From assembly GCF_018678075.1 (NCBI RefSeq), contig NZ_JAHHIR010000014.1, forward strand, positions 1 through 64,000: a stretch of DNA of 64,000 nt, given 5' to 3'. Origin of the DNA: Epibacterium ulvae. Lineage in GTDB: Bacteria; Pseudomonadota; Alphaproteobacteria; Rhodobacterales; Rhodobacteraceae. Below the pieces are notes generated by a model. That model saw nothing but the letters and a program-made list of their open reading frames with translations, was not told where the DNA came from and ran no database searches. This document shows, piece after piece, positions 1 to 64,000 of this stretch (its first letter is position 1; each line of letters opens with the position of its first letter). The position numbers were made by a program, and so were the translations under genes.

Positions 1-286
1 GGCACCAATCCATGAGAAATGAAGCCGAACAATCTCATCTCGCACTATCCTCGGCTGAATCTGACTAGCGCTTTCCCCAAAGCGCGCGCCCAGACCCCAC
101 GGCTTCCTCCTAGTCATGTTTCCCAACGCGGGCCACCGTCGCATCAAGCCGAAATGGAGCGCTCAGGCCCGCATCGAAAAACCTTAAACGTTGTTGCCTT
201 TCGCTGCGGATGCTCCAAGGGCTGCTTTCAGACTGCATGGCAAAAACTGTCGTTTTTCGCAGGGTCAGAAACGTATGCGTTTGTCA
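1..286. other. Intergenic stretch at window start, no gene supported
   Basis: No convincing gene is visible. A plus-strand frame runs from base 19 to 360, but it overlaps the end of the minus-strand gene, has no ribosome binding site, and its Cys/Arg/Ser-rich translation does not look like a folded protein. The base composition resembles the following gene. It is probably the downstream flank of the 287-1795 gene. Confidence 0.4.
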
Positions 287-1795
287 CTAACACTCGGCGC
301 TCAGCAATTTCAGCTGCCCATTGCTTTCTGCAAACAGGATGGACTTTTTGTCTGGCATGACTCCGTATACTTGAATTGCCGAATGAGATTGAGCGATCAA
401 AGTAGCTTCTCCATTTGGATCAAGTGAATAGATACCTGTTTTCCTTCCCAAAAACCCAATACTGTTCCCTTCGCATTCCAAATCGAACACATAATTGTTT
501 GGTCCAAACCCGACTTTTGACTGCGGGGTCCAAACTTTGGTGAGCGTGTCGTCTTGACCGAAACGGAATAGTCCATTGCTTGCAATAACGTAGAGTGCGG
601 TTTCGCTTGTTAGAAAGTGGGGGAGTTTCCCCACAGTGTCTAACCACTCGGCAGGCAGGGGTGATACCTCGCCACCGGAATAATATGCGAAGCCGTTTCC
701 ATGCAAAAAGTAGAGCCGGTCGGTCCCGGGCATTGTCGCGAAACGATACTGATAGCTAATTGAGTTTTCATCATGGATTAGAATCAGCGGCCGCAGATCC
801 GGGAATGTCTGCGGCACATCGGAGTTTGGGGGTATGCTTGTGAATTTGGGCGTGTGCGCTTCGCTCTCTTCATGATCTTGGGCAGCCAATAGAATACGGT
901 GCCAAGCCCCAAGCCAACCCACGATCTCTCCTGAATCACCAACTTGATGCCATTGCCCACGCAACAAAGGCAAAATCTCGATCGGATTGCCATCCGAAAC
1001 GCGGTATTGCGTGAGGCCAATCCGATTTTCGGAAATGACTTTAAGGAGGGAGCCGTCAGGGCTGAGTGTGTCCCGCGACCCACGTTCGTATAGACCCCAG
1101 CTCGGTGCCCATGAATGAGTTTCGCTTTCCTTTACCGGACGCCAGCTTGGATCGCTTGTTCTGTAGAACCAAATGTCTGCAGCGTAAGCCGTAAAGTATC
1201 CACCAAGCGCCGTCGAATACCATGGTAAGAACTCGCCTTGTCGTGTGTGTCCTTTTTCAGGAACCGGCGACGGAACGAAACCCTCACCATCAAATACCAA
1301 AAGCGCCCCATCCGAAGACTTTTTGGCAAAAATTATGTTGGATCCTTCTACGTGATCGGTCCAATACAAGTCGTCTGCTGCTGGCAAGCGCTCAAAGGAA
1401 GCCTGATCATCTCGTTTGAAAAAGCGGAGATGGTTTGCGCTCGGGCCTCCAATCACTGATCCATCTGGAAGACGGACAGTCTCGTTTAGAGAACTTGCTT
1501 GAGGAAATTCATTAGTCCACTCACGCAACCGCGCGTTCTCGAGGAACCAGCTTTTCTTTGTCCCATGTATGTATATTAGAGGGACGTTAAGGCCATCAAA
1601 AACATGGACGTCCAGGCCGGAAATCCGCTCCCATGCTTGTCCGGGCTGGCGGAGGTCAGGCAGCACGCTCACATCAACTTCCTGTATCGAGAGGTCAGCT
1701 CTTGCTGAGACTGCCAAGCTCAACGACACGGATGCGGCGATCCCGAAAACAGGCATAAGGCAACTTTTGAGATGTGGAAAATGGCATTTGTTCAT
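287..1795 (-). CDS. Secreted protein of unknown function
   Basis: I do not recognise this 502-residue protein. The chosen start (MNKCHF) gives an N-terminal signal peptide with a hydrophobic stretch at about residues 14-30 and a possible cleavage at SARA-DL, so it is probably periplasmic. An upstream in-frame start at 1828 would add 11 residues ahead of the signal. The mature part is rich in short beta-prone segments with recurring phrases such as LYFLHG, LYVIASNGLF and TGIYSLDPNG, which suggests a beta-propeller-like fold. That is inference from sequence texture only. The DNA looks more AT-rich than the surrounding genes and no neighbour suggests a role. It could be a recently acquired or lineage-specific gene. 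Confidence 0.6.
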   Translation of the reverse strand: MNKCHFPHLKSCLMPVFGIAASVSLSLAVSARADLSIQEVDVSVLPDLRQPGQAWERISGLDVHVFDGLNVPLIYIHGTKKSWFLENARLREWTNEFPQASSLNETVRLPDGSVIGGPSANHLRFFKRDDQASFERLPAADDLYWTDHVEGSNIIFAKKSSDGALLVFDGEGFVPSPVPEKGHTRQGEFLPWYSTALGGYFTAYAADIWFYRTSDPSWRPVKESETHSWAPSWGLYERGSRDTLSPDGSLLKVISENRIGLTQYRVSDGNPIEILPLLRGQWHQVGDSGEIVGWLGAWHRILLAAQDHEESEAHTPKFTSIPPNSDVPQTFPDLRPLILIHDENSISYQYRFATMPGTDRLYFLHGNGFAYYSGGEVSPLPAEWLDTVGKLPHFLTSETALYVIASNGLFRFGQDDTLTKVWTPQSKVGFGPNNYVFDLECEGNSIGFLGRKTGIYSLDPNGEATLIAQSHSAIQVYGVMPDKKSILFAESNGQLKLLSAEC

Positions 1796-2003
1796 AACGA
1801 CAATTTGTATTTCCCTAAGTGACCGCATTCAATCCATTCCAAAAACAGACTGCCAGAACCATGCGCCAACAACGATCTTTTTGGGAGGAGAATGCGGACC
1901 AGACATTCGTGAACAACGCAGCATTTTTCAAAATGGGCCCGGTTGTGTCCCGGAAGATGTGAAAAGACACAAGAGCAGCGCTTTGCGAGCCCCAGCAATG
2001 GCG

Positions 2004-2198
2004 TTACTGCGGCGTAGGCTGCGTTTGGGCCATTTTAGTCATGCGACGATTTAGTTCCTTCTCAATGAAATTTACTTCGTAAGGTTTCATTTTCTTCCAC
2101 CTTACACATTCTTCACGGGTGCGGCCGCAACCACGACACCAGCCACTGGGGCCTGTAAATTCACAAAGATCGATGCAGGGACTTTTACGTTTTTTCAT
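2004..2198 (-). CDS. DUF1289 family small Cys-rich protein
   Basis: A 64-residue protein starting at MKKRKSPC. It matches the DUF1289 signature: SPCIDLC, then GPSGWCRGCGRT, then a W about ten residues later. The four cysteines (C-x3-C, C-x2-C) look like a small metal-binding site, probably zinc or Fe-S; the function of the family is not established. A longer frame begins at 2279, but its extra 27 residues show no conservation pattern, so the internal ATG is preferred. The gene stands alone between the secreted orphan and the lytic transglycosylase, all on the minus strand. Confidence 0.85.
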   Translation of the reverse strand: MKKRKSPCIDLCEFTGPSGWCRGCGRTREECVRWKKMKPYEVNFIEKELNRRMTKMAQTQPTPQ

Positions 2199-2306
2199 GG
2201 TTGGGACATCATCGTTTGGGAGCGGGAGGCCAAGAGTGGCAATGACAGCGGTTAATCCAGGAGGCGGTGCTGTGCGCAATGCCAGCCACCGGCGATGCTA
2301 GAACAG

Positions 2307-3167
2307 TCACTTCAAGACATGGAACACGCAGCCATCTGACAGCAGTTCGGGCGGTGTTTTGCACAGGCCTCGCGCCACTTGAAACGCGGCGAGCACTTTG
2401 GGCACATAGTCGCGTGTCTCTGGATAGGGCGGCACGCCCTTGTGGTCGCGCACGGCTCCTGCCCCGGCGTTGTAACCTGCAAGGACCAGGATCGGGTCGC
2501 CGTCGAAACGCTCCATCAGCCAATCCAGGTATCTCACCCCTCCGGCAATGTTCTGTGCTGCGTCGAACGGGTCTGCGACGCCAAAACGGTCCGCAGTGTC
2601 TGGTGTCAGCTGCATCAACCCTTGTGCGCCAGCCGTGCTGGTCGCATCGGTGCGCCCGGCGCTTTCAACGGAAATCACCGCCAAGGCCAGCGCCGGAGAG
2701 ACGCGCGTATTGACCGTCTCCAGCAGGATCGGCACGCCATGGGCGGCGGCGATGTCCTGCAAGCTTTGCAATCGCGGTGCGACGAGGCCGGGCTGTTTGC
2801 TGACCTGAGACAAAGCCGGTCCAAGCCGCCCAGGGCCACTGTCTTCTAACTTGGGTGAGATTGCTTGCCAGAAATCTCCAAAACGCGCCGGGATGGGCGT
2901 GCCGGGTTCAACTGCCTCGGGCGCAGGCCCCGCGGTGGGTGCGGACACAGATGGTTCAATCTGAATCGTAATCCGTTTTTGCGCCCCCGGTTTAGGCGGT
3001 TTGACCGATTTGGACTGAAACTCAGGGAAAGGTGCCGGGGTTTTGCGAATGGGTTGCGACTCGACCGCCCCTGTTTGCCCGGAATTGCCGCCCTGCCCGG
3101 CCGTGTTTTGTGCCCAGACAGGGGAGCCCAGCAAAACACCAAGGATCAAACACCGTGAAAGAAACAT
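2307..3167 (-). CDS. Lytic transglycosylase (SLT domain), secreted
   Basis: Murein lytic transglycosylase of the Slt/MltC-like family, cleaving peptidoglycan glycan strands in the periplasm. The start at MFLSRC gives a signal peptide (about residues 1-19, cleaving after PVWA); a longer in-frame start at 3296 would bury it. A Pro/Lys-rich linker follows to about residue 110. The C-terminal half holds the SLT domain: AVISVESAGR with the catalytic Glu, AQGLMQLTPDTA, and AGYNAGAGAV. It could act in general wall turnover, or open the wall for the tad pilus encoded just downstream on the opposite strand; the second idea is inference from position only. Confidence 0.85.
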   Translation of the reverse strand: MFLSRCLILGVLLGSPVWAQNTAGQGGNSGQTGAVESQPIRKTPAPFPEFQSKSVKPPKPGAQKRITIQIEPSVSAPTAGPAPEAVEPGTPIPARFGDFWQAISPKLEDSGPGRLGPALSQVSKQPGLVAPRLQSLQDIAAAHGVPILLETVNTRVSPALALAVISVESAGRTDATSTAGAQGLMQLTPDTADRFGVADPFDAAQNIAGGVRYLDWLMERFDGDPILVLAGYNAGAGAVRDHKGVPPYPETRDYVPKVLAAFQVARGLCKTPPELLSDGCVFHVLK

Positions 3168-3529
3168 AAGCCCGCTCAGATTGCCGTTGATTTTAGTAAA
3201 TTTTTTACCAATCCGGCGCAAAGTACCAGTTAAACCGGGTGAAATCGGGCAATCTTGCCATATTTGCTGCCGACTGCCGCATCTGAGCCACGTCACTCAA
3301 TATTCGGTTACTTTTAGTTTCCTTTTCTTTCAGTGACTTAACCTATTCCCTGCTGAAAAGTTAAAATTGGGCGTGTCCATCCGGGTTCTGGCCCAAATCC
3401 TGCCATTCTCCGCTGGCTATATATGCCCATACCGCGACGGACAGGGGACACGCTGGTGAGAGAGCAAACCCCCAGCAAGCTTCGAAGCGGTCGTGTTAAA
3501 CATTATGAGATCCTTTGGAGGGACTAACC

Positions 3530-3748
3530 ATGATCAAATTCTTCAAAAACTTCCGCAAAGACGAATCCGGCGCCGTGACTGTTGACTGGGTTGTTCTGAC
3601 CGCCGCTGTTGCTGCTCTGGCTGGCGTTGTTTACACCGGCATCTCCGGTTCCGCCGGAACTCTGGTTACCAACACCGGCACCTATTTGACCGACACAGGC
3701 ACAACCCTGACAGCCACCGGTGGCGCACTCCCTGCCGTTACACCTTAA
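3530..3748 (+). CDS. flp: Flp/Fap type IVb prepilin (major pilin candidate)
   Basis: A 72-residue prepilin, the likely structural subunit of the Flp pilus built by the following genes. The start is the ATG at 3530, 9 bases after a strong GGAGGGA site; an in-frame start at 3515 would overlap that site. A short positive leader ends at SGAVTVDWVVLTA. The prepilin peptidase TadV would cut between Gly and Ala, leaving a hydrophobic helix. Position +5 is Asp where the classical Flp motif has Glu (then Tyr); here it is D-W. The C-terminus is Thr/Gly-rich. A small hairpin (3747-3760) sits at the stop and could limit read-through, which would favour high pilin expression. Confidence 0.9.
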   Translation: MIKFFKNFRKDESGAVTVDWVVLTAAVAALAGVVYTGISGSAGTLVTNTGTYLTDTGTTLTATGGALPAVTP

Positions 3749-3883
3749 TCCGAACGGATTTGAACCCGCTCGTCTGAGTTTGGTCTAATTACAAATCTGT
3801 GATCGCGGCTCCTGAAACTGTCTCTAGTACGATAGAGTTCTTTGCCGCGATCCTTCCTCCCGAAACCCGTTCGGAGTGCCGTG

Positions 3884-4090
3884 ATGAAACATCTTTTTCG
3901 CAGATTTCGCGATAGTGAACATGGTGCGGTGACCGTAGATTGGGTCGTGCTTACAGCTGTCATCATGGCCGCCGTAGTGCTCCTTACTGTGCCACTGCGT
4001 GATGCCATGAATGGTGTTCTGACATCCGTGTCCGGTTATATGGATGCGACCGGAACTGCGGTTGTCTCTAGAGGGTCTGCTCTGGACTAG
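3884..4090 (+). CDS. Second Flp-type prepilin (minor pilin candidate)
   Basis: A 68-residue paralogue of the upstream pilin. The ATG at 3884 gives the expected short basic leader (KHLFRRFRDSEHG), then GAVTVDWVVLTAV, the same processing motif and the same Asp at +5. The hydrophobic helix is followed by a short tail unlike that of the first pilin. A longer frame from 3842 lacks the pilin-like start. No strong ribosome binding site is visible, in contrast to the first pilin, which fits a minor or regulated subunit; that is inference. Found directly downstream of flp and upstream of cpaB. Confidence 0.8.
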   Translation: MKHLFRRFRDSEHGAVTVDWVVLTAVIMAAVVLLTVPLRDAMNGVLTSVSGYMDATGTAVVSRGSALD

Positions 4091-4224
4091 AATGGTCCAA
4101 CACCTTGCGGTCGAGAGGTCCAAGACAATTTGTCCTTATCCCAGTTCGGCGGGCCTTTGTGCCTGCTGCATTTGTTTGACCCGGTCGCTGAGATCCAGCT
4201 GACCCATAACCAAAGGAGCACCTA

Positions 4225-5082
4225 ATGCGCGCAGTGTTCGGAATCGTTCTTGTTGTTGGCGTGGCCCTCGCGGGTGGCGCGGTTATGATGGTCAAAAACC
4301 GCATTTCTGCCTATCAAAACGCGCTTGCACATGAGCGGGCGACGCGGGTTGAAAATATTCAAACCGTAGAAGTTTTTGTGGCAACTCAACCCCTTAAATA
4401 TGGTGAACGGCTGCTGCCAGACGCCGTGCGCGCCGTACGCTGGCCGCAGGAAAGCCTGCCCGAAGGCACCTTTCAAACGGTTGAGGCGCTATTTCCCCCC
4501 GATCGCCCCGAAGACAAACGTGTTGTCCTGCGCGAAATGGAAATCGGTGAGCCTATTCTGGCGGTTAAAGTCACCAAACCCGGCGAAGAAGCTGGCCTGA
4601 CGTCGCGCCTGGAGCGTGGCATGCGCGCCTTTGCGATCAAAGTGGACGTGTCTTCCGGGGTCTCTGGCTTTTTGCGCCCAGGCGACCGGGTGGATGTCTA
4701 TTGGACCGGCGATATGGTGAATTCCCAAGGGGTTCGTCAGGGTGAAGTCACGCGGCTGATCCAAACCAATATCGAACTGATCGCAATTGACCAAAGGGCT
4801 GGCAATGTCGATGGCGCGGTTATTGCGCGCACGGTGACCGTTTCCGTCAAACCTGTACAGGTCGCGGCCCTAGCCCAGGCGCAATCCTCTGGTCGTCTGT
4901 CGCTGGCCCTTGTCGGCGCCGAAGACGACACCATCGCAGCTGTTGTCGAAGTAGATCAACGCAAGCTGTTGGGTGTCGCCGAATACGAGGCGCCCATCGC
5001 CACCAAAGAGGAAAAGGTCTGCACCATTCGCAACCGCCGTGGTGCCGAAGTTGTCGAGATCCCGATCCCCTGCACCAATTGA
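4225..5082 (+). CDS. cpaB: Flp pilus assembly protein CpaB/RcpC
   Basis: A 285-residue periplasmic, inner-membrane-anchored component of the Tad machine. An N-terminal transmembrane segment (about residues 4-22) precedes a SAF-like domain (about 45-110, containing VEVFVATQPLKYGERLL) and the CpaB/RcpC domain (GMRAFAIKVDVSSGVSGFL, PGDRVDVYWT). The protein ends with a short tail containing two Cys (KVCTIRNRR..., IPIPCTN). The start is set by AAAGGAG seven bases upstream. It is followed by an intrinsic terminator, so it probably ends the pilin transcript instead of continuing into cpaC. Confidence 0.93.
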   Translation: MRAVFGIVLVVGVALAGGAVMMVKNRISAYQNALAHERATRVENIQTVEVFVATQPLKYGERLLPDAVRAVRWPQESLPEGTFQTVEALFPPDRPEDKRVVLREMEIGEPILAVKVTKPGEEAGLTSRLERGMRAFAIKVDVSSGVSGFLRPGDRVDVYWTGDMVNSQGVRQGEVTRLIQTNIELIAIDQRAGNVDGAVIARTVTVSVKPVQVAALAQAQSSGRLSLALVGAEDDTIAAVVEVDQRKLLGVAEYEAPIATKEEKVCTIRNRRGAEVVEIPIPCTN

Positions 5083-5399
5083 TGCGTTTAACACGCTAAG
5101 GTGAAGACCACCCACAAAGCTGCCTGTCACCCGGGCGGCTTTTTTTCTTTTGGACTTGGTATTCGATTTGCCCGGGGTCTGACGACAGCAATGCCTCTGA
5201 AACCACGCGCTTTTTGGCCAACCCCGACATTGCCGCGACAGGATCGCCTTTGACTTGAGCGCAAACGCTGTTGCCTCGCCTCAACACACACAGGGCTGCA
5301 AACAATGATTCTTGCATTGAAATCACCTTTCGCGCAAACTGCGGTCAAAGACGGGCAAAAAGACCCGACAATAGAGGCGTGATCGGAAAGGCAGGTCAC
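5083..5399. other. Intergenic region with terminator and cpaC leader
   Basis: About 320 bases between cpaB and cpaC. The first part holds an intrinsic terminator (5118-5147). The rest carries no supported gene; a frame open from 5271 into cpaC begins with a TTG and lacks pilus-protein features, so it is read as leader. A promoter for cpaC must lie here if the terminator is efficient, but I cannot pick one confidently. Confidence 0.6.
5118..5147 (+). terminator. Intrinsic terminator after cpaB
   Basis: Stem AGCTGCC paired with GGGCGGCT-type right arm (one G-U pair), a loop of about 7 bases, then a run of seven or eight T. It ends the flp-cpaB unit. Confidence 0.8.
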
Positions 5400-6815
5400 A
5401 TGTCATTTAGACGTAGTATTGCAGCGGCCCTGACAGGGGTTGCTTTCTTTTGCTTGCCGCTGGCGCAGAGCGCCTCGGCAAATGGTGTGCGTGTCGTGCG
5501 CCAAGGTGTGACCGCCACGCTTGAGGTTCCAATGAACCGGGCCGTGGTTGTCGAAAGCGACAACCCGTTTGCGGAAATCACCATCGCAAACCCAAGCATT
5601 GCGGATATTTCTTCGCTGTCGGATCGCTCGATCTATGTTCTGGGCAAGACCCCAGGGCTGACAACTCTCACCCTGTTGGATGCAACCGGGCAGTTGATCA
5701 CCAATGTCGACGTACGCGTCGCGGCCGATGTGAGCGAGTTCAAACAGCGCCTGCGTCAGATCCTTCCCGGTGAAAAGATCGAGGTTCGCACCGCCAATGA
5801 TGGCGTCGTACTGTCCGGCACGGTGTCCAGCGCGGCCAAGCTACAACGGGCACTTGATCTGGCGGAACGCTATGCGCCGGAACGCGTCTCGAACCTGATG
5901 TCCGTCGGCGGCGTGCAGCAAGTGATGTTGCAGGTTCGGTTCGCCGAGATGCAACGTTCCGTTTCCAAGAGCCTGCGCTCCTCGCTGGTCGGTGTGGACG
6001 CGGGCAACGGCCGTTTGGGGACAAGCCAGCTCATTCAGGGTGATAACTTCGGCAACCTCCTTGATGGGGATCCCGATACAGTTGTGACTCTGTCCAACGA
6101 CAGCGCCGGCTTCCTAGCCTTCAACTTTGGCATCGGATCGGTTGAACTGAACCTGCTTCTGGAAGCTTTGGAGACCAAAGGGGTTGTACGGACGCTGGCT
6201 GAGCCAAACCTGACTGCTCTTTCCGGTCAAGAAGCGCGTTTCCTTGCCGGTGGTGAGGTGCCAATTCCCGTCGCACAGGAAGATGGCACAGTCACGATCG
6301 AACTGGTTGCCTTTGGTATCGAACTTGATTTCATCCCGCGCGTTGTCGATGGCGATCTGATCAATTTGGAGCTGAAAGCCGCTGTGTCAGATATCGACAC
6401 CACCAACTCCACAATTGCAAACGGTCTGACGGCCACTGGTTTCAGCCGCCGCGAAACAAGCACCACGGTCGAGCTCAGAGACGGCGAAAGCTTTGCCGTG
6501 GCTGGGCTGGTCCAAGATGACTTTTCGGACAACATTGAGCAAATTCCGTGGATTGCCGACATTCCAGTCCTTGGCAGCCTGTTCCGCAGCACAGGTTACC
6601 AACGTGAACAAACCGAATTGGTCGTAATCATTAGCGCCCACCTTGTGACACCGACACGCGGAGAGGCGCTTGCACTTCCAACAGATCGGATTGCCCCTCC
6701 CAGCGAAGCTGAGCTTTTCTTGTTTGGCAAAATATCCAAGAACCAACGTGATGGTGCTGTAGGTGAAGTTGCAAACCAAGATTTCACCGGCTCATACGGG
6801 TATGTGTTGGATTGA
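5400..6815 (+). CDS. cpaC: Flp pilus outer-membrane secretin CpaC/RcpA
   Basis: A 471-residue secretin forming the outer-membrane channel for the Tad pilus. The start at MSFRRSIAAALTG gives a signal peptide ending near SASA-NG. The N-terminal part (about 30-200) contains the pilus-secretin N-domain and a BON-like region (VRTANDGVVLSGTVSSAAK). The secretin core covers about 235-430 with LNLLLEALETKGVVRTLAEPNL, GGEVPIPV, IELDFIPRVV and the closing LGSLFRS and QREQTELVVII. The in-frame extension back to 5271 has no signal peptide and is not used. The OmpA-family lipoprotein gene follows after 16 bases. Confidence 0.94.
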   Translation: MSFRRSIAAALTGVAFFCLPLAQSASANGVRVVRQGVTATLEVPMNRAVVVESDNPFAEITIANPSIADISSLSDRSIYVLGKTPGLTTLTLLDATGQLITNVDVRVAADVSEFKQRLRQILPGEKIEVRTANDGVVLSGTVSSAAKLQRALDLAERYAPERVSNLMSVGGVQQVMLQVRFAEMQRSVSKSLRSSLVGVDAGNGRLGTSQLIQGDNFGNLLDGDPDTVVTLSNDSAGFLAFNFGIGSVELNLLLEALETKGVVRTLAEPNLTALSGQEARFLAGGEVPIPVAQEDGTVTIELVAFGIELDFIPRVVDGDLINLELKAAVSDIDTTNSTIANGLTATGFSRRETSTTVELRDGESFAVAGLVQDDFSDNIEQIPWIADIPVLGSLFRSTGYQREQTELVVIISAHLVTPTRGEALALPTDRIAPPSEAELFLFGKISKNQRDGAVGEVANQDFTGSYGYVLD

Positions 6816-6831
6816 TATGAGGAGCCACACT

Positions 6832-7467
6832 ATGTTGAAAACAACGGCAATGCTGGCCCTCGTCTTAGGGCTCGGTGCTTGTGCCCAAGAGGCCGGTCTA
6901 AACTATCAAACACGCGGCACCTTGGGCATTGCGTCGCAAAACAATGCGGCTGTTCACCGGGGTGAGGGTGAATATGTGATCGAATTGGGCAAACGGTTTG
7001 CGCGTGAAATCCCAACGACGATCAATTTCGAATTCAATAGCGCCCGGCTCGATGCCTCGGCACGCGCCGTCTTGGATCGTCAGGCCGACTGGATCAAACA
7101 ATTCCCCGAGGTCCGCTTTACTGTCTACGGTCACACTGATGCGGTCGGCAGCACAGGTTACAATCGCAGTCTAGGCCAGCGCCGCGCGAATACCACTGTG
7201 CAATACCTCGTTTCGAAAGGCATCAGCAGACGGCGTTTGCAAGCTGTTGTTTCCTTTGGTGAAACACGTCCGGCAATCGACACCCAAGAACGGGATCGCC
7301 GCAATAGACGTACCGTGACCGAGGTGACCGGCTTCCTGAAACGCCACCAGGAGCTGGATGGAAAGTATGCCGCCATCATCTATCGCGACTATGTGGAAAG
7401 CGCCGTTGCGCAAACCACATTGACGGAATCAGGCGAGATCCAAAGCAGCATTTCCTCTGGTGAATAG
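6832..7467 (+). CDS. OmpA-family outer-membrane lipoprotein of the tad locus
   Basis: A 211-residue lipoprotein at the place where cpaD is found in other tad loci. The ATG at 6832 is preceded by TGAGGAGCC. The lipobox LGLGAC directs lipidation at Cys 16 or so. The OmpA/Pal peptidoglycan-binding domain occupies about residues 65-165: NFEFNSARLD, TVYGHTDAVGS, RRANTTVQYLV and DRRNRRTV. It probably tethers the CpaC secretin to the wall or helps it assemble. It is not a CpaD homologue as far as I can read. An intrinsic terminator follows. Confidence 0.88.
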   Translation: MLKTTAMLALVLGLGACAQEAGLNYQTRGTLGIASQNNAAVHRGEGEYVIELGKRFAREIPTTINFEFNSARLDASARAVLDRQADWIKQFPEVRFTVYGHTDAVGSTGYNRSLGQRRANTTVQYLVSKGISRRRLQAVVSFGETRPAIDTQERDRRNRRTVTEVTGFLKRHQELDGKYAAIIYRDYVESAVAQTTLTESGEIQSSISSGE

Positions 7468-7493
7468 GCCGGGTTCTGGATGACACCTTTGGT

Positions 7494-7519
7494 AAAAGCG
7501 CCCCGCGGGGCGCTTTTTT
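7494..7519 (+). terminator. Intrinsic terminator after the OmpA-family gene
   Basis: A near-perfect stem AAAAGCGCCCC / GGGGCGCTTTT with a GC loop, followed by TTTTTT. It separates cpaC-ompA from the tadZ-tadA-tadB-tadC unit. Confidence 0.88.
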
Positions 7520-7687
7520 CGTTTTCCTCAATTCTTAAACAATTCCTCACAATTGGGGCTTTTTAGCCCAAATCTCGCCCTTATTTTCCATGATCCTCTC
7601 TCCATAGGGTGAACTGCGTTTGGATGAACCGAACCGGTCAAGTCTGCAGCATAAGCCGGACACACCCGCGAAAGAGGACCAAAGGCA

Positions 7688-8920
7688 ATGAGCAGTGGAC
7701 TGCCGCAACCAGAGACGAGTTCAATCACCGCCTGTACCATCAGTCGGGATGTGCAGAACTTTGACCTGTTGATCGAGGATATGGAGACCGCTCTGGGCGA
7801 AGCCTGGGGGGATCTATCCTTTGACGAAGCCCTGCCGTTCTTTGCCCAGGATGAGGCGCAGTCGTTGGAATTTGTGGCGCTTGCCATGGACTGCGACGAC
7901 GAAGATGAGCTGGACCGCATGGGCACCATCATCCAAGCCGCCAAAGAAAAAGACATCAAGGTGATCCTGATCGCCGAAGACGTCACCCCTGCCGCGCTTC
8001 ACACCCTGTTGCGCAAGGGCGCGGATGAATTCATCCCCTACCCTTTGCCCGAAGACGAATTGCAATCCGCCATCGAACGGCTGCGCAGCCAACCGGTTGT
8101 GCCGGTCGCCGAGACCAATCCCGCATTGCAGTCCCAAAACCAGCGCGAAGGCGCGGTCATTGCCTGTCACGGTTTGGCCGGCGGCGTTGGTGCCACAACC
8201 CTGGCCGTGAACCTGGCTTGGGAAATTGCGGAACGCTGCGAAGGGGATACGCCCTCGGTCTGCATTCTGGATCTTGATCTTCAATTCGGCTCGGTCGCCA
8301 CCTATCTGGATCTGCCCCGGCGTGAAATCGTGGCGGAACTGCTCAGCGATATGGAAGCGCTGGACGACGAGTCCTTTGGCCAAGCGCTGGTCAACTATGA
8401 GGACAAGCTACAGGTCTTCACCGCGCCAACCGAAATGCTGCCGCTTGACTTTATGGCGCCCGAAGATGTCACCCAATTGATCAAGATAGCGCGCAAACAT
8501 TTTGATTTTGTTGTCATCGACCTGCCGAAATCGCTGGTGCAATGGTCCGAGACCGTTATGAACATGTCGCATCTCTATTTTGCCGTGATCGAGCTGGACA
8601 TGCGCAGCGCCCAGAATGCGCTGCGGATCAAACGGCTGTTGCAGTCCGAGGATCTCCCCTTTGAAAAGCTGCGGTTTGCATTGAACCGCGCCCCGAAATT
8701 TACGGATCTTGGAGGCAAAAGCCGGGTGAAACGCCTGTCTGAATCGCTGGATATCTCCATCGACATCCAACTGCCGGACGGTGGCAAAACGGTCATGCAG
8801 TCCTGTGACCATGGTCAGCCGCTGGCGCTGTCCACGCCCAAGAACCCTTTGCGCAAAGAAATCGGCAAGCTCGCACAATCCCTGCATGAGCTTGGCCGCA
8901 ACGAGGCCGCGGCCGCATGA
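7688..8920 (+). CDS. cpaE: Pilus localisation ATPase TadZ/CpaE
   Basis: A 410-residue MinD/ParA-superfamily protein that places the Tad apparatus in the cell. Residues 1-130 form a receiver-like N-terminal domain (ending in LRKGADEFIPYPL). The ATPase begins with the deviant Walker A GGVGATTLAVN near residue 165, followed by CILDLDLQFGS and FVVIDLPKSLVQWS. The start at 7688 follows a GAAAGAGGA site. The tadA gene begins 19 bases after the stop, so the two are very likely co-transcribed. Confidence 0.92.
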   Translation: MSSGLPQPETSSITACTISRDVQNFDLLIEDMETALGEAWGDLSFDEALPFFAQDEAQSLEFVALAMDCDDEDELDRMGTIIQAAKEKDIKVILIAEDVTPAALHTLLRKGADEFIPYPLPEDELQSAIERLRSQPVVPVAETNPALQSQNQREGAVIACHGLAGGVGATTLAVNLAWEIAERCEGDTPSVCILDLDLQFGSVATYLDLPRREIVAELLSDMEALDDESFGQALVNYEDKLQVFTAPTEMLPLDFMAPEDVTQLIKIARKHFDFVVIDLPKSLVQWSETVMNMSHLYFAVIELDMRSAQNALRIKRLLQSEDLPFEKLRFALNRAPKFTDLGGKSRVKRLSESLDISIDIQLPDGGKTVMQSCDHGQPLALSTPKNPLRKEIGKLAQSLHELGRNEAAAA

Positions 8921-8939
8921 TTATTGTTTAAGGTGACAG

Positions 8940-10379
8940 ATGTTTTCGCGATATAAAAAACAAGCTCCTGCCCAACCGGTCAAGGCCACGCCCAAAGCCG
9001 CTGCAGCCCCGGCTGAGGCGCCCAAAGCGGCCTCTATGCGCAAAGCTGCGACCGAGAAAAAAGCCGCCAAACCTGCGCCGCAGGACAAGGAACGCAAGCG
9101 CAAGGAGCGGCTTGGCCAGATCAAGGTCGAGCTGCACCGCGAATTGCTGGAAAACCTGAACCTGAGCGCGCTGGAACACGCCAGCGAACAGGATTTGCGT
9201 ACCGAGATTTCCGCCATCGCCACAGAAATTCTGTCGGAAAAAGGCGTGGTTCTGAACCGCGAAGACCGCCAGACCCTGAACAAGGAACTCTATGACGAGG
9301 TCACCGGCCTTGGTCCGCTTGAGACTTTGCTACAGGACGACACGGTCAACGATATTCTGGTCAACGGCCCGCAACAGATCTTTGTTGAACGGGCGGGTAA
9401 GCTGGAACTGAGCGACATCACCTTCAAAGACGAACGCCACCTGATGCGGATCATCGACAAGATCGTATCGGCCGTTGGGCGTCGCGTTGATGAATCCAAC
9501 CCTTATGTGGATGCCCGTCTCAAGGATGGTTCGCGTTTCAACGCCATGGTGCCACCGGTTGCGGTGGACGGCTCGCTGGTCTCCATTCGTAAGTTCAAAA
9601 AGGACAAGCTGGGCATCGATGACCTGGTGAATTTTGGGGCCTTTACTGAAGAAATGGCCGCCTATTTGCAGGCCGCTGTGGCGACGCGTCTGAACATCAT
9701 CGTCTCCGGCGGTACCGGTTCGGGTAAGACTACAACGCTAAACGCACTGTCGTCGTTTATCGACAACTCTGAACGTATCCTGACCATCGAAGACACCGCC
9801 GAACTTCAACTGCAACAGACCCATGTGGGTCGGATGGAAAGCCGTCCGCCAAACGTTGAAGGCAAGGGTGAAGTATCGCCCCGCGACTGTCTGAAAAATG
9901 CCCTGCGGATGCGGCCTGACCGCATCATCGTGGGTGAGACCCGCGGCGAAGAAGTGATCGACATGCTGCAGGCGATGAACACTGGTCACGATGGATCGAT
10001 GACCACGATCCACGCCAACTCGGCCCGTGATGGCGTCTCGCGTCTTGAAAACATGATCGCCATGGCCGGGATCGAAATGCCGATCAAAGCGGTGCGCAGT
10101 CAGATCTCTTCGGCGGTGAACGTGATTGTGCAGGCCTCACGTCTGCAGGATGGCTCGCGTCGTATGACATCCATCACCGAAATCACCGGCATGGAAGGCG
10201 ATGTGATCTCGATGCAGGAAATCTTCCGCTACCAGCGTGTCGGCCTGACCCCGGACAACAAGATCATCGGCCACTTCACCGCCAGCGGCGTGCGGTCGAA
10301 CTTCTCTGAACGGTTCCGTCTGTGGGGTTACAATCTGCCGACCGCCATTTATGAGCCCACCACGATGGAGAGCTTCTGA
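8940..10379 (+). CDS. cpaF: Tad secretion ATPase TadA/CpaF
   Basis: A 479-residue hexameric motor ATPase of the type II/IV secretion family that powers pilin polymerisation. A Lys/Ala-rich N-terminal tail (to about residue 60) precedes the N-domain. Walker A is [10 protein letters not shown] near residue 257, the Asp box is near [10 protein letters not shown], Walker B includes [11 protein letters not shown] near 335, and the His box is [13 protein letters not shown]. The length and motifs are normal for the family. It overlaps tadB by one base (TGATG), indicating translational coupling. Confidence 0.96.
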
Positions 10380-11347
10380 TGCAACTGCCCGTCGAACCCA
10401 TCCTCTATGGCCTTATTTTCCTTGCGGTTTTAGCGCTGGTCGAAGGCGTATATCTGGTCAGCTTTGGCAAATCCATCAGCCTCACCAGCAAGGTGAACCG
10501 CCGTCTTGACATGCTGGAAAAAGGCGGCAACCGCGAACAGGTTCTGGAACAACTCCGCAAGGAGATGAGCCAGCACATGAATTCGAAGTCGATCCCGCTC
10601 TATTCGCTTTTGGCGGAAAAAGCCCAGAAGGCGGCGATTGCGTTCAGTCCCAAACAGTTGATGATGATTATGGCGGGCGTCAGCGTTTTGGCCTTCTTGG
10701 CCTTGAGCGTTGGGACACAAACCGGGCTAGAGGTGCGTATCCTCGGCTCGATCATCATCGGCGTCGGCGCGGTCTTTTTCTGGGTGAACAAAAAGGCCAA
10801 GAAACGGATTGCCATGATCGAAGAGCAACTACCCGATGCGGTTGAACTGATGGTGCGCTCCTTGCGCGTGGGCCACCCGTTCACCTCGGCGGTTCAGATC
10901 GTCGCCAAAGAGGTCGAAGATCCGCTGGCCACCGAATTTGGCATCATCGCCGACGAAAGCGCCTATGGCCGCGATGTGGGTGAAGCACTCAAAGATATGG
11001 CCGAACGCCTTGGCATTCAGGATATGCGCTTCCTTGCGGTGGCCGTTACCATCCAACAGCAATCTGGTGGTAACCTTGCCGAGGTCCTGGCCGGTCTGGC
11101 CAAGGTGATCCGCGCGCGCTTTCGCCTGTTTCGCCGCGTGAAAGCCATCACTGCTGAGGCACAATGGTCGGGACGCTTCCTGTCGTCGTTCCCGCTGCTG
11201 GCCCTCCTGGGGATTTTGATCAACGACCCGCATTATTACGACGGCGTTATGGATCACCCTTGGTTTATTCCGGCCTGTTTCATCGTGGGCGGCATGTTGA
11301 CGGCCAACCTCTTTGTCATGCGCATGCTGACAAACATCGAAGTCTAA
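10379..11347 (+). CDS. tadB: Tad inner-membrane platform protein TadB
   Basis: A 322-residue inner-membrane protein of the GspF/TadB family. One membrane segment lies at about residues 8-25, two more around 95-135, and one or two close to the C-terminus (LSSFPLLALLGILI, HPWFIPACFIVGGML). The T2SSF domain covers about 155-285 (EEQLPDAVELMVRSLRVGHP, QSGGNLAEVL). It starts inside the tadA stop codon. It pairs with TadC to form the platform on which the TadA motor works. Confidence 0.93.
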   Translation: MQLPVEPILYGLIFLAVLALVEGVYLVSFGKSISLTSKVNRRLDMLEKGGNREQVLEQLRKEMSQHMNSKSIPLYSLLAEKAQKAAIAFSPKQLMMIMAGVSVLAFLALSVGTQTGLEVRILGSIIIGVGAVFFWVNKKAKKRIAMIEEQLPDAVELMVRSLRVGHPFTSAVQIVAKEVEDPLATEFGIIADESAYGRDVGEALKDMAERLGIQDMRFLAVAVTIQQQSGGNLAEVLAGLAKVIRARFRLFRRVKAITAEAQWSGRFLSSFPLLALLGILINDPHYYDGVMDHPWFIPACFIVGGMLTANLFVMRMLTNIEV

Positions 11348-11357
11348 GGGGGCGGAT

Positions 11358-12338
11358 GTGCAGTTTTTGAATTCCATTCAGGATTTTCTGATCCAGCGTT
11401 TTGGCGAGCTTGGCCCGTTGATCGCGATCGGTGGGCTTGGCCTGGTCTGTGTTCTGGCCGCAGCCTACCTCATGCTGAACGAGCAGGAAGACCCGCTCAA
11501 AAAGCTGCAACGCGATATCGCAGAAAAGAACCCAAAGAAGCAGCGCGAAAGCCTGCGCCAGACAGATCGTAACGAACAGCTGCAGAAATTCGCCTCCTTT
11601 CTGGAACCGCAGAACGCCGAAGAGCTATCGGCGATGGAGCTGAAACTGCGTCAGGCGGGCTATATCTCGCGCGATGCGGTGCGTATTTTCTTCTTTGCGC
11701 AGATGGTGTTGGGTCTGATCGGCCTGTCTATGGGGCTGGCCTATGTCTATGTGCTGAACGGCGATGTGGAATATGACAGCCAGCAGATGGCGATCCGTAT
11801 TCTGGGCCCCGGTGGCGCCGCCTATTTCCTGCCGAAATACTGGGTGACCCGCCGGGTTGAGGAACGCAAGAAAGAGATCACCAAAGGCTTTCCGGATGCG
11901 CTCGACATGATGCTGGTTTGCGTCGAAGCCGGCCAATCCATCGAACAGTCGATCATCCGTGTCTCGGCCGAATTGGCCGCCTCCTACCCTGCCCTGTCGG
12001 AGGAATTCCAGATCGTCGCCCAAGAGATGAAGGCCGGCAAAGACAAAGAACGCGTGCTGCGCGATCTCGGCACCCGCTGCGGCGTGCAAGACATCGCCTC
12101 TTTCACCACGGTTATGATCCAATCGCAAAGCTTTGGTACCTCCATCGCCGACGCGCTGCGCGTCTATGCTGGCGAGATGCGCGACAAACGGGTGATGCGC
12201 GCCGAAGAGGCCGCCAACAAACTGCCGGTGAAAATGACGCTCGCCACCATGATGCTGACGGTTCCGCCGCTGCTGATCATCCTGATCGGCCCATCGATGG
12301 AGAACATCTCAAACCTCGGTTCCGGCCCGCCCGGATAA
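11358..12338 (+). CDS. tadC: Tad inner-membrane platform protein TadC
   Basis: A 326-residue partner of TadB with the same T2SSF architecture (KGFPDALDMMLVCVEAGQS, EMKAGKDKERVLRDLG). Membrane segments lie at about 15-35, 105-145 and 285-310. The start is a GTG at 11358; an ATG two bases earlier is out of frame and closes after four codons. GGGGGCGGAT just upstream acts as the binding site. An intrinsic terminator follows the stop. Confidence 0.92.
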   Translation: MQFLNSIQDFLIQRFGELGPLIAIGGLGLVCVLAAAYLMLNEQEDPLKKLQRDIAEKNPKKQRESLRQTDRNEQLQKFASFLEPQNAEELSAMELKLRQAGYISRDAVRIFFFAQMVLGLIGLSMGLAYVYVLNGDVEYDSQQMAIRILGPGGAAYFLPKYWVTRRVEERKKEITKGFPDALDMMLVCVEAGQSIEQSIIRVSAELAASYPALSEEFQIVAQEMKAGKDKERVLRDLGTRCGVQDIASFTTVMIQSQSFGTSIADALRVYAGEMRDKRVMRAEEAANKLPVKMTLATMMLTVPPLLIILIGPSMENISNLGSGPPG

Positions 12339-12366
12339 ACGCCCATTGGATGTCACTTCGTTTTAG

Positions 12367-12400
12367 CCCGCGCCACGTCAAACCGGCGCGGGTCTTCTTT
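12367..12400 (+). terminator. Intrinsic terminator after tadC
   Basis: Stem CCCGCGCC / GGCGCGGG (8 bp, 10-base loop) followed by a T-rich tail (TCTTCTTTTCT). It separates tadC from the tadD unit. Confidence 0.7.
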
Positions 12401-12483
12401 TCTCTGCAAGCCCTTTGCAGTTTGCGGCATTTGCGCCTAATCATGAGTGGTATTTCGTCTCCTCCTATTTACGCGCAGGACAC

Positions 12484-13050
12484 ATGGCCCGTTTGTTTCC
12501 CTGGATCGCCCTTCTCTTGATACCTATCGTCGGAGCCTGCGCGCGTTCGGACTTTACCGAGCTGCCGGATAACCCCTGGGCGCCGGGTATCGACTTTCGC
12601 AAAGAAGGCGCCGATCCATTGGACGCAGGCCACCGGTTAATGGCGGCGGGCGAGTTTGAGCTTGCCTATGAAAGCTTCACCCGCGCCGCCGTGGACATGG
12701 GATTGACGGCCGAAATCCTGTCGAGCCTTGGGACGGCAAACCTCGGCCTTGGACGGTTGGGGCAGGCCGAAAAACTGATGCGGGAGTCGGTTGAGAAACA
12801 GCCGGATTGGCCCGAAAGTCTGAACAACTTGGGCGTTGTCCTGATGGAACGGCAGAAATTCGCCGAAGCGGAGCAGTTTTTGCGCCGGGCCGTGGCCCTG
12901 GACAATGGCGAAAGTGACGCAATTCTTCAAAATTTGCGTGTGGCCCTCGCAAAACTTGACGCAACATCGCATAGTGAGCCGCAAGAAAACCAACCATATA
13001 ATTTGGTGCAGCGCGGTCGGGGCAGTTACCTGCTGCGTAGAACACCATAA
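12484..13050 (+). CDS. tadD: TadD-type TPR lipoprotein
   Basis: A 188-residue lipoprotein needed in Tad systems for secretin or pilus assembly. The ATG at 12484 (MARLFPWIALLL) gives a lipoprotein signal with lipobox IVGAC; an earlier in-frame TTG at 12415 would hide it. Tetratricopeptide repeats span about residues 45-150, with units such as FELAYESFTRAAVD, GRLGQAEKLMRESVE and KFAEAEQFLRRAVAL. The C-terminal 35 residues are polar and probably disordered. The second TPR lipoprotein starts 27 bases later. Confidence 0.87.
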   Translation: MARLFPWIALLLIPIVGACARSDFTELPDNPWAPGIDFRKEGADPLDAGHRLMAAGEFELAYESFTRAAVDMGLTAEILSSLGTANLGLGRLGQAEKLMRESVEKQPDWPESLNNLGVVLMERQKFAEAEQFLRRAVALDNGESDAILQNLRVALAKLDATSHSEPQENQPYNLVQRGRGSYLLRRTP

Positions 13051-13077
13051 GTTTGAGCAGTATAAAGGACGCACCCC

Positions 13078-13926
13078 ATGCGCCAGCATCTCGTGCTATC
13101 GGCATCGCTGATTGCAGCAATTGGCCTGTCGGCCTGTGCCCCGCGTGAAAAACTCGATGTGGAAGAAACGCTCGAAGAGCTGAACGTCATCGATGAAACC
13201 AACCTCAACGATGTCTATCTGACCGTTGCGGACCCAAATGAGGCCGTCGCGTATTTTGCGCGCGCAACCAGCCAGGCGCCTGACCGGATCGACTTGCATC
13301 GTGGTCTTGCCCAATCTCTGATCCGCGCCAAACGCAATGACGAAGGCGCCAACGCCTGGGAACGGGTTGTGGAGATGGACGGCGCCAACAGTCAGGACAA
13401 GCTGGCGCTTGCCGATGCGCAGATCCGCACCAACGCCTGGGACGCGGCCAAGCAGACGCTGGATGGCGTCCCCCCAACGATTGAGACCTACCAACGCTAC
13501 CGTCTCGAGGCGCTGGTGGCCGATGCCAACAAGGACTGGAAGCGCGCCGACAGTTTCTATGAAACCGCCGTTGGGCTGACCACCCGTCCGGGCCGTGTAC
13601 TGAACAACTGGGGTTACTCCAAATTGACCCGTGGACAGTTTACGGCGGCAGAAAAGCTCTTTACCGACGCGTTGCGTCAGGATCGCAGCCTGTTCACCGC
13701 CAAGAACAATCTAGTTCTGGCCCGCGGTGCGCAGCGTAAATACAGCCTGCCCAATGTCCCCATGACACAGACCGAACGGGCGCTGTTGTTGAACACGCTG
13801 GGCCTGTCAGCCGTCAAACAGGGCGATGTCGAAACCGGCAAAGGTCTGTTGCGCGAAGCGGTGGCCACCCATCCTCAGCATTTTGAGGAAGCCGCCCGCG
13901 CGCTTCAAACTCTCGAAGGCGCCTAA
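13078..13926 (+). CDS. Second TPR lipoprotein of the tad locus
   Basis: A 282-residue lipoprotein (lipobox LSAC, Cys near residue 21) with repeated TPR helices over about residues 60-280 (AVAYFARATSQAPDRIDLHR, FTAAEKLFTDALRQDRSLF, GKGLLREAVATHPQHFEEAA). It is a TadD-like protein, larger than the preceding one. It probably acts at the periplasmic face of the outer membrane as a scaffold for pilus components. It is followed after three bases by the prepilin peptidase gene, so the two are expressed together. Confidence 0.85.
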   Translation: MRQHLVLSASLIAAIGLSACAPREKLDVEETLEELNVIDETNLNDVYLTVADPNEAVAYFARATSQAPDRIDLHRGLAQSLIRAKRNDEGANAWERVVEMDGANSQDKLALADAQIRTNAWDAAKQTLDGVPPTIETYQRYRLEALVADANKDWKRADSFYETAVGLTTRPGRVLNNWGYSKLTRGQFTAAEKLFTDALRQDRSLFTAKNNLVLARGAQRKYSLPNVPMTQTERALLLNTLGLSAVKQGDVETGKGLLREAVATHPQHFEEAARALQTLEGA

Positions 13927-13929
13927 GTC

Positions 13930-14454
13930 ATGACATTCGCCGACCTCGCCCTTCAGATGCGTATCCCAGCCCGCGCCGCGCTGTGGTTTGTCCCCTTTGT
14001 GGTGCCCTTGTGCTTTATCGTCGCTCATTCGGATCTGCGCGGCATGCGCATTCCCAATTGGTGCGTGGATCTTTTGGGCGGGACCTATGTGGTGGTCGGC
14101 TTGGTTGCGATGCCCACATGGGCTGATTACGGCTGGCAGCTTTTGCATTTGCCAATTGGGGTCGCGATTGGGTTTCTGTTTTACGCAGGCGGTGCCGTGG
14201 GTGCGGGGGATGCCAAATTTGCCGGCGCGGCCGCGCCTTTTGTGGCCTTTGGCGATCTGCAACTGATCCTGATCTTGTTTACCGTGAACCTATTGGCGGG
14301 CTTTGCCACCCACCGGCTGGCCAAATACACCGCCCTGCGCCGTCTGGCCCCAGACTGGCAAAGCTGGTCTGTCGGATCCAAGTTCCCCATGGGGCTGTGC
14401 CTGGGCGGAACATTGGCGATCTATCTGCTGCTCGGCGTGGCCTACGGGCAGTAG
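13930..14454 (+). CDS. tadV: Prepilin peptidase TadV/CpaA (A24 family)
   Basis: A 174-residue membrane aspartyl protease that removes the leader from the Flp prepilins. Both catalytic motifs are present: the first Asp in SDLRGMRIPN (about residues 35-45) and the second in GAGDAKF (about 93-99). The protein is almost entirely hydrophobic, with five or six membrane segments, and lacks the N-methyltransferase domain of PilD, as is usual for TadV. It likely cuts both prepilins at 3530 and 3884, whose sites share the G-AVTVDW sequence. Confidence 0.93.
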   Translation: MTFADLALQMRIPARAALWFVPFVVPLCFIVAHSDLRGMRIPNWCVDLLGGTYVVVGLVAMPTWADYGWQLLHLPIGVAIGFLFYAGGAVGAGDAKFAGAAAPFVAFGDLQLILILFTVNLLAGFATHRLAKYTALRRLAPDWQSWSVGSKFPMGLCLGGTLAIYLLLGVAYGQ

Positions 14455-14604
14455 GCCCTTCGGATTTTCACGGCCTGACCTCAATTTGCGCCAATAGCGC
14501 CGCGCTGTTGCCACAGTCCTGAATAATCTGTTGCCTATGGTTTTGGCCTTTGCGCCAGCGCCAACCTTTGTTCACCGGCCCTAGGCAACAGACAGGTTCG
14601 CACA

Positions 14605-15912
14605 ATGAATATGCAGGCTTCGCCCGTCGTGGCTCCTCCCGCGCCAAAAGGTTTGGCGCAGATGAAACTGCCCATCGTCATGATGCGTGACATCATGTTG
14701 AAAACCATGTTCCGCAAGAACGTGGATATGGTCAGCGAGGTTGCCGAAGCCATCTGCCTGCCCGCCTCGGTCACGCAAGAGCTGATCGATATGGCCCGCG
14801 ACCAAAAGCTGCTCGAGGCGACCGGTACCCTGAATGCCAACAATGGCAATGAGATGGGCTATCAGCTGACCGATGCCGGAAAAGCGCGCGCTTTGGATGC
14901 GCTCAGCCAGTCCGAATATTTCGGTGCCATGCCGGTGCCGCTTGAGGTCTACCGCGAGCAGGTCGAACGCCAGTCGATCCGCAATATCATGGTGACCCGT
15001 CAACAGCTGACCTCGGCCATGGGGCACCTGATCCTGCCGGACATGTTGCTGGACCAATTGGGCCCCGCTGTCAGCGCTGGCCGTTCGATCCTGATGTATG
15101 GCCCGCCGGGCAATGGTAAGTCCTCGATCTCAAACGGTATTCGCGACGCGCTCGGCGATCATGTCTTTGTGCCACGCGCGATTGAATACGCCGGTCAGGT
15201 GATCACGGTCTATGACCCGATTGTGCACAACGCTATTGATGAAGACCCGGACGATCCGACCCAGCTCCGCCGGATCAAACGGTTTGACAGCCGCTATGTG
15301 AAATGCGAACGCCCCACGGTGGTAACCGGTGGTGAGCTGTCACTGTCGATGCTGGACCTGGTCTACAATCCAACCGCACGCACCTATCAGGCGCCGCTGC
15401 AGCTGAAATCCACCGGCGGCATTTTCATTGTCGACGACCTTGGCCGCCAAGCCGAACCACCACAAGCCCTGGTGAACCGCTGGATTGTCCCGCTGGAAGA
15501 AAGCCGCGATATTCTGGCGCTGCAATCGGGTGAAAAGTTTGAGGTCCCCTTTGACACGCTGGTGATCTTTTCGACCAACTTCCACCCGAATGAAATTTTC
15601 GACCAAGCGGCCCTGCGCCGGATCTTCTTCAAGATCAAAATCGATGGGCCAAACCAGGAAAACTTCCTCAAGATCTTTGCACTGGTGGCCCGCAAGAAGG
15701 GCATGCCACTGGATGAGGCCGCGCTGGTCCACCTGCTGCGTCACAAATATCCCACCATCGACAATACATATGCAAACTATCAGCCGGTGTTCCTGATCGA
15801 CCAGATGATCGCGATTTGTGAGTTCGAAGGCATCCCCTATCAGATGACACCAGATCTGATCGATCGCGCCTGGGCAAACATGTTTGTCAATGACGAGACG
15901 ATCGTGAAGTAA
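14605..15912 (+). CDS. AAA+ ATPase of unknown role, at the end of the tad locus
   Basis: A 435-residue cytoplasmic ATPase. Residues 1-140 form an N-terminal region with a winged-helix-like look (MVSEVAEAICLPASVTQEL). Walker A is GPPGNGKSSISNGI near residue 167, Walker B is GIFIVDDLGRQ near 275, and a sensor-1-like segment reads LVIFSTNFHP. It follows the prepilin peptidase by 150 bases on the same strand, so a role with the pilus is plausible, but its family is not a defined Tad component. It could be an independent AAA chaperone-type protein. Confidence 0.75.
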   Translation: MNMQASPVVAPPAPKGLAQMKLPIVMMRDIMLKTMFRKNVDMVSEVAEAICLPASVTQELIDMARDQKLLEATGTLNANNGNEMGYQLTDAGKARALDALSQSEYFGAMPVPLEVYREQVERQSIRNIMVTRQQLTSAMGHLILPDMLLDQLGPAVSAGRSILMYGPPGNGKSSISNGIRDALGDHVFVPRAIEYAGQVITVYDPIVHNAIDEDPDDPTQLRRIKRFDSRYVKCERPTVVTGGELSLSMLDLVYNPTARTYQAPLQLKSTGGIFIVDDLGRQAEPPQALVNRWIVPLEESRDILALQSGEKFEVPFDTLVIFSTNFHPNEIFDQAALRRIFFKIKIDGPNQENFLKIFALVARKKGMPLDEAALVHLLRHKYPTIDNTYANYQPVFLIDQMIAICEFEGIPYQMTPDLIDRAWANMFVNDETIVK

Positions 15913-15985
15913 CACCGCTCCCCGGCGGCCATTGCTCCCTAAAACGTAACACTCCCGCCCGTCGCCGGATCCCATAAATAGGGTC

Positions 15986-16106
15986 CGCTCCCGTTGGGCC
16001 GGGCACCGCGCATCCGCGCGGTGCAACAGCCTGCACAGCAGGCTGCCACGCCCAAGGCCGCCAAGGTGGCTTTGCCTCAGCAAAGGCACCTGCGGGCGCG
16101 GGAGCG
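15986..16106. repeat. Highly folded intergenic element
   Basis: Between the AAA+ ATPase and the helicase lies a nested set of inverted repeats. An outer stem CGCTCCCG (15986-15993) pairs with CGGGAGCG (16099-16106). Inside are a perfect 9-bp stem GCACCGCGC/GCGCGGTGC (16003-16024), an 8-bp stem CAGCCTGC/GCAGGCTG (16027-16045), a stem at 16054-16073 and an alternative CTTTGC/GCAAAG at 16070-16085. No protein is encoded. It could be a dispersed chromosomal repeat, a structured RNA, or a 5' leader of the helicase. A second folded element lies at 32885-33010. Confidence 0.6.
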
Positions 16107-16158
16107 CGTGTGGGTATTTGATATTTGCCATGCTCTCCAATTGGACTAAACAGAGAAC

Positions 16159-18576
16159 ATGAGCATGCTTCCCGACTCCATCCAAACGTGGTTCACCGCC
16201 AAGGGCTGGTCCATCCACCCGCATCAGCACGCTATGCTGGAACGCCGCTCAGATCCGGCGACGTTGCTGATCGCGCCAACCGGCGGCGGCAAAACCATGG
16301 CCGGGTTCCTACCAACGTTGGCGGATCTTGCCACCACCCCTCATGACGGGCTGCATACGCTCTACGTCTCACCGCTCAAAGCGTTGGCTGCGGATATCAA
16401 ACGCAACCTGCGCACACCAGTGGATGAGATCGGCCTGCCCATCCGCATCGAAGACCGCACCGGCGACACTTCCCAGTCGCGCAAGCGGCGCCAACGCGCG
16501 GACCCGCCGCACATCCTGCTGACCACGCCCGAAAGCCTGGCTCTGCTGACCTCCTACCCCGATGCCCATCGCACCTTCAAAGGCTTGCAGCGCATCATCG
16601 TTGACGAAATCCACGCCCTTGCCGAAAGCAAACGCGGCGATCAGCTGATGCTGGCCCTGTCCCGCCTACAAGATCTCTGCCCGGATATGCTCCGCGTTGG
16701 GCTCTCTGCCACAGTGGACGACCCAAACGCCATTGCCCGCACCCTCGCCTGCTATCCCAACCCTTGCGAGATTGTGCTGGCCGATCCCGGCCCCGCCCCG
16801 GATATCGCCATGCTGAAAGTCGACCAGCCGCCCCCGTGGGCCGGGGGTGGCGCGGCCTATGCGATCCCCGCAGTTCTGGAACAGATCAAACAGCACAAGA
16901 CCACGCTGATTTTTCACAACACCCGCGCCCAGGCTGAGATCTTCTTTCACAACCTGTGGCTTGCCAATGACGACTCTTTGCCCATCGCCATCCACCACGG
17001 CTCGCTGGACCGTGACCAACGCGAACGGGTCGAGGGCGCCATGGTGTGTGGTGAACTTCGCGCAGTGGTCTGTACCGGATCGCTTGACCTCGGCATCGAC
17101 TGGGGCGATGTGGATCTGGTGATCCAAATCGGCGCCCCCAAAAACGTCAAACGTCTGGTGCAACGCATCGGCCGCGCCAATCACCGCTACAACGCTCCCT
17201 CCAAGGCGCGCCTGGTGCCCGCCAACCGGTTCGAGGTGGTCGAGTGCCGCGCCGCGCTGGAAGCCGTCCAGGCAGGCGATCTGGACGGGGAGACGCCCCG
17301 TACTGGCCCGTTGGACGTCCTGTGTCAACATATTCTCATCACCGCCTGTGCGGGCCCCTTTGCGGCCGACGCCCTCTTTGCCCAGGTCACAACTGTTGGC
17401 GATTACGCCACCCTCAGCCGCACACAGTTTGACGCCTGCCTCGACTTCTGCGCCACCGGGGGCTACGCGCTGAAGGCCTATGACCAATGGCAACGGCTGG
17501 TGCAGCGCCCCGATGGTCTGTGGCAGCTGCGTGACCCGCGCGCGGCGACCCGCATTCGCATGAACTTGGGCACCATTCAGGATGCGGACCTGTTGAAAGT
17601 GCGCCTGAAACGCAGCCGCGGCGGCAAACCATTGGGCCAAGTGGAAGAGGCCTTTGCCGCGTCCCTCACCCCCGGTGATACCTTCCTGATCGGTGGCCGT
17701 ATCGTGCGCTACGAGGGTTTGCGCGAAATGACGGTTGAGGTCAGCCGCAACGCCAACAAGAAACCCAAAGTCGCGGTGTTTTCCGGCACCAAATTTGCCA
17801 CCTCCACCCAGCTAAGCCAGCGCATCTTGCAGATGTTCAAACAGGACCACTGGCCCGAGCTTCCACCCCATACGGCCGATTGGCTGCACCTGCAGCGCGC
17901 GGTCTCGGAACTGCCACGCGCGGGCCATCTGCTGTTCGAAAGCTTTCCCCACGACGGGCGCGCCTATTCCTGCATCTACGGCTTTGCCGGGCGTAATGCA
18001 CAGCAGACCCTGGGCCTGTTACTGACAAAGCGGATGGAGGAACTGGGCCTCGACCCGCTTGGATTTGTCTCCACCGATTACGCCACGCTGATCTGGGGTT
18101 TAGAGCCTGTCATCGACCCAGAGCCGCTGTTTGATCCCTCCGGCCTGCGCGAGGGGCTCGAGGGTTGGCTGGCCGGAAACCTGGTGATGAAACGCAGCTT
18201 TCGCGCCGTGGCCACCGTCGCCGGTCTGATCGAACGCAACCAACCCGGCGCACGCAAGAACGGGCGTCAGGCGACGTTTTCCTCGGACATCCTCTATGAC
18301 ACGTTGCGCAAATATGACCCGGACCACCTGCTGCTCAAAGTTACCCGGGATGAGGCGATGCGCGGCCTGGTCGATTTTGGCCGCATCGAAGAGCTGCTGA
18401 CCCAGATCCAGGGCCGCATCACCCATCGCCAATTGGACCGGATCACCCCGCTGGCGGCACCGCTCTTGTTGGAAATCGGCAAAGTCCCGGTCAAAGGCGC
18501 CGGGGAAGAGAAGCTGTTGCAACAAGAAACCGAAGACCTGATGCGCAAATCTGGCCTCTCGGATCTGCCCAGCTGA
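16159..18576 (+). CDS. Ligase-associated DEXH-box DNA helicase (Lhr-like)
   Basis: An 805-residue superfamily 2 helicase of the Lhr type, in the subgroup linked to bacterial ATP-dependent DNA ligase repair modules. Motif I is APTGGGKT near residue 40, motif II is VDEIH near 147, motif III is LSATVDDP, and the second RecA domain holds TLIFHNTRAQAE and QRIGRANHR. A winged-helix and DUF4145-like C-terminal region follows. It sits 37 bases upstream of pdeM, its usual partner. The ligase and exonuclease genes of the full four-gene module are not adjacent here. Confidence 0.92.
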   Translation: MSMLPDSIQTWFTAKGWSIHPHQHAMLERRSDPATLLIAPTGGGKTMAGFLPTLADLATTPHDGLHTLYVSPLKALAADIKRNLRTPVDEIGLPIRIEDRTGDTSQSRKRRQRADPPHILLTTPESLALLTSYPDAHRTFKGLQRIIVDEIHALAESKRGDQLMLALSRLQDLCPDMLRVGLSATVDDPNAIARTLACYPNPCEIVLADPGPAPDIAMLKVDQPPPWAGGGAAYAIPAVLEQIKQHKTTLIFHNTRAQAEIFFHNLWLANDDSLPIAIHHGSLDRDQRERVEGAMVCGELRAVVCTGSLDLGIDWGDVDLVIQIGAPKNVKRLVQRIGRANHRYNAPSKARLVPANRFEVVECRAALEAVQAGDLDGETPRTGPLDVLCQHILITACAGPFAADALFAQVTTVGDYATLSRTQFDACLDFCATGGYALKAYDQWQRLVQRPDGLWQLRDPRAATRIRMNLGTIQDADLLKVRLKRSRGGKPLGQVEEAFAASLTPGDTFLIGGRIVRYEGLREMTVEVSRNANKKPKVAVFSGTKFATSTQLSQRILQMFKQDHWPELPPHTADWLHLQRAVSELPRAGHLLFESFPHDGRAYSCIYGFAGRNAQQTLGLLLTKRMEELGLDPLGFVSTDYATLIWGLEPVIDPEPLFDPSGLREGLEGWLAGNLVMKRSFRAVATVAGLIERNQPGARKNGRQATFSSDILYDTLRKYDPDHLLLKVTRDEAMRGLVDFGRIEELLTQIQGRITHRQLDRITPLAAPLLLEIGKVPVKGAGEEKLLQQETEDLMRKSGLSDLPS

Positions 18577-18613
18577 TTGTGCCCGGCCCCATCTCAACCT
18601 AAAGACAGACGCC

Positions 18614-19264
18614 ATGACCGGATTTGATTTCTCCTTTGCGGGCACCACATTGACTGCCCTCGGCGCGGGCGCGCTGTGGTGGCCAAACATGCGCATGCTG
18701 GTGGTCTCGGACCTGCATTTGGGAAAATCCGAACGCCACGCCAGACGCGGTGGTGGCCCCCTGCCGCCATATGAGACGGCAGATACCTTGCAGCGCCTGT
18801 CCCAATTGATTGCACAGTCAGACCCGGCATGCGTCATCTGCCTCGGTGATACATTTGATGACTTGGCCGCAGCGCAGGCGCTGAGCACACAGGAACGCGC
18901 GCTCCTGCATGATCTGATTGGCGCCCGGCGCTGGATCTGGATCGAAGGCAACCACGACCCCGCCCCAACCGATTTTGGCGGCGAGCATCATAGCGCTTTG
19001 AACATCGGCCCGCTCACCTTCCGCCATATCGCCGATCCGGAAACGCAAGGCGAGGTCTCGGGCCACTACCACCCCAAAGCCCGCGTCCGCAGCACCTCCC
19101 GCCCGGCATTCCTGGTGGACCCGGCCCGCGTTATCCTGCCGGCCTTTGGCACCTATACTGGCGGCCTGCGCAGCACAGACCCCGCGCTCACCACATTGAT
19201 GAGCCCAAACGCCCTGGCCATTCTGACCGGCCCGCGCCCCCTGCCCGTCCCGATGCCACGCTAA
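18614..19264 (+). CDS. pdeM: Ligase-associated DNA-damage-response endonuclease PdeM
   Basis: A 216-residue calcineurin-like metallophosphoesterase. Metal-binding motifs are SDLHLGKSERHARRG near residue 32, GDTFDD near 78, GNHDPAP near 114 and SGHYHPKA near 152. Family members of this type act as nucleases in a repair module with the helicase encoded just upstream. The protein ends with a short Pro-rich tail. The next gene, folD, is convergent, with a terminator between them. Confidence 0.9.
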   Translation: MTGFDFSFAGTTLTALGAGALWWPNMRMLVVSDLHLGKSERHARRGGGPLPPYETADTLQRLSQLIAQSDPACVICLGDTFDDLAAAQALSTQERALLHDLIGARRWIWIEGNHDPAPTDFGGEHHSALNIGPLTFRHIADPETQGEVSGHYHPKARVRSTSRPAFLVDPARVILPAFGTYTGGLRSTDPALTTLMSPNALAILTGPRPLPVPMPR

Positions 19265-19282
19265 AACGCAAATGCGATGACC

Positions 19283-19320
19283 AAAGGGCGGCCCCAATCG
19301 GAACCGCCCTTTCATCTTTT
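19283..19320. terminator. Terminator between pdeM and folD
   Basis: Stem AAAGGGCGG / CCGCCCTTT around a 12-base loop, followed on plus by TCATCTTTTC. On the minus strand the tail is weaker. It lies between convergent genes and mainly serves pdeM. Confidence 0.65.
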
Positions 19321-19362
19321 CAAAAATACTTAAATCCAACGCCTGCCACACACGGCAAAGGT

Positions 19363-20265
19363 TCAGGCTGTCAAACCCTCAGGCTCGGCCAGGTTGTTGG
19401 CCCGGCAACACGCGGTCACGGTATTGGCCAGAAGACACGCAATGGTCATCGGACCAACGCCACCGGGCACGGGCGTAATCGCACCCGCGCGCTCGGACGC
19501 GCTGGCGAAATCCACGTCACCGACCAGGCGGGTCTTGCCCTCGCCTTTTTCTGGCGCATCAATACGGTTGATGCCCACGTCGATCACGGTGGCACCTTCT
19601 TTGATCCACTCACCAGGCACCATCTCGGGACGGCCCACGGCTGCAACCACGATATCAGCGCGCCCGACGACTTCGGGCAGATCTTTGGTGCGCGAATGGG
19701 CGATGGTCACCGTGCAGCTATCCCCAAGCAGCAGTTGCGCCATCGGTTTGCCAACGATGTTTGAGCGGCCAATCACAACCGCATTCATCCCCGACAAAGA
19801 GCCGTGATAGTCGCGCAGCATCATCAAACAGCCCAACGGCGTGCACGGCACCATGGATTTCTGACCAGTGCCCAGCAGGCCCACGTTGGAGATGTGAAAC
19901 CCATCCACATCCTTGGCGGGCGCGATGGAATTGATCACCAGATCTTCGTTCAGATGGTCGGGCAACGGCAGCTGTACCAGAATACCATGCACGCTGGCGT
20001 CATTGTTCAACTGATCAATAAGCGCCAACAGATCGGCCTCGGACGTGTCCACATCCAGCTTGTGCTCAACTGACTTCATGCCAACTTCGACGGTCTGCTT
20101 GCCTTTGGAGCGCACATAGACCTGGCTTGCAGGATCTTCGCCCACCAGAACCACCGCCAGACCCGGCGTGATCTGGTGTTCTTCCTTCAGGCGGGCCACA
20201 TGTTCCGCCACTTGACCGCGTACCTTTGCCGCAAAGGCTTTGCCGTCGATAAGAGTTGCTGCCAT
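19363..20265 (-). CDS. folD: Methylenetetrahydrofolate dehydrogenase / cyclohydrolase FolD
   Basis: A 300-residue bifunctional enzyme interconverting 5,10-methylene-, 5,10-methenyl- and 10-formyl-tetrahydrofolate with NADP. The start [12 protein letters not shown] is the family start; an in-frame extension to 20361 runs back into the chorismate mutase gene and is not used. The signatures are [14 protein letters not shown] (holding the catalytic Lys), [11 protein letters not shown] and [15 protein letters not shown], with NADP-binding [14 protein letters not shown]. With fhs upstream on the same strand it feeds one-carbon units into purine and methionine synthesis. Confidence 0.97.
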
Positions 20266-20300
20266 TTCTCGTCCTTTCCTTCGGAACGCCTTTGCGCCCG

Positions 20301-20606
20301 TCAATCTTCCCGGATCACCTGCGCCTCGCGCTGGATCGACCAGTCTACCAAGTGCCGCCACAGGGCTTTCACCAATTCGGGATCCAGATCCCGCTTGGCG
20401 GCCTCGCGGCCCACATTCTCAATCACCTCGTCGACTCGTTCCGGGATGCGCGCAGGCCAGCCATTCTCGCGTTTCAGCTCAATCGCGCGGTCGATATAGC
20501 CCGCGCGGGCCACCAGCATGTCCACCAGCTCCTTGTCCAACCTGTCGATCTGCTTGCGCAATTCGGACATGTCAGAGCAATCCTTTGGCGATACAACAGC
20601 GGTCAT
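20301..20606 (-). CDS. Chorismate mutase, AroQ class
   Basis: A 101-residue all-helical chorismate mutase (CM_2 fold), converting chorismate to prephenate for Phe/Tyr synthesis. The typical opening [20 protein letters not shown] carries the active-site Arg, and later helices contain KRENG and [10 protein letters not shown] PchB-type isochorismate pyruvate lyase has a similar fold, so a relaxed specificity is possible. AGGAG nine bases before the ATG supports the start at 20606. It lies between fhs and folD, 35 bases before folD, so it is probably part of that operon even though its pathway differs. Confidence 0.88.
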
Positions 20607-20675
20607 GGCATCTTTCTCCTGCGATTGCGCGAGCCCGATAAAAAACCCGCGTTCGCATCTGACCCAATTTCCCGG

Positions 20676-22352
20676 TCAGAACAAGCCTTCGATGTCTCCT
20701 TTATTGTTCACGTGGATTGATTCCGCCGCCGGGTGGCGTGGAAGCCCCGGCATGGTCATAATCTCACCGCAAATCGCTACCACAAATCCCGCCCCCGCCG
20801 ACAGGCGCACCTCGCGCAGCGGCACCGAATGTCCCGTGGGTGCGCCGCGCAGTTGCGGGTCTGTTGAAAACGAGTACTGCGTCTTGGCCATGCAAATCGG
20901 CAAATCGCCATAACCGGCGGCTTCCCACTCCTTCAGCTGGTTGCGAATCGTGCTGTCCGCGACAACCTCATTCGCGCGATAGATACGTTTGGCGATGATC
21001 TCGATCTTCTCAAAGAGCGGCATATCATCGGGATAAAGCGTCGCAAATTGGCTGCTGTCCGCATCCACCAAACCCACCACTTTCTCCGCCAGATCTGCAG
21101 CGCCCGCGCCGCCCTGCGCCCAATGGCGAGAGACCACGGCCTCAACCCCGTGGGTCTCAGCATAGGCCTGCACGGCGGCGATTTCCGCGTCAGTGTCGGC
21201 GACAAAATGGTTGATGGCGACCACCACCGGCACGCCAAACCCTTTGACGTTGTCGATATGCTGGCCAAGGTTGGCACAGCCGCGCTCCACCGCCGCCACA
21301 TCTTCCTGCGCCAGATCGCCTTTGTCGACGCCACCGTTCATCTTGAGCGCACGGATGGTGGCCACGATCACCACGGCCGAGGGGGCCAACCCAGCCTTGC
21401 GGCATTTGATATTCATAAACTTCTCGGCACCCAGATCAGCGCCAAATCCCGCTTCGGTCACCACGTAATCCGCCAGTTTCAGGGCCGTCGTGGTGGCCAT
21501 GACCGAGTTGCAGCCATGCGCGATATTGGCAAACGGCCCCCCATGCACAAAGGCTGGGTTGTGCTCCAGGGTCTGCACCAAATTGGGCTGCATCGCGTCT
21601 TTCAACAAGACCGCCATCGCGCCTTCAGCCTTGATATCACGCGCATAAACCGCAGTCTTGTCACGCCGGTAGGCCACGATGATCCGCCCCAACCGCTGCT
21701 CCAGATCTTCCAGGTCGCGCGCCAGACACAGAACCGCCATCACTTCCGAGGCGACGGTGATGTCATACCCTGTCTCACGCGGGAACCCGTTGGACACGCC
21801 CCCAAGCGAGGCGGTGATCTGCCGCAAAGCCCGGTCGTTCATATCCACCACCCGCCGCCAAACAACCCGCCGCGTGTCGATCTCCTGCGCATTGCCCCAA
21901 TAGATGTGATTGTCGATCATCGCCGACAACAGGGAATGGGCCGAGGTTATGGCGTGAAAGTCACCGGTAAAATGCAGGTTCATATCTTCCATCGGAATGA
22001 CCTGCGCATAGCCACCGCCTGCAGCACCGCCCTTCATCCCGAAATTCGGCCCCAGCGAGGCTTCGCGGATACAAATCATCGCCTTTTTGCCAATCTGATT
22101 CAGCCCATCGCCCAGCCCAACAGTGGTGGTGGTCTTCCCCTCTCCCGCCGGTGTCGGGCTCACAGCAGTGACCAGGATCAGCTTGCCATTCTCACGCCCA
22201 TTCAAACCTTGAATAAAGTCTTGGCTCACCTTGGCCTTGTCATGCCCATAGGGGATCAGATATTGCGCCGCGATCCCCAATTGATCGGCAACATCTACAA
22301 TCGGTCTCTTGGCCGCCGCGCGGGCAATTTCAATGTCTGACTTCTGACTCAT
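20676..22352 (-). CDS. fhs: Formate--tetrahydrofolate ligase
   Basis: A 558-residue ATP-dependent ligase that makes 10-formyl-tetrahydrofolate from formate. The start [10 protein letters not shown] at 22352 is preferred over an extension to 22439 that adds a Cys-rich non-conserved leader. The P-loop [11 protein letters not shown] lies near residues 67-77, and the folate-ligase signature [13 protein letters not shown] follows. The C-terminus is intact ([12 protein letters not shown]). Together with folD and the formamidase genes at the far end of the window it suggests active use of formate-level carbon. Confidence 0.97.
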
Positions 22353-22552
22353 GACAGTATCCCGGATCAAAGTGTTGTGGTTGTTGTCCCCACAGCATGA
22401 CCCAGCCTTACGCGAAATCAATAGCTGCAGCCGCAGCATCGCGCATCGCAGTTTCCGTCACGAAAGTCACCGTTCCCGCCATGCGCCGCCCTCGCCACAC
22501 GCGCCATCGGCGTGTCGTCCCGCATTTCGCGGGCGACATCGCTTAAAACAGC

Positions 22553-22584
22553 AAACCCCGCGCCGATGGCGCGGGGTTTTCATT
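22553..22584. terminator. Strong bidirectional-type terminator between fhs and ftsH
   Basis: A perfect 12-bp stem AAACCCCGCGCC / GGCGCGGGGTTT with a 3-base loop, followed by T residues on plus and preceded by A residues. On minus, the direction of both neighbours, it lies after ftsH (which ends at 22607) and gives a stem with a modest T tail. It ends the ftsH transcript before fhs. Confidence 0.8.
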
Positions 22585-22606
22585 CTAACACCAGTCAATG
22601 ACAGGA

Positions 22607-24520
22607 TTAGCTGCTTGGCTCTGGTTCCATGTCCCCATCAGGAGAGCTTTTCTTGGTCTTCGCCTTCGGGATCGCCGTGACCGAGGTCTTGCCCGTATCC
22701 GCGCCGTCATCCTCGTCGTCATCCGCATGCGGCGGCTCGCCGCGCATTACCCGTTTGATCTCTTCACCGGTCAGAGTTTCATATTCCAGCAAGCCTTGCG
22801 CCAGACGTTCGAACTCTTCCTTATTTTCCGAGATCACTTTGTAAGCGTGCTCATAGCCCTCTTGGATAAAGCGTTTCACTTCATCCTCGATCATCTCTTT
22901 GGTGTTCGCAGAGACCGAGAAGCCGCCGGTATTGCCGGAATATCCCTCATGCGCTTCCGCATAATCGATATTGCCCACTTTGTCGGACATGCCCCAGCGC
23001 AGCACCATGGCGCGCGCCAATTGGCTTGCCTGCTGGATATCGCCCGCCGGACCGTTGGACACATGATCTTCGCCAAAGGTGAGGATTTCCGCAGCTTTAC
23101 CGGCCATGGTCATCGCCAGCTTATGCTCACATTCATCCTTGTGCCAGTTCAGACGGTCCATCTCTGGCAGGCTCATCACCATGCCCAAAGCACCACCACG
23201 CGGAATGATCGTCGCTTTATAGACCGGGTCACATTTTGGCAGCATCAGGCCAACCAAGGCGTGACCAGCTTCGTGATAGGCGGTCATTTCCTTCTGCTCC
23301 GCAGTCAAAACCATCGATCGACGCTCAGCGCCCATCATGACCTTGTCTTTGGCGCTTTCAAAATCTTCCATGGTCACAAACCGACGCCCCACGCGCGCCG
23401 CCATCAAGGCGGCCTCGTTCACCAGGTTCGCCAGATCCGCACCGGAAAAGCCCGGCGTGCCGCGCGCGATGATGCGCAGGTCAACGTCTGGTCCCAGCGG
23501 GGTCTTGCGGGCGTGTACGCCCAGGATCTTCTCGCGGCCTTTGATGTCGGGGTTGCCAACGGTCACGTTCCGGTCAAAACGACCAGGACGCAGCAAGGCG
23601 GGGTCCAGAACATCGCGACGGTTGGTCGCCGCCAGAATGATCACGCCTTCATTGGCTTCAAAACCGTCCATCTCCACCAGCAGCTGGTTGAGGGTCTGTT
23701 CACGCTCATCATTGCCGCCGCCATAACCGGCACCACGATGGCGGCCCACGGCGTCGATCTCATCGATAAAGACGATACAGGGCGCGTTCTTTTTCGCCTG
23801 TTCGAACATATCGCGCACACGGGATGCACCAACACCCACGAACATCTCAACAAAGTCAGAGCCAGAGATGGTGAAGAACGGCACACCCGCCTCACCGGCG
23901 ATGGCACGTGCCAGAAGAGTTTTACCGGTGCCCGGAGGGCCCACCAGCAACGCACCCTTGGGGATCTTGCCGCCAAGGCGCGAGAACTTCTGCGGGTTGC
24001 GCAGGAATTCAACGATTTCTTCCAGCTCTTCTTTGGCCTCATCGATGCCAGCGACATCGTCAAAGGTCACACGCCCGTGCTTTTCGGTCAGCATCTTGGC
24101 CTTGGACTTGCCAAAGCCCATAGCGCCGCCTTTGCCGCCCCCTTGCATCCGGTTCATGAAATAGACCCAGACACCAATCAACAGCAGGAACGGCAGCAGG
24201 GTGATGACAAAACTCTGCAGTCCGGATTGTTGCTGCTTCTCGGCCCGCACCGGAACGCCGGCTGCGATCAGCATCGACGTCACTTCGGCATCAACCGGTT
24301 TGATCGTGACATAGTTCTGGCCATCTGTGGTGGTAAAGCGCACTTGCTCACCGTCCAGCGTCGCGGTGGCAACGCCACCATTGTCCACAGCAGCGACAAA
24401 ATCGCTGTATGTTCGCTCACGGCTTTGCATCGTGCTGCCGGATCCGCTGAACAGGTTGAACAGCGCCATCACCAGCACAAACAAAACAACCCAGAAGGCG
24501 ATATTTCTTGCATTGCCCAA
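22607..24520 (-). CDS. ftsH: ATP-dependent membrane zinc protease FtsH
   Basis: A 637-residue inner-membrane AAA+ metalloprotease for membrane-protein quality control and regulator turnover. Two membrane helices flank a periplasmic domain (about 4-24 and 100-120). The AAA domain has GPPGTGKT near 191, [13 protein letters not shown] and the SRH region; the protease site is HEAGH near 418. The start is taken as a TTG at 24520 (giving GNARNIAFW, the usual family beginning) because GGGAG lies nine bases upstream; a TTG at 24544 would add eight residues and cover that site. The C-terminus is acidic. It is the last gene of the tol-pal to tilS run. Confidence 0.96.
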
Positions 24521-24598
24521 AGGAAAGATCTCCCAAAATTTCAAAGCACGCGATCGCGGCTCTGCCTTGTCTCTAAAATAGGGATACTGAGCAGAGGT

Positions 24599-25891
24599 TC
24601 AATGCGTTAAAAACGACGTGTATAACGCTTCGTCGGATCTTGTAAGGGTAACCTTCCACCCATTTTCAAATCCAACCGATGGCGCGGCCACCAAATGATC
24701 CCCATTCCAGACGGCCGGCGTGCTCTCCAGAACCTCGCGTGGGCAGTGGAAATCACGCCAGTTTGTACAGTGCCGCAGCCCCTCGGGACCCAGCACACGA
24801 ATGGCGTTGTTGGCAGTGTCGCCGCCATAAACCAGCCAGCGCGCATCCCATTCCTGCCCCGGCGCGACCTCTGATGTGCACAGCGCATTGTGCTCACGAA
24901 ACACCCAGGCGCGCTCGCCTTTTGCGAGGATCCGACAACCCGCAACCGTATGACTGCCGCCTTGTTTCACCACCTCGCGCGCCTCTGTCATTGCGCGTCG
25001 TCGTGGCACGTAAGCTTCACCGGTGAGCCATTGAATGGAGGAGGCCAGCAGGCGATGAGAGATCTCAGTCGGCAACACGCGAAAGGCGCGGCGCGCGATG
25101 GAAACCGCACCAAACTGCGCGCACAACACCTCGCGAGCCTCTAGAAAACTGTACCATTCCAAAGCCTTACGCGCCTGCGTCAGGTTGTGCGCCACGGTCG
25201 AAAACGCAAGGGGTGAGACGCCCAGATCCTCCAAAACCGCCAAGGCTTTGCGGGTACGCACCCGTTCGAATTTGTCATTGTCGTTGCTGGGATCATCGAT
25301 CCAATCCAACCCTTCGCCACGCAAAACCGCGCGCAATTCTTCGCGGCGCACAGTCAGAACCGGGCGGATAAACTCCACCCCTCCGTGTACGCGCCGCTCG
25401 GGGATTCCTGCCAGACCACTGACGCCAGCCTCGCGCCGCAGACGCATCAAAACCGTCTCAGCCTGATCATCGGCGGTGTGGCCAAGCGCAACCATCGAGA
25501 TCTTGTTTTGGATCGCCCATTTGCTCAGCAGGTCAAAACGTGCCGCTCGCGCGCGGCCCTGCACATTGCCCTCATCATGGGGCGCGTCCCAATTCAGAAC
25601 GGTGTGTGAATGGCCAAGGTCGCGACAAAATTTTGCAACGGCTTCCGCTTCATCTGCGGCTTCGGGACGTAAACCATGGTTCACAGTTGCGACAAAAATT
25701 TTGACGTCGCGTTCACGAAATGCCGCGCTGAGGCCCAACAGAAGGGCAAGTGAATCACTTCCGCCCGACACAGCCACCCCGATTTGGGCCGGCAAGGTGG
25801 GCAGCGCGTCGTGGATTGCGGCCATCAGCTTTTGCTTTGCAGCCTCGGCAGAGGGCTTGTCTGGGCGTGAAGTGCGCGAGCTTAGGGGCAC
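24599..25891 (-). CDS. tilS: tRNA(Ile)-lysidine synthase TilS
   Basis: A 430-residue cytoplasmic enzyme that modifies C34 of the minor isoleucine tRNA to lysidine, so that it reads AUA. The PP-loop SGGSDSLALLLGL is near residue 42, with ALGHTADDQAETVLMRLRR downstream, both diagnostic. The C-terminal half is divergent, which is normal for alphaproteobacteria. Its start overlaps the stop of cpoB by ten bases, implying translational coupling. Confidence 0.94.
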   Translation of the reverse strand: MPLSSRTSRPDKPSAEAAKQKLMAAIHDALPTLPAQIGVAVSGGSDSLALLLGLSAAFRERDVKIFVATVNHGLRPEAADEAEAVAKFCRDLGHSHTVLNWDAPHDEGNVQGRARAARFDLLSKWAIQNKISMVALGHTADDQAETVLMRLRREAGVSGLAGIPERRVHGGVEFIRPVLTVRREELRAVLRGEGLDWIDDPSNDNDKFERVRTRKALAVLEDLGVSPLAFSTVAHNLTQARKALEWYSFLEAREVLCAQFGAVSIARRAFRVLPTEISHRLLASSIQWLTGEAYVPRRRAMTEAREVVKQGGSHTVAGCRILAKGERAWVFREHNALCTSEVAPGQEWDARWLVYGGDTANNAIRVLGPEGLRHCTNWRDFHCPREVLESTPAVWNGDHLVAAPSVGFENGWKVTLTRSDEALYTSFLTH

Positions 25892-26703
25892 GCGAGCTTC
25901 ACCCTTTCTGCCTCGGCCTCATTCACCACGGGGGAGACGGGAAAGCGCACGCCAACCTCGCTCAGAGTAATGCAGGCCTGTTCCTGTTGATCCAATCGAC
26001 CAAGTGCAGACCCCAGTTCAAACAGCGCCTGCGGTGCCTGTGGCCCGGATGCATTGCCGCTGAACGCTGCCAGATAGGCACGTGCCGCTTCGCGGGTATC
26101 GCCAAGACCATCCAGCGCTTTGCCACGCTGCAATGCAGCCTCAGCCGCCAGGGGGCTGCCGGGATAGGTTTCATTAAACAGCGCGAATTTTTCCGCCGCC
26201 GCTGCAAATTCACCATCGGTCAGCGCCTGTGCGGCGGCTTCGAAATCACTGCGCTCACCAACTGCCAGTTCCTCACCCGTGGTACTGTCTTCTGGGACCA
26301 CTTCGTCAGGGGCTGTCGCTTCCTCGTCACCGCCAAGGGTTGAGGTCTCCCCCAGCTGGCTGATGTCGCCGCCTTCCAGCTCCACCAGACGGAACTCCAG
26401 ATCGCCAATCCGATTGGTGCCATCCGCGATCACCCGGTTGACCCGGTGATCCAGCTGTTCGGTCTTGGACGTGATCCGTTGCAGTTCAGCCTCGATCGCG
26501 GTGACCCGCTCCAGCACCGTGTCGCCGACCAAATTGGTCGCAGGCGCGCCGGTGGTGGACAGCTCACGTTTGAGCTTTTGGATCTCGACATTCAGGACCG
26601 TCAGCTCCTGGCGGATATCTGCAAGTGTCTCAGCATCCTGGGCCTGGGCCGGAACGGCCAGCGCAATACAAACGCTCAGCGCAAGAGAGTGAAAAAGCCG
26701 CAT
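25882..26703 (-). CDS. cpoB: Tol-Pal system periplasmic coordinator CpoB (YbgF)
   Basis: A 273-residue periplasmic protein that couples Tol-Pal activity to wall synthesis at division. A signal peptide (cleaving after AQA) precedes an N-terminal coiled coil (about 25-100: LADIRQELTVLNVEIQKLKR), an acidic linker, and C-terminal TPR repeats (about 150-270: GEFAAAAEKFALFNETYPG, ALDGLGDTREAARAYL). It lies directly downstream of pal, its normal position, and overlaps tilS. Confidence 0.93.
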   Translation of the reverse strand: MRLFHSLALSVCIALAVPAQAQDAETLADIRQELTVLNVEIQKLKRELSTTGAPATNLVGDTVLERVTAIEAELQRITSKTEQLDHRVNRVIADGTNRIGDLEFRLVELEGGDISQLGETSTLGGDEEATAPDEVVPEDSTTGEELAVGERSDFEAAAQALTDGEFAAAAEKFALFNETYPGSPLAAEAALQRGKALDGLGDTREAARAYLAAFSGNASGPQAPQALFELGSALGRLDQQEQACITLSEVGVRFPVSPVVNEAEAERVKLACP

Positions 26704-26715
26704 CGTTCAGTGCTC

Positions 26716-27234
26716 CTAGCTGGTGAAACCGCCCGCAATCACAGTAACCGCACGGCGGTTTTGCGCATAACATGCCTCGGCCGAGCAGATCTCAAGCGGG
26801 CGTTCCTTGCCAAAGCTGACGGTTTTGATCCGGGTCGGCGACACACCGTTGGCGACCAGATACTCACGCGCAGCATTTGCACGGCGCGCCCCAAGGCCGA
26901 GGTTGTATTCGCGCGTGCCCTGCTCGTCCGCGTGGCCCTCGATGGTGATGGTGTATTCCGGATTTGCAGCCAACCAACCGGCCTGCGCGGCCAATGTGGT
27001 CTGGGCACCGGCGCCAAGCTCATGCTGGTCCACCGCAAACAACACCCGGTCGCCCACGGTCTGCTGGAAATAGGCCGGGCTGTTGGGTGCCAATGCCCCC
27101 GCGCCAAGACCGCCATCTGCACTGGCGCCTGCGCCACCGCTGCCGCTGCCACCAAATCCATCATCGCGCCAACCGGTTGCGTTGCTACACGCCGAAACCG
27201 CCAAAGCTGCGACCAGGCAGATTGCCCGCTTCAT
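26716..27234 (-). CDS. pal: Peptidoglycan-associated lipoprotein Pal
   Basis: A 172-residue outer-membrane lipoprotein that binds peptidoglycan and links the envelope layers with TolB. From MKRAICLVAA the lipobox is AVSAC. A Gly/Ala-rich linker (about 25-50) precedes the OmpA-like domain with TITIEGHADEQGTREYNLGL and RRANAAREYLV. The ATG at 27234 has GGGGA eight bases upstream; a GTG at 27258 with AAAGG is an alternative that adds eight residues. The gene order tolB-pal-cpoB is standard. Confidence 0.95.
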   Translation of the reverse strand: MKRAICLVAALAVSACSNATGWRDDGFGGSGSGGAGASADGGLGAGALAPNSPAYFQQTVGDRVLFAVDQHELGAGAQTTLAAQAGWLAANPEYTITIEGHADEQGTREYNLGLGARRANAAREYLVANGVSPTRIKTVSFGKERPLEICSAEACYAQNRRAVTVIAGGFTS

Positions 27235-27361
27235 GCCACTGATCCCCATATGCCTCACCTTTGTGTCTTACTGTTTGCTTTATGGTTGCTACCCTAACAC
27301 AGCGCGCAACCGTTAACTATCTTCACCGCGCCCCGAATGTCCGGGATCGCGAACTATCGCC

Positions 27362-28687
27362 TTAATTCTGCAACGGCGACCAGGCCGGATCCGACGCACC
27401 ATCCGGTGTGCGCACCGGTTTCAGGTTACGCCCCGAAATATCAACCGAATAAAGCGTCGCCCGCCCGCTGGCACCTTGGGTTTCACGGGTGAACATAATC
27501 ACCCGCCCATTGGGGGCCCAGGTCGGCCCCTCATCCAGGAAGGATGAGGTCAACAGACGCTCTTCGCTGCCATCCGTGCGCATCACACCAATGTGGAAAC
27601 GGCCCCGGTTCTGTTTGGTAAAGGCCACCAGATCCCCGCGCGGCGACCAGACCGGCGTGCCGTACCGTCCGTTGCCAAAACTGATCCGGCGCGCCTCACC
27701 ACCGGTTGCGGCCATCACATAGAGCTGCTGGCTGCCAGAGCGGTCGCTTTCAAACACGATCTGGCTTCCATCCGGCGAGAACGACGGCGCGGTCTCAATC
27801 GACGGCGCGCTGGTCAGGCGGGACAGGTTACCGCTGGCGATATCCATCCGGTAAATATCTGTGTTGCCGCCCCGGGACTGGGAGAACACAACCGTCTTGC
27901 CATCGGGGGCAAAACGCGGCGCAAAGCTCATGATACCGTCATCCGGCGACAGGATCCGACGCTGCACGCGCGCCACGTCCAAGACATGCACCTGCGGGAA
28001 CCCGCTTTCGTAAGAGGTATACAGCACCTGGTCGCCAGTGGGCGAAAACCGCGGTGCCAGAACGATGGCCGACGAATTGGTCAGATACTGAACATTCGCC
28101 CCGTCATAATCCATAATCGCCAGCCGTTTGCGGCGGTCATTCTTAGGCCCGCTTTCGCTGACAAACACCACTCGGCTGTCGAAATAGCCGCTTTCGCCGG
28201 TGATCCGGGAATAGATCGCATCGGACACCTTGTGGGCCATACGACGCCAGCCTTCGGTGGTGCCGGAAAACTGCAGCCCCTCACCCAGCATGTCTTCGCT
28301 AAAGACGTCATAGCCGCTAAAGCGCACCGTCAGCCGGTTGCCATTAACACTGACACCGCCGGTGATCAGAGCCTGGGCATTGATCGCCTTCCAATCGGCA
28401 TATTGCACCGGCGCGTCAAAATCGGTGACACGGGAGATATGCGCGCTGGCGGGCACTTCGCGAAACAGTCCGGTGCCTGCAAGATCAGCCGCAACCACGC
28501 GCGCGATCTGGGCAGAAAGCTCGCCCGCAGTCCCCGTTTCGGCGACAAAATCCGGCACCGCAAAGGGCAAAGGCTCGATCACACCATCGGTGATTTCAAT
28601 CCGCAACGGCCCGTCTTGCGCCATCGCAACACCTGCGGGCAGAAGAGCCGCAGCCCCGATCAACAAGCCTGCCAGAAACTGTCTCAT
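27362..28687 (-). CDS. tolB: Tol-Pal periplasmic beta-propeller TolB
   Basis: A 441-residue periplasmic protein. From [11 protein letters not shown] a signal peptide ends near VAMA-QD. Residues 25-160 form the TolB N-terminal domain ([18 protein letters not shown]). The rest is the propeller with repeated PD40 units such as [30 protein letters not shown] and [15 protein letters not shown]. The ATG lies in a four-base ATGA overlap with tolA; an in-frame extension to 28735 is rejected because it removes the signal peptide from the N-terminus. Confidence 0.96.
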
Positions 28688-29862
28688 CTGATGCGCATCC
28701 TTTCTGGATTGAACGTCATTTCTATATCGCGCCATTGCGCGTATTTTTCAGGGGGAAGGTCAAAGCCTTTTGCCCCGCAACGGATGATGGCGCGGCGCGC
28801 GGCCTCATAGGCCTGTCTCGCAGCCGCCGCCGACCCATCCGAGCTGGACAACATCTTGATGCTGCCCACATCTGGTTTACCGTCCTGCGACAGGGATACA
28901 CCAACAATCACCGTTGTTCGCAAGGCCTCGCTAGAAAGTGATCCCACATTCCAGCAACTGGAAACCGCAACCCGCAGCGCGTCCTTTTCACCGGCGCTCA
29001 GCGGCGGGCCAGAGGGTTCGGGCGCCTCAACCTCGGCGCCACCTGCCAGCGCTTGGGCCAGCGCATCCCCCACTGCATCCGCACGATCTGCGGGCTGCTC
29101 TGGCGCGCTTGGGGCCTCGGGTTCTGGCGTTGGTTCAGGCTCGGGCGTGGCTTCGGCCACCGCGGGTTCGGGCTCTGGCGCGGGGTCCGGCCTGCGCGGA
29201 CGCGCCTTGGGGCGCACCGACAGGGTTGGCGCGGCACTTGCCGCTGGCGCGTCGCTTTCATTTTCTTCGGTTACAATCCGGTCGCTCGCGGCCTCGGGCG
29301 CGGTGGCTTCCTGGACCTCTTGCGGGGTATCGGCCCCTTCGTCAGGAGCAATCTCGGGCTGGGCGACCTCATCCGGTGCAACATCTGGCGGCGGAGGTGC
29401 CACCGGCACCGGCGCAACCCGGTCGACCTGTTGGCCCGCATCCGGACGTTCTGCCGGACGGATTGGCGGCGTTGGCAAGTCGGGCACTTCAACCGGCGTG
29501 GGTGGCGTGATCTCTGTCAGGGCCTCGGGCTGTTGTTCTGCAATCGGCTCGGGGCGGTCCACCACCTCGGGGTCGGGCTCAACTGCGGAGACCGGATCAG
29601 GCGGTGTCACATCTGTCGTCTCGGGCAGAGGCGATGTGACCTCGGGCAAATTGGCCGCATCGGGCACAGCCAAGGTCGCAGGTTGCGCCGACAACTCGGG
29701 CGCTGCAACCTCTTGGCTGAGGCGCGCGAACTCTGCCGCGCTGATCAGGCTGACTTCCTGCACTTGGCTCGGCAGTGGCTCCGACGGGAACCACGCGCCA
29801 AACACCACCCAGCTCATCAAGAGACTGTGCGCAGCGAGTGAGACTTTGGTTCCGGTCTGCAC
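28684..29862 (-). CDS. tolA: TolA-like energy-transducing envelope protein
   Basis: A 392-residue inner-membrane protein spanning the periplasm. A single N-terminal membrane anchor (about residues 8-26, [18 protein letters not shown]) leads to a very long Pro/Glu/Ala-rich region (about 50-275) that replaces the Ala/Lys helix of enteric TolA. The C-terminal domain (about 290-390: [36 protein letters not shown]) is the TolA/TonB-like end that contacts TolB or Pal. Identity rests on that domain and on position between tolR and tolB. It overlaps tolB by four bases. Confidence 0.9.
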
Positions 29863-29874
29863 CCCGTAGCCCCG

Positions 29875-30360
29875 TTACTGACCCGCCGCGTCGCGGCCGT
29901 CCAAAGCAGGGCCGCCGGTGTCGGTCACCAGACCCACATTGGCAAAGCCCCCGGCGTTCAGCGCCCCCATCACCTGCATCACATCCTGATAGGCTATCGC
30001 CCCATCCGCGCGCAGGAAAATCCGGTCGCTTTCGCGTTCGGCGGCAATCGCCTGCAGGCGCACAACCAAGTCGTCACGTGCGACGGTGGTGGTCTGGATC
30101 TGCACCTCACCGGCGGCTGTCATGGTCACGGTCAGCGGTTCCTCGTCATCACCGGGCAAGGCTCCCGCGGCGGTTTTTGGCAATTCCACCGGCACGCCCA
30201 CGGTCATCAAGGGTGCCGCCACCATAAAGATGATCAGCAGCACCAGCATCACATCCACAAACGGTGTGACGTTGATTTCAGCCATGGCCTGGGACCGCCG
30301 CCGCTTGCGGCCGCGTCGCCGATTGCCATCGTCTGCTTTTGCCTGAACCCCTGCACCCAT
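29875..30360 (-). CDS. tolR: TolR (ExbD family) proton-channel subunit
   Basis: A 161-residue inner-membrane protein. A basic N-terminal tail (RRRGRKRRRSQ) precedes AEINVTPFVDVMLVLLIIFMV, the ExbD/TolR membrane helix with the essential proton-carrying Asp, followed by a periplasmic domain (LRADGAIAYQDVMQVMGAL). With TolQ it forms the proton-motive-force-driven motor for TolA. It starts 15 bases after the tolQ stop. Confidence 0.95.
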   Translation of the reverse strand: MGAGVQAKADDGNRRRGRKRRRSQAMAEINVTPFVDVMLVLLIIFMVAAPLMTVGVPVELPKTAAGALPGDDEEPLTVTMTAAGEVQIQTTTVARDDLVVRLQAIAAERESDRIFLRADGAIAYQDVMQVMGALNAGGFANVGLVTDTGGPALDGRDAAGQ

Positions 30361-30375
30361 CGTCAGACCTCCCGA

Positions 30376-31068
30376 TCAACTGTCGAGCTGACGGCTGAGA
30401 ATGGTGGCAAACTCATCCGCAAAGGCTTCATAGCCACCCACAATCCGGTCACTGTCCGCGCTGAGTTTGTTGTAGAAAATCACCGCAGGGATCGCCGCCA
30501 ACAGCCCCAGACCCGTGGCCATCAACGCCTCGGCAATACCGGGGGCAACAACGGCCAGGTTGGTGTTTTGCTGCTCTGCAATCTCGATGAACGAAGTCAT
30601 GATGCCCCAGACGGTACCAAACAGACCGATGAAGGGCGCAGTAGAGCCCACGGTTGCCAGAACTGACAGGCCGCCTTGCAGCTCTTCGACTTCTTTGGCG
30701 ATGGCCACATCCATCGACCGGTCAATGCGCGCTTGTGCGCCCGCGATCAACCCGCCGTCGTCGCGGTGGCTGCGGTGCCATTCGCTCATCCCGGCGGCAA
30801 AGATCCGTTCTGATCGACCCGTTGGGTTCGCGCCCAGGATTTCAAACAACCCGTCCAGCGGCTTGCCCGACCAGAATGCCATATCAAACTGCGCCGCCTC
30901 GGACCGGGCCGCGCGATAGGTGATGATTTTCTGAATGATAATGCCCCAGGACCAGACCGATGCGATGATCAGCATCAGCATGACCAGTTTCACCGTCACG
31001 GTCGCCCGCGCAAACAGCCCCCACATGGAGAAATCAATCTCCTGTGCCAGCGCCAAAGAATGTTCCAT
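30376..31068 (-). CDS. tolQ: TolQ (ExbB/MotA family) proton-channel subunit
   Basis: A 230-residue inner-membrane protein with three membrane helices: about 18-40 (ATVTVKLVMLMLIIASVWSW), 130-165 (LATVGSTAPFIGLFGTVWGI) and 170-200 (APGIAEALMATGLGLLAAIP). The motif order is typical for TolQ and it precedes tolR. The ybgC gene lies about 95 bases upstream on the same strand, the classical first member of the tol operon. Confidence 0.96.
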   Translation of the reverse strand: MEHSLALAQEIDFSMWGLFARATVTVKLVMLMLIIASVWSWGIIIQKIITYRAARSEAAQFDMAFWSGKPLDGLFEILGANPTGRSERIFAAGMSEWHRSHRDDGGLIAGAQARIDRSMDVAIAKEVEELQGGLSVLATVGSTAPFIGLFGTVWGIMTSFIEIAEQQNTNLAVVAPGIAEALMATGLGLLAAIPAVIFYNKLSADSDRIVGGYEAFADEFATILSRQLDS

Positions 31069-31163
31069 AGACCTGCTCTATCGTTTGGTGGCCCTATTTC
31101 GGCCTTATTTGATCCCAAACTAACCCAGTTCAATGACGATTGCTATGCAGAGCAGCCCTGCGC

Positions 31164-31574
31164 CTAAATTTGTGACCGCAATGCGCGAATCTCTGCCGGA
31201 AGCCGCAGGGGACGGCCTGTTTCCACTGCAATCGCCACGATTGTGACCTCTGCCGTGAACAGATCCTGCCCGTCCCGCCTCACCGTTTGTTTCAAAATGA
31301 GACGTGCAGGCGTGATCTCTCGGGGCGCAGTTTCGACCACCAGTTCCTGGTCAAACTTGGCCGGGGCCAGAAAATCCGCCGCAACCCGGCGCACCACATA
31401 GACCTCACCCGCCGCGCGCATGGCGTTTTGATCAACGCCCAGACTGCGCACCCAATCGCTGCGGGCGCGTTCTATGAAACGCAGGTAATTGGCGTGATAG
31501 ACGATCCCGCCCATGTCGGTGTCCTCGTAATACACGCGGATCGGGAAATGGTGCAGCGGGGTGTCAGACATCAC
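31164..31574 (-). CDS. ybgC: Tol-Pal associated acyl-CoA thioesterase YbgC
   Basis: A 136-residue hot-dog-fold thioesterase. The YYEDTDMGGIVYHANYLRFI segment has the active-site Asp and conserved His/Tyr of the 4HBT family. It acts on acyl-CoA or acyl-ACP at the cytoplasmic face, in a link between phospholipid metabolism and Tol-Pal that is conserved by gene order. The gene is complete and precedes tolQ. Confidence 0.94.
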   Translation of the reverse strand: MMSDTPLHHFPIRVYYEDTDMGGIVYHANYLRFIERARSDWVRSLGVDQNAMRAAGEVYVVRRVAADFLAPAKFDQELVVETAPREITPARLILKQTVRRDGQDLFTAEVTIVAIAVETGRPLRLPAEIRALRSQI

Positions 31575-31604
31575 AAAGGCTCTTTTTGATCGGTTCGAGG
31601 CGTC

Positions 31605-32150
31605 TTAGCCGCCCAGCGGATATTCCGCCAGTGGGATATAGGTCGGCCCTTCGGGAGCCAAGACCGATTGGTAGAGGATAAAGCGTGTCACGGGGGCAAG
31701 CTCCAGCCGCGCAGCACCTGAGGCGCCAAGAAATTGCGCCAACGCGTGATGCGCTGCAGGTTCCATCCGGCGGGGAAAGCGCGTCAACGTGATGTGGGGT
31801 CGAAACCGTGTACGGGGTAGATCAATCTCAGCCTGCCGCACGGCGGAACGCACCTGGGCATGGAGCGCGGACAGCCCCGGATCATCTGCCACCATCGCAC
31901 ACAACACACGCGGGTTTGCACCGCCCATGACATCCAGATGATCTACCACAAGGGGGAGCGCAGGCAGCGCGATCTGCGCCAAACCCGCGTGCAGAGCTTC
32001 AAGCGTTGCCACGTCTTGCTCGTCGAGAAACGCTAGGGTCAGATGCAGATTTTCCGGGACGACAGCCCGCCCGACGCGCACAGCCGCCTGCAGGTCTTCC
32101 AACCGGTCGAGATCCGGATCAGACAGGGGCAGTCCGACAAAGGCGCGCAT
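31605..32150 (-). CDS. thpR: RNA 2',3'-cyclic phosphodiesterase ThpR
   Basis: A 181-residue 2H phosphoesterase (LigT family) acting on RNA 2',3'-cyclic phosphate ends. The two H-x-T-x motifs are HLTLAFL near residue 41 and HITLTRF near 120. Length is normal. It lies 30 bases upstream of ybgC and 8 bases after the preceding unknown gene, all on minus, so these may be co-transcribed. Confidence 0.92.
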   Translation of the reverse strand: MRAFVGLPLSDPDLDRLEDLQAAVRVGRAVVPENLHLTLAFLDEQDVATLEALHAGLAQIALPALPLVVDHLDVMGGANPRVLCAMVADDPGLSALHAQVRSAVRQAEIDLPRTRFRPHITLTRFPRRMEPAAHHALAQFLGASGAARLELAPVTRFILYQSVLAPEGPTYIPLAEYPLGG

Positions 32151-32158
32151 GGCTCTGG

Positions 32159-32872
32159 CTACTCCGGTTTTGCGTCCCCGCTGCCCGCAGGTGCTTGCAA
32201 GCGCGCAAACAGGCGCAGGGCGTGGCTGGCATCATCTGCCGAGGGCGGCATCATTCGATCATAGGCGGCGGCGATGACCCCGGCAATCTCGGGCCGCAAG
32301 ATCGTCGCACCGGTGTCCGGCAGGACCGCAAGGGGGGAGGTCTCGGCAAAGGCCTGATCGCCCCACAGAACAATGGTCTGCACCGCCTGGGTCAGCGCCA
32401 AAGTTTCGGCTGGGATCTTGACCAGATCTCTGTCCATGCAGAGAAAAACAAAAGCCGCCTGGATCGCGCCCTGATCATCAAAGCGGAAGGCACGGTACTG
32501 GCTTGCCTGAGCGTTGGATAGCTTGCCCACCAATGTCGCCAGGTCCGGGATCATCCGGTCCAGATCCGGCACGGCCAGCAGCTCAGTCCAGTCCCGAAAG
32601 AAAAAGACCATGAGGTTCGCGCCCAGTTCAGGATCGGTTTCCGCCATCTGGTGCCCGGCCAGCGTCGCCACCGCCTCAACGGCGCTTTTGACGGTGATCA
32701 AAGTGGCGTCTTCAACACCAAAAACAATCGGCGCAATTGGACGCCCCCAACGCGCAAAGGCATAGGATCCATCGGTGCGGGTGAACAGGCGTTCGATCTG
32801 TTCCGGGGTATAGGTCAGGGTCACGGGGCGCGGCTCCTCGATCAGCGGCATCTCTGGGCGCGGTCTATGCAC
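32159..32872 (-). CDS. Conserved-looking cytoplasmic protein of unknown function
   Basis: A 237-residue soluble protein that I cannot assign to a family. It has no signal peptide or membrane segment. It is a mixed alpha/beta sequence with hydrophobic strands such as IAPIVFGVEDATLITV, NLMVFFFRDW and AAFVFLCMDRD. The start is taken as the GTG at 32872 since GGAGG lies eight bases before it; a GTG at 32878 would leave only two bases. The leader immediately upstream (32885-33010) is highly folded. The gene is tightly spaced with thpR, which suggests a housekeeping role, but this is not evidence of function. Confidence 0.75.
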   Translation of the reverse strand: MHRPRPEMPLIEEPRPVTLTYTPEQIERLFTRTDGSYAFARWGRPIAPIVFGVEDATLITVKSAVEAVATLAGHQMAETDPELGANLMVFFFRDWTELLAVPDLDRMIPDLATLVGKLSNAQASQYRAFRFDDQGAIQAAFVFLCMDRDLVKIPAETLALTQAVQTIVLWGDQAFAETSPLAVLPDTGATILRPEIAGVIAAAYDRMMPPSADDASHALRLFARLQAPAGSGDAKPE

Positions 32873-32884
32873 GTTCACGTCCTC

Positions 32885-33010
32885 CGCGGCAAGGGTTGAG
32901 CGGGGTTGCCCCTCTCACAAGCGCTCCCGCCCCTGCACCATGCCCGGCTGCGCCGGACCCGTTGCCGCGTTGGGCCAGGCGCCGCTGACGCGGCGCGGGT
33001 GTGGCCCACG
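32885..33010. repeat. Highly folded element upstream of the 32159-32872 gene
   Basis: Nested inverted repeats fill this gap. CGCGGCAA-GGGT (32885-32896) pairs with ACCC-G-TTGCCGCG (32957-32969), 12 bp with one bulge. Inside, CCGGC/GCCGG forms a short hairpin around 32944-32956. Beyond it, TGGGCC (32971-32976) pairs with GGCCCA (33003-33008) and encloses a 7-bp GCGCCGC/GCGGCGC stem (32979-32996). The end of the outer stem touches the GGAGG (32881-32885 on plus as CCTCC) of the downstream minus-strand gene. It may be a regulatory leader or a dispersed repeat. Confidence 0.55.
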
Positions 33011-33040
33011 TTAGGGGCGGTCTTTGGTCCGCTGCGGTTC

Positions 33041-33347
33041 TTAGTCGAGGTATTTGCCCCACTTGCGCATCACCGCCTGCGGAATGTCGTTCTCCTGCCA
33101 GCGCGCGAACAACAGAAGCTGGGCCAAGACATCGGCGACCTCCTCCTCCAGTGCCTGACGCAGGCTCGCGGCATCGGCCTCGCTCCGCCCTTGGCCATTG
33201 AGTTTGAGATAGGCCGCCTGCAACTCACCCTGCTCTTCGCTGAGTTTCAGCCATATGCCAGACAGCGTCCCGTTCGATCCCAAACCGGGCCGCATAAATG
33301 TCCGACACGTCTTGTGAGACCTGAGACAACTCATCAACACTGCGCAT
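33041..33347 (-). pseudogene. MazG-like nucleotide pyrophosphohydrolase, frameshifted
   Basis: The natural start is the ATG at 33347, giving MRSVDELSQVSQDVSDIYAA then RFGIERDAVWHM, after which this frame ends within nine codons. The next frame carries on exactly where a MazG-like protein should: LKLSEEQGELQAAYLKLNG, then LEEEVADVLAQLLLFARW and a KWGKYL end. Removing one G of the GG at 33251-33252 joins the parts into a 101-residue protein with both metal-binding motifs (EExGE and EExxD) intact. So this is either a recent frameshift or a sequencing/assembly error. MazG-like enzymes hydrolyse NTPs to NMP and pyrophosphate. The second frame alone (from a GTG at 33340) would lack the true N-terminus. 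Confidence 0.85.
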
Positions 33348-33388
33348 CACATTACGTCCCCAACGAACAGGCCGCCCTGCGCCTCGAC

Positions 33389-34420
33389 CTACGTGAACAG
33401 ATCACTCTGCGATTTCGGCGGCGCGATCCCCAGATGCATCCACGCCTTCTGCGCCAGCATGCGCCCACGTGGGGTGCGTTGGATCAGTCCCTGCTGCAAC
33501 AGATAGGGCTCGATCACCTCCTCCAGCGCATCACGGCTCTCCGACAAGGCCGCCGACAACGTCTCGATCCCCACCGGGCCACCACTGTAGTTCTCGGCAA
33601 TCAACGTCAGATAGCGCCGATCCGCCCCATCCAGGCCAAGCTGGTCGACCCCCAGTCGCGTCAACGCACCGTCGGCGAGGGCCTTGGTGATGGTGCCATC
33701 GCCCTCAACAACCGCAAAGTCCACCACGCGGCGCAAGAGCCGTCCGGCGATCCTTGGGGTGCCCCTTGCGCGTCGCGCAATCTCACGGGCGCCGCCGTCA
33801 TCAGCGGGTGCGCCCAGCTTGCGTGCATTGCGGCTCACGATCTCAAACAGCTCATCCACCGTGTAAAACTGGAGCCGCGTGGGGATGCCAAATCGGTCCC
33901 GCAGAGGCGTGGTCAACAGCCCCATACGTGTGGTCGCCCCCACCAGCGTAAAGGGTTGCAGCTCGATCCGCACCGTGCGCGCAGCCGGGCCTTCGCCAAT
34001 CACCAGATCCAGCTCGAAATCTTCCATCGCCGGATAAAGCACCTCTTCCACTGCCGGGTTCAGCCGGTGGATCTCATCGATGAACAAGACATCGCGCGCT
34101 TCTAGGTTGGTCAGGATCGCCGCCAGATCGCCCGCCTTGGCAAGTACCGGACCGGAGGTCATGCGAAAGTTCACCCCCAATTCACGCGCCACGATCTGTG
34201 CCAGCGTTGTTTTGCCGAGACCGGGAGGGCCATGAAACAAGGTATGGTCCATCGCCTCGCCCCGCTGGCGGGCCGATTGGATAAAGACGCGCAGGTTGGC
34301 ACGTGCCTCAGCCTGACCAATGAACTCACCCAGACCTTGCGGTCGCAGGGCGCGGTCCACCTCGGGCGCGCCATCTTCGGGCAGCGGATCGGGGCGCAAT
34401 GTGGGATCGAAGTCAATCAT
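33389..34420 (-). CDS. ruvB: Holliday junction branch-migration ATPase RuvB
   Basis: A 343-residue AAA+ motor that drives Holliday junction migration with RuvA. Walker A is [12 protein letters not shown] near residue 65, Walker B is [10 protein letters not shown], the RuvB signature [17 protein letters not shown] follows, and a C-terminal winged-helix domain ([20 protein letters not shown]) is complete. GAGG six bases ahead of the ATG fits the start. It is preceded on minus by ruvA and ruvC. Confidence 0.97.
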
Positions 34421-34503
34421 GGCAAGCCTCTTTTCGGCACTGAGCCATAGCGATCACACACCGCGACGCACCGTTTTCCTTCTGTTTCACAACCCACATG
34501 ACA

Positions 34504-35190
34504 TCATTCTTTCGGAGCCAAAAGCTTGAGCGCTGCGCGGATCAGCTCGGGCTCGCCCGCATCCGGGTGTTCACCTGCGGCTTCGGCCACGGCAGCGGCT
34601 GCCTCGGACGGTGCATAGCCCAGATTACCAAGGGCTGAGAGCGCACCAGCGGATGCAGCCGCAGCACCTGTTGGCGCTTTGGGCTTGGTCGCTTTGCGTT
34701 TGGGGCCCGCAGTAGGTTCGACCACCTCAACCACATCCAGACCGGGGCTATCCATCGCCTCGCTAATGGTGCCGCCCATGGCCATTACGCCCGGTGCCTT
34801 GTCCTTGAGGTCCAGCACAATACGCTGCGCGGTCTTGGGGCCCACGCCCTTGGCCGCTTTTACACTGGCCCAATCCCCCAGCGCGATGGCGCGGCTGACG
34901 CCGTCTTGCCCCAAGGTGCCCAGGATCGCCAAAGACACCTTGGCCCCAACCCCCTGAACCGAGGTCAACAGGCGGTGCCATTCCTTTTCCACCAGCGAGG
35001 GAAAGCCATAAAGCTGCATCAGATCTTCGCGCACCACCATATCGGTATAAAGCGCCACCGCCTCCCCCACGCCGGGCAGCCCAGCAAGGGTACGGTCCGA
35101 ACAATAGACGATATAGCCCACACCGCGCACATCGATCAGAATGTGATCCAGGGCTTTATACTCCAGCCGGCCTGTCAGCTTGCCGATCAT
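34504..35190 (-). CDS. ruvA: Holliday junction DNA-binding protein RuvA
   Basis: A 228-residue subunit that binds four-way junctions and loads RuvB. It has the OB-fold N-terminal domain ([20 protein letters not shown]), tandem helix-hairpin-helix motifs ([36 protein letters not shown]), an Ala/Lys-rich linker and the C-terminal RuvB-contacting domain ([15 protein letters not shown]). It is longer than E. coli RuvA because of the linker. Its start overlaps the ruvC stop by four bases (ATGA). Confidence 0.97.
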
Positions 35191-35684
35191 GCGCGCACCT
35201 CTTTCAATTGTCGCTGCTTGCTTCCACCGTAATAGGCGTGACAGATCGCAATCGCCAGCGCATCTGCGGCATCCATCCCTTTGGGGGCACAGCCCGGCAG
35301 CTGCAACTTGATCATATGCAGCACCTGTTCCTTGGCCGCGTGGCCGACGCCGACGACTGTCTTTTTCACCCGGTTCGGAGCATATTCCCCCACCGGCAGC
35401 CCGGCCTTGGCCAAGGTCAACAAGGCCACCCCGCGCGCCTGACCCAGCTTGAGCGTGCCAGCACCGTCTTTGTTCACAAATGTCTGTTCGATGGCGGCCT
35501 GATCCGGCGCATAGGCTTCGATCACCTCGGTGACCTGATTGTGCAGCGACAACAGCCGCTCGCCCAGATCATCACCATCCGATTTGCACAACCCGTTGGC
35601 CACATGGCTAAGCCGCGTGCCCTGCGCCTCGATCACGCCCCATCCCAGGGTGCGCAACCCCGGATCAATGCCCAATATCCGCAT
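35187..35684 (-). CDS. ruvC: Holliday junction resolvase RuvC
   Basis: A 165-residue endonuclease that cuts Holliday junctions. The catalytic acidic residues are visible: Asp in [12 protein letters not shown], Glu in [10 protein letters not shown], and the Asp pair in [13 protein letters not shown]. The start at 35684 (MRILGIDPG) is the family start; an in-frame frame open to 35765 adds an unrelated leader. RuvC, RuvA and RuvB are encoded together in this order. Confidence 0.97.
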
Positions 35685-35928
35685 CTTTGCCCGGCCTTTG
35701 TTTGTGTTTGTTATTGCGCGCCACGATAAGCACAAAAGGCGAACATGTCCAATTGCTTTTGCCACCGCACCCGCGCAGCCTGCCAGAAGAGCTATGCGTT
35801 TTCAGCATAGTAGGATTGCCCAAGCATCGCTTGCAGCCATGCGGCCGAGCCCTTAGATCCCCACGATCTGGATTTGTAACAATTTAAAGACAGCGCGCAC
35901 CGGGCGCTGCATCATTGAGGACACGGAA

Positions 35929-36147
35929 ATGGCAGCTTTGAATTTCGCCCCCTCCGCCCGTGGCCCGTTGGGCCTTTTGACATCCCTGACCGCTGCCGTG
36001 CGCGGCTTTTTGGCCTGGGCAATGGCCAAACGCGAAGACACCCGCACGCGTCACCTGCTGCTGTCCCTGAACGACCGCGAGCTGGCCGATATTGGCCTGA
36101 CCCGCTGCGACATCGATCGGCTGACCTGCACAGATCGCCAGATCTAA
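35929..36147 (+). CDS. Small DUF1127 protein
   Basis: A 72-residue protein ending with the DUF1127 motif: TRTRHLLLSLNDRELADIGL then TRCDIDRL. An N-terminal hydrophobic part (LLTSLTAAVRGFLAWAMA) precedes it. In related alphaproteobacteria small DUF1127 proteins act in RNA turnover and stress responses, and their mRNAs can yield small RNAs; whether that holds here is unknown. It is divergent from ruvC and is followed by two hairpins, the second a good terminator. Confidence 0.82.
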   Translation: MAALNFAPSARGPLGLLTSLTAAVRGFLAWAMAKREDTRTRHLLLSLNDRELADIGLTRCDIDRLTCTDRQI

Positions 36148-36202
36148 CCATAAATGGCCCGACCCCAATCGGGCCGATAAAATACATCGAGCAGAAACGC
36201 GA

Positions 36203-36240
36203 AACGCCGCCCCCGGCTTCTCCGGGTGGCGGCGTTTTCA
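36203..36240 (+). terminator. Terminator after the DUF1127 gene
   Basis: A 10-bp stem AAACGCCGCC / GGCGGCGTTT enclosing an inner CCCGG/CCGGG stem, followed by TTTTC. A smaller stem (GGCCCGA/TCGGGCC, 36156-36175) lies between it and the stop. Together they define a structured 3' end that could also be processed into a small RNA. Confidence 0.78.
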
Positions 36241-36278
36241 TGTCGGCGCGCATCAAAGTGATGCACGCGGCGTCGTTC

Positions 36279-36623
36279 TTATTGCAGGACAGATCCCATC
36301 TGTTCGGCGACCAGCGTGCTCAGCGGATCAGACTGCATCACAAATGCACCAACCTGTTCTACGCCGGTTCCCTCCTGCAGGCGCGCCACCCGTTCGTCGT
36401 AACCGGTTGGCCCCAACGACAGCAGCAGAAACCCTTTGAAGGCCACAAACCCCAGCAGGAACACCGCAATCGGCAACAGCGCCATGCGGCGTTTTGCTTT
36501 GCGCGGCGTGATCACGATCAATCCATCCGAGCGCAGCTTGGCGTCATAGCCAGCGCTCATGCCTTTGTACTTACGATCCAGACGGGACAGTCGGGACCGA
36601 AACTCGCCAATGTGTTCACCCAT
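36279..36623 (-). CDS. Small single-pass membrane protein of unknown function
   Basis: A 114-residue protein. Residues 1-45 are basic and polar (EFRSRLSRLDRKYKGMSAGY). One membrane helix lies at about 47-68 (ALLPIAVFLLGFVAFKGFLL). The remainder is a short periplasmic or cytoplasmic tail. The ATG has GGAGG nearby (CCTCC on plus after 36624). I do not recognise the family. It lies between the DUF1127 gene and prmA, transcribed toward the former. Confidence 0.7.
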   Translation of the reverse strand: MGEHIGEFRSRLSRLDRKYKGMSAGYDAKLRSDGLIVITPRKAKRRMALLPIAVFLLGFVAFKGFLLLSLGPTGYDERVARLQEGTGVEQVGAFVMQSDPLSTLVAEQMGSVLQ

Positions 36624-36731
36624 AGTTGCCTCCTAACCTGTCGCACATCGAAAGTGAGTGCGGGTTCGCTAACGGTTAAGCAACTATACCAAAGTTTGTT
36701 AAAATTCAGAGAGAATTGGCCCAATTCCGCC

Positions 36732-37598
36732 CTATTTGCGCAAAAGCAGCGTGGTCCATTCACCAATCACATCACGTTTCACAAGATTAATTCCATTCTG
36801 AGAATAAACCTCGATCACCTCGTCAGCCTGTTCGTTAAGAATCCCCGACAGAATCGCATGTCCGCCGTCGCGCAGATGGGCTGAGACATCGGGGGACAGG
36901 GCCACAAGCGGCCCCTTTAGGATATTGGCAAAGATCAGATCAAACGGCGCTTTGGCGGCCAGATCGGGATGGTCAAAGCCCGCAGCCTCGACGCAATGCA
37001 CCGCGCCGGCCATGTCATTGGCCTTGAGATTGGCAATCGCCACCTCAACTGCGACCTCATCAATGTCCGAGGCGATGAAATCGCCGTCCCAGACGCGCGC
37101 CGCTGCCATGGCCAGAACTGCGGTGCCACAGCCAATGTCGGCAACCTTCTTGCCCACAAAGCCTTCGTTTAGTAGATGATCCAGCGCCAGCAAACAGCCC
37201 AGCGTGGTGCCGTGGTGGCCGGTGCCAAACGCCATCGCCGCCTCGATCAACAATGGCACGCTATCGGCGGGCACTTTATCGGCGTCATGGCTGCCATAGA
37301 CAAAGAAGCGTCCCGCCTCGACCGGCTGCAGCTCACGCTTTACATGGGCAACCCAATCGGTTTCCGGCAATTCCGACACCGCAAAATGCTTGGCACCGTG
37401 GATGGTCGCCAACAGCGCCAGCCCGGCCAAGTCAGGTTCTTCGATGAAATAGCCGCCCACTTCCCACAGGCCCGATCCGTCTTCGACCTCGAACACGCCA
37501 ACGCCGGTGGGCTCCGGGGTCAATGTCTCCATCGCATCCCCCAGCGCTTCGGCCTGGGATTTTCCGGTCAATGTGGTCAGGGCAGTAAAGGTGGGCAT
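36732..37598 (-). CDS. prmA: Ribosomal protein L11 methyltransferase PrmA
   Basis: A 288-residue SAM-dependent methyltransferase that methylates lysines and the N-terminus of ribosomal protein L11. The SAM-binding loop is VADIGCGTAVLAMAAARVW near residue 137, followed by IASDIDEVAVEVAIANL and the catalytic-side motif FDLIFANILKGPL. The N-terminal domain recognising L11 is present. The gene is isolated on minus between a small membrane protein and an MFS gene. Confidence 0.95.
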   Translation of the reverse strand: MPTFTALTTLTGKSQAEALGDAMETLTPEPTGVGVFEVEDGSGLWEVGGYFIEEPDLAGLALLATIHGAKHFAVSELPETDWVAHVKRELQPVEAGRFFVYGSHDADKVPADSVPLLIEAAMAFGTGHHGTTLGCLLALDHLLNEGFVGKKVADIGCGTAVLAMAAARVWDGDFIASDIDEVAVEVAIANLKANDMAGAVHCVEAAGFDHPDLAAKAPFDLIFANILKGPLVALSPDVSAHLRDGGHAILSGILNEQADEVIEVYSQNGINLVKRDVIGEWTTLLLRK

Positions 37599-37665
37599 GG
37601 CGGATCTCCTGAAACTCTGCCTCCGCGCCTAGGGCCCAGTCCGGCAGAGGTCAAGCGGATTTGCC

Positions 37666-38901
37666 CTATTCGGCCGGTGCCGCGCCCCGCCACAGGGCAA
37701 AGATGGTCTCATTGCCCGGCACCGGATGACGCGGGATCATCAGCGCAAGGCTCAGCGAAATAAGCGCCATGCCCGCCGCCAACGTGAACACCGCCCCCGG
37801 TGACAAAACCCACAAGATCCCCAAGGGCACCGGCAGGCACACGGCCGCGATATGGTTGATGGTAAAGGCCACGGCAGCGGTGGGGGCAATATCCGCAGGG
37901 TCAGCGATCTTTTGGAAATAGGTCTTCAACGCCAGCGCCATGGCAAAGAAGATGTGATCCACCACATAAAGGAACGCCGCAACCATTACGCCCCAGCCGA
38001 ACCAATAGACACCGCCATAGGCCGCAAACACAATCGCCAGCCCGGCGTATTCCACAATCAACGTGCGCCGTTCGCCAAATTTGGACACCAGTTTGCCCAG
38101 CAACGGCGCGGCCACGATATTGATCATCAGGTTGATCAGATACAGGCGGGTGATCTCATGCACCTCAAAGCCGAATTTCTCGACCATCATAAAGCCCGCA
38201 AACACCACAAAGATCTGCCGCCGCGCGCCCGCCATGAACTGCAGCGCATAATAGAGCCAGTAGCGTTTGCGCAGGATCAGCTTTTTCACCTGCGGCGTCG
38301 GCGCTTCGAACTGTGGAAACGCAAACAGGCAGACCAGCGTCAACAGAACCGAGGCCCCGCCGGCCGTCATATAAACAATGTCATAACTCAGATCAAAAGG
38401 CTTCCACAGCCGTTCAATCGCCAGATAGACCACCAGCGTTGCAATGGATCCCGCCGACAACAGCCAGCCCAGAACCTGCGGTGCGCGCTCCTTGCTCAGC
38501 CATTGCAGCTGCAGCGATTGGTTCACCGTCTCATAATAATGAAAGCCGATCGACGACAGTAACGTGATCATCAAGATCCCGCCCATCGACGGAAACCACG
38601 CCGTCATCGCGGTCGCAACACCCAGCAGCAACAAGGAGACCACGGCCAAGACCTGCTCGCGCACAAACAGGATGATAAAGATCACACCAATCGCCAAAAA
38701 GCCGGGGATCTCGCGCACCGTATGCAGCAGGCCAATATCGCGCCCATCAAACTGGGCCATCTCAATCACAAAGTTATTGAGCAGCGCACTCCACGCATTA
38801 AACGCCATCGGCATGGCCAAAGCCATCAGGAACAACAGCACCACAGGTTGGCGCCAGCGCGGCAGCTGATCAATATCAGAGAGAGAGACTTGTCTAAACA
38901 T
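37666..38901 (-). CDS. MFS transporter, substrate unknown
   Basis: A 411-residue inner-membrane protein with about 12 hydrophobic helices. The start MFRQVSLSDIDQL is used; an in-frame extension to 38967 adds a basic leader without conservation. The family pattern is that of a major facilitator permease, with repeated short loops containing charged residues (RRQIFVVFAGFM, KFGERRTLIV). I cannot infer a substrate. It is divergent from nothing nearby and follows prmA's upstream region on the same strand. Confidence 0.8.
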   Translation of the reverse strand: MFRQVSLSDIDQLPRWRQPVVLLFLMALAMPMAFNAWSALLNNFVIEMAQFDGRDIGLLHTVREIPGFLAIGVIFIILFVREQVLAVVSLLLLGVATAMTAWFPSMGGILMITLLSSIGFHYYETVNQSLQLQWLSKERAPQVLGWLLSAGSIATLVVYLAIERLWKPFDLSYDIVYMTAGGASVLLTLVCLFAFPQFEAPTPQVKKLILRKRYWLYYALQFMAGARRQIFVVFAGFMMVEKFGFEVHEITRLYLINLMINIVAAPLLGKLVSKFGERRTLIVEYAGLAIVFAAYGGVYWFGWGVMVAAFLYVVDHIFFAMALALKTYFQKIADPADIAPTAAVAFTINHIAAVCLPVPLGILWVLSPGAVFTLAAGMALISLSLALMIPRHPVPGNETIFALWRGAAPAE

Positions 38902-39074
38902 GCGCTCCCCATACGCGCTTTTTTTCCCTCTGGCGAGAGGGGGCACCTTGCACAGCCCCCTCTGCACAGATGCGCAGAGCGGAGTATTCTTCTGTTTTCA
39001 AATGGATTTCACGCGGCGTGCCACAAGGCAATTAACATCGCAAACATTGTACCGATACGCAATCGCCGCAGTTT

Positions 39075-39503
39075 CTAAGCCCCAAATTGCGGGAAGCGTG
39101 TGGTGACCAATTCGACGATTTTCTGGGCCTCTTCCTGCGTCAGACCGCGCCCAAAGCGAAGGGTATTCGGTTGAAGGGCTCCAAGGGTGTTATTGTTAAA
39201 AACGATGCAGCCAGATGAAAACACACCCACTTGCCAGATCGCACGTGCAGGCATTTCGCCGGATAGATCAACCCTCAGAACGCTTACATCTAATGCCCGC
39301 AACCTGCGCCCCCGCTGCGGTGGTTTTCGGATGGCCTCGTCCAGAACAACTGTTTGCTCTGAAAACCGCGCATATCCGGTCCCACACGTAAGCCACGCAA
39401 TCCCTCTAACTATAAAAAAGCAAAAAAGTAGGATGTGCGCCGGCCAAACCCAAACAAGGTCTTTTTGCACACCCAACAATACTTGCACTCCAAATCTGAT
39501 CAA
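39075..39503 (-). CDS. Small membrane protein of unknown function
   Basis: A frame of 142 codons. Residues about 18-40 (VWPAHILLFCFFIVRGIAWL) form a membrane segment, followed by a region with beta-strand character (VLDEAIRKPP, LRALDVSVLRVDLSG, AIWQVGVFSSGCIVFNN) and an amphipathic C-terminus (LTQEEAQKIVELVTTRFP). It recalls small proteins with a PH-like domain, but I cannot confirm this. The first codon is a TTG without a clear binding site; a TTG eight codons further in has GGAG eight bases upstream. The true start is uncertain. Confidence 0.5.
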   Translation of the reverse strand: MIRFGVQVLLGVQKDLVWVWPAHILLFCFFIVRGIAWLTCGTGYARFSEQTVVLDEAIRKPPQRGRRLRALDVSVLRVDLSGEMPARAIWQVGVFSSGCIVFNNNTLGALQPNTLRFGRGLTQEEAQKIVELVTTRFPQFGA

Positions 39504-39512
39504 AAGGATTGA

Positions 39513-39656
39513 ATGCGTATAGAGCTCCTAAGCAAACCACCTGAACGTAAATTGGGTTGGGACAAAGATTTCGATGGCATCAGACGTCTCGACCACTTTT
39601 GCGCGGCCTATCTGATGCGTTGCGACGGTGTCACTCATGACAGGTCCAATAATTAG
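39513..39656 (+). CDS. Candidate small gene, 47 codons, unknown
   Basis: An ATG at 39513 preceded by AAAAGGA six bases upstream opens a frame ending in TAG at 39656. The translation begins MRIELLSKPPERKLGW and is basic in its first half, with two Cys later (HFCAAY, MRCDGV). No hydrophobic segment or known domain is seen. Support comes from the ribosome binding site and from the plus-strand terminator about 200 bases downstream. Against it: the minus-strand frame starts only ten bases away and the length is short enough to occur by chance. Confidence 0.35.
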   Translation: MRIELLSKPPERKLGWDKDFDGIRRLDHFCAAYLMRCDGVTHDRSNN

Positions 39657-39852
39657 CTGCTAAAAATACCAGCCACTTCATGACATTCCACCCGGGCCTA
39701 CAAGCCACGAAACCGTGAACGACCAAGCATCTGCTGCAGAAAAGGATGCACAGCATACTCACACCTTATCCACAGACCGAATCTGCGTGACTTTGCGACC
39801 TCTCAGCAGAATTTTAGTATCTTAAAGTTTCCAAAACTCGACATTTTGATAA

Positions 39853-39880
39853 CTCGCAAAATATTTGCGAGAATTTTTTC
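39853..39880 (+). terminator. Orphan intrinsic terminator in the AT-rich gap
   Basis: An 8-bp perfect stem CTCGCAAA / TTTGCGAG with a three-base loop, followed by AATTTTTTC. It would end a plus-strand transcript, yet no annotated plus-strand gene precedes it except the candidate small frame at 39513-39656. On minus, after priA, the tail lacks a T run. Confidence 0.55.
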
Positions 39881-39946
39881 AAAATAAAACCAGAATCATA
39901 ACTCCCCAAGCTAAAGCGCCCGGCAGGAAAAACCTGTCTTTTCTCG

Positions 39947-42160
39947 TCAAAAGAAGTTCTGCGGGTCGATATCCACGTTCAGACGCAGATCCCCCTTCAG
40001 CGGGACCGGTGCCAACCAGCGGGAGATGGCGTCTTGCAGCGCCACGCCCTTGTCCGCCTTGATCAACAACCGCACCCGATGACGGCCACGGATACGCGCA
40101 ATGGGTGCAGGGGCGGGTCCAAACAACTGCGCGCCGACCTGCACCAGCGCGCCATTGTTGCGCGCCAGATGATTGCCCAGATCAAAAACCTGCGCCAAGT
40201 CCGGGCCGGACAAGACAATTCCCGCCATTCGCCCATAGGGCGGCACGCCCGCCACACGGCGCTGTTCGGCTTCGGCCCGCCAGAACTCTTCTTCATCTCC
40301 GGACAAGATCGCGCGGATCACCGGGTGTTCGGGCTGAAAGCTCTGCATCAAGGCTTCACCGGGGCGTTCGGCGCGACCCGCCCGGCCAGCCACCTGCCGC
40401 ATCAGCTGGAACGTCCGCTCCCCGGCTCGTAAATCTGACCCCTGCAGCCCCAGATCCGCATCAATCACCCCGACCAGGGTGAGCAGCGGAAAATTGTGCC
40501 CTTTTGCAACCAATTGCGTGCCAAGGATGATGTCGGCTTCCCCGGCTGCGATCTCCTCGATCCGGGATTTCAAGGCGCGCGCCGAGGCAAACAGATCAGA
40601 GCTCAACACCGCAATCCGCGCCTCGGGAAACAGGCCAGCGGCTTCTTCGCCCAAACGTTCAATACCGGGGCCCACTGGCGCCATCTTGCCCTCGACCTTG
40701 CAGGAAGGGCATTCCGTGGGCACCGGCTTGGTCTCCCCACATTGATGGCACATCAGCCGTTTCAGGAACCGGTGCTCCACCATCCGCGCATCGCAATTGT
40801 CACAGGCCACCTGGGTGCCGCAGGCGCGACAGATGGTGACCGGCGCAAAGCCACGGCGGTTCAGGAACAACAGCGATTGTTCGCCGCGTTCCAGCCGCAG
40901 CTGCATCGCCTGCCGCAATGTGGGTGATATCCAGGTCCCCGACGGCAGCGCTTCGTTGCGCATATCCACCGCCCGCATCTCGGGCAGAACGGAGGCGCCA
41001 AACCGCGACGTCAGATCAAGGCGGCGATACTTCCCGGCCTGCGCATTGGCCCAGCTTTCCAGCGATGGCGTGGCCGAAGCCAAAACCACCTGCGCCGAAC
41101 ACATGGCCGCCCGCAGCACCGCCATGTCGCGGGCATTGTACAAAACACCGTCTTCTTGTTTGTAGGATGTGTCGTGTTCCTCATCGACGATGATTAATCC
41201 CAGATCACGATACGGCAGAAACAGGGCCGAGCGCGCGCCAATCACCAACTGCGCCGCACCCTGCCCAACCATGCGCCAGACCCGGCGGCGTTCGGTCATC
41301 GTCGCCCCGGAATGCCATTCCGCCGGCGTCGCGCCAAACCGCGCCTCAACCCGTTTCAGGAACTCTGCCGTCAGCGCGATTTCCGGCAACAGGACCAGCG
41401 CCTGCCGTCCGGCCCGCAGACAGGCGGCGACCGCCTCCAGATAAACCTCGGTCTTGCCCGACCCGGTGACCCCTTTCAAAAGCGTGGTGCCATAGGCGCC
41501 GCTTTTGACAGTTTCGTCCAGCGTGGCCGCGGCCGCAGCTTGGTCGTCGGTCAGGGTCTTGCTGGGCAGTTCGGGGTCCAGATGCGGATAGGGTTGATCG
41601 CGCGGTGTCTCCACCTCGATCAGGGCGCCCTGTTTCACCAGCCCCTTGACCACCGATGCGGTCACGCCTGCCATGTCCGACAACTCCTTGGGGGTGAAGG
41701 ACAGGCCGCCAAACTCCTCCATCACCGCCAAAACCCGCTCACGGGCGTCGGTCATCCGGTCGGGGGTCTGGCTGCCCAATCGCAGCACTTTGCGCATCGA
41801 CGGCGGATCCGACAGGCCCGGCGCGCGGGTGGCCAGACGCAGCATCGACGACATCGGCGTCAGGGTATAATCAGCCGCTTTGGACAGGAAATTGCGCATC
41901 TCATCGCGCATCGGGGCCACATCCAGCACCCGGATCACGGCCCGCAGTTTGGCCAGGTCGAAATCACCCGCCCCCGGCCCCCAAACCACCCCCAGAACCT
42001 TGCGCGGGCCTAGCGGCACCTCAACAAATGCACCGCGAAAACAGCCGCCCTCTGGCGCTTTGTAATCCAACAGACGATCCAGCGGCTGGCTGGTCAACAC
42101 GCCGACACGCGCACCGGCCTGAAAGAACTCTGGATCATCGCTAGGTTCGGGCATGGACAA
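39947..42160 (-). CDS. priA: Primosomal replication-restart helicase PriA
   Basis: A 737-residue superfamily 2 helicase that reloads the replisome at stalled forks. The N-terminal 3' DNA-binding domain (RVGVLTSQPLDRLLDYKAP) is followed by Walker A GVTGSGKTEVYLEA near 223, VDEEHDTSYKQ near 327, then the zinc-binding insert with CRACGTQVACDNCD, CHQCG and CPSC (about 440-480), and the helicase C-terminal part (GTQLVAKGHNFP, RAGRAERPGE). All key elements are intact. Confidence 0.95.
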   Translation of the reverse strand: MSMPEPSDDPEFFQAGARVGVLTSQPLDRLLDYKAPEGGCFRGAFVEVPLGPRKVLGVVWGPGAGDFDLAKLRAVIRVLDVAPMRDEMRNFLSKAADYTLTPMSSMLRLATRAPGLSDPPSMRKVLRLGSQTPDRMTDARERVLAVMEEFGGLSFTPKELSDMAGVTASVVKGLVKQGALIEVETPRDQPYPHLDPELPSKTLTDDQAAAAATLDETVKSGAYGTTLLKGVTGSGKTEVYLEAVAACLRAGRQALVLLPEIALTAEFLKRVEARFGATPAEWHSGATMTERRRVWRMVGQGAAQLVIGARSALFLPYRDLGLIIVDEEHDTSYKQEDGVLYNARDMAVLRAAMCSAQVVLASATPSLESWANAQAGKYRRLDLTSRFGASVLPEMRAVDMRNEALPSGTWISPTLRQAMQLRLERGEQSLLFLNRRGFAPVTICRACGTQVACDNCDARMVEHRFLKRLMCHQCGETKPVPTECPSCKVEGKMAPVGPGIERLGEEAAGLFPEARIAVLSSDLFASARALKSRIEEIAAGEADIILGTQLVAKGHNFPLLTLVGVIDADLGLQGSDLRAGERTFQLMRQVAGRAGRAERPGEALMQSFQPEHPVIRAILSGDEEEFWRAEAEQRRVAGVPPYGRMAGIVLSGPDLAQVFDLGNHLARNNGALVQVGAQLFGPAPAPIARIRGRHRVRLLIKADKGVALQDAISRWLAPVPLKGDLRLNVDIDPQNFF

Positions 42161-42286
42161 AATACGGGGACTCTCGCGGCCAACTGTGAATAATAGAGCC
42201 CTCTTGGCGAACGGGGTTTTCGCGGGGCTCCCTATCAGGTAAAGCCAAGTTGAACCGAGGCCAAGCCATCAGAAGGACCTGAAGGT

Positions 42287-42940
42287 ATGAAATTCTTTGT
42301 AGACACCGCAGAAATCGACGCGATTGCTGAGCTTAACGATCTGGGCATGGTGGATGGTGTGACCACCAACCCCTCGCTGATCAAGAAATCCGGGCGCGAC
42401 ATTATTGAGGTGACCAAGGAGATCTGCGACCTGGTCGACGGTCCCGTCTCCGCCGAGGTGACCGCCGTTGATGCGGAAACAATGATCGCCGAAGGCCGCA
42501 AGCTGCTGGAAATCGCCGAAAACATCACCGTAAAAGTACCGCTGACATGGGATGGTCTGAAGGCCTGCAAAACCCTCAGCGACGATGGCCACAAGGTCAA
42601 TGTGACGCTCTGCTTCTCGGCCAATCAGGCGCTTTTGGCAGCCAAAGCCGGCGCGACCTTTATCTCTCCGTTTGTGGGCCGTCTGGACGACATCAACCTG
42701 GACGGGATGGAGCTGATCGAAGACATCCGCATCATCTATGACAACTTCGGGTTCGAAACCGAGATCCTCGCGGCATCAATTCGCTCCGTGAACCATATTC
42801 TTGATTCGGCGCGCATCGGTGCCGACGTGATCACCGCACCGCCCGCCGTGATCAAATCCATGGTCAACCACCCGCTGACCGACAAAGGTCTGTCTGTCTT
42901 CCTGGCGGATATCAAAGCGGCAGATATCAAGATCCTCTGA
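42287..42940 (+). CDS. fsa: Transaldolase / fructose-6-phosphate aldolase family protein
   Basis: A 217-residue enzyme of the small transaldolase subfamily. It opens with [16 protein letters not shown] and [14 protein letters not shown]; the Schiff-base lysine is K83 in [11 protein letters not shown], and [15 protein letters not shown] and [10 protein letters not shown] follow. In this subfamily some members are true transaldolases (pentose phosphate pathway) and others aldolases; the sequence alone does not separate them. A promoter must lie in the 126-base gap from priA, which is divergent. A good terminator follows. Confidence 0.92.
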
Positions 42941-42971
42941 TCTTTTCCCATCCGGGACCATCAAAATAGCT

Positions 42972-43002
42972 GGCGCGTACCTGACCGGGTGCGCGCCTTT
43001 TT
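42972..43002 (+). terminator. Terminator after fsa
   Basis: A ten-pair stem GGCGCGTACC / GGTGCGCGCC (one G-U pair) with a six-base loop, followed by TTTTT. It ends the fsa transcript. Confidence 0.82.
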
Positions 43003-43099
43003 GCTGAAATGCCGCCGCCCCACCGGCGGCGACAGAAACCCTCGCACAGGCACCGCCGCCTGTGATATACCACCTCCAAGATATATAAGAGGCAGACGA

Positions 43100-43807
43100 A
43101 TGAGCAGTTCAGCCCAATTGGAAGACCGCCTGCGCGCCGTCATTCTGGAAAAACCGGATGTGGTGCTGGACGATCCCAGCGTGATGGAGGCCCTGGTGGC
43201 CGCCAATGATCGCGCATTGGGGGCAAATGTTGTGGATATGCGCGGCATCGCCATGTCGCGGCTTGAGGCACGGCTGGACCGGCTAGAGGACACTCATCGC
43301 TCGGTGATTGCTGCCGCCTATGAGAACCTCGCCGGCACCAACCAGATCCACCGCGCGGTGCTGGCCATGCTGGATCCCCAGGACTTCAAAGCCTTCCTCG
43401 CCGCCCTTGACGGCCCGGTGGCCGAGGCGCTGAATGTCGACGCGTTGGCCCTCGTGCTCGAAAGCAACGCGGCCGAAGAGTCACAAGATGTCACCCGCGC
43501 CTCGGACGTGTTGCGCATCCTGCCGGCCGGGTTCATCCAGAAATACAACGGCGATGGCCGCAGCGCCCCGCCTCCTGTGGTCACCCTGCGCCAACTGCAC
43601 GAAGGCGAGCCAATGATTCACGGTGAACAGGCGTCTTGGCTGCGTTCCGAGGCGGTGATGACCTTGTATCTCGGCCCCGGCCGCCTGCCTGCGATGCTGG
43701 TCTTTGGCTCAGAAGACCCCCATCAATTCACCCCCCAACACGGCACCGATCTACTGACCTTCTTTTCCGGTGTCTTTGAACGCACATTGCGCAACTGGCT
43801 GGCATGA
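43100..43807 (+). CDS. DUF484 family protein
   Basis: A 235-residue soluble protein of the DUF484 family, often encoded just before xerC, of unknown biochemical role; a GAF-like fold is usual. The start MSSSAQLEDRLRAVIL at 43100 is preferred to a frame open from 42989, whose first codons run through the fsa terminator. The pattern IMSRLEARLDRLEDTHRSVI and the C-terminal GRLPAMLVFGSEDP with TDLLTFFSGVFERTLRNW are typical. It overlaps xerC by four bases (ATGA). Confidence 0.88.
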   Translation: MSSSAQLEDRLRAVILEKPDVVLDDPSVMEALVAANDRALGANVVDMRGIAMSRLEARLDRLEDTHRSVIAAAYENLAGTNQIHRAVLAMLDPQDFKAFLAALDGPVAEALNVDALALVLESNAAEESQDVTRASDVLRILPAGFIQKYNGDGRSAPPPVVTLRQLHEGEPMIHGEQASWLRSEAVMTLYLGPGRLPAMLVFGSEDPHQFTPQHGTDLLTFFSGVFERTLRNWLA

Positions 43808-44724
43808 CCCTGATCTCTCCCGCCTGCCGCGACGCGCTTGAAAACTGGTTAGCCAGTATCAGCGCGCTGCAGGGGGCGTCGGAGAATACGGTCACCGCCT
43901 ACGCGGGCGATCTGCGCGATTTCCTCGGTTTCATGAGCGCTCATTTCGGCGGCCCACAGGGGTTGGTGGCGCTCTCCGAGATCACCACGGGCGACATGCG
44001 CGCCTGGATGGCGGCCACCCGCGCCGACGGAGTCGGTGCCCGGTCGCTGGCGCGCAAGCTGTCCTCGGTCAAAGCTTTCTACCGTTGGCTGGCCGAACGC
44101 GAAGGGTTTGAACCCACCGCTGTCCTGTCGGCCCGCGCGCCAAAATTCACCAAGAAACTGCCCCGCCCCCTGTCCGAAGATGCCGCCAAAGCGGTGCTCG
44201 ATACGGTGGCGCTGCAATCGGAAACGCCTTGGGTCAGCGCCCGGGACGTGGCTGTGGTGACCCTGCTTTATGGCTGCGGGCTGCGCATTTCCGAGGCCCT
44301 GTCGCTGCAGGGCCGCGATGTCCCCCTGCCCAATGTACTACGCATTCTCGGCAAGGGTCAAAAAGAGCGGATCGTCCCGGTGCTGCCCATCGCCCGTACC
44401 GCGGTTGACGACTACCTGAACCTTTGCCCCTTTGATCCGACCGCCGATGAACCGCTGTTTCGCGGCGTGCGCGGCGGTGCATTGTCGCCCAGTCAGATCC
44501 AAAAAGCCGTGGCACGCACCCGCGCCCAATTGGGCCTGCCACCAACGGCGACGCCCCATGCCCTGCGCCACAGTTTTGCAACCCATCTGCTGGAAGCAGG
44601 CGGTGATCTGCGCAGCATTCAGGAACTGCTCGGCCATGCGTCGCTCTCGACCACGCAGAACTATACGGCAGTCGACACGGCGCATCTGATGGATGTCTAT
44701 CGGCGCGCCCACCCCAAGGCCTGA
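43804..44724 (+). CDS. xerC: Tyrosine recombinase XerC
   Basis: A 306-residue tyrosine recombinase that resolves chromosome dimers at dif with XerD. A SAM-like N-terminal domain (about 1-105) precedes the catalytic domain: Arg in GCGLRISEALSLQGRD, Lys in LGKGQKERIVPV, HALRHSFATHLL, LLGHASLSTTQNY with the nucleophile Tyr. Coupling to DUF484 is the normal arrangement. No integrase-associated mobile element surrounds it, so it is the housekeeping Xer enzyme. Confidence 0.93.
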   Translation: MTLISPACRDALENWLASISALQGASENTVTAYAGDLRDFLGFMSAHFGGPQGLVALSEITTGDMRAWMAATRADGVGARSLARKLSSVKAFYRWLAEREGFEPTAVLSARAPKFTKKLPRPLSEDAAKAVLDTVALQSETPWVSARDVAVVTLLYGCGLRISEALSLQGRDVPLPNVLRILGKGQKERIVPVLPIARTAVDDYLNLCPFDPTADEPLFRGVRGGALSPSQIQKAVARTRAQLGLPPTATPHALRHSFATHLLEAGGDLRSIQELLGHASLSTTQNYTAVDTAHLMDVYRRAHPKA

Positions 44725-44831
44725 GTAAGATAACCGTTAAAATGCAAGGTAAATTGCGCCAGCATTCTGCGCGCCTCATTAACCTTGCTGGGCCATCTTG
44801 GCGGCACCGCTTTCCAGAAAGGAATCACCTG

Positions 44832-45032
44832 ATGCTGCCCTCTGACGTCCCCGCTGCCCTCCTGATCCAAATGGCCGATGGCGCGCCCACATCACCGACC
44901 CCGCCGCTGCCAGGCCCCCTGCGCGCGCCCCGTGGCCGCATGATCGAGCTGCCCAGCAACGGCATCCCCTCCCTGTCCTTTACCGCCCTGACCGCCACCG
45001 ACGGCGCGCCGACAAAACGCCTGCTGCACTAA
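44832..45032 (+). CDS. Small Pro-rich protein, unknown
   Basis: A 66-residue frame starting at MLPSDVPAALLIQMADG with AAAGGAA about ten bases upstream. It is rich in Pro (SPTPPLPGPLRAPRGR) and ends ...TKRLLH. It resembles no family I know. An in-frame frame open from 44742 lacks a binding site. Codon usage is GC-rich like that of its neighbours, so it may be real, but its length and low complexity keep confidence moderate. Confidence 0.45.
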   Translation: MLPSDVPAALLIQMADGAPTSPTPPLPGPLRAPRGRMIELPSNGIPSLSFTALTATDGAPTKRLLH

Positions 45033-45147
45033 CACGCAAGGTAAAGAGCTGACGCCTGGCTGCCAACCCGCAGCCCGGCGCCAACCATCGCGTGAGGGGG
45101 CCGCTTTCACCCTTGAAGCGCTGCTTGAAATTCGTCATCACAGATAC

Positions 45148-45852
45148 ATGACACCACAGTTCCGCGCATTATCCGTACATCTCTTAACCGCAACCGGCGC
45201 CGTCTTTGCTATGTTGGCCATGCTCGCCGCTGTTGAAGCCAAATGGGACCTGATGTTCCTGTGGCTGGTGGTGGCCTTTGCCGTGGACGGCATCGATGGC
45301 CCGCTCGCACGCCACTACAACGTGCGCCGCTTTGCCCCCGAATTTGACGGGGTGCTGCTGGATCTGATCATTGATTACCTGACATATGTTTTCATCCCGG
45401 CCTTTGCCCTGTTCAAATCGGGTCTCATGGCGGGCTGGACCGGATGGGCGGCGATCATCGTGATCACCTTTGCCTCCGCCATGTATTTCGCCGATACCCG
45501 CATGAAGACCAAGGACAACTCATTCTCCGGCTTTCCCGGATGTTGGAACATGTTGGTGCTGGTGATCTTTGCGATTGAACCCAGCCATTGGACCAGCATG
45601 GCCCTGGTGACCCTCTTGGCGTTGGCCATGTTCCTGCCGCTCAAATTCATCCACCCGGTGCGCACGGTGCGTTGGCGGAAATTGTCTTTGCCGATGGCTC
45701 TGGCCTGGACCTTCTTTGCGGGTTGGGCGGCCTGGGTCAATTTCCATCCCGAAAGCTGGGCCCATTGGGGACTGGTGATCACCTCGGCCTATTTGCTGGT
45801 GGTTGGGATTGTCCAACAAATCATCCCCCAACGGGATGAAAACGCCCCCTAA
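45148..45852 (+). CDS. pcs: Phosphatidylcholine synthase Pcs
   Basis: A 234-residue membrane enzyme that condenses CDP-diacylglycerol with choline to give phosphatidylcholine. The CDP-alcohol phosphotransferase motif is complete: DG-I-DGPLAR in AFAVDGIDGPLARHYNV, then G and two Asp in FDGVLLDLIIDY. Six or more membrane helices cover the rest. Pcs is found in alphaproteobacteria that interact with eukaryotes or use exogenous choline. It is convergent with ogt; the stop codons overlap. Confidence 0.94.
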   Translation: MTPQFRALSVHLLTATGAVFAMLAMLAAVEAKWDLMFLWLVVAFAVDGIDGPLARHYNVRRFAPEFDGVLLDLIIDYLTYVFIPAFALFKSGLMAGWTGWAAIIVITFASAMYFADTRMKTKDNSFSGFPGCWNMLVLVIFAIEPSHWTSMALVTLLALAMFLPLKFIHPVRTVRWRKLSLPMALAWTFFAGWAAWVNFHPESWAHWGLVITSAYLLVVGIVQQIIPQRDENAP

Positions 45853-46301
45853 ATCAACAGGCCTGCCGCCCCTTCATGGCGCAGCAGGGCGACTTTGGTC
45901 TCGACGCCGCCTGCCCCGGAAAACCCGCCCAGTCCATTGGCCGCCAACACCCGGTGACAGGGGATCAGAACTGGCAACGGGTTCGCGCCACAAGCATTGC
46001 CCACCGGCTGCGCTGCACCGCCCAGGTCACGCGCTATATCGCCATACTGTCGCGTCTCACCAAAGGGGATAGCCTGCATCGCGGCACAGACCTTTTGCTG
46101 AAACGCGCTGCCTGCGAGCTGCATCGGCAGATCAAATTCCTGCAGACGCCCGGCAAAATAAGCCTCTAGCTGGCGCAGGGCTTCGCTGAGCAGATCCGTC
46201 GTCTCGGTCTCGACCCCTTCCCAGGTCAGACGCACCAAATACCCTGCATTTTCGCTCACAAACATCCGTCCAACCGGGGTCAAAAGTGAAGAAGTTCGCA
46301 T
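45849..46301 (-). CDS. ogt: Methylated-DNA--protein-cysteine methyltransferase Ogt
   Basis: A 150-residue suicide DNA-repair protein that removes O6-alkyl groups from guanine. The active-site Cys lies in LIPCHRVLAANGLGG near residue 117, with the preceding helix-turn-helix VGNACGANPLP. The N-terminal domain is short. Length fits Ogt, and no AdaA-type domain is present. It is convergent with pcs. Confidence 0.93.
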   Translation of the reverse strand: MRTSSLLTPVGRMFVSENAGYLVRLTWEGVETETTDLLSEALRQLEAYFAGRLQEFDLPMQLAGSAFQQKVCAAMQAIPFGETRQYGDIARDLGGAAQPVGNACGANPLPVLIPCHRVLAANGLGGFSGAGGVETKVALLRHEGAAGLLI

Positions 46302-46517
46302 AGATTCCTCTAAAATTTTACGTTGTTTTTAAACGGCTTACGGCATTTATCGCGATCAACGCGCCCGAGACCACCATATCTTGTGTCCCGACATCATAGC
46401 AACCTCCCATTGGTTAACGCACTAGCCGAAATTGTTAACCATTCGCCTTAAGTGCGCCCCGCTTTTCCTAAAATTCGCGTAAAACGTATTTAAGAGTTGT
46501 TAGGAAAGGTTAAGATA

Positions 46518-46850
46518 ATGGTTGCAGTAAATGGCGTTACAAACACCACCAGCGTCAGCGTTTATCGTCAGATGAACAGCCACCTGAACGGCCACGGCGG
46601 AACCAAAGTCATGCCGACCCAGGACACGCCGGATGCCGGTTACCGGAATATGGGGGAAAAAGCGCCCGTTATCACCGACGCCAGCCGCCAATACGCGCAA
46701 AAGCTTTATGAAGCGCAGAACGCCCGCTACCTGCCCGGCAATGTCACGATGGAGCAAGCGGTGCAAAACCGTATCAACAACCCGCAAGAACGCTCTGAAC
46801 ACCAAAAGGCCCTGGATGCCGTGCGTGACATCCGCAGCGGCCTTTACTGA
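46518..46850 (+). CDS. Small soluble protein of unknown function
   Basis: A 110-residue protein with a strong AGGAAAGG site nine bases before the ATG at 46518. It is hydrophilic, rich in Asn/Gln/Arg, with an amphipathic C-terminal half (ASRQYAQKLYEAQNARYLPG, RSEHQKALDAVRDIRSGLY). I do not recognise a family. Its frame continues in register past the TGA stop for 25 sense codons to a TAA at 46928. The 5' region contains half-site TTAACC motifs. The LysM cassette is convergent. Confidence 0.7.
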   Translation: MVAVNGVTNTTSVSVYRQMNSHLNGHGGTKVMPTQDTPDAGYRNMGEKAPVITDASRQYAQKLYEAQNARYLPGNVTMEQAVQNRINNPQERSEHQKALDAVRDIRSGLY

Positions 46851-46908
46851 GGTCCGCTACCTGCCAGCGCCATGGCGGAAGAACAGCGCCGTTACGTTCT
46901 GAAAATGC

Positions 46909-46940
46909 GCGTGAACGGCTACCTTTAAAGCCATTCACGC
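46909..46940. terminator. Hairpin between convergent genes
   Basis: GCGTGAA pairs with TTCACGC, and GGCT with AGCC inside it, around an eight-base loop. No strong T run follows on either strand. It lies between the 46518 gene and the LysM cassette and may slow polymerase on both. Confidence 0.4.
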
Positions 46941-46951
46941 CAAAGGACGCC

Positions 46952-47977
46952 TTACTGGATCTGCGACCAGAACGCTTCCAAATGCCGGGTCATGATCTGT
47001 TCGAACCGACCGCTATCCCGCAGTGCTTTTAGGCCCGCATTCACCCGGTACAAATGCGAGGTGCCACGCCAGTGACGTTTGGAAATCACCACGCTCAGAT
47101 CTTCCTGCGAAATGGGACGCTCCAAAGGCACCACCTGCTCGCGCAGGCCCTCCGCAACGATGGTTTCAACGCCAAGGAACAGGTTCATCGCAACCGCGTC
47201 CACATCGCCATCATGCAGCAAGGCAAAACACCCCTGCGGCTGCGGTTGGTTGACAATGGTCACGTCTGCTTCTGTCATCCAGGAACGCTTCGTTTCATCT
47301 AGGTTGTGCCCGGAAAACGACACGGGCCGACAGATGGTTTTACCATTCAGGTCCGATGTCTCTGTAAATGCGAACGGCCGCTCTGCATCCACGAACAACA
47401 TCATCGGCAAGCTCACCACCGGGTCAGAGAAGTGGAACCTCACGCAGCGCTCATGTGCAGGATCCGCTTCACAATCAGGCTTGATCCAAGGAAAGCCCAT
47501 GTCGAACTGCTTGTCATCCAGCATAGGGAACAAATGCTGGGACCAATCGTCCTCCCAGCTTACCGCATATGACACTGGTGACGGCGCCAACTCCAGCGCG
47601 GCATTGACCAGTTCTGTCACCATCCCCTGCCCCGGCAGATCCTGCCCTGAAAACGGGCCAAAGTTACCACCAGTCAGCAAGGTCATCTCAGCGTCGACTT
47701 TGCGCAACGGCGTGGCGTCAGGCACGATCTCTTCTTCTGGGCACGGAATAAACAGGGTCCGGCCCGGAATGACCGTCGATGCCGCAAGCAGACGTTGGTT
47801 GCGGTAATAGATCAGGCTCCACCGTTCGCGATCGCCATAATGTTCCTCGGCGATAGAAAACAAGTTGTCGCCAGGCTTGGCAACATAGTCGACATTACAG
47901 ATCGCAAAGGCAGCCGAGGGGGCAAACCCCAAGGCCAACACAACGCGAAGGATCCCAGGAAACAACAGCTTGTGCAT
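46952..47977 (-). CDS. Secreted LysM plus solute-binding-domain protein (copy A)
   Basis: A 341-residue periplasmic protein. From MHKLLFPGIL a signal peptide ends near SAAFA-IC. A LysM domain follows (about 27-82: YVAKPGDNLFSIAEEHYGDR, VIPGRTLFIPC), framed by two Cys. The rest, about 100-335, is a family-3 solute-binding fold (MTLLTGGNFGPFSGQ, LDDKQFDMGFPWIKPDC, VRFHFSDPVV, LNGKTICRPVSFSG). Such proteins usually bind amino acids for an ABC transporter, but no permease genes are near. It has no transmembrane anchor; the LysM may hold it at peptidoglycan. It is a paralogue of the gene ten bases upstream. Confidence 0.82.
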   Translation of the reverse strand: MHKLLFPGILRVVLALGFAPSAAFAICNVDYVAKPGDNLFSIAEEHYGDRERWSLIYYRNQRLLAASTVIPGRTLFIPCPEEEIVPDATPLRKVDAEMTLLTGGNFGPFSGQDLPGQGMVTELVNAALELAPSPVSYAVSWEDDWSQHLFPMLDDKQFDMGFPWIKPDCEADPAHERCVRFHFSDPVVSLPMMLFVDAERPFAFTETSDLNGKTICRPVSFSGHNLDETKRSWMTEADVTIVNQPQPQGCFALLHDGDVDAVAMNLFLGVETIVAEGLREQVVPLERPISQEDLSVVISKRHWRGTSHLYRVNAGLKALRDSGRFEQIMTRHLEAFWSQIQ

Positions 47978-47987
47978 GCCCGCCCCC

Positions 47988-49067
47988 TTAGAACCCGGCC
48001 CAGATGCGGGCCATATGCTGTTCGATGATCGCCTGATAGGCGCCAGTATCATGGATTTCACGTAGCCCGTCGTTCACCAAATCTAGAATTTTTTCCGCTT
48101 CCGGATGGGTCTTGTGAACAATCACATGCAATGCTTGGATCGCGATAGGTTCCGGGACAACTGTAAACTCGTCAGTTAGGCCTAACTCGGCAATATGAGC
48201 GCGACCGGTGAATTCATTCATCACCGTAGCATCCGCCTCACCGGCCAGTACCATTTCATAGCATTCGGTTGGCGTCAGCGGTTGAACCAGTGTGACCTTG
48301 CCATCGCGTAATAAGTTGCGACCGTCCTGGTCAAACAAATAGGCTTCATACCCCTGTGGGCGACAGAAGGTCTTACCAAAAAGGTCTTCGTCCTTGGAGA
48401 ACGTCAGCGGGCGATCTTTGTCGGTAAACATCAAGACCAGCACCTCGAACATCGGGTCCGAGAAATGGAAGTTCACGCACCGCTCAGCCTCTGGGTCGTT
48501 CACGCAATCCGGTTTGTACCAAGGAAAACCAGCATCCAAGAGCGCGTTGGACAACAGTGGTTCCTCATGCGAGGTCCACAAATCCACCCAATGGATCGCG
48601 TAACCATCTAACGGATCGGCCGCTTTCATCGCTGCTTCCACGATCTCGGTCATCAGGCCGCCGGCGTGCAGTTCCTTGCCGGTAAAAGGTTCAAAATCAT
48701 CTGCAGTTAGCAGGTTAATCTTGTGCCGCACCGCGGCGTTGCCTTGCGCAATCTCGACGGGTTGTGCTGCAGTTGGCTCTGCATCCGCGATGAGCTTACC
48801 ACCTTCCAAACCAGTTGGCAGGCCGTCAAGGCAGGGGATGTTCAAATTCATGCCAACCCGGATTGCATTAGGACGAGCTCCAATGGCTTTAATGTTCTGG
48901 GTGTGGATCACGCTCCACTTTCCCACGTCTTTGAACAGCCGGTCTGCAATAAGCGACAGGCTGTCGCCGGATTGAACGGTATAGATCCCACCACAGGTCT
49001 CAGCAGCGGCGGATTGTGCAGCAAGGGTGCTCAACCCCAAAACAGCGGCAGTAATATAGTTCTTCAT
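47988..49067 (-). CDS. Secreted LysM plus solute-binding-domain protein (copy B)
   Basis: A 359-residue paralogue of the preceding gene. From MKNYITAAVLGL a signal peptide ends near SAAA-ET. The LysM domain (about 24-80: YTVQSGDSLSLIADRLFKDV, IRVGMNLNIPC) again lies between two Cys. The solute-binding part keeps the same motif DAGFPWYKPDC-x-DP-x-ERCV-x-FHFSDP and the FGKTFCRPQGYEAY segment. The two proteins therefore share a family-specific Cys pair (PDC and ERC) likely forming a disulfide. It precedes copy A with only ten bases between them, so one mRNA is expected. Confidence 0.82.
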   Translation of the reverse strand: MKNYITAAVLGLSTLAAQSAAAETCGGIYTVQSGDSLSLIADRLFKDVGKWSVIHTQNIKAIGARPNAIRVGMNLNIPCLDGLPTGLEGGKLIADAEPTAAQPVEIAQGNAAVRHKINLLTADDFEPFTGKELHAGGLMTEIVEAAMKAADPLDGYAIHWVDLWTSHEEPLLSNALLDAGFPWYKPDCVNDPEAERCVNFHFSDPMFEVLVLMFTDKDRPLTFSKDEDLFGKTFCRPQGYEAYLFDQDGRNLLRDGKVTLVQPLTPTECYEMVLAGEADATVMNEFTGRAHIAELGLTDEFTVVPEPIAIQALHVIVHKTHPEAEKILDLVNDGLREIHDTGAYQAIIEQHMARIWAGF

Positions 49068-49185
49068 GTGTCCCCCTAAAGGCATGGCAGCACGGTGTGC
49101 AGACACCGCAAAAGTTATTTTTCTCAGAAGAAGATGCGGCTGGGCCTGCCCCTCGGATCACGCCCAGTCGAAGTTGACTGTCTTA

Positions 49186-50514
49186 TTAGTTCGCAAACAG
49201 AGCCAAGATTGTTGGGCTGTCAACGCGCCCATCCGCCAGAACCAGACTGGAAGGAACCGTTACCTGCCCTGCGGCATAAGCCTCATTCAGCGCGGCATCT
49301 ATTTCATCCTCGCTCAGCCCGTCTGCCAGCGCCTTAACAACCAGATCAAAAATATAGACAGGCTCGGCATCGACTTTCGAAGCAGTCGCCTTGGGGCTTT
49401 TCAGCGCCGCGAGTGTCCCGAGGGTCATTTTCTCAACAAGCGCCACATCCCTGTCTTTGGCATCGTCTGGCAGCGACGACAGATTGCTCACCAACAACAG
49501 TTTTTGCGCGGTAGAAACATGTGGGCCTGCGCTCTCTTCCGATTCAACCCTAGCTGCGGGCGCAGGCGCGGCCTCTTCAACCTCGGCAATAGCCTGAGCT
49601 GCCGGGATTGCAACTGCGGCCTCCACTGGAGCTGACACGACTTCCGCAGGGCTTCCCAACTTGCTCATCGCGGCGGAAATTGCCTCCTGCATCAGATCGC
49701 CAGACGCTTCAGTCTGCTCGACGCTCTCTTGTACAACCGCCACCGGCGCCACAATCGCCGCCTTGTCTGGCGCGACACTCGGTGTCACAATCTCGGGCAC
49801 AGCGTCTTTTGCCACAGTTTCAACCCCTAAGGTCGCCTCTGGCACACTGGTTGTAACACGTGGTTCAAAAACAACTGCGGAAACAGGTTCAAGATTGGTC
49901 AACGACGGCTCGGGGGCGGGTACTATTTCTGCCTTGACCGCCAGAACCGGGTCATTGGTTTCGCCAGCAGCAATTTCGACCGACGCGGCGACTGCGAGTG
50001 CTTCTACAGCTGCGGGCACGGGCGCGGTCTGTACGGCAATGACCTCCCCCTGCGCAATCGCCTCGGACTTACCGCCTGCAAATTGCAAAACCCCTAACCC
50101 TAAGGCAAGAACGCCCAGCGCAGCTGCCGCCAATCCTAATGGCTTGAGCGAAGGCGACCGCCCTGCTTTGCCATCCAACGCAAAAGCCGCATCGCTTTGC
50201 GCACTGGCAGAGGCCAAAGATTTCGGCGTCATCCCTGCAGAGGGTTTGCTGATCTTGGCATTGAGCGCTTTTGCCGGACTGGCGTTTACCGCCTTCGCGG
50301 GGCTAACTTTTGCAGTCTTATTTTTTGCAACCCTGAGCTGTTCAACACTGGCAGGTGTCGCATCAGCTTTTTTGGTTTTATCTTGCTCGTCTGGCGTGGA
50401 CTTCAAAGAAATCTTGATGTTCCCAGTCGACGAAACGCTTTTGACCTGAACCTGGCCCGCATCCGCTGCGTTTGCCGCTGGCTTTACTTTGGCATTCTTC
50501 AATTGCTCTTGCAT
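49186..50514 (-). CDS. Ala/Val-rich single-pass membrane protein of unknown function
   Basis: A 442-residue protein from MQEQLKNAKVK. Residues 1-135 are a Lys/Ala/Ser-rich cytoplasmic tail with repeats of the type SPAKAVNASPAKALNAK. One membrane helix lies at about 137-157 (LGLAAAALGVLALGLGVLQF). The remainder is Ala/Val/Pro/Glu-rich with a folded C-terminal end (TAQKLLLVSNLSSL, ALADGLSEDEIDAALNEAYA). No family is recognised. It is upstream of the LysM pair on the same strand, with 118 bases between, and has a CtrA-type site 65-79 bases ahead of its start. It could be a wall-facing scaffold for them. Confidence 0.68.
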   Translation of the reverse strand: MQEQLKNAKVKPAANAADAGQVQVKSVSSTGNIKISLKSTPDEQDKTKKADATPASVEQLRVAKNKTAKVSPAKAVNASPAKALNAKISKPSAGMTPKSLASASAQSDAAFALDGKAGRSPSLKPLGLAAAALGVLALGLGVLQFAGGKSEAIAQGEVIAVQTAPVPAAVEALAVAASVEIAAGETNDPVLAVKAEIVPAPEPSLTNLEPVSAVVFEPRVTTSVPEATLGVETVAKDAVPEIVTPSVAPDKAAIVAPVAVVQESVEQTEASGDLMQEAISAAMSKLGSPAEVVSAPVEAAVAIPAAQAIAEVEEAAPAPAARVESEESAGPHVSTAQKLLLVSNLSSLPDDAKDRDVALVEKMTLGTLAALKSPKATASKVDAEPVYIFDLVVKALADGLSEDEIDAALNEAYAAGQVTVPSSLVLADGRVDSPTILALFAN

Positions 50515-50578
50515 GAAATATGCATCCCCCAAAAACTGGCACCCGAATTGCGAGCCACCACCGAAAATCTCCAATTCG

Positions 50579-50593
50579 TTAAGGGTTTCTTAA
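50579..50593. promoter_or_regulatory. CtrA-type binding site, TTAA-N7-TTAA
   Basis: The palindromic-type motif TTAAGGGTTTCTTAA matches the full alphaproteobacterial CtrA consensus, with the trailing ACC that strong half-sites often have. It lies 65-79 bases ahead of the minus-strand start at 50514, where a promoter would be. Activation or repression by CtrA of the downstream cassette is therefore likely but unproven. Confidence 0.6.
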
Positions 50594-50810
50594 CCATTCA
50601 TAGTAAGTGGGTCAACATTTAGTGTCTCTCTCAAATCGACATACACTCAGCTGCGACATGAATAGTCACCCAACACATTCGCCCCATGTTTTACGGGTGA
50701 TTTTCAGCCGCAAAGGCGCCGCAAAGACCAGCAATTGGACGGGTGCAAAGACTACCAGTGATTGCATTACACCTCCCAAGTGCCGTAGTAGACTAGATGC
50801 AAGATCCGAC

Positions 50811-50836
50811 AAAAAAGGGCGCCCAGCGGACGCCCC
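50811..50836 (-). terminator. Terminator after ileS
   Basis: On minus an eight-pair stem GGGCGTCC / GGGCGCCC (one G-U pair) with loop GCT, followed by TTTTTTG. It ends the ileS transcript before the membrane-protein gene. Confidence 0.82.
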
Positions 50837-50861
50837 TCTCACGAGAATATGACCGACGAAA

Positions 50862-53771
50862 TCAGCCCAGCGCGTCGTTACAACGACCACAGACACCGGG
50901 ATGGGCGAATTTGCCGACGTCTGGCAGGATCTTCCAGCAGCGTTGGCATTTCTCACCGTCGGCCTTTTCAAACACGACCGAGACACCGTCCACTTCGGGC
51001 ATGCGGAAGGCTTCCGCCGGGCTTGGGTCGATGGTCAGGCTGATGTCCGAGGTAATGCAGACATCGGCAAAATTCACCGACTGCAGCGCCTCCAACACAT
51101 CCGCCTCGCGCGCATGCACGACAGGCGCGGCTTCCAGAGAGGCCCCGATCACCTTGTCTGTACGTTGCACTTCCAGAGCCGAGGTCACAACGCGGCGCGC
51201 CTGACGGATCTTGGTCCATTTGGCGGCCAGAGGCTCGTTCAGCCAATCGCGTGGCGTGTCCGGCATATCGGTCAGATGGATCGAGCTGTCATCGCCTGGA
51301 TAGCGCTCCAACCAGACCTCTTCCATGGTGAAGACCAGAACCGGTGCCAGCCATGCGGTCAGACGGTGGAACAGCAGATCCAGAACCGAACGCGCAGCCC
51401 GTGCATTCAGCGTGTCCCCATCGCAATAGAGCGCATCCTTGCGGATATCGAAGTAAAACGCCGACAGATCCACAGTGGCAAAGTTAAAGATCGCCTGCCA
51501 CACGCCATTGAAATCAAAGGCTTTGTAGCCCTCGCGCACGGTGTGATCCAGCTCGGCCATCCGGTGCAGCACCCATTGCTCCAACTCGGGCATATCGGCG
51601 GGCTGCACACGTTGGTCCTCGGTGAAGTCCCCCAGCGAGCCAAGCATGAACCGCATGGTGTTGCGCAGACGGCGATAGCTGTCGGCGGTGCCCTTCAGGA
51701 TTTCCGGACCGATCCGCTGATCGGCGGTATAGTCAACTTGCGCCACCCACAGACGCAGAATATCGGCGCCATATTGTTTAACCACGGCCTCGGGCACGAT
51801 GGTGTTGCCCAGGGATTTGGACATTTTCATGCCCTTCTCATCCAGGGTAAACCCATGCGTCACCACGTTTTTATAAGGCGCGCGCCCCTTGGTGCCACAG
51901 GCCTGCAACAGGGACGAATGGAACCAGCCACGGTGTTGGTCGGTGCCTTCCATATAGACATCAGCAATACCGTCCTCGGTCCCGTCTTCACGGTCGCGCA
52001 GCACAAAAGCGTGGGTCGAGCCAGAGTCAAACCAGACGTCCAGAACATCAAACACCTGATCATAGGCATCCGGGTCGGCGATCCCGTCCAGCATCTTGGC
52101 CTTGAAGCCATCCTCATACCAAACGTCGGCACCGTGCTCCTCGAACGCGGCTTTGATGCGGGCGTTGACCTCATCATTGCGCAGCAGGAAATCCGCATCC
52201 GTCGGCAGCGCGCCGGATTTGGTGAAACAAGTCAGCGGCACACCCCAGGCACGTTGACGCGACAGCACCCAGTCGGGGCGGCTTTCGATCATCGAATGCA
52301 GGCGGTTGCGGCCGGTTTGCGGTGTCCAGGTCACCAGCTCGTCAATGGAACGCAGCGCGCGTTCGCGGATGGTATCGCCCATCTGCCCCATGCCATCATC
52401 CAGTTTGCGATCCACACCGGCAAACCACTGCGGCGTGTTGCGATAGATGATCGGAGCCTTGGAGCGCCAGGAATGCGGGTAGCTGTGTTTGATCTTGCCG
52501 CGCGCCATCAAGCCGCCGACTTCGACCAGCTTGTCGATGACGGTCTTGTTGGCATCGCCCTCACCGCCCTTGCGGTTCAGGATGTATTTGCCACCAAAGA
52601 ACGGCAGATCCGCGCGGAAACCACCATCATCCATGACGTTATAGGTGATGACCTGCTCCAACATGCCCAGATCACGGTAGAGCTCAAACTCTTCCATACC
52701 GTGAGACGGCGCGCAGTGCACAAAACCGGTGCCTTCGGTGTCGGTGACAAATTCGGCAGCGCGGAAGTCGCGGATACCGTCCCATTCGCCATTGCCCCCT
52801 TCGGCTCCGGCCAACGGGTGGGTCAGACCGATACCCGCCAGATCCTCGGTCGGAACATCGCTGACGCGGGTGTATTGTCCTTCTTCAAGACGGGCGCGTT
52901 TGAACACATCCGCCGCCAGATTGTCGGCCAGAACGTATTTGTCGCCCACATTCACCCAGCTCTCATCCGGGGTGCCGGTGACCTCATAGAGACCATAGGC
53001 AATGTCTTCGCCGTACACGACCGCTTTGTTTGACGGCATGGTCCAGGGCGTTGTGGTCCAGATCACCACATAGGCACCGGCCAGTTTGTGGTCCGCAGGT
53101 TCCGCGACCTTGAACTTCACCCAGATGGTAAAGCTTTCCTTGTCGTGATACTCCACCTCGGCCTCGGCCAGGGCGGTTTTTTCCATGGGCGACCACATCA
53201 CCGGTTTGGAGCCCTGATACAGTGTGCCGTTCATCAGGAACTTCATGAACTCATCCGCAATCACCGCTTCGGCGTGGTAGTTCATGGTCAGATAGGGATC
53301 TTCCCAATTGCCAGTGATGCCAAGACGTTTGAACTCTTCGCGCTGGATCTTTACCCATTCATCGGCAAAGGCGCGGCATTCCTGGCGGAACTCAACAACG
53401 GGTACGTTGTCTTTGTTCTTGCCCTTCTTGCGGTATTTCTCTTCGATCTTCCACTCGATCGGCAGGCCGTGACAGTCCCAGCCCGGCACATAACGCGCAT
53501 CAAACCCCATCATCTGGTGGGAGCGGACGATCATATCCTTGATCGTTTTATTCAGCGCGTGACCAATGTGCAGGTGACCGTTCGCATAAGGCGGGCCATC
53601 GTGCAGGGTAAAGGGGGTGCGGCCCTCTTTTTCCCGCAGGCGATCATAAACACCGATTTTCTCCCAACGATCCAACCATGCGGGCTCGCGCTTGGGCAGG
53701 CCTGCGCGCATGGGGAAGTCGGTTTTCGGAAGGTTCAGCGTGTCTTTGTATTCGGGCGTGTCGGCGCACAT
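50862..53771 (-). CDS. ileS: Isoleucyl-tRNA synthetase
   Basis: A 969-residue class I aminoacyl-tRNA synthetase that charges tRNA(Ile). The HIGH motif is at residues 68-71 (NGHLHIGHALNKT) and the KMSKS loop reads MKMSKSLGNTIV near 647. The editing domain (CP1) and anticodon-binding region are present. A C-terminal zinc site CQRCWKILPDVGKF and CGRCND is intact. The start MCADTPEYKD has AAAGGACG upstream. A length and motif set typical of bacterial IleS; no alternative identity. Confidence 0.97.
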   Translation of the reverse strand: MCADTPEYKDTLNLPKTDFPMRAGLPKREPAWLDRWEKIGVYDRLREKEGRTPFTLHDGPPYANGHLHIGHALNKTIKDMIVRSHQMMGFDARYVPGWDCHGLPIEWKIEEKYRKKGKNKDNVPVVEFRQECRAFADEWVKIQREEFKRLGITGNWEDPYLTMNYHAEAVIADEFMKFLMNGTLYQGSKPVMWSPMEKTALAEAEVEYHDKESFTIWVKFKVAEPADHKLAGAYVVIWTTTPWTMPSNKAVVYGEDIAYGLYEVTGTPDESWVNVGDKYVLADNLAADVFKRARLEEGQYTRVSDVPTEDLAGIGLTHPLAGAEGGNGEWDGIRDFRAAEFVTDTEGTGFVHCAPSHGMEEFELYRDLGMLEQVITYNVMDDGGFRADLPFFGGKYILNRKGGEGDANKTVIDKLVEVGGLMARGKIKHSYPHSWRSKAPIIYRNTPQWFAGVDRKLDDGMGQMGDTIRERALRSIDELVTWTPQTGRNRLHSMIESRPDWVLSRQRAWGVPLTCFTKSGALPTDADFLLRNDEVNARIKAAFEEHGADVWYEDGFKAKMLDGIADPDAYDQVFDVLDVWFDSGSTHAFVLRDREDGTEDGIADVYMEGTDQHRGWFHSSLLQACGTKGRAPYKNVVTHGFTLDEKGMKMSKSLGNTIVPEAVVKQYGADILRLWVAQVDYTADQRIGPEILKGTADSYRRLRNTMRFMLGSLGDFTEDQRVQPADMPELEQWVLHRMAELDHTVREGYKAFDFNGVWQAIFNFATVDLSAFYFDIRKDALYCDGDTLNARAARSVLDLLFHRLTAWLAPVLVFTMEEVWLERYPGDDSSIHLTDMPDTPRDWLNEPLAAKWTKIRQARRVVTSALEVQRTDKVIGASLEAAPVVHAREADVLEALQSVNFADVCITSDISLTIDPSPAEAFRMPEVDGVSVVFEKADGEKCQRCWKILPDVGKFAHPGVCGRCNDALG

Positions 53772-54133
53772 GTGTGGCGTCCTTTGAATGATCTGTCGAA
53801 ATTTGGATATTCGGAACGGTGCGAAGTCTCAAGCACCTTTGCCCGGCGTCTCGCATGCTCCCGAAAGGGATCAGAGCGCCGGGTTCATAATTCGAATAAT
53901 GTTGGCCACACGATGGGACATGGCCCGCGTTATAGGCACTGATCCGAGCAGGGTAAAGTACCGACGAATGCTTCAATCCTGTCACGATCATGTAACTTGC
54001 AAAGTGGATTTTTAACGGTTATCACAAGTGCAACCATCAAAACTGGCTTTTGACGGTGTTACGGGGCCGCAGTTCACAGCGATTTCAGGGCACCGCTCCC
54101 ATAGGCCGGACCTATTTGTCGCGGAGATGATTG
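53772..54133. other. Intergenic region between divergent ileS and azoreductase genes
   Basis: About 360 bases that must hold both promoters. No gene is supported on either strand. I see no T-box features, no tRNA-like fold and no large inverted repeats. A GGAG site eight bases before 54134 belongs to the azoreductase gene. Confidence 0.55.
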
Positions 54134-54835
54134 ATGAAATTTTGGAACTTCCTGCTTGGCAAACGCACACCTGTTGCGACACCAGCCACGGCCCCTGCAG
54201 CCCAGCCCAAGCGTATTTTGCACATCGTGGCCTCACCACGTGGCGCGGACTCGCAATCGTCGAAACTGGCCAATGCCTATCTCGACACCGTTGAGAAAGA
54301 GAACCCAAATGCGGTGATCGACGTCATCGACCTGTGGGACGCGGAGTTGCCTGAATTTGACGGTGACAAAGCTGCGGCCAAGATGACGTTCTTTGGCGTG
54401 GGTGAAATGGACGGCCAGCGCCAGACCGCCTGGGATCACGTGGTGGCCATCACCGAACGCTTTACCCAAGCCGATGAATATGTCCTGTCGGTGCCCATGT
54501 GGAACGGCGGCATTCCCTATCGTCTGAAGCAATATATCGACATCATCACCCAGCCCGGTCTGACCTTTGGTTTTGGTCCCGAAGAGGGGTATTTCGGCCT
54601 GCTCAAAGGCAAAACCGCCCGCGTCTTTTACACCGCTGGCGTTTATGCGCCGGGTGCGGATGCGAAATATGGTGCAGATTATCACTCGGCCTATTTGACC
54701 TGGTGGCTGAACACCATTGGCGTAACCGAGATTGAGATGGTGCGCTTCCAGCCGTCGCTTGTGACTGCGGATCAGGAAGGCGACCAAAAGGCCGCCGTTG
54801 AACGCTCCACCGCATTGGCACAAGCGGCAAAGTAA
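54134..54835 (+). CDS. azoR: FMN-dependent NADH-azoreductase / quinone reductase
   Basis: A 233-residue flavodoxin-fold enzyme that reduces quinones and azo bonds with NADH and FMN. The phosphate loop SPRGADSQSSKLANAYLD near residue 37, VPMWNGGIPYRLKQYIDIIT and YTAGVYAPGADAKYG are family signatures. The start is the ATG at 54134 rather than the TTG just before it. The protein carries an extra 25-residue N-terminal segment (Pro/Ala-rich, FWNFLLGKRTPVAT) before the fold, unlike E. coli AzoR. A strong terminator follows. Confidence 0.9.
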   Translation: MKFWNFLLGKRTPVATPATAPAAQPKRILHIVASPRGADSQSSKLANAYLDTVEKENPNAVIDVIDLWDAELPEFDGDKAAAKMTFFGVGEMDGQRQTAWDHVVAITERFTQADEYVLSVPMWNGGIPYRLKQYIDIITQPGLTFGFGPEEGYFGLLKGKTARVFYTAGVYAPGADAKYGADYHSAYLTWWLNTIGVTEIEMVRFQPSLVTADQEGDQKAAVERSTALAQAAK

Positions 54836-54868
54836 TCAGACATCCCTCTTTTTGAGGTGTCGTTTTCC

Positions 54869-54898
54869 GACCCCCGGCCCCCACAGGCCGGGGGTTTT
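54869..54898 (+). terminator. Terminator after the azoreductase gene
   Basis: A 9-bp stem CCCCCGGCC / GGCCGGGGG with a six-base loop, followed by TTTTGCG. Confidence 0.8.
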
Positions 54899-55046
54899 GC
54901 GTTCTAGCGGTGACTTACCAGTATTTCGGGTTGTTAACCGCCTTCACCCAGCATGACAGCGCCGCAGCCTCGCAAAAGGGTTAAGGAATGCTTGCAATGT
55001 TTCGCACGCGAAACAATTGATCGTACGGTCAAAGCGCAACGGATCG

Positions 55047-55071
55047 TAAAAAATGCCCCCCTCATCGGGGG
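55047..55071 (-). terminator. Terminator at the 3' end of the ion-channel gene
   Basis: On minus a stem GGGGGC / GCCCCC is followed by TTTTTT. The hairpin overlaps the last codons of the channel gene, which ends at 55062. Confidence 0.7.
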
Positions 55072-55508
55072 CCCGTCGGGATATTGGGGAACAGGCGCAC
55101 AATCACGCCCAAAAGAAACGCGGTGCTGATGCCGAAACACAAAAGCCCGGTGATTGCCGCAAAGGTTGCAAAGATCCGCACCCCCGGCTCCAATGTGATG
55201 TCGCCATATCCAAGGGTCGTATAGGTGACGAGGGCGAAATAAAACGCGGTCTCCAGCCCCTCGATCGCGCCGGTCCAGATGAAGGCCAGCGCCCATATCC
55301 AGATCTCAAACGCGTGGGCCAGAACCATGCACAGAACGCCGACCGCAAGGATCGCATTGTCATGCAGCCAGCGCCGGGTTCCGTCCAGCCGCTCCCCCAC
55401 AAACACCGTGAACCGGATGCTGCCCGCAAGGATCACGACATGGATCAGGGCGCTGACAACCAGCAGTCCGGATCCGTGAAATATTTGCCCAATTAAGGTC
55501 ATACCCAT
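55062..55508 (-). CDS. Two-TM potassium-channel-like protein
   Basis: A 148-residue inner-membrane protein. The selectivity filter TYTTLGYGDITLEPG (near residues 95-109) is that of potassium channels, set between membrane helices. Hydrophobic segments lie at about 10-33, 52-78, 83-97 and 115-137. There is no C-terminal RCK domain, so regulation differs from Kch or is absent. The gene is divergent from the RND efflux operon with 70 bases between. The substrate is inferred from the filter only. Confidence 0.85.
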   Translation of the reverse strand: MGMTLIGQIFHGSGLLVVSALIHVVILAGSIRFTVFVGERLDGTRRWLHDNAILAVGVLCMVLAHAFEIWIWALAFIWTGAIEGLETAFYFALVTYTTLGYGDITLEPGVRIFATFAAITGLLCFGISTAFLLGVIVRLFPNIPTGPR

Positions 55509-55578
55509 TAAAACCCACTTCCCAGATTGTGTGCCTGCGTTATGCTCTGATTAAACACGCAGATCTTGGAGCTGTTAA

Positions 55579-56823
55579 ATGTTTAATTTCAAGCCATATT
55601 TTATCACCGCCCTTTGCCTGGCCTTGCCAGCGGCACCGGGGTTAGCTCAGGACGTCGCACGACCGGCAAAAGTGTTTACGGTGGAAGAAGATAGCGGCAA
55701 GGTCAGCCGCACCTACCCCGCCATTGTGCTGCCATCCGAGGAGGTGGAGCTGTCGTTTCGGGTCAGTGGTCGGGTGTTGGAGCTGCCCATTCGCGGCTCG
55801 ATGCAGGTGGCTAAGGGCGATGTGATTGCCCAGCTTGATCTGCGTGATTTCCAGACCCAAGTGGCCCAGCTTGAAAGCCAGCGCGACCAGGCGGCGGCTC
55901 AGTTGGCGGAATTAAAGGCGGGGCTGTTGCCCGAGGAAATTGCCGCCCTTGAGGCCGCGGTTGCCTCGGCCCAGGCGCAATATGATCAGGCCCTGGAGCA
56001 GGCGGAGCGCACACGCCAATTGGTTGAGCGCAACGTTGCCTCGCAAGCCACGCTGGACACGGATGAGGCCAATTTGCGGGTGGCTGACGCCAATCTGGAA
56101 GCGCAAAAAGAGCAGCTGGCCCTGGGTCAGCTGGGCGCGCGCGACGAAGAGGTGGCGGCGGGCGAAGCGGCCCTTGGCACAGTCGAGGCGCAGCTGCAGG
56201 TGGCGCGCAACAATCTGGCAGATGCCACGCTGGTTGCCCCGTTTGACGGGATGATAGGGCGGCGCGATATTGACAATTTCACCAACATTCAGGCCGGCCA
56301 GACCGTGGCGTTGCTGCAAAAACTGGAGCCCTTGCATCTGACCTTTGATGTGCCGGGCCCCGATGTTACGGTGCTGACCGCAGGCGGGGTCGACCAGATC
56401 GTCAACACCGCCAGTTTCGACGCCATTGACGGCGATCCGGTGGTGGCCGAAGTGGTGGAATTTGCCCTGCAGGCAGACGCCAGCACCCAGACCTATCGCG
56501 GGCGTGTGGCGGTGCCGCAGCCCGAGGATGTGATCTTGTTGCCCGGAATGGCCGGTCAGGTGACCGCCACCGCCGCGGCTGAGGCACAGGCGATGCGCAT
56601 TCCGATCACCGCACTGGCGGCAACGCCCGACAGCGCCCCCTTTGTCTGGGTTGTGGGGGCCGACAACACCGTCAGCCGCCGTGATGTCACCCTGGGTGAG
56701 GCCAAGGGCGACAAGGTGCAGGTGTTGGACGGTTTGCAGCCCGGTGAACAGGTGATTGCCGCCGGGGTCAGCCAGATCCAGGACGGTATGGAGATCCGCC
56801 CCTTTACCCGTTTTGGAGGCTAA
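55579..56823 (+). CDS. RND efflux periplasmic adaptor (HlyD/MFP family)
   Basis: A 414-residue membrane-fusion protein of a resistance-nodulation-division pump. A signal peptide ends near PGLAQ-DV. The barrel-sandwich part opens with ELSFRVSGRVLELPI and closes near APFDGMIGRRDIDNF, separated by a long coiled-coil hairpin (LESQRDQAAAQLAELKAG, then AEAN-type repeats). The C-terminal beta domain is present (VVGADNTVSRRDVTLGEAKG). The permease gene follows after three bases; no outer-membrane factor is encoded here. Confidence 0.92.
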   Translation: MFNFKPYFITALCLALPAAPGLAQDVARPAKVFTVEEDSGKVSRTYPAIVLPSEEVELSFRVSGRVLELPIRGSMQVAKGDVIAQLDLRDFQTQVAQLESQRDQAAAQLAELKAGLLPEEIAALEAAVASAQAQYDQALEQAERTRQLVERNVASQATLDTDEANLRVADANLEAQKEQLALGQLGARDEEVAAGEAALGTVEAQLQVARNNLADATLVAPFDGMIGRRDIDNFTNIQAGQTVALLQKLEPLHLTFDVPGPDVTVLTAGGVDQIVNTASFDAIDGDPVVAEVVEFALQADASTQTYRGRVAVPQPEDVILLPGMAGQVTATAAAEAQAMRIPITALAATPDSAPFVWVVGADNTVSRRDVTLGEAKGDKVQVLDGLQPGEQVIAAGVSQIQDGMEIRPFTRFGG

Positions 56824-56826
56824 GAC

Positions 56827-59800
56827 ATGGATCTTGCCCGTTTTGCCATTTCCAAACGGCTGATCTCGGCTGTTTGCACATTTCTGATCCTCTATGCCGG
56901 GTATTTTGCCTATACCGCCCTGCCCCGGTTTGAGGATCCGGAATTTATCATCCGTCAGGCGCAGATTATAACGCCCTACCCCGGTGCCTCTGCCGAAGAG
57001 GTCGCCAATGAAGTCACTGAGGTGATCGAGAACGCGCTGCAACAGCTGCAGGGTGTGGATGAGGTGCGATCTGTTTCATCCCCCGGCCTCAGCACGGTGA
57101 CAGTGGAGTTCACCATCCAGTCGACGCCGGATTACCCTGACCTGTATGAACGCTTTGCCCAGATGCGGGCCAAGGTGGATGACGCGCAGGCGGATCTGCC
57201 GCCCAATGCGCTTGATACGCAGGTCTATGATGATTTTGGCGATGTTTACGCCGTCTATTATGCGGTGATGGGCGACGGCTATACGATGACCGAGCTCTAT
57301 GAATACGCCAAGGATCTGCAGCGCGAACTGGTAACTGTGCCGGGCGTGTCCAAAGTGATCCTGAACGGGGTGCAGGATGAGGTGATCCATGTGGATTACT
57401 CCCCCGCGCGTCTGGTGGGGCTGGGCCTGTCGACCAGCCAGATCGCCAGCGTGTTGGAGGGGCAAAATCTGGTGACACCGGGCGGTTCGATCCAAGCCGG
57501 GCGCAGCCGGTTGGATGTACGCGCACGTTCCGGCGTGTCGACGGTGGATGCGATCAGCAACCTGTTGATCACCAATCCGCAAACCGGTGCGTCTTTTCGC
57601 CTGTCGGACATTGCAACCGTCAGCCGGGGTTTGAAAGAGCCTGCAACATCGCTGCTTTACCGGGATGGGCGTCCTGCGGTGGGGATCGGGATCTCCAACA
57701 ATCTGGGCGGCAATGTTGTCAACATGGGCGAGGCCGCCAAGGCCAAGCTGGACTCGCTGATCTCTGAACGTCCCCTCGGGATGGAGGTGGTTGCGATCTC
57801 GGACCAGTCGGTCTCGGTCAAACAATCGGTGAACGATTTTGTAATGAATGTGGTGCTGGCGCTGGCCATTGTGGTGGGCACCTTGCTGATTTTCATGGGG
57901 TTGCGGTCCGGGATTTTGATGGGTGGCATCCTGATGGTCACCGTGGCGGGAACCTTGATGGGGATGTATCTTTATGGGCTCGACATGCAGCGAATTTCCC
58001 TTGGGGCGCTGATCATTGCCTTGGGGATGCTGGTCGACAATGCAATTGTGGTGGTCGAGGGCACATTGGTGCGCGTCCAAAAAGGCGAAGGCGCGGCCGA
58101 GGCGTCGATTGCGGTGGTCAACCAGACCAAATGGCCGCTGTTGGGCGGCACCGTGGTCGGTCTGCTGGCGTTCTCACCGGTTGGGTTTTCCCCGGACAAC
58201 ACCGGCGAATATGCGGGCAGCCTGTTCTGGACGATCTCCATCTCGCTGTTGTTCTCATGGTTGGTGGCGATCTGGCTGACGCCCTATTTCTGCACCCTGT
58301 TGTTGAAACCGGGAACCGGTACGGGCGAGGTGCAGGAAAACATCGTGCTGCGCCAATATCGTCGCTTCCTCGATCTGGCGATCCGCCTGCGCTATGCGAC
58401 CGTGGCGCTGGTTGTGGGGCTATTTGCCTCGGCGCTTGTGCTGTTTTCCTTTGTGCCGGCCGGGTTCTTTCCCAGCTCGACCCGACCGCAATTTGTGGTG
58501 GATTTCTTCCTGCCGGAGGGCAGCGACATCACCGCAACCCAGGCTGATATCAGCGAGATTGACAGCTATATCCGCACCCTGCCCGGCGTGACCTCGACCA
58601 ATACATCCGTGGGCAGCGGCCATCTGCGGTTCATGCTGATCTATGAATCCGAGAACCAGAATTCCGCCTATGCGCAGATCCTTATTGATGTGGAGGATTT
58701 CAACCAGATCGACGCATTGCAGGGGGATCTGCAGACCTGGGTCAATGCCAACTACCCGGATGCCAATGCCAAGGTCTGGAAGTTCGTGCTGGGCCCCGGT
58801 GGCGGCTCCAAGGTTGAGGCGCGGTTTACCGGACCTGAGGCTGCAACCCTGCGCCAATTGGCGGATGCGGCCAAGGTGATCATGAATGATGCCGGCGGTG
58901 TCGCGGTCAAGGACGATTGGCGCGAACAGGTGCCGGTGATCCGACCCGTGATCAACACCCAAAACGCCCGACGGCTGGGCCTGACCCAGGGGGAAATTTC
59001 CAACGCGCTTTACACCCATTTGAACGGCGCGAGCCTGGGCGTTTACCGCGAGGGGGAGGAGTTCCTGAACATCGTCATGCGCGCAATTGAGGCCGAGCGC
59101 AACGATGTAGGCGAGCTGCACAACATCCAAATCTATTCGCAAGTCATCGGCGGCTATATCCCGATGACCCAGGTGGTGGACCGCTTTGATGTGGTGTTTG
59201 AGGCCGGAAACCTGCGCCGAATTGACCGAGAGCTGGCAATTCTCGCGCAGGCCGACAATGCGCCGGGTGTCTTGTCCGGCGATCTGTTTGACGCGGTGCG
59301 CCCCGCAATCGAGGCGATCGAACTGCCGCCCGGATATGCGCTGGAATGGCGCGGCGAATATGGCAATTCGGCTGACGCCAATGCGGGTCTTGCCGCCACC
59401 ATGCCGCTGGGATTTGGCGCGATGGTGCTGGTGGTGATCTTCCTGTTTAATGCGGTACGTCAGCCGTTGATCATCTGGCTGACGGTGCCCTTGGCGCTGA
59501 TCGGTGTGGTCTGGGGGCTGGCGGCGACGCAAACCCCGATGGAGTTCATGGCGATCTTGGGCGTGTTGTCTCTGACGGGGATGTTGATCAAGAACGCCAT
59601 TGTTTTGATTGACGAAACCGACAGCCAGATCGCCGATGGCAAGGCCCGCATGCAGGCGGTGGTCGACGCCGCCGTCAGCCGGGTGCGGCCCGTGTCGCTG
59701 GGGGTTTTGACCACGGTTCTGGGCGTGGTGCCGCTGATCTGGGACCCGTTCTTCAAATCCCTGGCGGTGGTGATCATCTGCGGTTTGAGCTTTGCCACCA

Positions 59801-59874
59801 TCTTGACCCTGATCGTGGTGCCAACACTCTACGCCATTTTCTTCCGTGTTCGTATCGATGAGGTTGAAGGATAA
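56827..59874 (+). CDS. RND-family efflux permease
   Basis: A 1015-residue inner-membrane antiporter of the AcrB/MexB superfamily. Twelve membrane helices are arranged as 1 plus 5, twice, around two large periplasmic loops. Typical signatures are ALPRFEDPEFIIRQAQI, YPGASAEEVANEVTEVIENA, the porter-domain GVQDEVIHVDYSPARL, the helix-4 region LGALIIALGMLVDNAIVVVE and, near the end, LSLTGMLIKNAIVLIDETD. The substrate cannot be read from sequence. It is coupled to the adaptor gene. Confidence 0.94.
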   Translation: MDLARFAISKRLISAVCTFLILYAGYFAYTALPRFEDPEFIIRQAQIITPYPGASAEEVANEVTEVIENALQQLQGVDEVRSVSSPGLSTVTVEFTIQSTPDYPDLYERFAQMRAKVDDAQADLPPNALDTQVYDDFGDVYAVYYAVMGDGYTMTELYEYAKDLQRELVTVPGVSKVILNGVQDEVIHVDYSPARLVGLGLSTSQIASVLEGQNLVTPGGSIQAGRSRLDVRARSGVSTVDAISNLLITNPQTGASFRLSDIATVSRGLKEPATSLLYRDGRPAVGIGISNNLGGNVVNMGEAAKAKLDSLISERPLGMEVVAISDQSVSVKQSVNDFVMNVVLALAIVVGTLLIFMGLRSGILMGGILMVTVAGTLMGMYLYGLDMQRISLGALIIALGMLVDNAIVVVEGTLVRVQKGEGAAEASIAVVNQTKWPLLGGTVVGLLAFSPVGFSPDNTGEYAGSLFWTISISLLFSWLVAIWLTPYFCTLLLKPGTGTGEVQENIVLRQYRRFLDLAIRLRYATVALVVGLFASALVLFSFVPAGFFPSSTRPQFVVDFFLPEGSDITATQADISEIDSYIRTLPGVTSTNTSVGSGHLRFMLIYESENQNSAYAQILIDVEDFNQIDALQGDLQTWVNANYPDANAKVWKFVLGPGGGSKVEARFTGPEAATLRQLADAAKVIMNDAGGVAVKDDWREQVPVIRPVINTQNARRLGLTQGEISNALYTHLNGASLGVYREGEEFLNIVMRAIEAERNDVGELHNIQIYSQVIGGYIPMTQVVDRFDVVFEAGNLRRIDRELAILAQADNAPGVLSGDLFDAVRPAIEAIELPPGYALEWRGEYGNSADANAGLAATMPLGFGAMVLVVIFLFNAVRQPLIIWLTVPLALIGVVWGLAATQTPMEFMAILGVLSLTGMLIKNAIVLIDETDSQIADGKARMQAVVDAAVSRVRPVSLGVLTTVLGVVPLIWDPFFKSLAVVIICGLSFATILTLIVVPTLYAIFFRVRIDEVEG

Positions 59875-59880
59875 AATATT

Positions 59881-59908
59881 CCTCTGGCAAGCTGCTGCTT
59901 GCCAGAGG
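59881..59908. terminator. Perfect hairpin after the RND permease gene
   Basis: A perfect 12-bp stem CCTCTGGCAAGC / GCTTGCCAGAGG with a four-base loop, seven bases after the permease stop. A T tail is weak on both strands, so it is a likely but not certain terminator for both the pump operon and the minus-strand gene that ends at 59960. Confidence 0.55.
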
Positions 59909-59959
59909 ACCTAGATGTCCAAAACAAATTCTAAAGCAGTATATGCTATTTGAATTTTT

Positions 59960-60691
59960 TCAGTCGGATGGTCGTGGTTTCCCCACTAGATCCGGCACAA
60001 TATCGACCACTTTCTGATACTGCCAACAAAGGTGGCTCATGGAAAATGCCAGGGTACTGTTGTCCGAGAGAACAAGCCTATCGGTCTTTTCACCGCTGCC
60101 TTTGATCGTCCCGACCACAGAAACCTGATCATTTGCCTTCAGATCCAAGGTGACGTCACCGGACAAAGTGACCTGTGTACCAGAGGTATACCCCGTGACA
60201 TAAAACACTGAGTCGATCACACGAAAACTGCGCTTAAATATTGCACTGCCGGCCGGGGCGGCCAAAGCCACGGCATTTAGCTCTTCAATCACTTTGTCCC
60301 AATTACTCACGCCCACAAATACCCCTTTGTAGACCTTGGTGGAATCGATTGATGTGTCGGCCGCGACGCCTATGTTCGCTTGTTCGCCTGCCGCCAGAGT
60401 AACTTTGGCATTGCCTTTCGCGATTAATGTGCCGTCGATTGTAAATTCGGTTCCGAGGCTGGTACCGTCAGTTTGTGTAGAACCAATATGTCCAAAACCA
60501 TTGCGATGCAGAGGGCCCAGAACACCTTTTCCTGTAATGCGACCGATCTGCCCCGGCGCTGCCACGTCTTCGGCCCCCTTGGTCATATACCGAGTACCAT
60601 TATAGACAAACTACTTGCCTTTGCTTCCAATCTCATCCGCCGATACCGGCGCGACTGGCCGAACCAACGGTGCCAAAAATAGCGTCCGCAT
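59960..60691 (-). pseudogene. Secreted protein of unknown function, split by an amber codon
   Basis: An ATG at 60691, preceded by AAGGGA nine bases upstream, opens MRTLFLAPLVRPVAPVSA, a probable signal peptide, then DEIGSKGK, and hits TAG at codon 27 (60611-60613). The same frame continues at once as FVYNGTRYMTKGAEDVAAPG and runs without break to 59960. A C-to-T change (CAG to TAG) would explain it. Without the stop the protein has 243 residues including that codon. The rest is beta-rich (VTLSGDVTLDLKANDQVSVV). Translation from the internal ATG at 60586 would give a 208-residue protein without signal. I do not know its function. Confidence 0.75.
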
Positions 60692-60784
60692 CACGTACAA
60701 TCCCTTATAGAATACATTGATAAAATTGCACCTCATGGGTGATTGAGAGTTCATCAAATAGTAGACTTTTAATGTTGACGGGCC

Positions 60785-61117
60785 TCAATGCGAAATCATC
60801 CACGGGCGTTTGGTTGGGAAGCTTTTGGAGCCGTCCGGGCGATAGAGCGTTTTGCTTTTCTTTTTGGTGCCGCCGCCACAACAGCCGCAATTGGGGCCGT
60901 GTTGGGTGCTGCGTTTTGGGCTGTCGGCGGCGCGTTCGTTGGTGGCGTGCGCATTGCGGCGATTGCTGTCCATCGTGGCGAGGTTCGGGGCGGTCATCAT
61001 GACGCGCGGGGCCTCGGTGCCGCATTCGGGACAGCTGCAGGGTTTGTCATAGGCAGAAATTTTGCCCAGCGCTTCGAACGGGCCGCAGTCGTCGCACCAA
61101 TATTCATAAACTGGCAT
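60785..61117 (-). CDS. fmdB: FmdB-type zinc-ribbon regulatory protein
   Basis: A 110-residue protein from MPVYEYWCDDCGPFEAL. It has the FmdB zinc ribbon: C-x2-C (YWCDDC), then CSCPECGTEAPRVMMTAPNL. The C-terminus is a Cys-rich tail (HGPNCGCCGGGTKKKSKT). FmdB was named as a putative regulator beside formamidase. The formamidase gene lies 90 bases upstream on the same strand, which is the expected partner. The in-frame extension to 61288 is unrelated sequence and is not used. Confidence 0.85.
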   Translation of the reverse strand: MPVYEYWCDDCGPFEALGKISAYDKPCSCPECGTEAPRVMMTAPNLATMDSNRRNAHATNERAADSPKRSTQHGPNCGCCGGGTKKKSKTLYRPDGSKSFPTKRPWMISH

Positions 61118-61206
61118 TTGTAGATCTTCCTTGGGCTGCAAAGAAAGGAGCGTATCCGGGCGGCCTGTGGGTGCCACCCGGCGGTGTGATCTGAAACCAT
61201 GTGGGA

Positions 61207-62463
61207 TCAGAGGTCGGGTGCCAGCGGCACGTCGATAGAGCCATCGAGATACTTCTGCGGCCCATTGGCGTTTGGCATCATGTCCCATTGGAAGATGTCA
61301 TTGGGCAGCCAAAGCGTGGCGCAGGCGTTGGGAACATCCACCACGCCCGAGATATGCCCCTGTACCGGCGCAGTCCCAAGGATCGCGTAAGCCTGTGCGC
61401 CCGTGTAGCCAAATTTCTTGAGGTATTCGATGGCGTTCAGGCAGGCCTGGCGATAGGCGACATGGACATCCAGGTAATGCTGCGTGCCTTCTTCGTCGAC
61501 GCTGATGCCTTCGAAAATCAGGTAGTCATCATATTTCGGCGTCATTGGCGAGGGTTTGAAGATCGGGTTTTTGATCCCGTATTTCTCCATACCACCTTTT
61601 ATCAGCTCGACCTTGATATGCAGCCAGCCGGCCATTTCGATTGCACCACAGAACGTAATCTCGCCGTCACCCTGGCTAAAGTGCAGATCCCCCATTGAGA
61701 GGCCCGCGCCATCGACATAGACCGGGAAATAGCAGGTGGAGCCGCGGCTGAGGTCTTTGATATCGCAGTTGCCGCCATGTTCGCGCGGCGGCACGGTGCG
61801 GGCACCTTCGGCGGCGGCTTGGTCGCGCGCGTCGCCTTTTAGCGCACCCATATGGGCGCTTTGGGTGTTGGGCAGGCAGGCCAGGGTCGGCACCCGTTCG
61901 GGGTCGGTGTTGAACAGGGCGGTTTCGCGGGTGTTCCAGGTGTCCAGCATCTTGCGATCTGGCAGACAGCCGATCAGGCCCGGGTGAATAAGGCCCGCAT
62001 ATTTGACGCCCGGCACGTGGCGCGAGGTGGTGAACATGCCATGAAAGTCCCAGATCGATTTCTGCGCTTCTGGGAAATGTTCGGTCAGAAAACCGCCGCC
62101 GTTTTGTTTGGAGAAAAAGCCGTTGAAGCCCCAGTTCATCTCTTCCTTGGCGCCGATATCCAGGATCTCAACCACCAGAAGGTCACCGGGTTCCGCGCCT
62201 TTGACGCCGATGGGGCCAGAGAGGTAGTGCACCTGCTCCAGCTCTACATCGCGCACGTCCGAGGCATCGTCGTTGTTTTGGATCTGGCCACCGGTCCAAT
62301 CGTAGGTCTCGACCTTGAAATCATCGCCGGGATTGACCCAGATGTTGATCGGAATATCCGGGTGCCAGCGGTTGTGGACGTTTTCATTGGTGTGTGGGCT
62401 TTCGCTCAGATCGACCGAGATCAACGTGTCCGAAGTGGTTCCAGTATAAAGCGTGTCGGGCAT
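61207..62463 (-). CDS. fmdA: Formamidase FmdA
   Basis: A 418-residue amidohydrolase of the acetamidase/formamidase family that hydrolyses formamide to formate and ammonia. Markers are VELEQVHYLSGPIGVKGAEP, FTTSRHVPGVKYAGLIHPG, GGNCDIKDLSRGSTCYFPVY and MGDLHFSQGDGEITFCGA. The enzyme is cytoplasmic. Next to an ABC uptake operon (urtC-D-E) and fmdB it makes an amide utilisation unit. The formate produced could feed the fhs/folD pathway encoded 40 kb away; that link is inference. Confidence 0.92.
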   Translation of the reverse strand: MPDTLYTGTTSDTLISVDLSESPHTNENVHNRWHPDIPINIWVNPGDDFKVETYDWTGGQIQNNDDASDVRDVELEQVHYLSGPIGVKGAEPGDLLVVEILDIGAKEEMNWGFNGFFSKQNGGGFLTEHFPEAQKSIWDFHGMFTTSRHVPGVKYAGLIHPGLIGCLPDRKMLDTWNTRETALFNTDPERVPTLACLPNTQSAHMGALKGDARDQAAAEGARTVPPREHGGNCDIKDLSRGSTCYFPVYVDGAGLSMGDLHFSQGDGEITFCGAIEMAGWLHIKVELIKGGMEKYGIKNPIFKPSPMTPKYDDYLIFEGISVDEEGTQHYLDVHVAYRQACLNAIEYLKKFGYTGAQAYAILGTAPVQGHISGVVDVPNACATLWLPNDIFQWDMMPNANGPQKYLDGSIDVPLAPDL

Positions 62464-62489
62464 CTTTCATTCTCCCTGTTTTGAATGCG

Positions 62490-63179
62490 TTAGACCGAGA
62501 GGAATTTTGAGACCTTGGCCTCATCAATTCCGTCGCGGGGGCTGTCGTGGACAAATTCGCCGTTCTCGATGACCATCACCCGGTCCGCCACATCGAGGGC
62601 AAAGCTGAGGACCTGTTCGGAGACCACAATCGTGAGCCCCTTTTGGTCGCGAATTTTGCGAAGGGTGCGGGCCATTTCGCGGATGATGGACGGCTGGATG
62701 CCTTCGGTGGGTTCATCCAGCAGCAAAACCTTGGGGTTGGAGGCCAGCGCGCGGGCGATTGCCAGCTGTTGCTGTTGGCCACCCGACAGGTTGCCGCCGC
62801 GCCGGTTCTTCATTTCCAAAAGAACCGGGAACAGTTCATAAATATCGCCGGGCACTTTGCTCTGGCCGGTGACGGTCAGTCCGGTTTCGACGTTTTCCTC
62901 TACCGTCATCGCAGAAAAGATCATCCGCCCCTGCGGCACATAGGCGATGCCACTGGCCACCCGTTGGTGGGATTTCATGCCGGTGATGGCGGTGTCACCC
63001 ACGGTGATTGCACCGGTTTTTTCTGGCACGATCCCCATCAGGGTCTTCATCAGCGTGGTTTTCCCCATGCCGTTGCGCCCCATAATGGCGACGATTTCTC
63101 CGGGTTTGACGTCCAGATCCAGACTGTGCAGAACCTCGGATTCGCCATATGCGGCGCGCAGATCGCTGACATTCAGCAT
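62490..63179 (-). CDS. urtE: Urea/amide ABC transporter ATPase UrtE
   Basis: A 229-residue ABC ATPase of the branched-chain amino acid/urea (LivF/UrtE) group. It starts at MLNVSDLRAAYGESEVL; longer frames to 63317 read through the urtD end. Walker A is GRNGMGKTT, the signature is LSGGQQQQLAIARALA, Walker B is VLLLDEPTEGIQPSI, which is the UrtE form. It follows urtD after 19 bases and precedes fmdA. Gene order and the EGIQPSI wording favour urea or short amides over amino acids. Confidence 0.9.
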   Translation of the reverse strand: MLNVSDLRAAYGESEVLHSLDLDVKPGEIVAIMGRNGMGKTTLMKTLMGIVPEKTGAITVGDTAITGMKSHQRVASGIAYVPQGRMIFSAMTVEENVETGLTVTGQSKVPGDIYELFPVLLEMKNRRGGNLSGGQQQQLAIARALASNPKVLLLDEPTEGIQPSIIREMARTLRKIRDQKGLTIVVSEQVLSFALDVADRVMVIENGEFVHDSPRDGIDEAKVSKFLSV

Positions 63180-63198
63180 TGTAGCTCTCTCCTTTTCG

Positions 63199-63948
63199 TT
63201 AGTGACCGAGGTAGACTTCGACGACTTTTGGATCGTTCTGGACCCGCTGCATGGAGCCTTCGGACAGGGTCTTGCCCTGGTGCAGAACAGTGACGCGGGT
63301 GGCGATGTCTTCGACAAAACCCATGTCGTGTTCGATCACGATGACGCTGCGGTCGGCGATAATGCGGTTCAAAAGCTCTGCGGTTTTCTTGCGCTCGGCC
63401 ACGGACATGCCCGCAACGGGTTCATCCAGCATCAACAGCTCGGGGTCCTGGATCAGCAGCATGCCGATCTCCAGCCATTGTTTTTGTCCATGGCTGAGAT
63501 AGGCGGCCTTTTCATCCAGTTGATCGTCGAGAAAGATCGTTGTGGCGATTTCCTGAATGCGGGTTTTGACAGTGTCGTCGCGTTTGAACGCCAGCGCGCC
63601 AAACACCCCGTGCCCCTTGGGGTAGGAGAGTTCGAGGTTTTCAAACACCGTCAGATCCTCATAGACCGAGGGCGTTTGAAATTTGCGCCCGACGCCCGCA
63701 TGCACGATCTGGTCCTCGCGCATCTCCAGCAGTTCCTGCCCTTTGAATTTGACCGAGCCTTCGGTGGCTTTGGTGCGGCCACAGATCAGATCCAGCACCG
63801 TGGTCTTACCCGCCCCATTGGGGCCGATGATCACCCGGCATTCATTGGGTTCCACATAAAAGCTGAGGTCATTCACCGCCTTGAAGCCATCAAAGCTGAC
63901 CGTCAGCCCTTCGACCCGGAGCACGTATTTGTCGTTCATCTTGTTCAT
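63199..63948 (-). CDS. urtD: Urea/amide ABC transporter ATPase UrtD
   Basis: A 249-residue ABC ATPase paired with UrtE. Walker A is GPNGAGKTTVLDLICG near residue 41, the Q-loop region is GVGRKFQTPSVYED, the signature is LSHGQKQWLEIGMLL and Walker B is LLMLDEPVAGMSV. The His loop IVIEHDMGFVED is intact. It lies ten bases downstream of the urtC stop. The transporter probably brings in urea or formamide for the adjacent formamidase. Confidence 0.9.
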   Translation of the reverse strand: MNKMNDKYVLRVEGLTVSFDGFKAVNDLSFYVEPNECRVIIGPNGAGKTTVLDLICGRTKATEGSVKFKGQELLEMREDQIVHAGVGRKFQTPSVYEDLTVFENLELSYPKGHGVFGALAFKRDDTVKTRIQEIATTIFLDDQLDEKAAYLSHGQKQWLEIGMLLIQDPELLMLDEPVAGMSVAERKKTAELLNRIIADRSVIVIEHDMGFVEDIATRVTVLHQGKTLSEGSMQRVQNDPKVVEVYLGH

Positions 63949-63958
63949 GAGATGGCTC

Positions 63959-64000
63959 CTATTCCGCGGGGGTGCTTTGCTGCGCGGGGCTGGCCGGCGC
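63959..64000 (-). CDS. urtC: C-terminal end of UrtC-type ABC permease (partial)
   Basis: The last 13 codons (APASPAQQSTPAE) and the TAG of a gene that continues beyond the window. Its position ahead of urtD suggests the permease UrtC. The tail itself is low in information, so the call rests on gene order. Confidence 0.5.
   Translation of the reverse strand, partial: APASPAQQSTPAE

Follow-up and report, generated by a model that had tools for sequence, protein, structure and literature searches.

The locus at positions 46,952-50,593 of the window (the whole 64,000-nucleotide stretch analysed here, from Epibacterium ulvae contig NZ_JAHHIR010000014.1) raises the question of whether two adjacent paralogues, each joining a LysM domain to a family-3 solute-binding domain (SBP_bac_3), import a ligand or sense one.

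Domain structure of the P2-P1 pair and of P3

Our analysis confirmed the tandem of LysM plus SBP_bac_3 proteins at this locus. P2 (47,988-49,067, minus strand) and its paralogue P1 (46,952-47,977, minus strand) each consist of a signal peptide, a LysM domain, a linker and an SBP_bac_3 domain, which covers residues 114-356 in P2 (48,000-48,728) and residues 95-336 in P1 (46,970-47,695). As single sequences the SBP_bac_3 domains scored 22.5 and 21.9 bits against Pfam PF00497, below the gathering cut-off of 26.4. The LysM domain of P2, which lies between C25 and C79 (48,834-48,983), reached 22.8 bits against PF01476 in a search of the genome (cut-off 20.9); scored as single proteins, P2 (20.4 bits) and P1 (14.4 bits) both fell below this cut-off, the P1 LysM (47,744-47,887) being weak when taken alone (E 0.037). 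Despite these weak single-sequence scores, family profiles and AlphaFold models settled the fold assignment: searches with the family profile matched Kbp for LysM (E 5e-9) and solved members for SBP_bac_3 (E 4.7e-12), and the models of both P2 and P1 showed a complete two-lobed family-3 fold. The first-pass annotation had described secreted LysM plus solute-binding paralogues in a cassette, and with this the profiles, the models and the conservation seen in the 80-locus survey below agree; its LysM reading, which it had made depend on a Pfam score, was borne out by the profile and the genome search. P1 and P2 are thus predicted to be secreted and to bind the wall, and, judging from the LysM domain by itself, the wall component bound would be peptidoglycan.

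The best structural matches of the models were LAO and GlnBP, and the other matches took in both transport proteins and sensor domains (those of BvgS, RmcA and a histidine kinase, 3h7m). Like LAO/GlnBP-type proteins, P1 and P2 have the complete bilobed fold and a carboxylate-type Arg; they differ in the added LysM domain, in four extra conserved cysteines (invariant within the SBP_bac_3 domain in our alignment), in an Asp to Asn replacement in most members and in having no linked permease. With site equivalence taken from the alignment of the family profile with solved members, the Arg that we take to hold the carboxylate of an amino acid (Arg196 in P2) was retained in 80/81 P2 and 68/80 P1 sequences, and the Asp that presumably holds the amino group was Asn (Asn284 in P2) in 79/81 P2 and 71/80 P1 sequences. 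The ligand site may therefore be altered or unused, and plain amino acids, one of the ligands first suggested for these proteins, are an unsafe guess: the carboxylate side of that suggestion is kept, but the amine side is lost from most window-type sequences.

Upstream of the pair lies P3 (49,186-50,514, minus strand), a single-pass inner-membrane protein with a membrane segment, placed by hydropathy, at residues 125-143 (50,086-50,142). It had been described as a one-pass Ala-rich membrane protein, which is right as to the single pass and the upstream position but passes over a conserved C-terminal domain (49,186-49,545), probably periplasmic, that follows a linker rich in Ala, Pro and Val. 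The N-terminus is basic and carries a conserved short motif, VKSVS..GNIKI.LK. In other genomes the C-terminal domain is fused to a following LysM domain within single proteins (the LysM of one of these, L107, had an E-value of 3e-9).

Conservation and neighbourhood of window-type loci

We surveyed 80 named loci, kept out of 167 confirmed ones and found with a P2-only alignment, so that they are window-type by construction. P1 followed P2 in 79 of the 80, and no other gene was equally constant. The three-gene order expected from the earlier reading thus held for the P2-P1 pair but extended to P3 in only 42/80 loci, a count that may be low because P3 was detected with two seeds at E 1e-4; by the same search P3 was not found beside the remaining 38 pairs. 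A search of the plasmids discussed below gave no match to P3 and was insensitive, as a P3-sized gene sits upstream of the pair in Phaeobacter sp. G2.

Most SBP_bac_3 proteins are transport subunits, and P1 and P2 could accordingly be orphan binding proteins that store a ligand or feed an ABC permease encoded elsewhere, with LysM spreading them along the wall. Their complete fold, with LAO and GlnBP as best matches, and the retained Arg would suit this role, and ABC-type ATPase matches occurred somewhere in the flanks of 22/80 loci. However, an amino-acid-type permease (HisM/HisQ-type profile; 63/80 loci with 5 kb on both sides) was near only one of the 80 loci (L148), much as the first-pass annotation had claimed in finding no ABC permease partner; the constant pairing with a permease that would have spoken against its separate cassette was thus not seen, and P1 and P2 do not have the permease and ATPase encoded alongside that would mark subunits of an ABC transporter. 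The annotated ABC genes that do adjoin a copy, in Phaeobacter sp. G2, are modABC for molybdate, on the opposite strand and with their own binding protein. A shuttle with a wall tether would also be unusual, and two non-identical copies are retained together. We regard scavenging as unlikely, although it survives better than the other alternatives.

Ranked behind it, and rather improbable, is a structural or enzyme-regulating role in which the SBP fold would be a ligand-poor scaffold joining wall and membrane or steering wall enzymes. The LysM on both P1 and P2, the fusion of the P3 domain to LysM elsewhere, the four invariant cysteines and the loss of the amine-type Asp from most window-type sequences are in keeping with a scaffold; the retention of the carboxylate Arg and of the two-lobed fold argues against it. 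Pfam searches with four recurring neighbours revealed no wall enzyme (two of the four gave no match at all), and across the 80 loci the recurring neighbours included no further constant partner, except a shadow frame opposite P2/P1.

A partly kinase-linked branch of the family

The first-pass annotation had also found no two-component partner. The lack of a signalling partner holds at the present locus, and we found no kinase, FHA or PP2C-type gene near any of the 80 window-type loci, but it is untrue of the family, since another branch, likewise made up of tandem LysM-SBP pairs, in part adjoins Ser/Thr kinase genes. A kinase locus lay next to the pair in 9 of the 21 non-window-type genomes of our sample, two of these loci being cut at contig starts (G195, with FHA and PP2C visible, and G022, with the C-terminal domain of the kinase), and beside all six full-length plasmid pairs. 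FHA and PP2C genes accompanied 6/6 plasmid pairs; among the nine sample loci FHA was found in three and PP2C in four. No kinase locus was seen beside the gene in the other 12 of the 21 genomes, of which G083 was not fetched and others had the gene on short contigs. Gene calls in the fetched loci came from a simple ORF heuristic, which missed some genes (e.g., in L041 and L045) that were later corrected.

The topology of these kinases matches the pair: 7/7 tested pair-adjacent kinases combine a membrane segment with a periplasmic domain, against 1/21 of their relatives in dynamin operons. The best solved match of the periplasmic domain was DegQ (E 0.0041), which is only suggestive of a PDZ identity. 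Shared C-terminal tails were considered as PDZ ligands and rejected, as many kinase-linked proteins, not all, end in Asn and window-type ends differ; a relationship between the P3 domain and the kinases' periplasmic domain was likewise set aside (profile comparison probability 0.2%). In the tree, P1 and P2 each formed a single clade (100/96 and 98/95) and joined at 100/99, and 16 of the 17 kinase-linked sequences fell into two further clades (99/96 and 100/100). From these clades we conclude that paired receptors exist in both branches, and the kinase linkage together with the matching topology makes some pairs look wired to kinases.

That P1 and P2 serve a kinase-FHA-PP2C-dynamin operon on another contig is very improbable, even though such an operon is complete in their own genome and those of other roseobacters carry other-branch LysM-SBP pairs, because window-type genomes show no association with it (in counts that ignore phylogeny, a kinase was found in 3/12 window-type genomes, with 5.8 expected and no Pkinase match at E 1e-15 in the other 9, and an FHA gene in 2/12, no commoner than the 2.5 expected) and its kinase has neither a membrane segment nor a periplasmic domain.

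Wall-tethered receptors and their possible outputs

The reading of P2 and P1 as wall-tethered paired receptors that signal through a membrane protein, P3 or a kinase, has as a whole explanation about an even chance of being right. The two secreted proteins would act together in the periplasm, where LysM would hold each of them to the wall and the solute-binding domain would close on a small carboxylate-bearing ligand such as an amino-acid-like compound or a wall-derived peptide. Instead of being passed to a dedicated pump, the bound ligand would alter the contact of the pair with a membrane protein. In about half of window-type loci this would be P3, contacted through its periplasmic domain, and the conserved N-terminal motif might then provide the output on the cytoplasmic side; for the other branch we envisage instead a Ser/Thr kinase that has a domain in the periplasm. 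The sensing role first proposed for these proteins is in this respect a fair reading.

GlnH, which belongs to family 3, offers a comparison, and the PknG substrate GarA is an FHA protein. In Actinobacteria, GlnH is a putative lipoprotein proposed to act through GlnX on the kinase PknG, and the activation of bacterial Ser/Thr kinases is termed an outstanding question, in an excerpt of PMC6069109. The likeness is that, in the model given there, a binding protein without its own permease acts on a Ser/Thr kinase by way of a membrane protein; the excerpt describes GlnH as single and mentions no LysM, whereas P1 and P2 are paired and carry LysM (PMC6069109). Neither GlnX nor PknG resembles P3 or the other branch's membrane kinases. 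A kinase or coupler encoded or conserved with the binding protein, as in that system, was seen in part of the other branch and not with the window type.

TagR is connected with the type VI secretion system (T6SS) threonine phosphorylation pathway. That pathway, in the part of PMC6082577 that covers it, has a periplasmic regulator, RtkS, and resembles part of the other branch in combining a kinase, PP2C and FHA with periplasmic input; no T6SS core genes were noticed by eye at kinase-linked loci. A T6SS link was rejected for the window pair, as the T6SS-like locus of its own genome (PpkA-like and PppA-like genes, by eye) lies on another contig. By eye, the kinase of that locus has a hydrophobic stretch. 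The OmpA domain binds peptidoglycan, and in G022 a PBP_like_2 plus OmpA protein beside the kinase end and the LysM-SBP gene resembles P1 and P2 in fusing a binding-protein fold to a peptidoglycan-binding-type domain, but both the binding-protein family and the wall-binding domain are different. In the open-licence PMC literature we found no description of LysM plus SBP_bac_3 proteins or of the kinase-FHA-PP2C-dynamin operon; the LysM protein in the portion of PMC5839243 concerned is an M23 peptidase outside this family.

The lack of a dedicated uptake pump, together with the position of some cousins beside a membrane protein kinase, suggests that P1 and P2 sense rather than import, and the label 'transporter substrate-binding domain-containing protein' may be attached to genes that have no part in transport. 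Since such pairs, with no kinase linked to them, persist throughout the roseobacters, the window branch must have another output. More tentatively, and at somewhat less than even probability, we propose that paired LysM-SBP receptors, tethered to the wall, form a roseobacter family and would be the ligand-sensing subunits of membrane proteins that cross the membrane once. In the window branch the partner would be P3, acting as a kinase-free relay; in the other branch it would be a Ser/Thr kinase whose periplasmic domain is PDZ-like, often accompanied by genes for FHA, PP2C and dynamin-like proteins. In Ruegeria and Leisingera plasmids the putatively wall-tethered ligand-binding pair adjoins a membrane kinase, which makes kinase input testable in culturable marine bacteria. 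If the proposal is true, a cell whose binding protein is anchored to peptidoglycan could monitor solutes, or the state of its wall, at a constant distance from the membrane.

Organization and conservation of the cassette

The cassette is read from the minus strand in the order P3 (49186-50514, 442 residues), P2 (47988-49067, 359 residues) and P1 (46952-47977, 341 residues), with gaps of 118 bases between P3 and P2 and 10 bases between P2 and P1; ileS (50862-53771, minus strand) stands upstream of P3 in the same direction. P2 and P1, which are 36% identical, each have an N-terminal signal peptide (called by eye, with no lipobox) followed by a LysM domain, a linker and a family-3 solute-binding (SBP) domain. 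The first-pass annotation had claimed that no ABC permease or two-component partner was encoded nearby, and this was borne out, as Pfam searches found neither among the 20 window proteins around the cassette; the same proteins included two branched-chain-type ABC ATPases 12 kb away, as well as MFS and RND transporter proteins. A 117-residue open frame between an ogt-like gene and P1 (46497-46850, plus strand) had no Pfam or NCBIfam match and may not be a gene.

Scanning named genomes yielded 167 relatives that could be confirmed. We kept the best 80, whose titles mark nearly all of them as roseobacters (Tritonibacter, Leisingera, Phaeobacter, Roseobacter, Roseovarius, Tateyamaria, Planktomarina and others). 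Among these best 80 of 167, P1 lay directly downstream of P2 in 79 (the contig ended in the remaining one), P3 was found directly upstream of P2 in 42, and ileS was upstream in 18; the ileS placement is local synteny. In the same best 80, 63 of which had 5 kb on both sides, a HisM/HisQ-type permease was near the cassette in one (L148), some ABC-type ATPase matched in the flanks of 22, and Ser/Thr kinase, FHA-domain or PP2C phosphatase matches were near the cassette in none. The ABC genes adjoining the annotated copy in Phaeobacter sp. G2 are modABC, on the opposite strand. One record titled Nocardioides marinus DP1N28-1 (L187) carries a roseobacter-like ileS-P3-P2-P1 locus and is probably a mislabelled or mixed assembly.

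At E 1e-15 the LysM-SBP profile matched 33 of 198 family genomes, a few of the matches being partial. Profile matches occurred in 26 of 337 genomes of a class-wide sample, scored as the best candidates per genome; full-length matches came from three genomes, every one from that family, and in the remaining 23 the matches were SBP-only or LysM-only. A LysM-SBP gene broken by stops (L066 8173-9082, genome G063) follows a phosphate-binding-like gene, itself apparently split, and in genome G008 (L061) two LysM-SBP genes adjoin, by eye, two DctP-like binding-protein genes, with no TRAP permease seen up to the contig end.

Relation to Ser/Thr kinases

In part of a second branch of the family, tandem LysM-SBP pairs directly adjoin a Ser/Thr kinase gene (fetched loci, with Pfam on examples). 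Nine of the 21 non-window-type genomes had a kinase locus beside the LysM-SBP gene: the kinase gene was visible in seven (G043, G079, G140, G160, G185, G191 and G197), and the other two were cut by contig starts, with FHA and PP2C genes in G195 and a kinase gene end in G022. By the seeds used, FHA was present in three and PP2C in four of the nine. In the remaining 12 genomes no kinase locus was seen next to the LysM-SBP gene; some of these genes lie on short contigs, and G083 was not among the fetched loci. The G022 row (L064 2-4830) runs from the kinase gene end through a PBP_like_2 plus OmpA protein and a DctP-type binding protein to LysM-SBP, placing three binding-protein types in one row.

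All six full-length non-window-type matches on named plasmids (Ruegeria sp. THAF33, B32, AD91A and SCSIO 43209, R. conchae, and Leisingera sp. S132) sit alongside genes for a kinase, FHA and PP2C proteins and dynamin-family proteins, although they are not independent, since five of the six come from Ruegeria. These pairs are annotated as "transporter substrate-binding domain-containing protein"; a few kb away are sugar-type ABC genes (THAF33, AD91A) or TRAP genes (S132), which have their own binding proteins.

A kinase is not the general output of the P3-P2-P1 cassette, as judged from three observations. In the tree, rooted for drawing only, P1 and P2 each form a single clade, joined at 100/99, and 16 of 17 kinase-linked rows fall in two other clades, the 17th (G022) grouping with rows that are not kinase-adjacent. 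By p values that ignore phylogeny, window-type sample genomes showed no excess of FHA genes (2/12, expected 2.5, p = 1) or kinases (3/12, expected 5.8, p = 0.14), whereas non-window-type genomes were enriched for both (FHA 11/21, expected 4.3, p = 6e-4; kinase 18/21, expected 10.1, p = 3e-4). Lastly, the two Pkinase matches at E 1e-15 in the assembly that holds the window are on other contigs, one in a T6SS-like locus and one in a dynamin operon. The former (L072, contig C75) has, by eye, TssL/TssM-like, TagF-like, PppA-like and PpkA-like genes; in the latter (L073, contig C68, 41-8305) a kinase gene shares an operon with FHA and PP2C genes and three dynamin-like ones.

Dynamin-like genes also follow a kinase, FHA and PP2C trio at loci away from any LysM-SBP pair, in L073 and in 20 fetched loci (from 20 of 41 FHA-positive genomes), 19 of which had the trio with at least two dynamin-like genes and one (L214) with a single one. 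Our search of open-licence PMC papers found no description of this operon. By one hydropathy and profile test, a membrane segment and periplasmic domain, features that periplasmic input would require, were present in 7 of 7 kinases adjoining LysM-SBP pairs versus 1 of 21 others (L210; L214 is similar by eye). The periplasmic domain weakly resembles PDZ domains (best E 0.0041).

The binding cleft and P3

Profile alignment to 4zv1 places P2 R196 on an Arg and N284 on an Asp of its ligand site, residues that hold the carboxylate and amino group, respectively, of an amino-acid ligand. The first position is Arg in 80/81 P2 and 68/80 P1 rows; the second is Asn in 79/81 P2 and 71/80 P1 rows and Asp in one and nine, respectively. 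In the kinase-linked branch the Arg is kept in 3/8 first and 6/8 second proteins, and the N284 position is Asp in 6/8 first and Glu in 7/8 second proteins. Cysteines 188, 197, 235 and 269 are invariant (193/193 rows). The cleft is thus under constraint and not the same in the two branches, and its ligand need not be an ordinary amino acid.

P3 has a short conserved motif at its N-terminus and one membrane segment by hydropathy (residues 125-143); charge would place the basic N-terminus inside and the remainder outside. Of 198 genomes, 23 encode the C-terminal domain of P3, four of them beside a LysM-SBP pair (G000, G064, G075 and G126) and the rest at 19 places away from pairs. All 12 of those fetched (L104-L115) were roseobacter-family proteins of 270–364 residues that showed, by eye, a hydrophobic stretch close to the N-terminus as membrane anchor, the P3-type domain and a LysM-like C-terminus; the one put to Pfam matched LysM at E 3e-9. 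Because the domain is fused to LysM elsewhere and encoded beside LysM proteins here, there is a Rosetta-stone hint that P3 may act together with P2/P1.

Candidate roles of the pair

The most economical account is that P2 and P1 are paired, wall-tethered receptors that signal, a reading we hold to be about as apt to be right as wrong. A scavenging role seems unlikely, and a structural one slightly more doubtful still. Periplasmic proteins linked to Ser/Thr kinases have precedents in the solute-binding protein GlnH with GlnX and PknG (PMC6069109) and in RtkS with PpkA (PMC6082577); the abstracts of the two papers describe no LysM domain and no paired receptors. The LysM-SBP cassette is solid as genomics, and we propose that the pair may serve in signaling.
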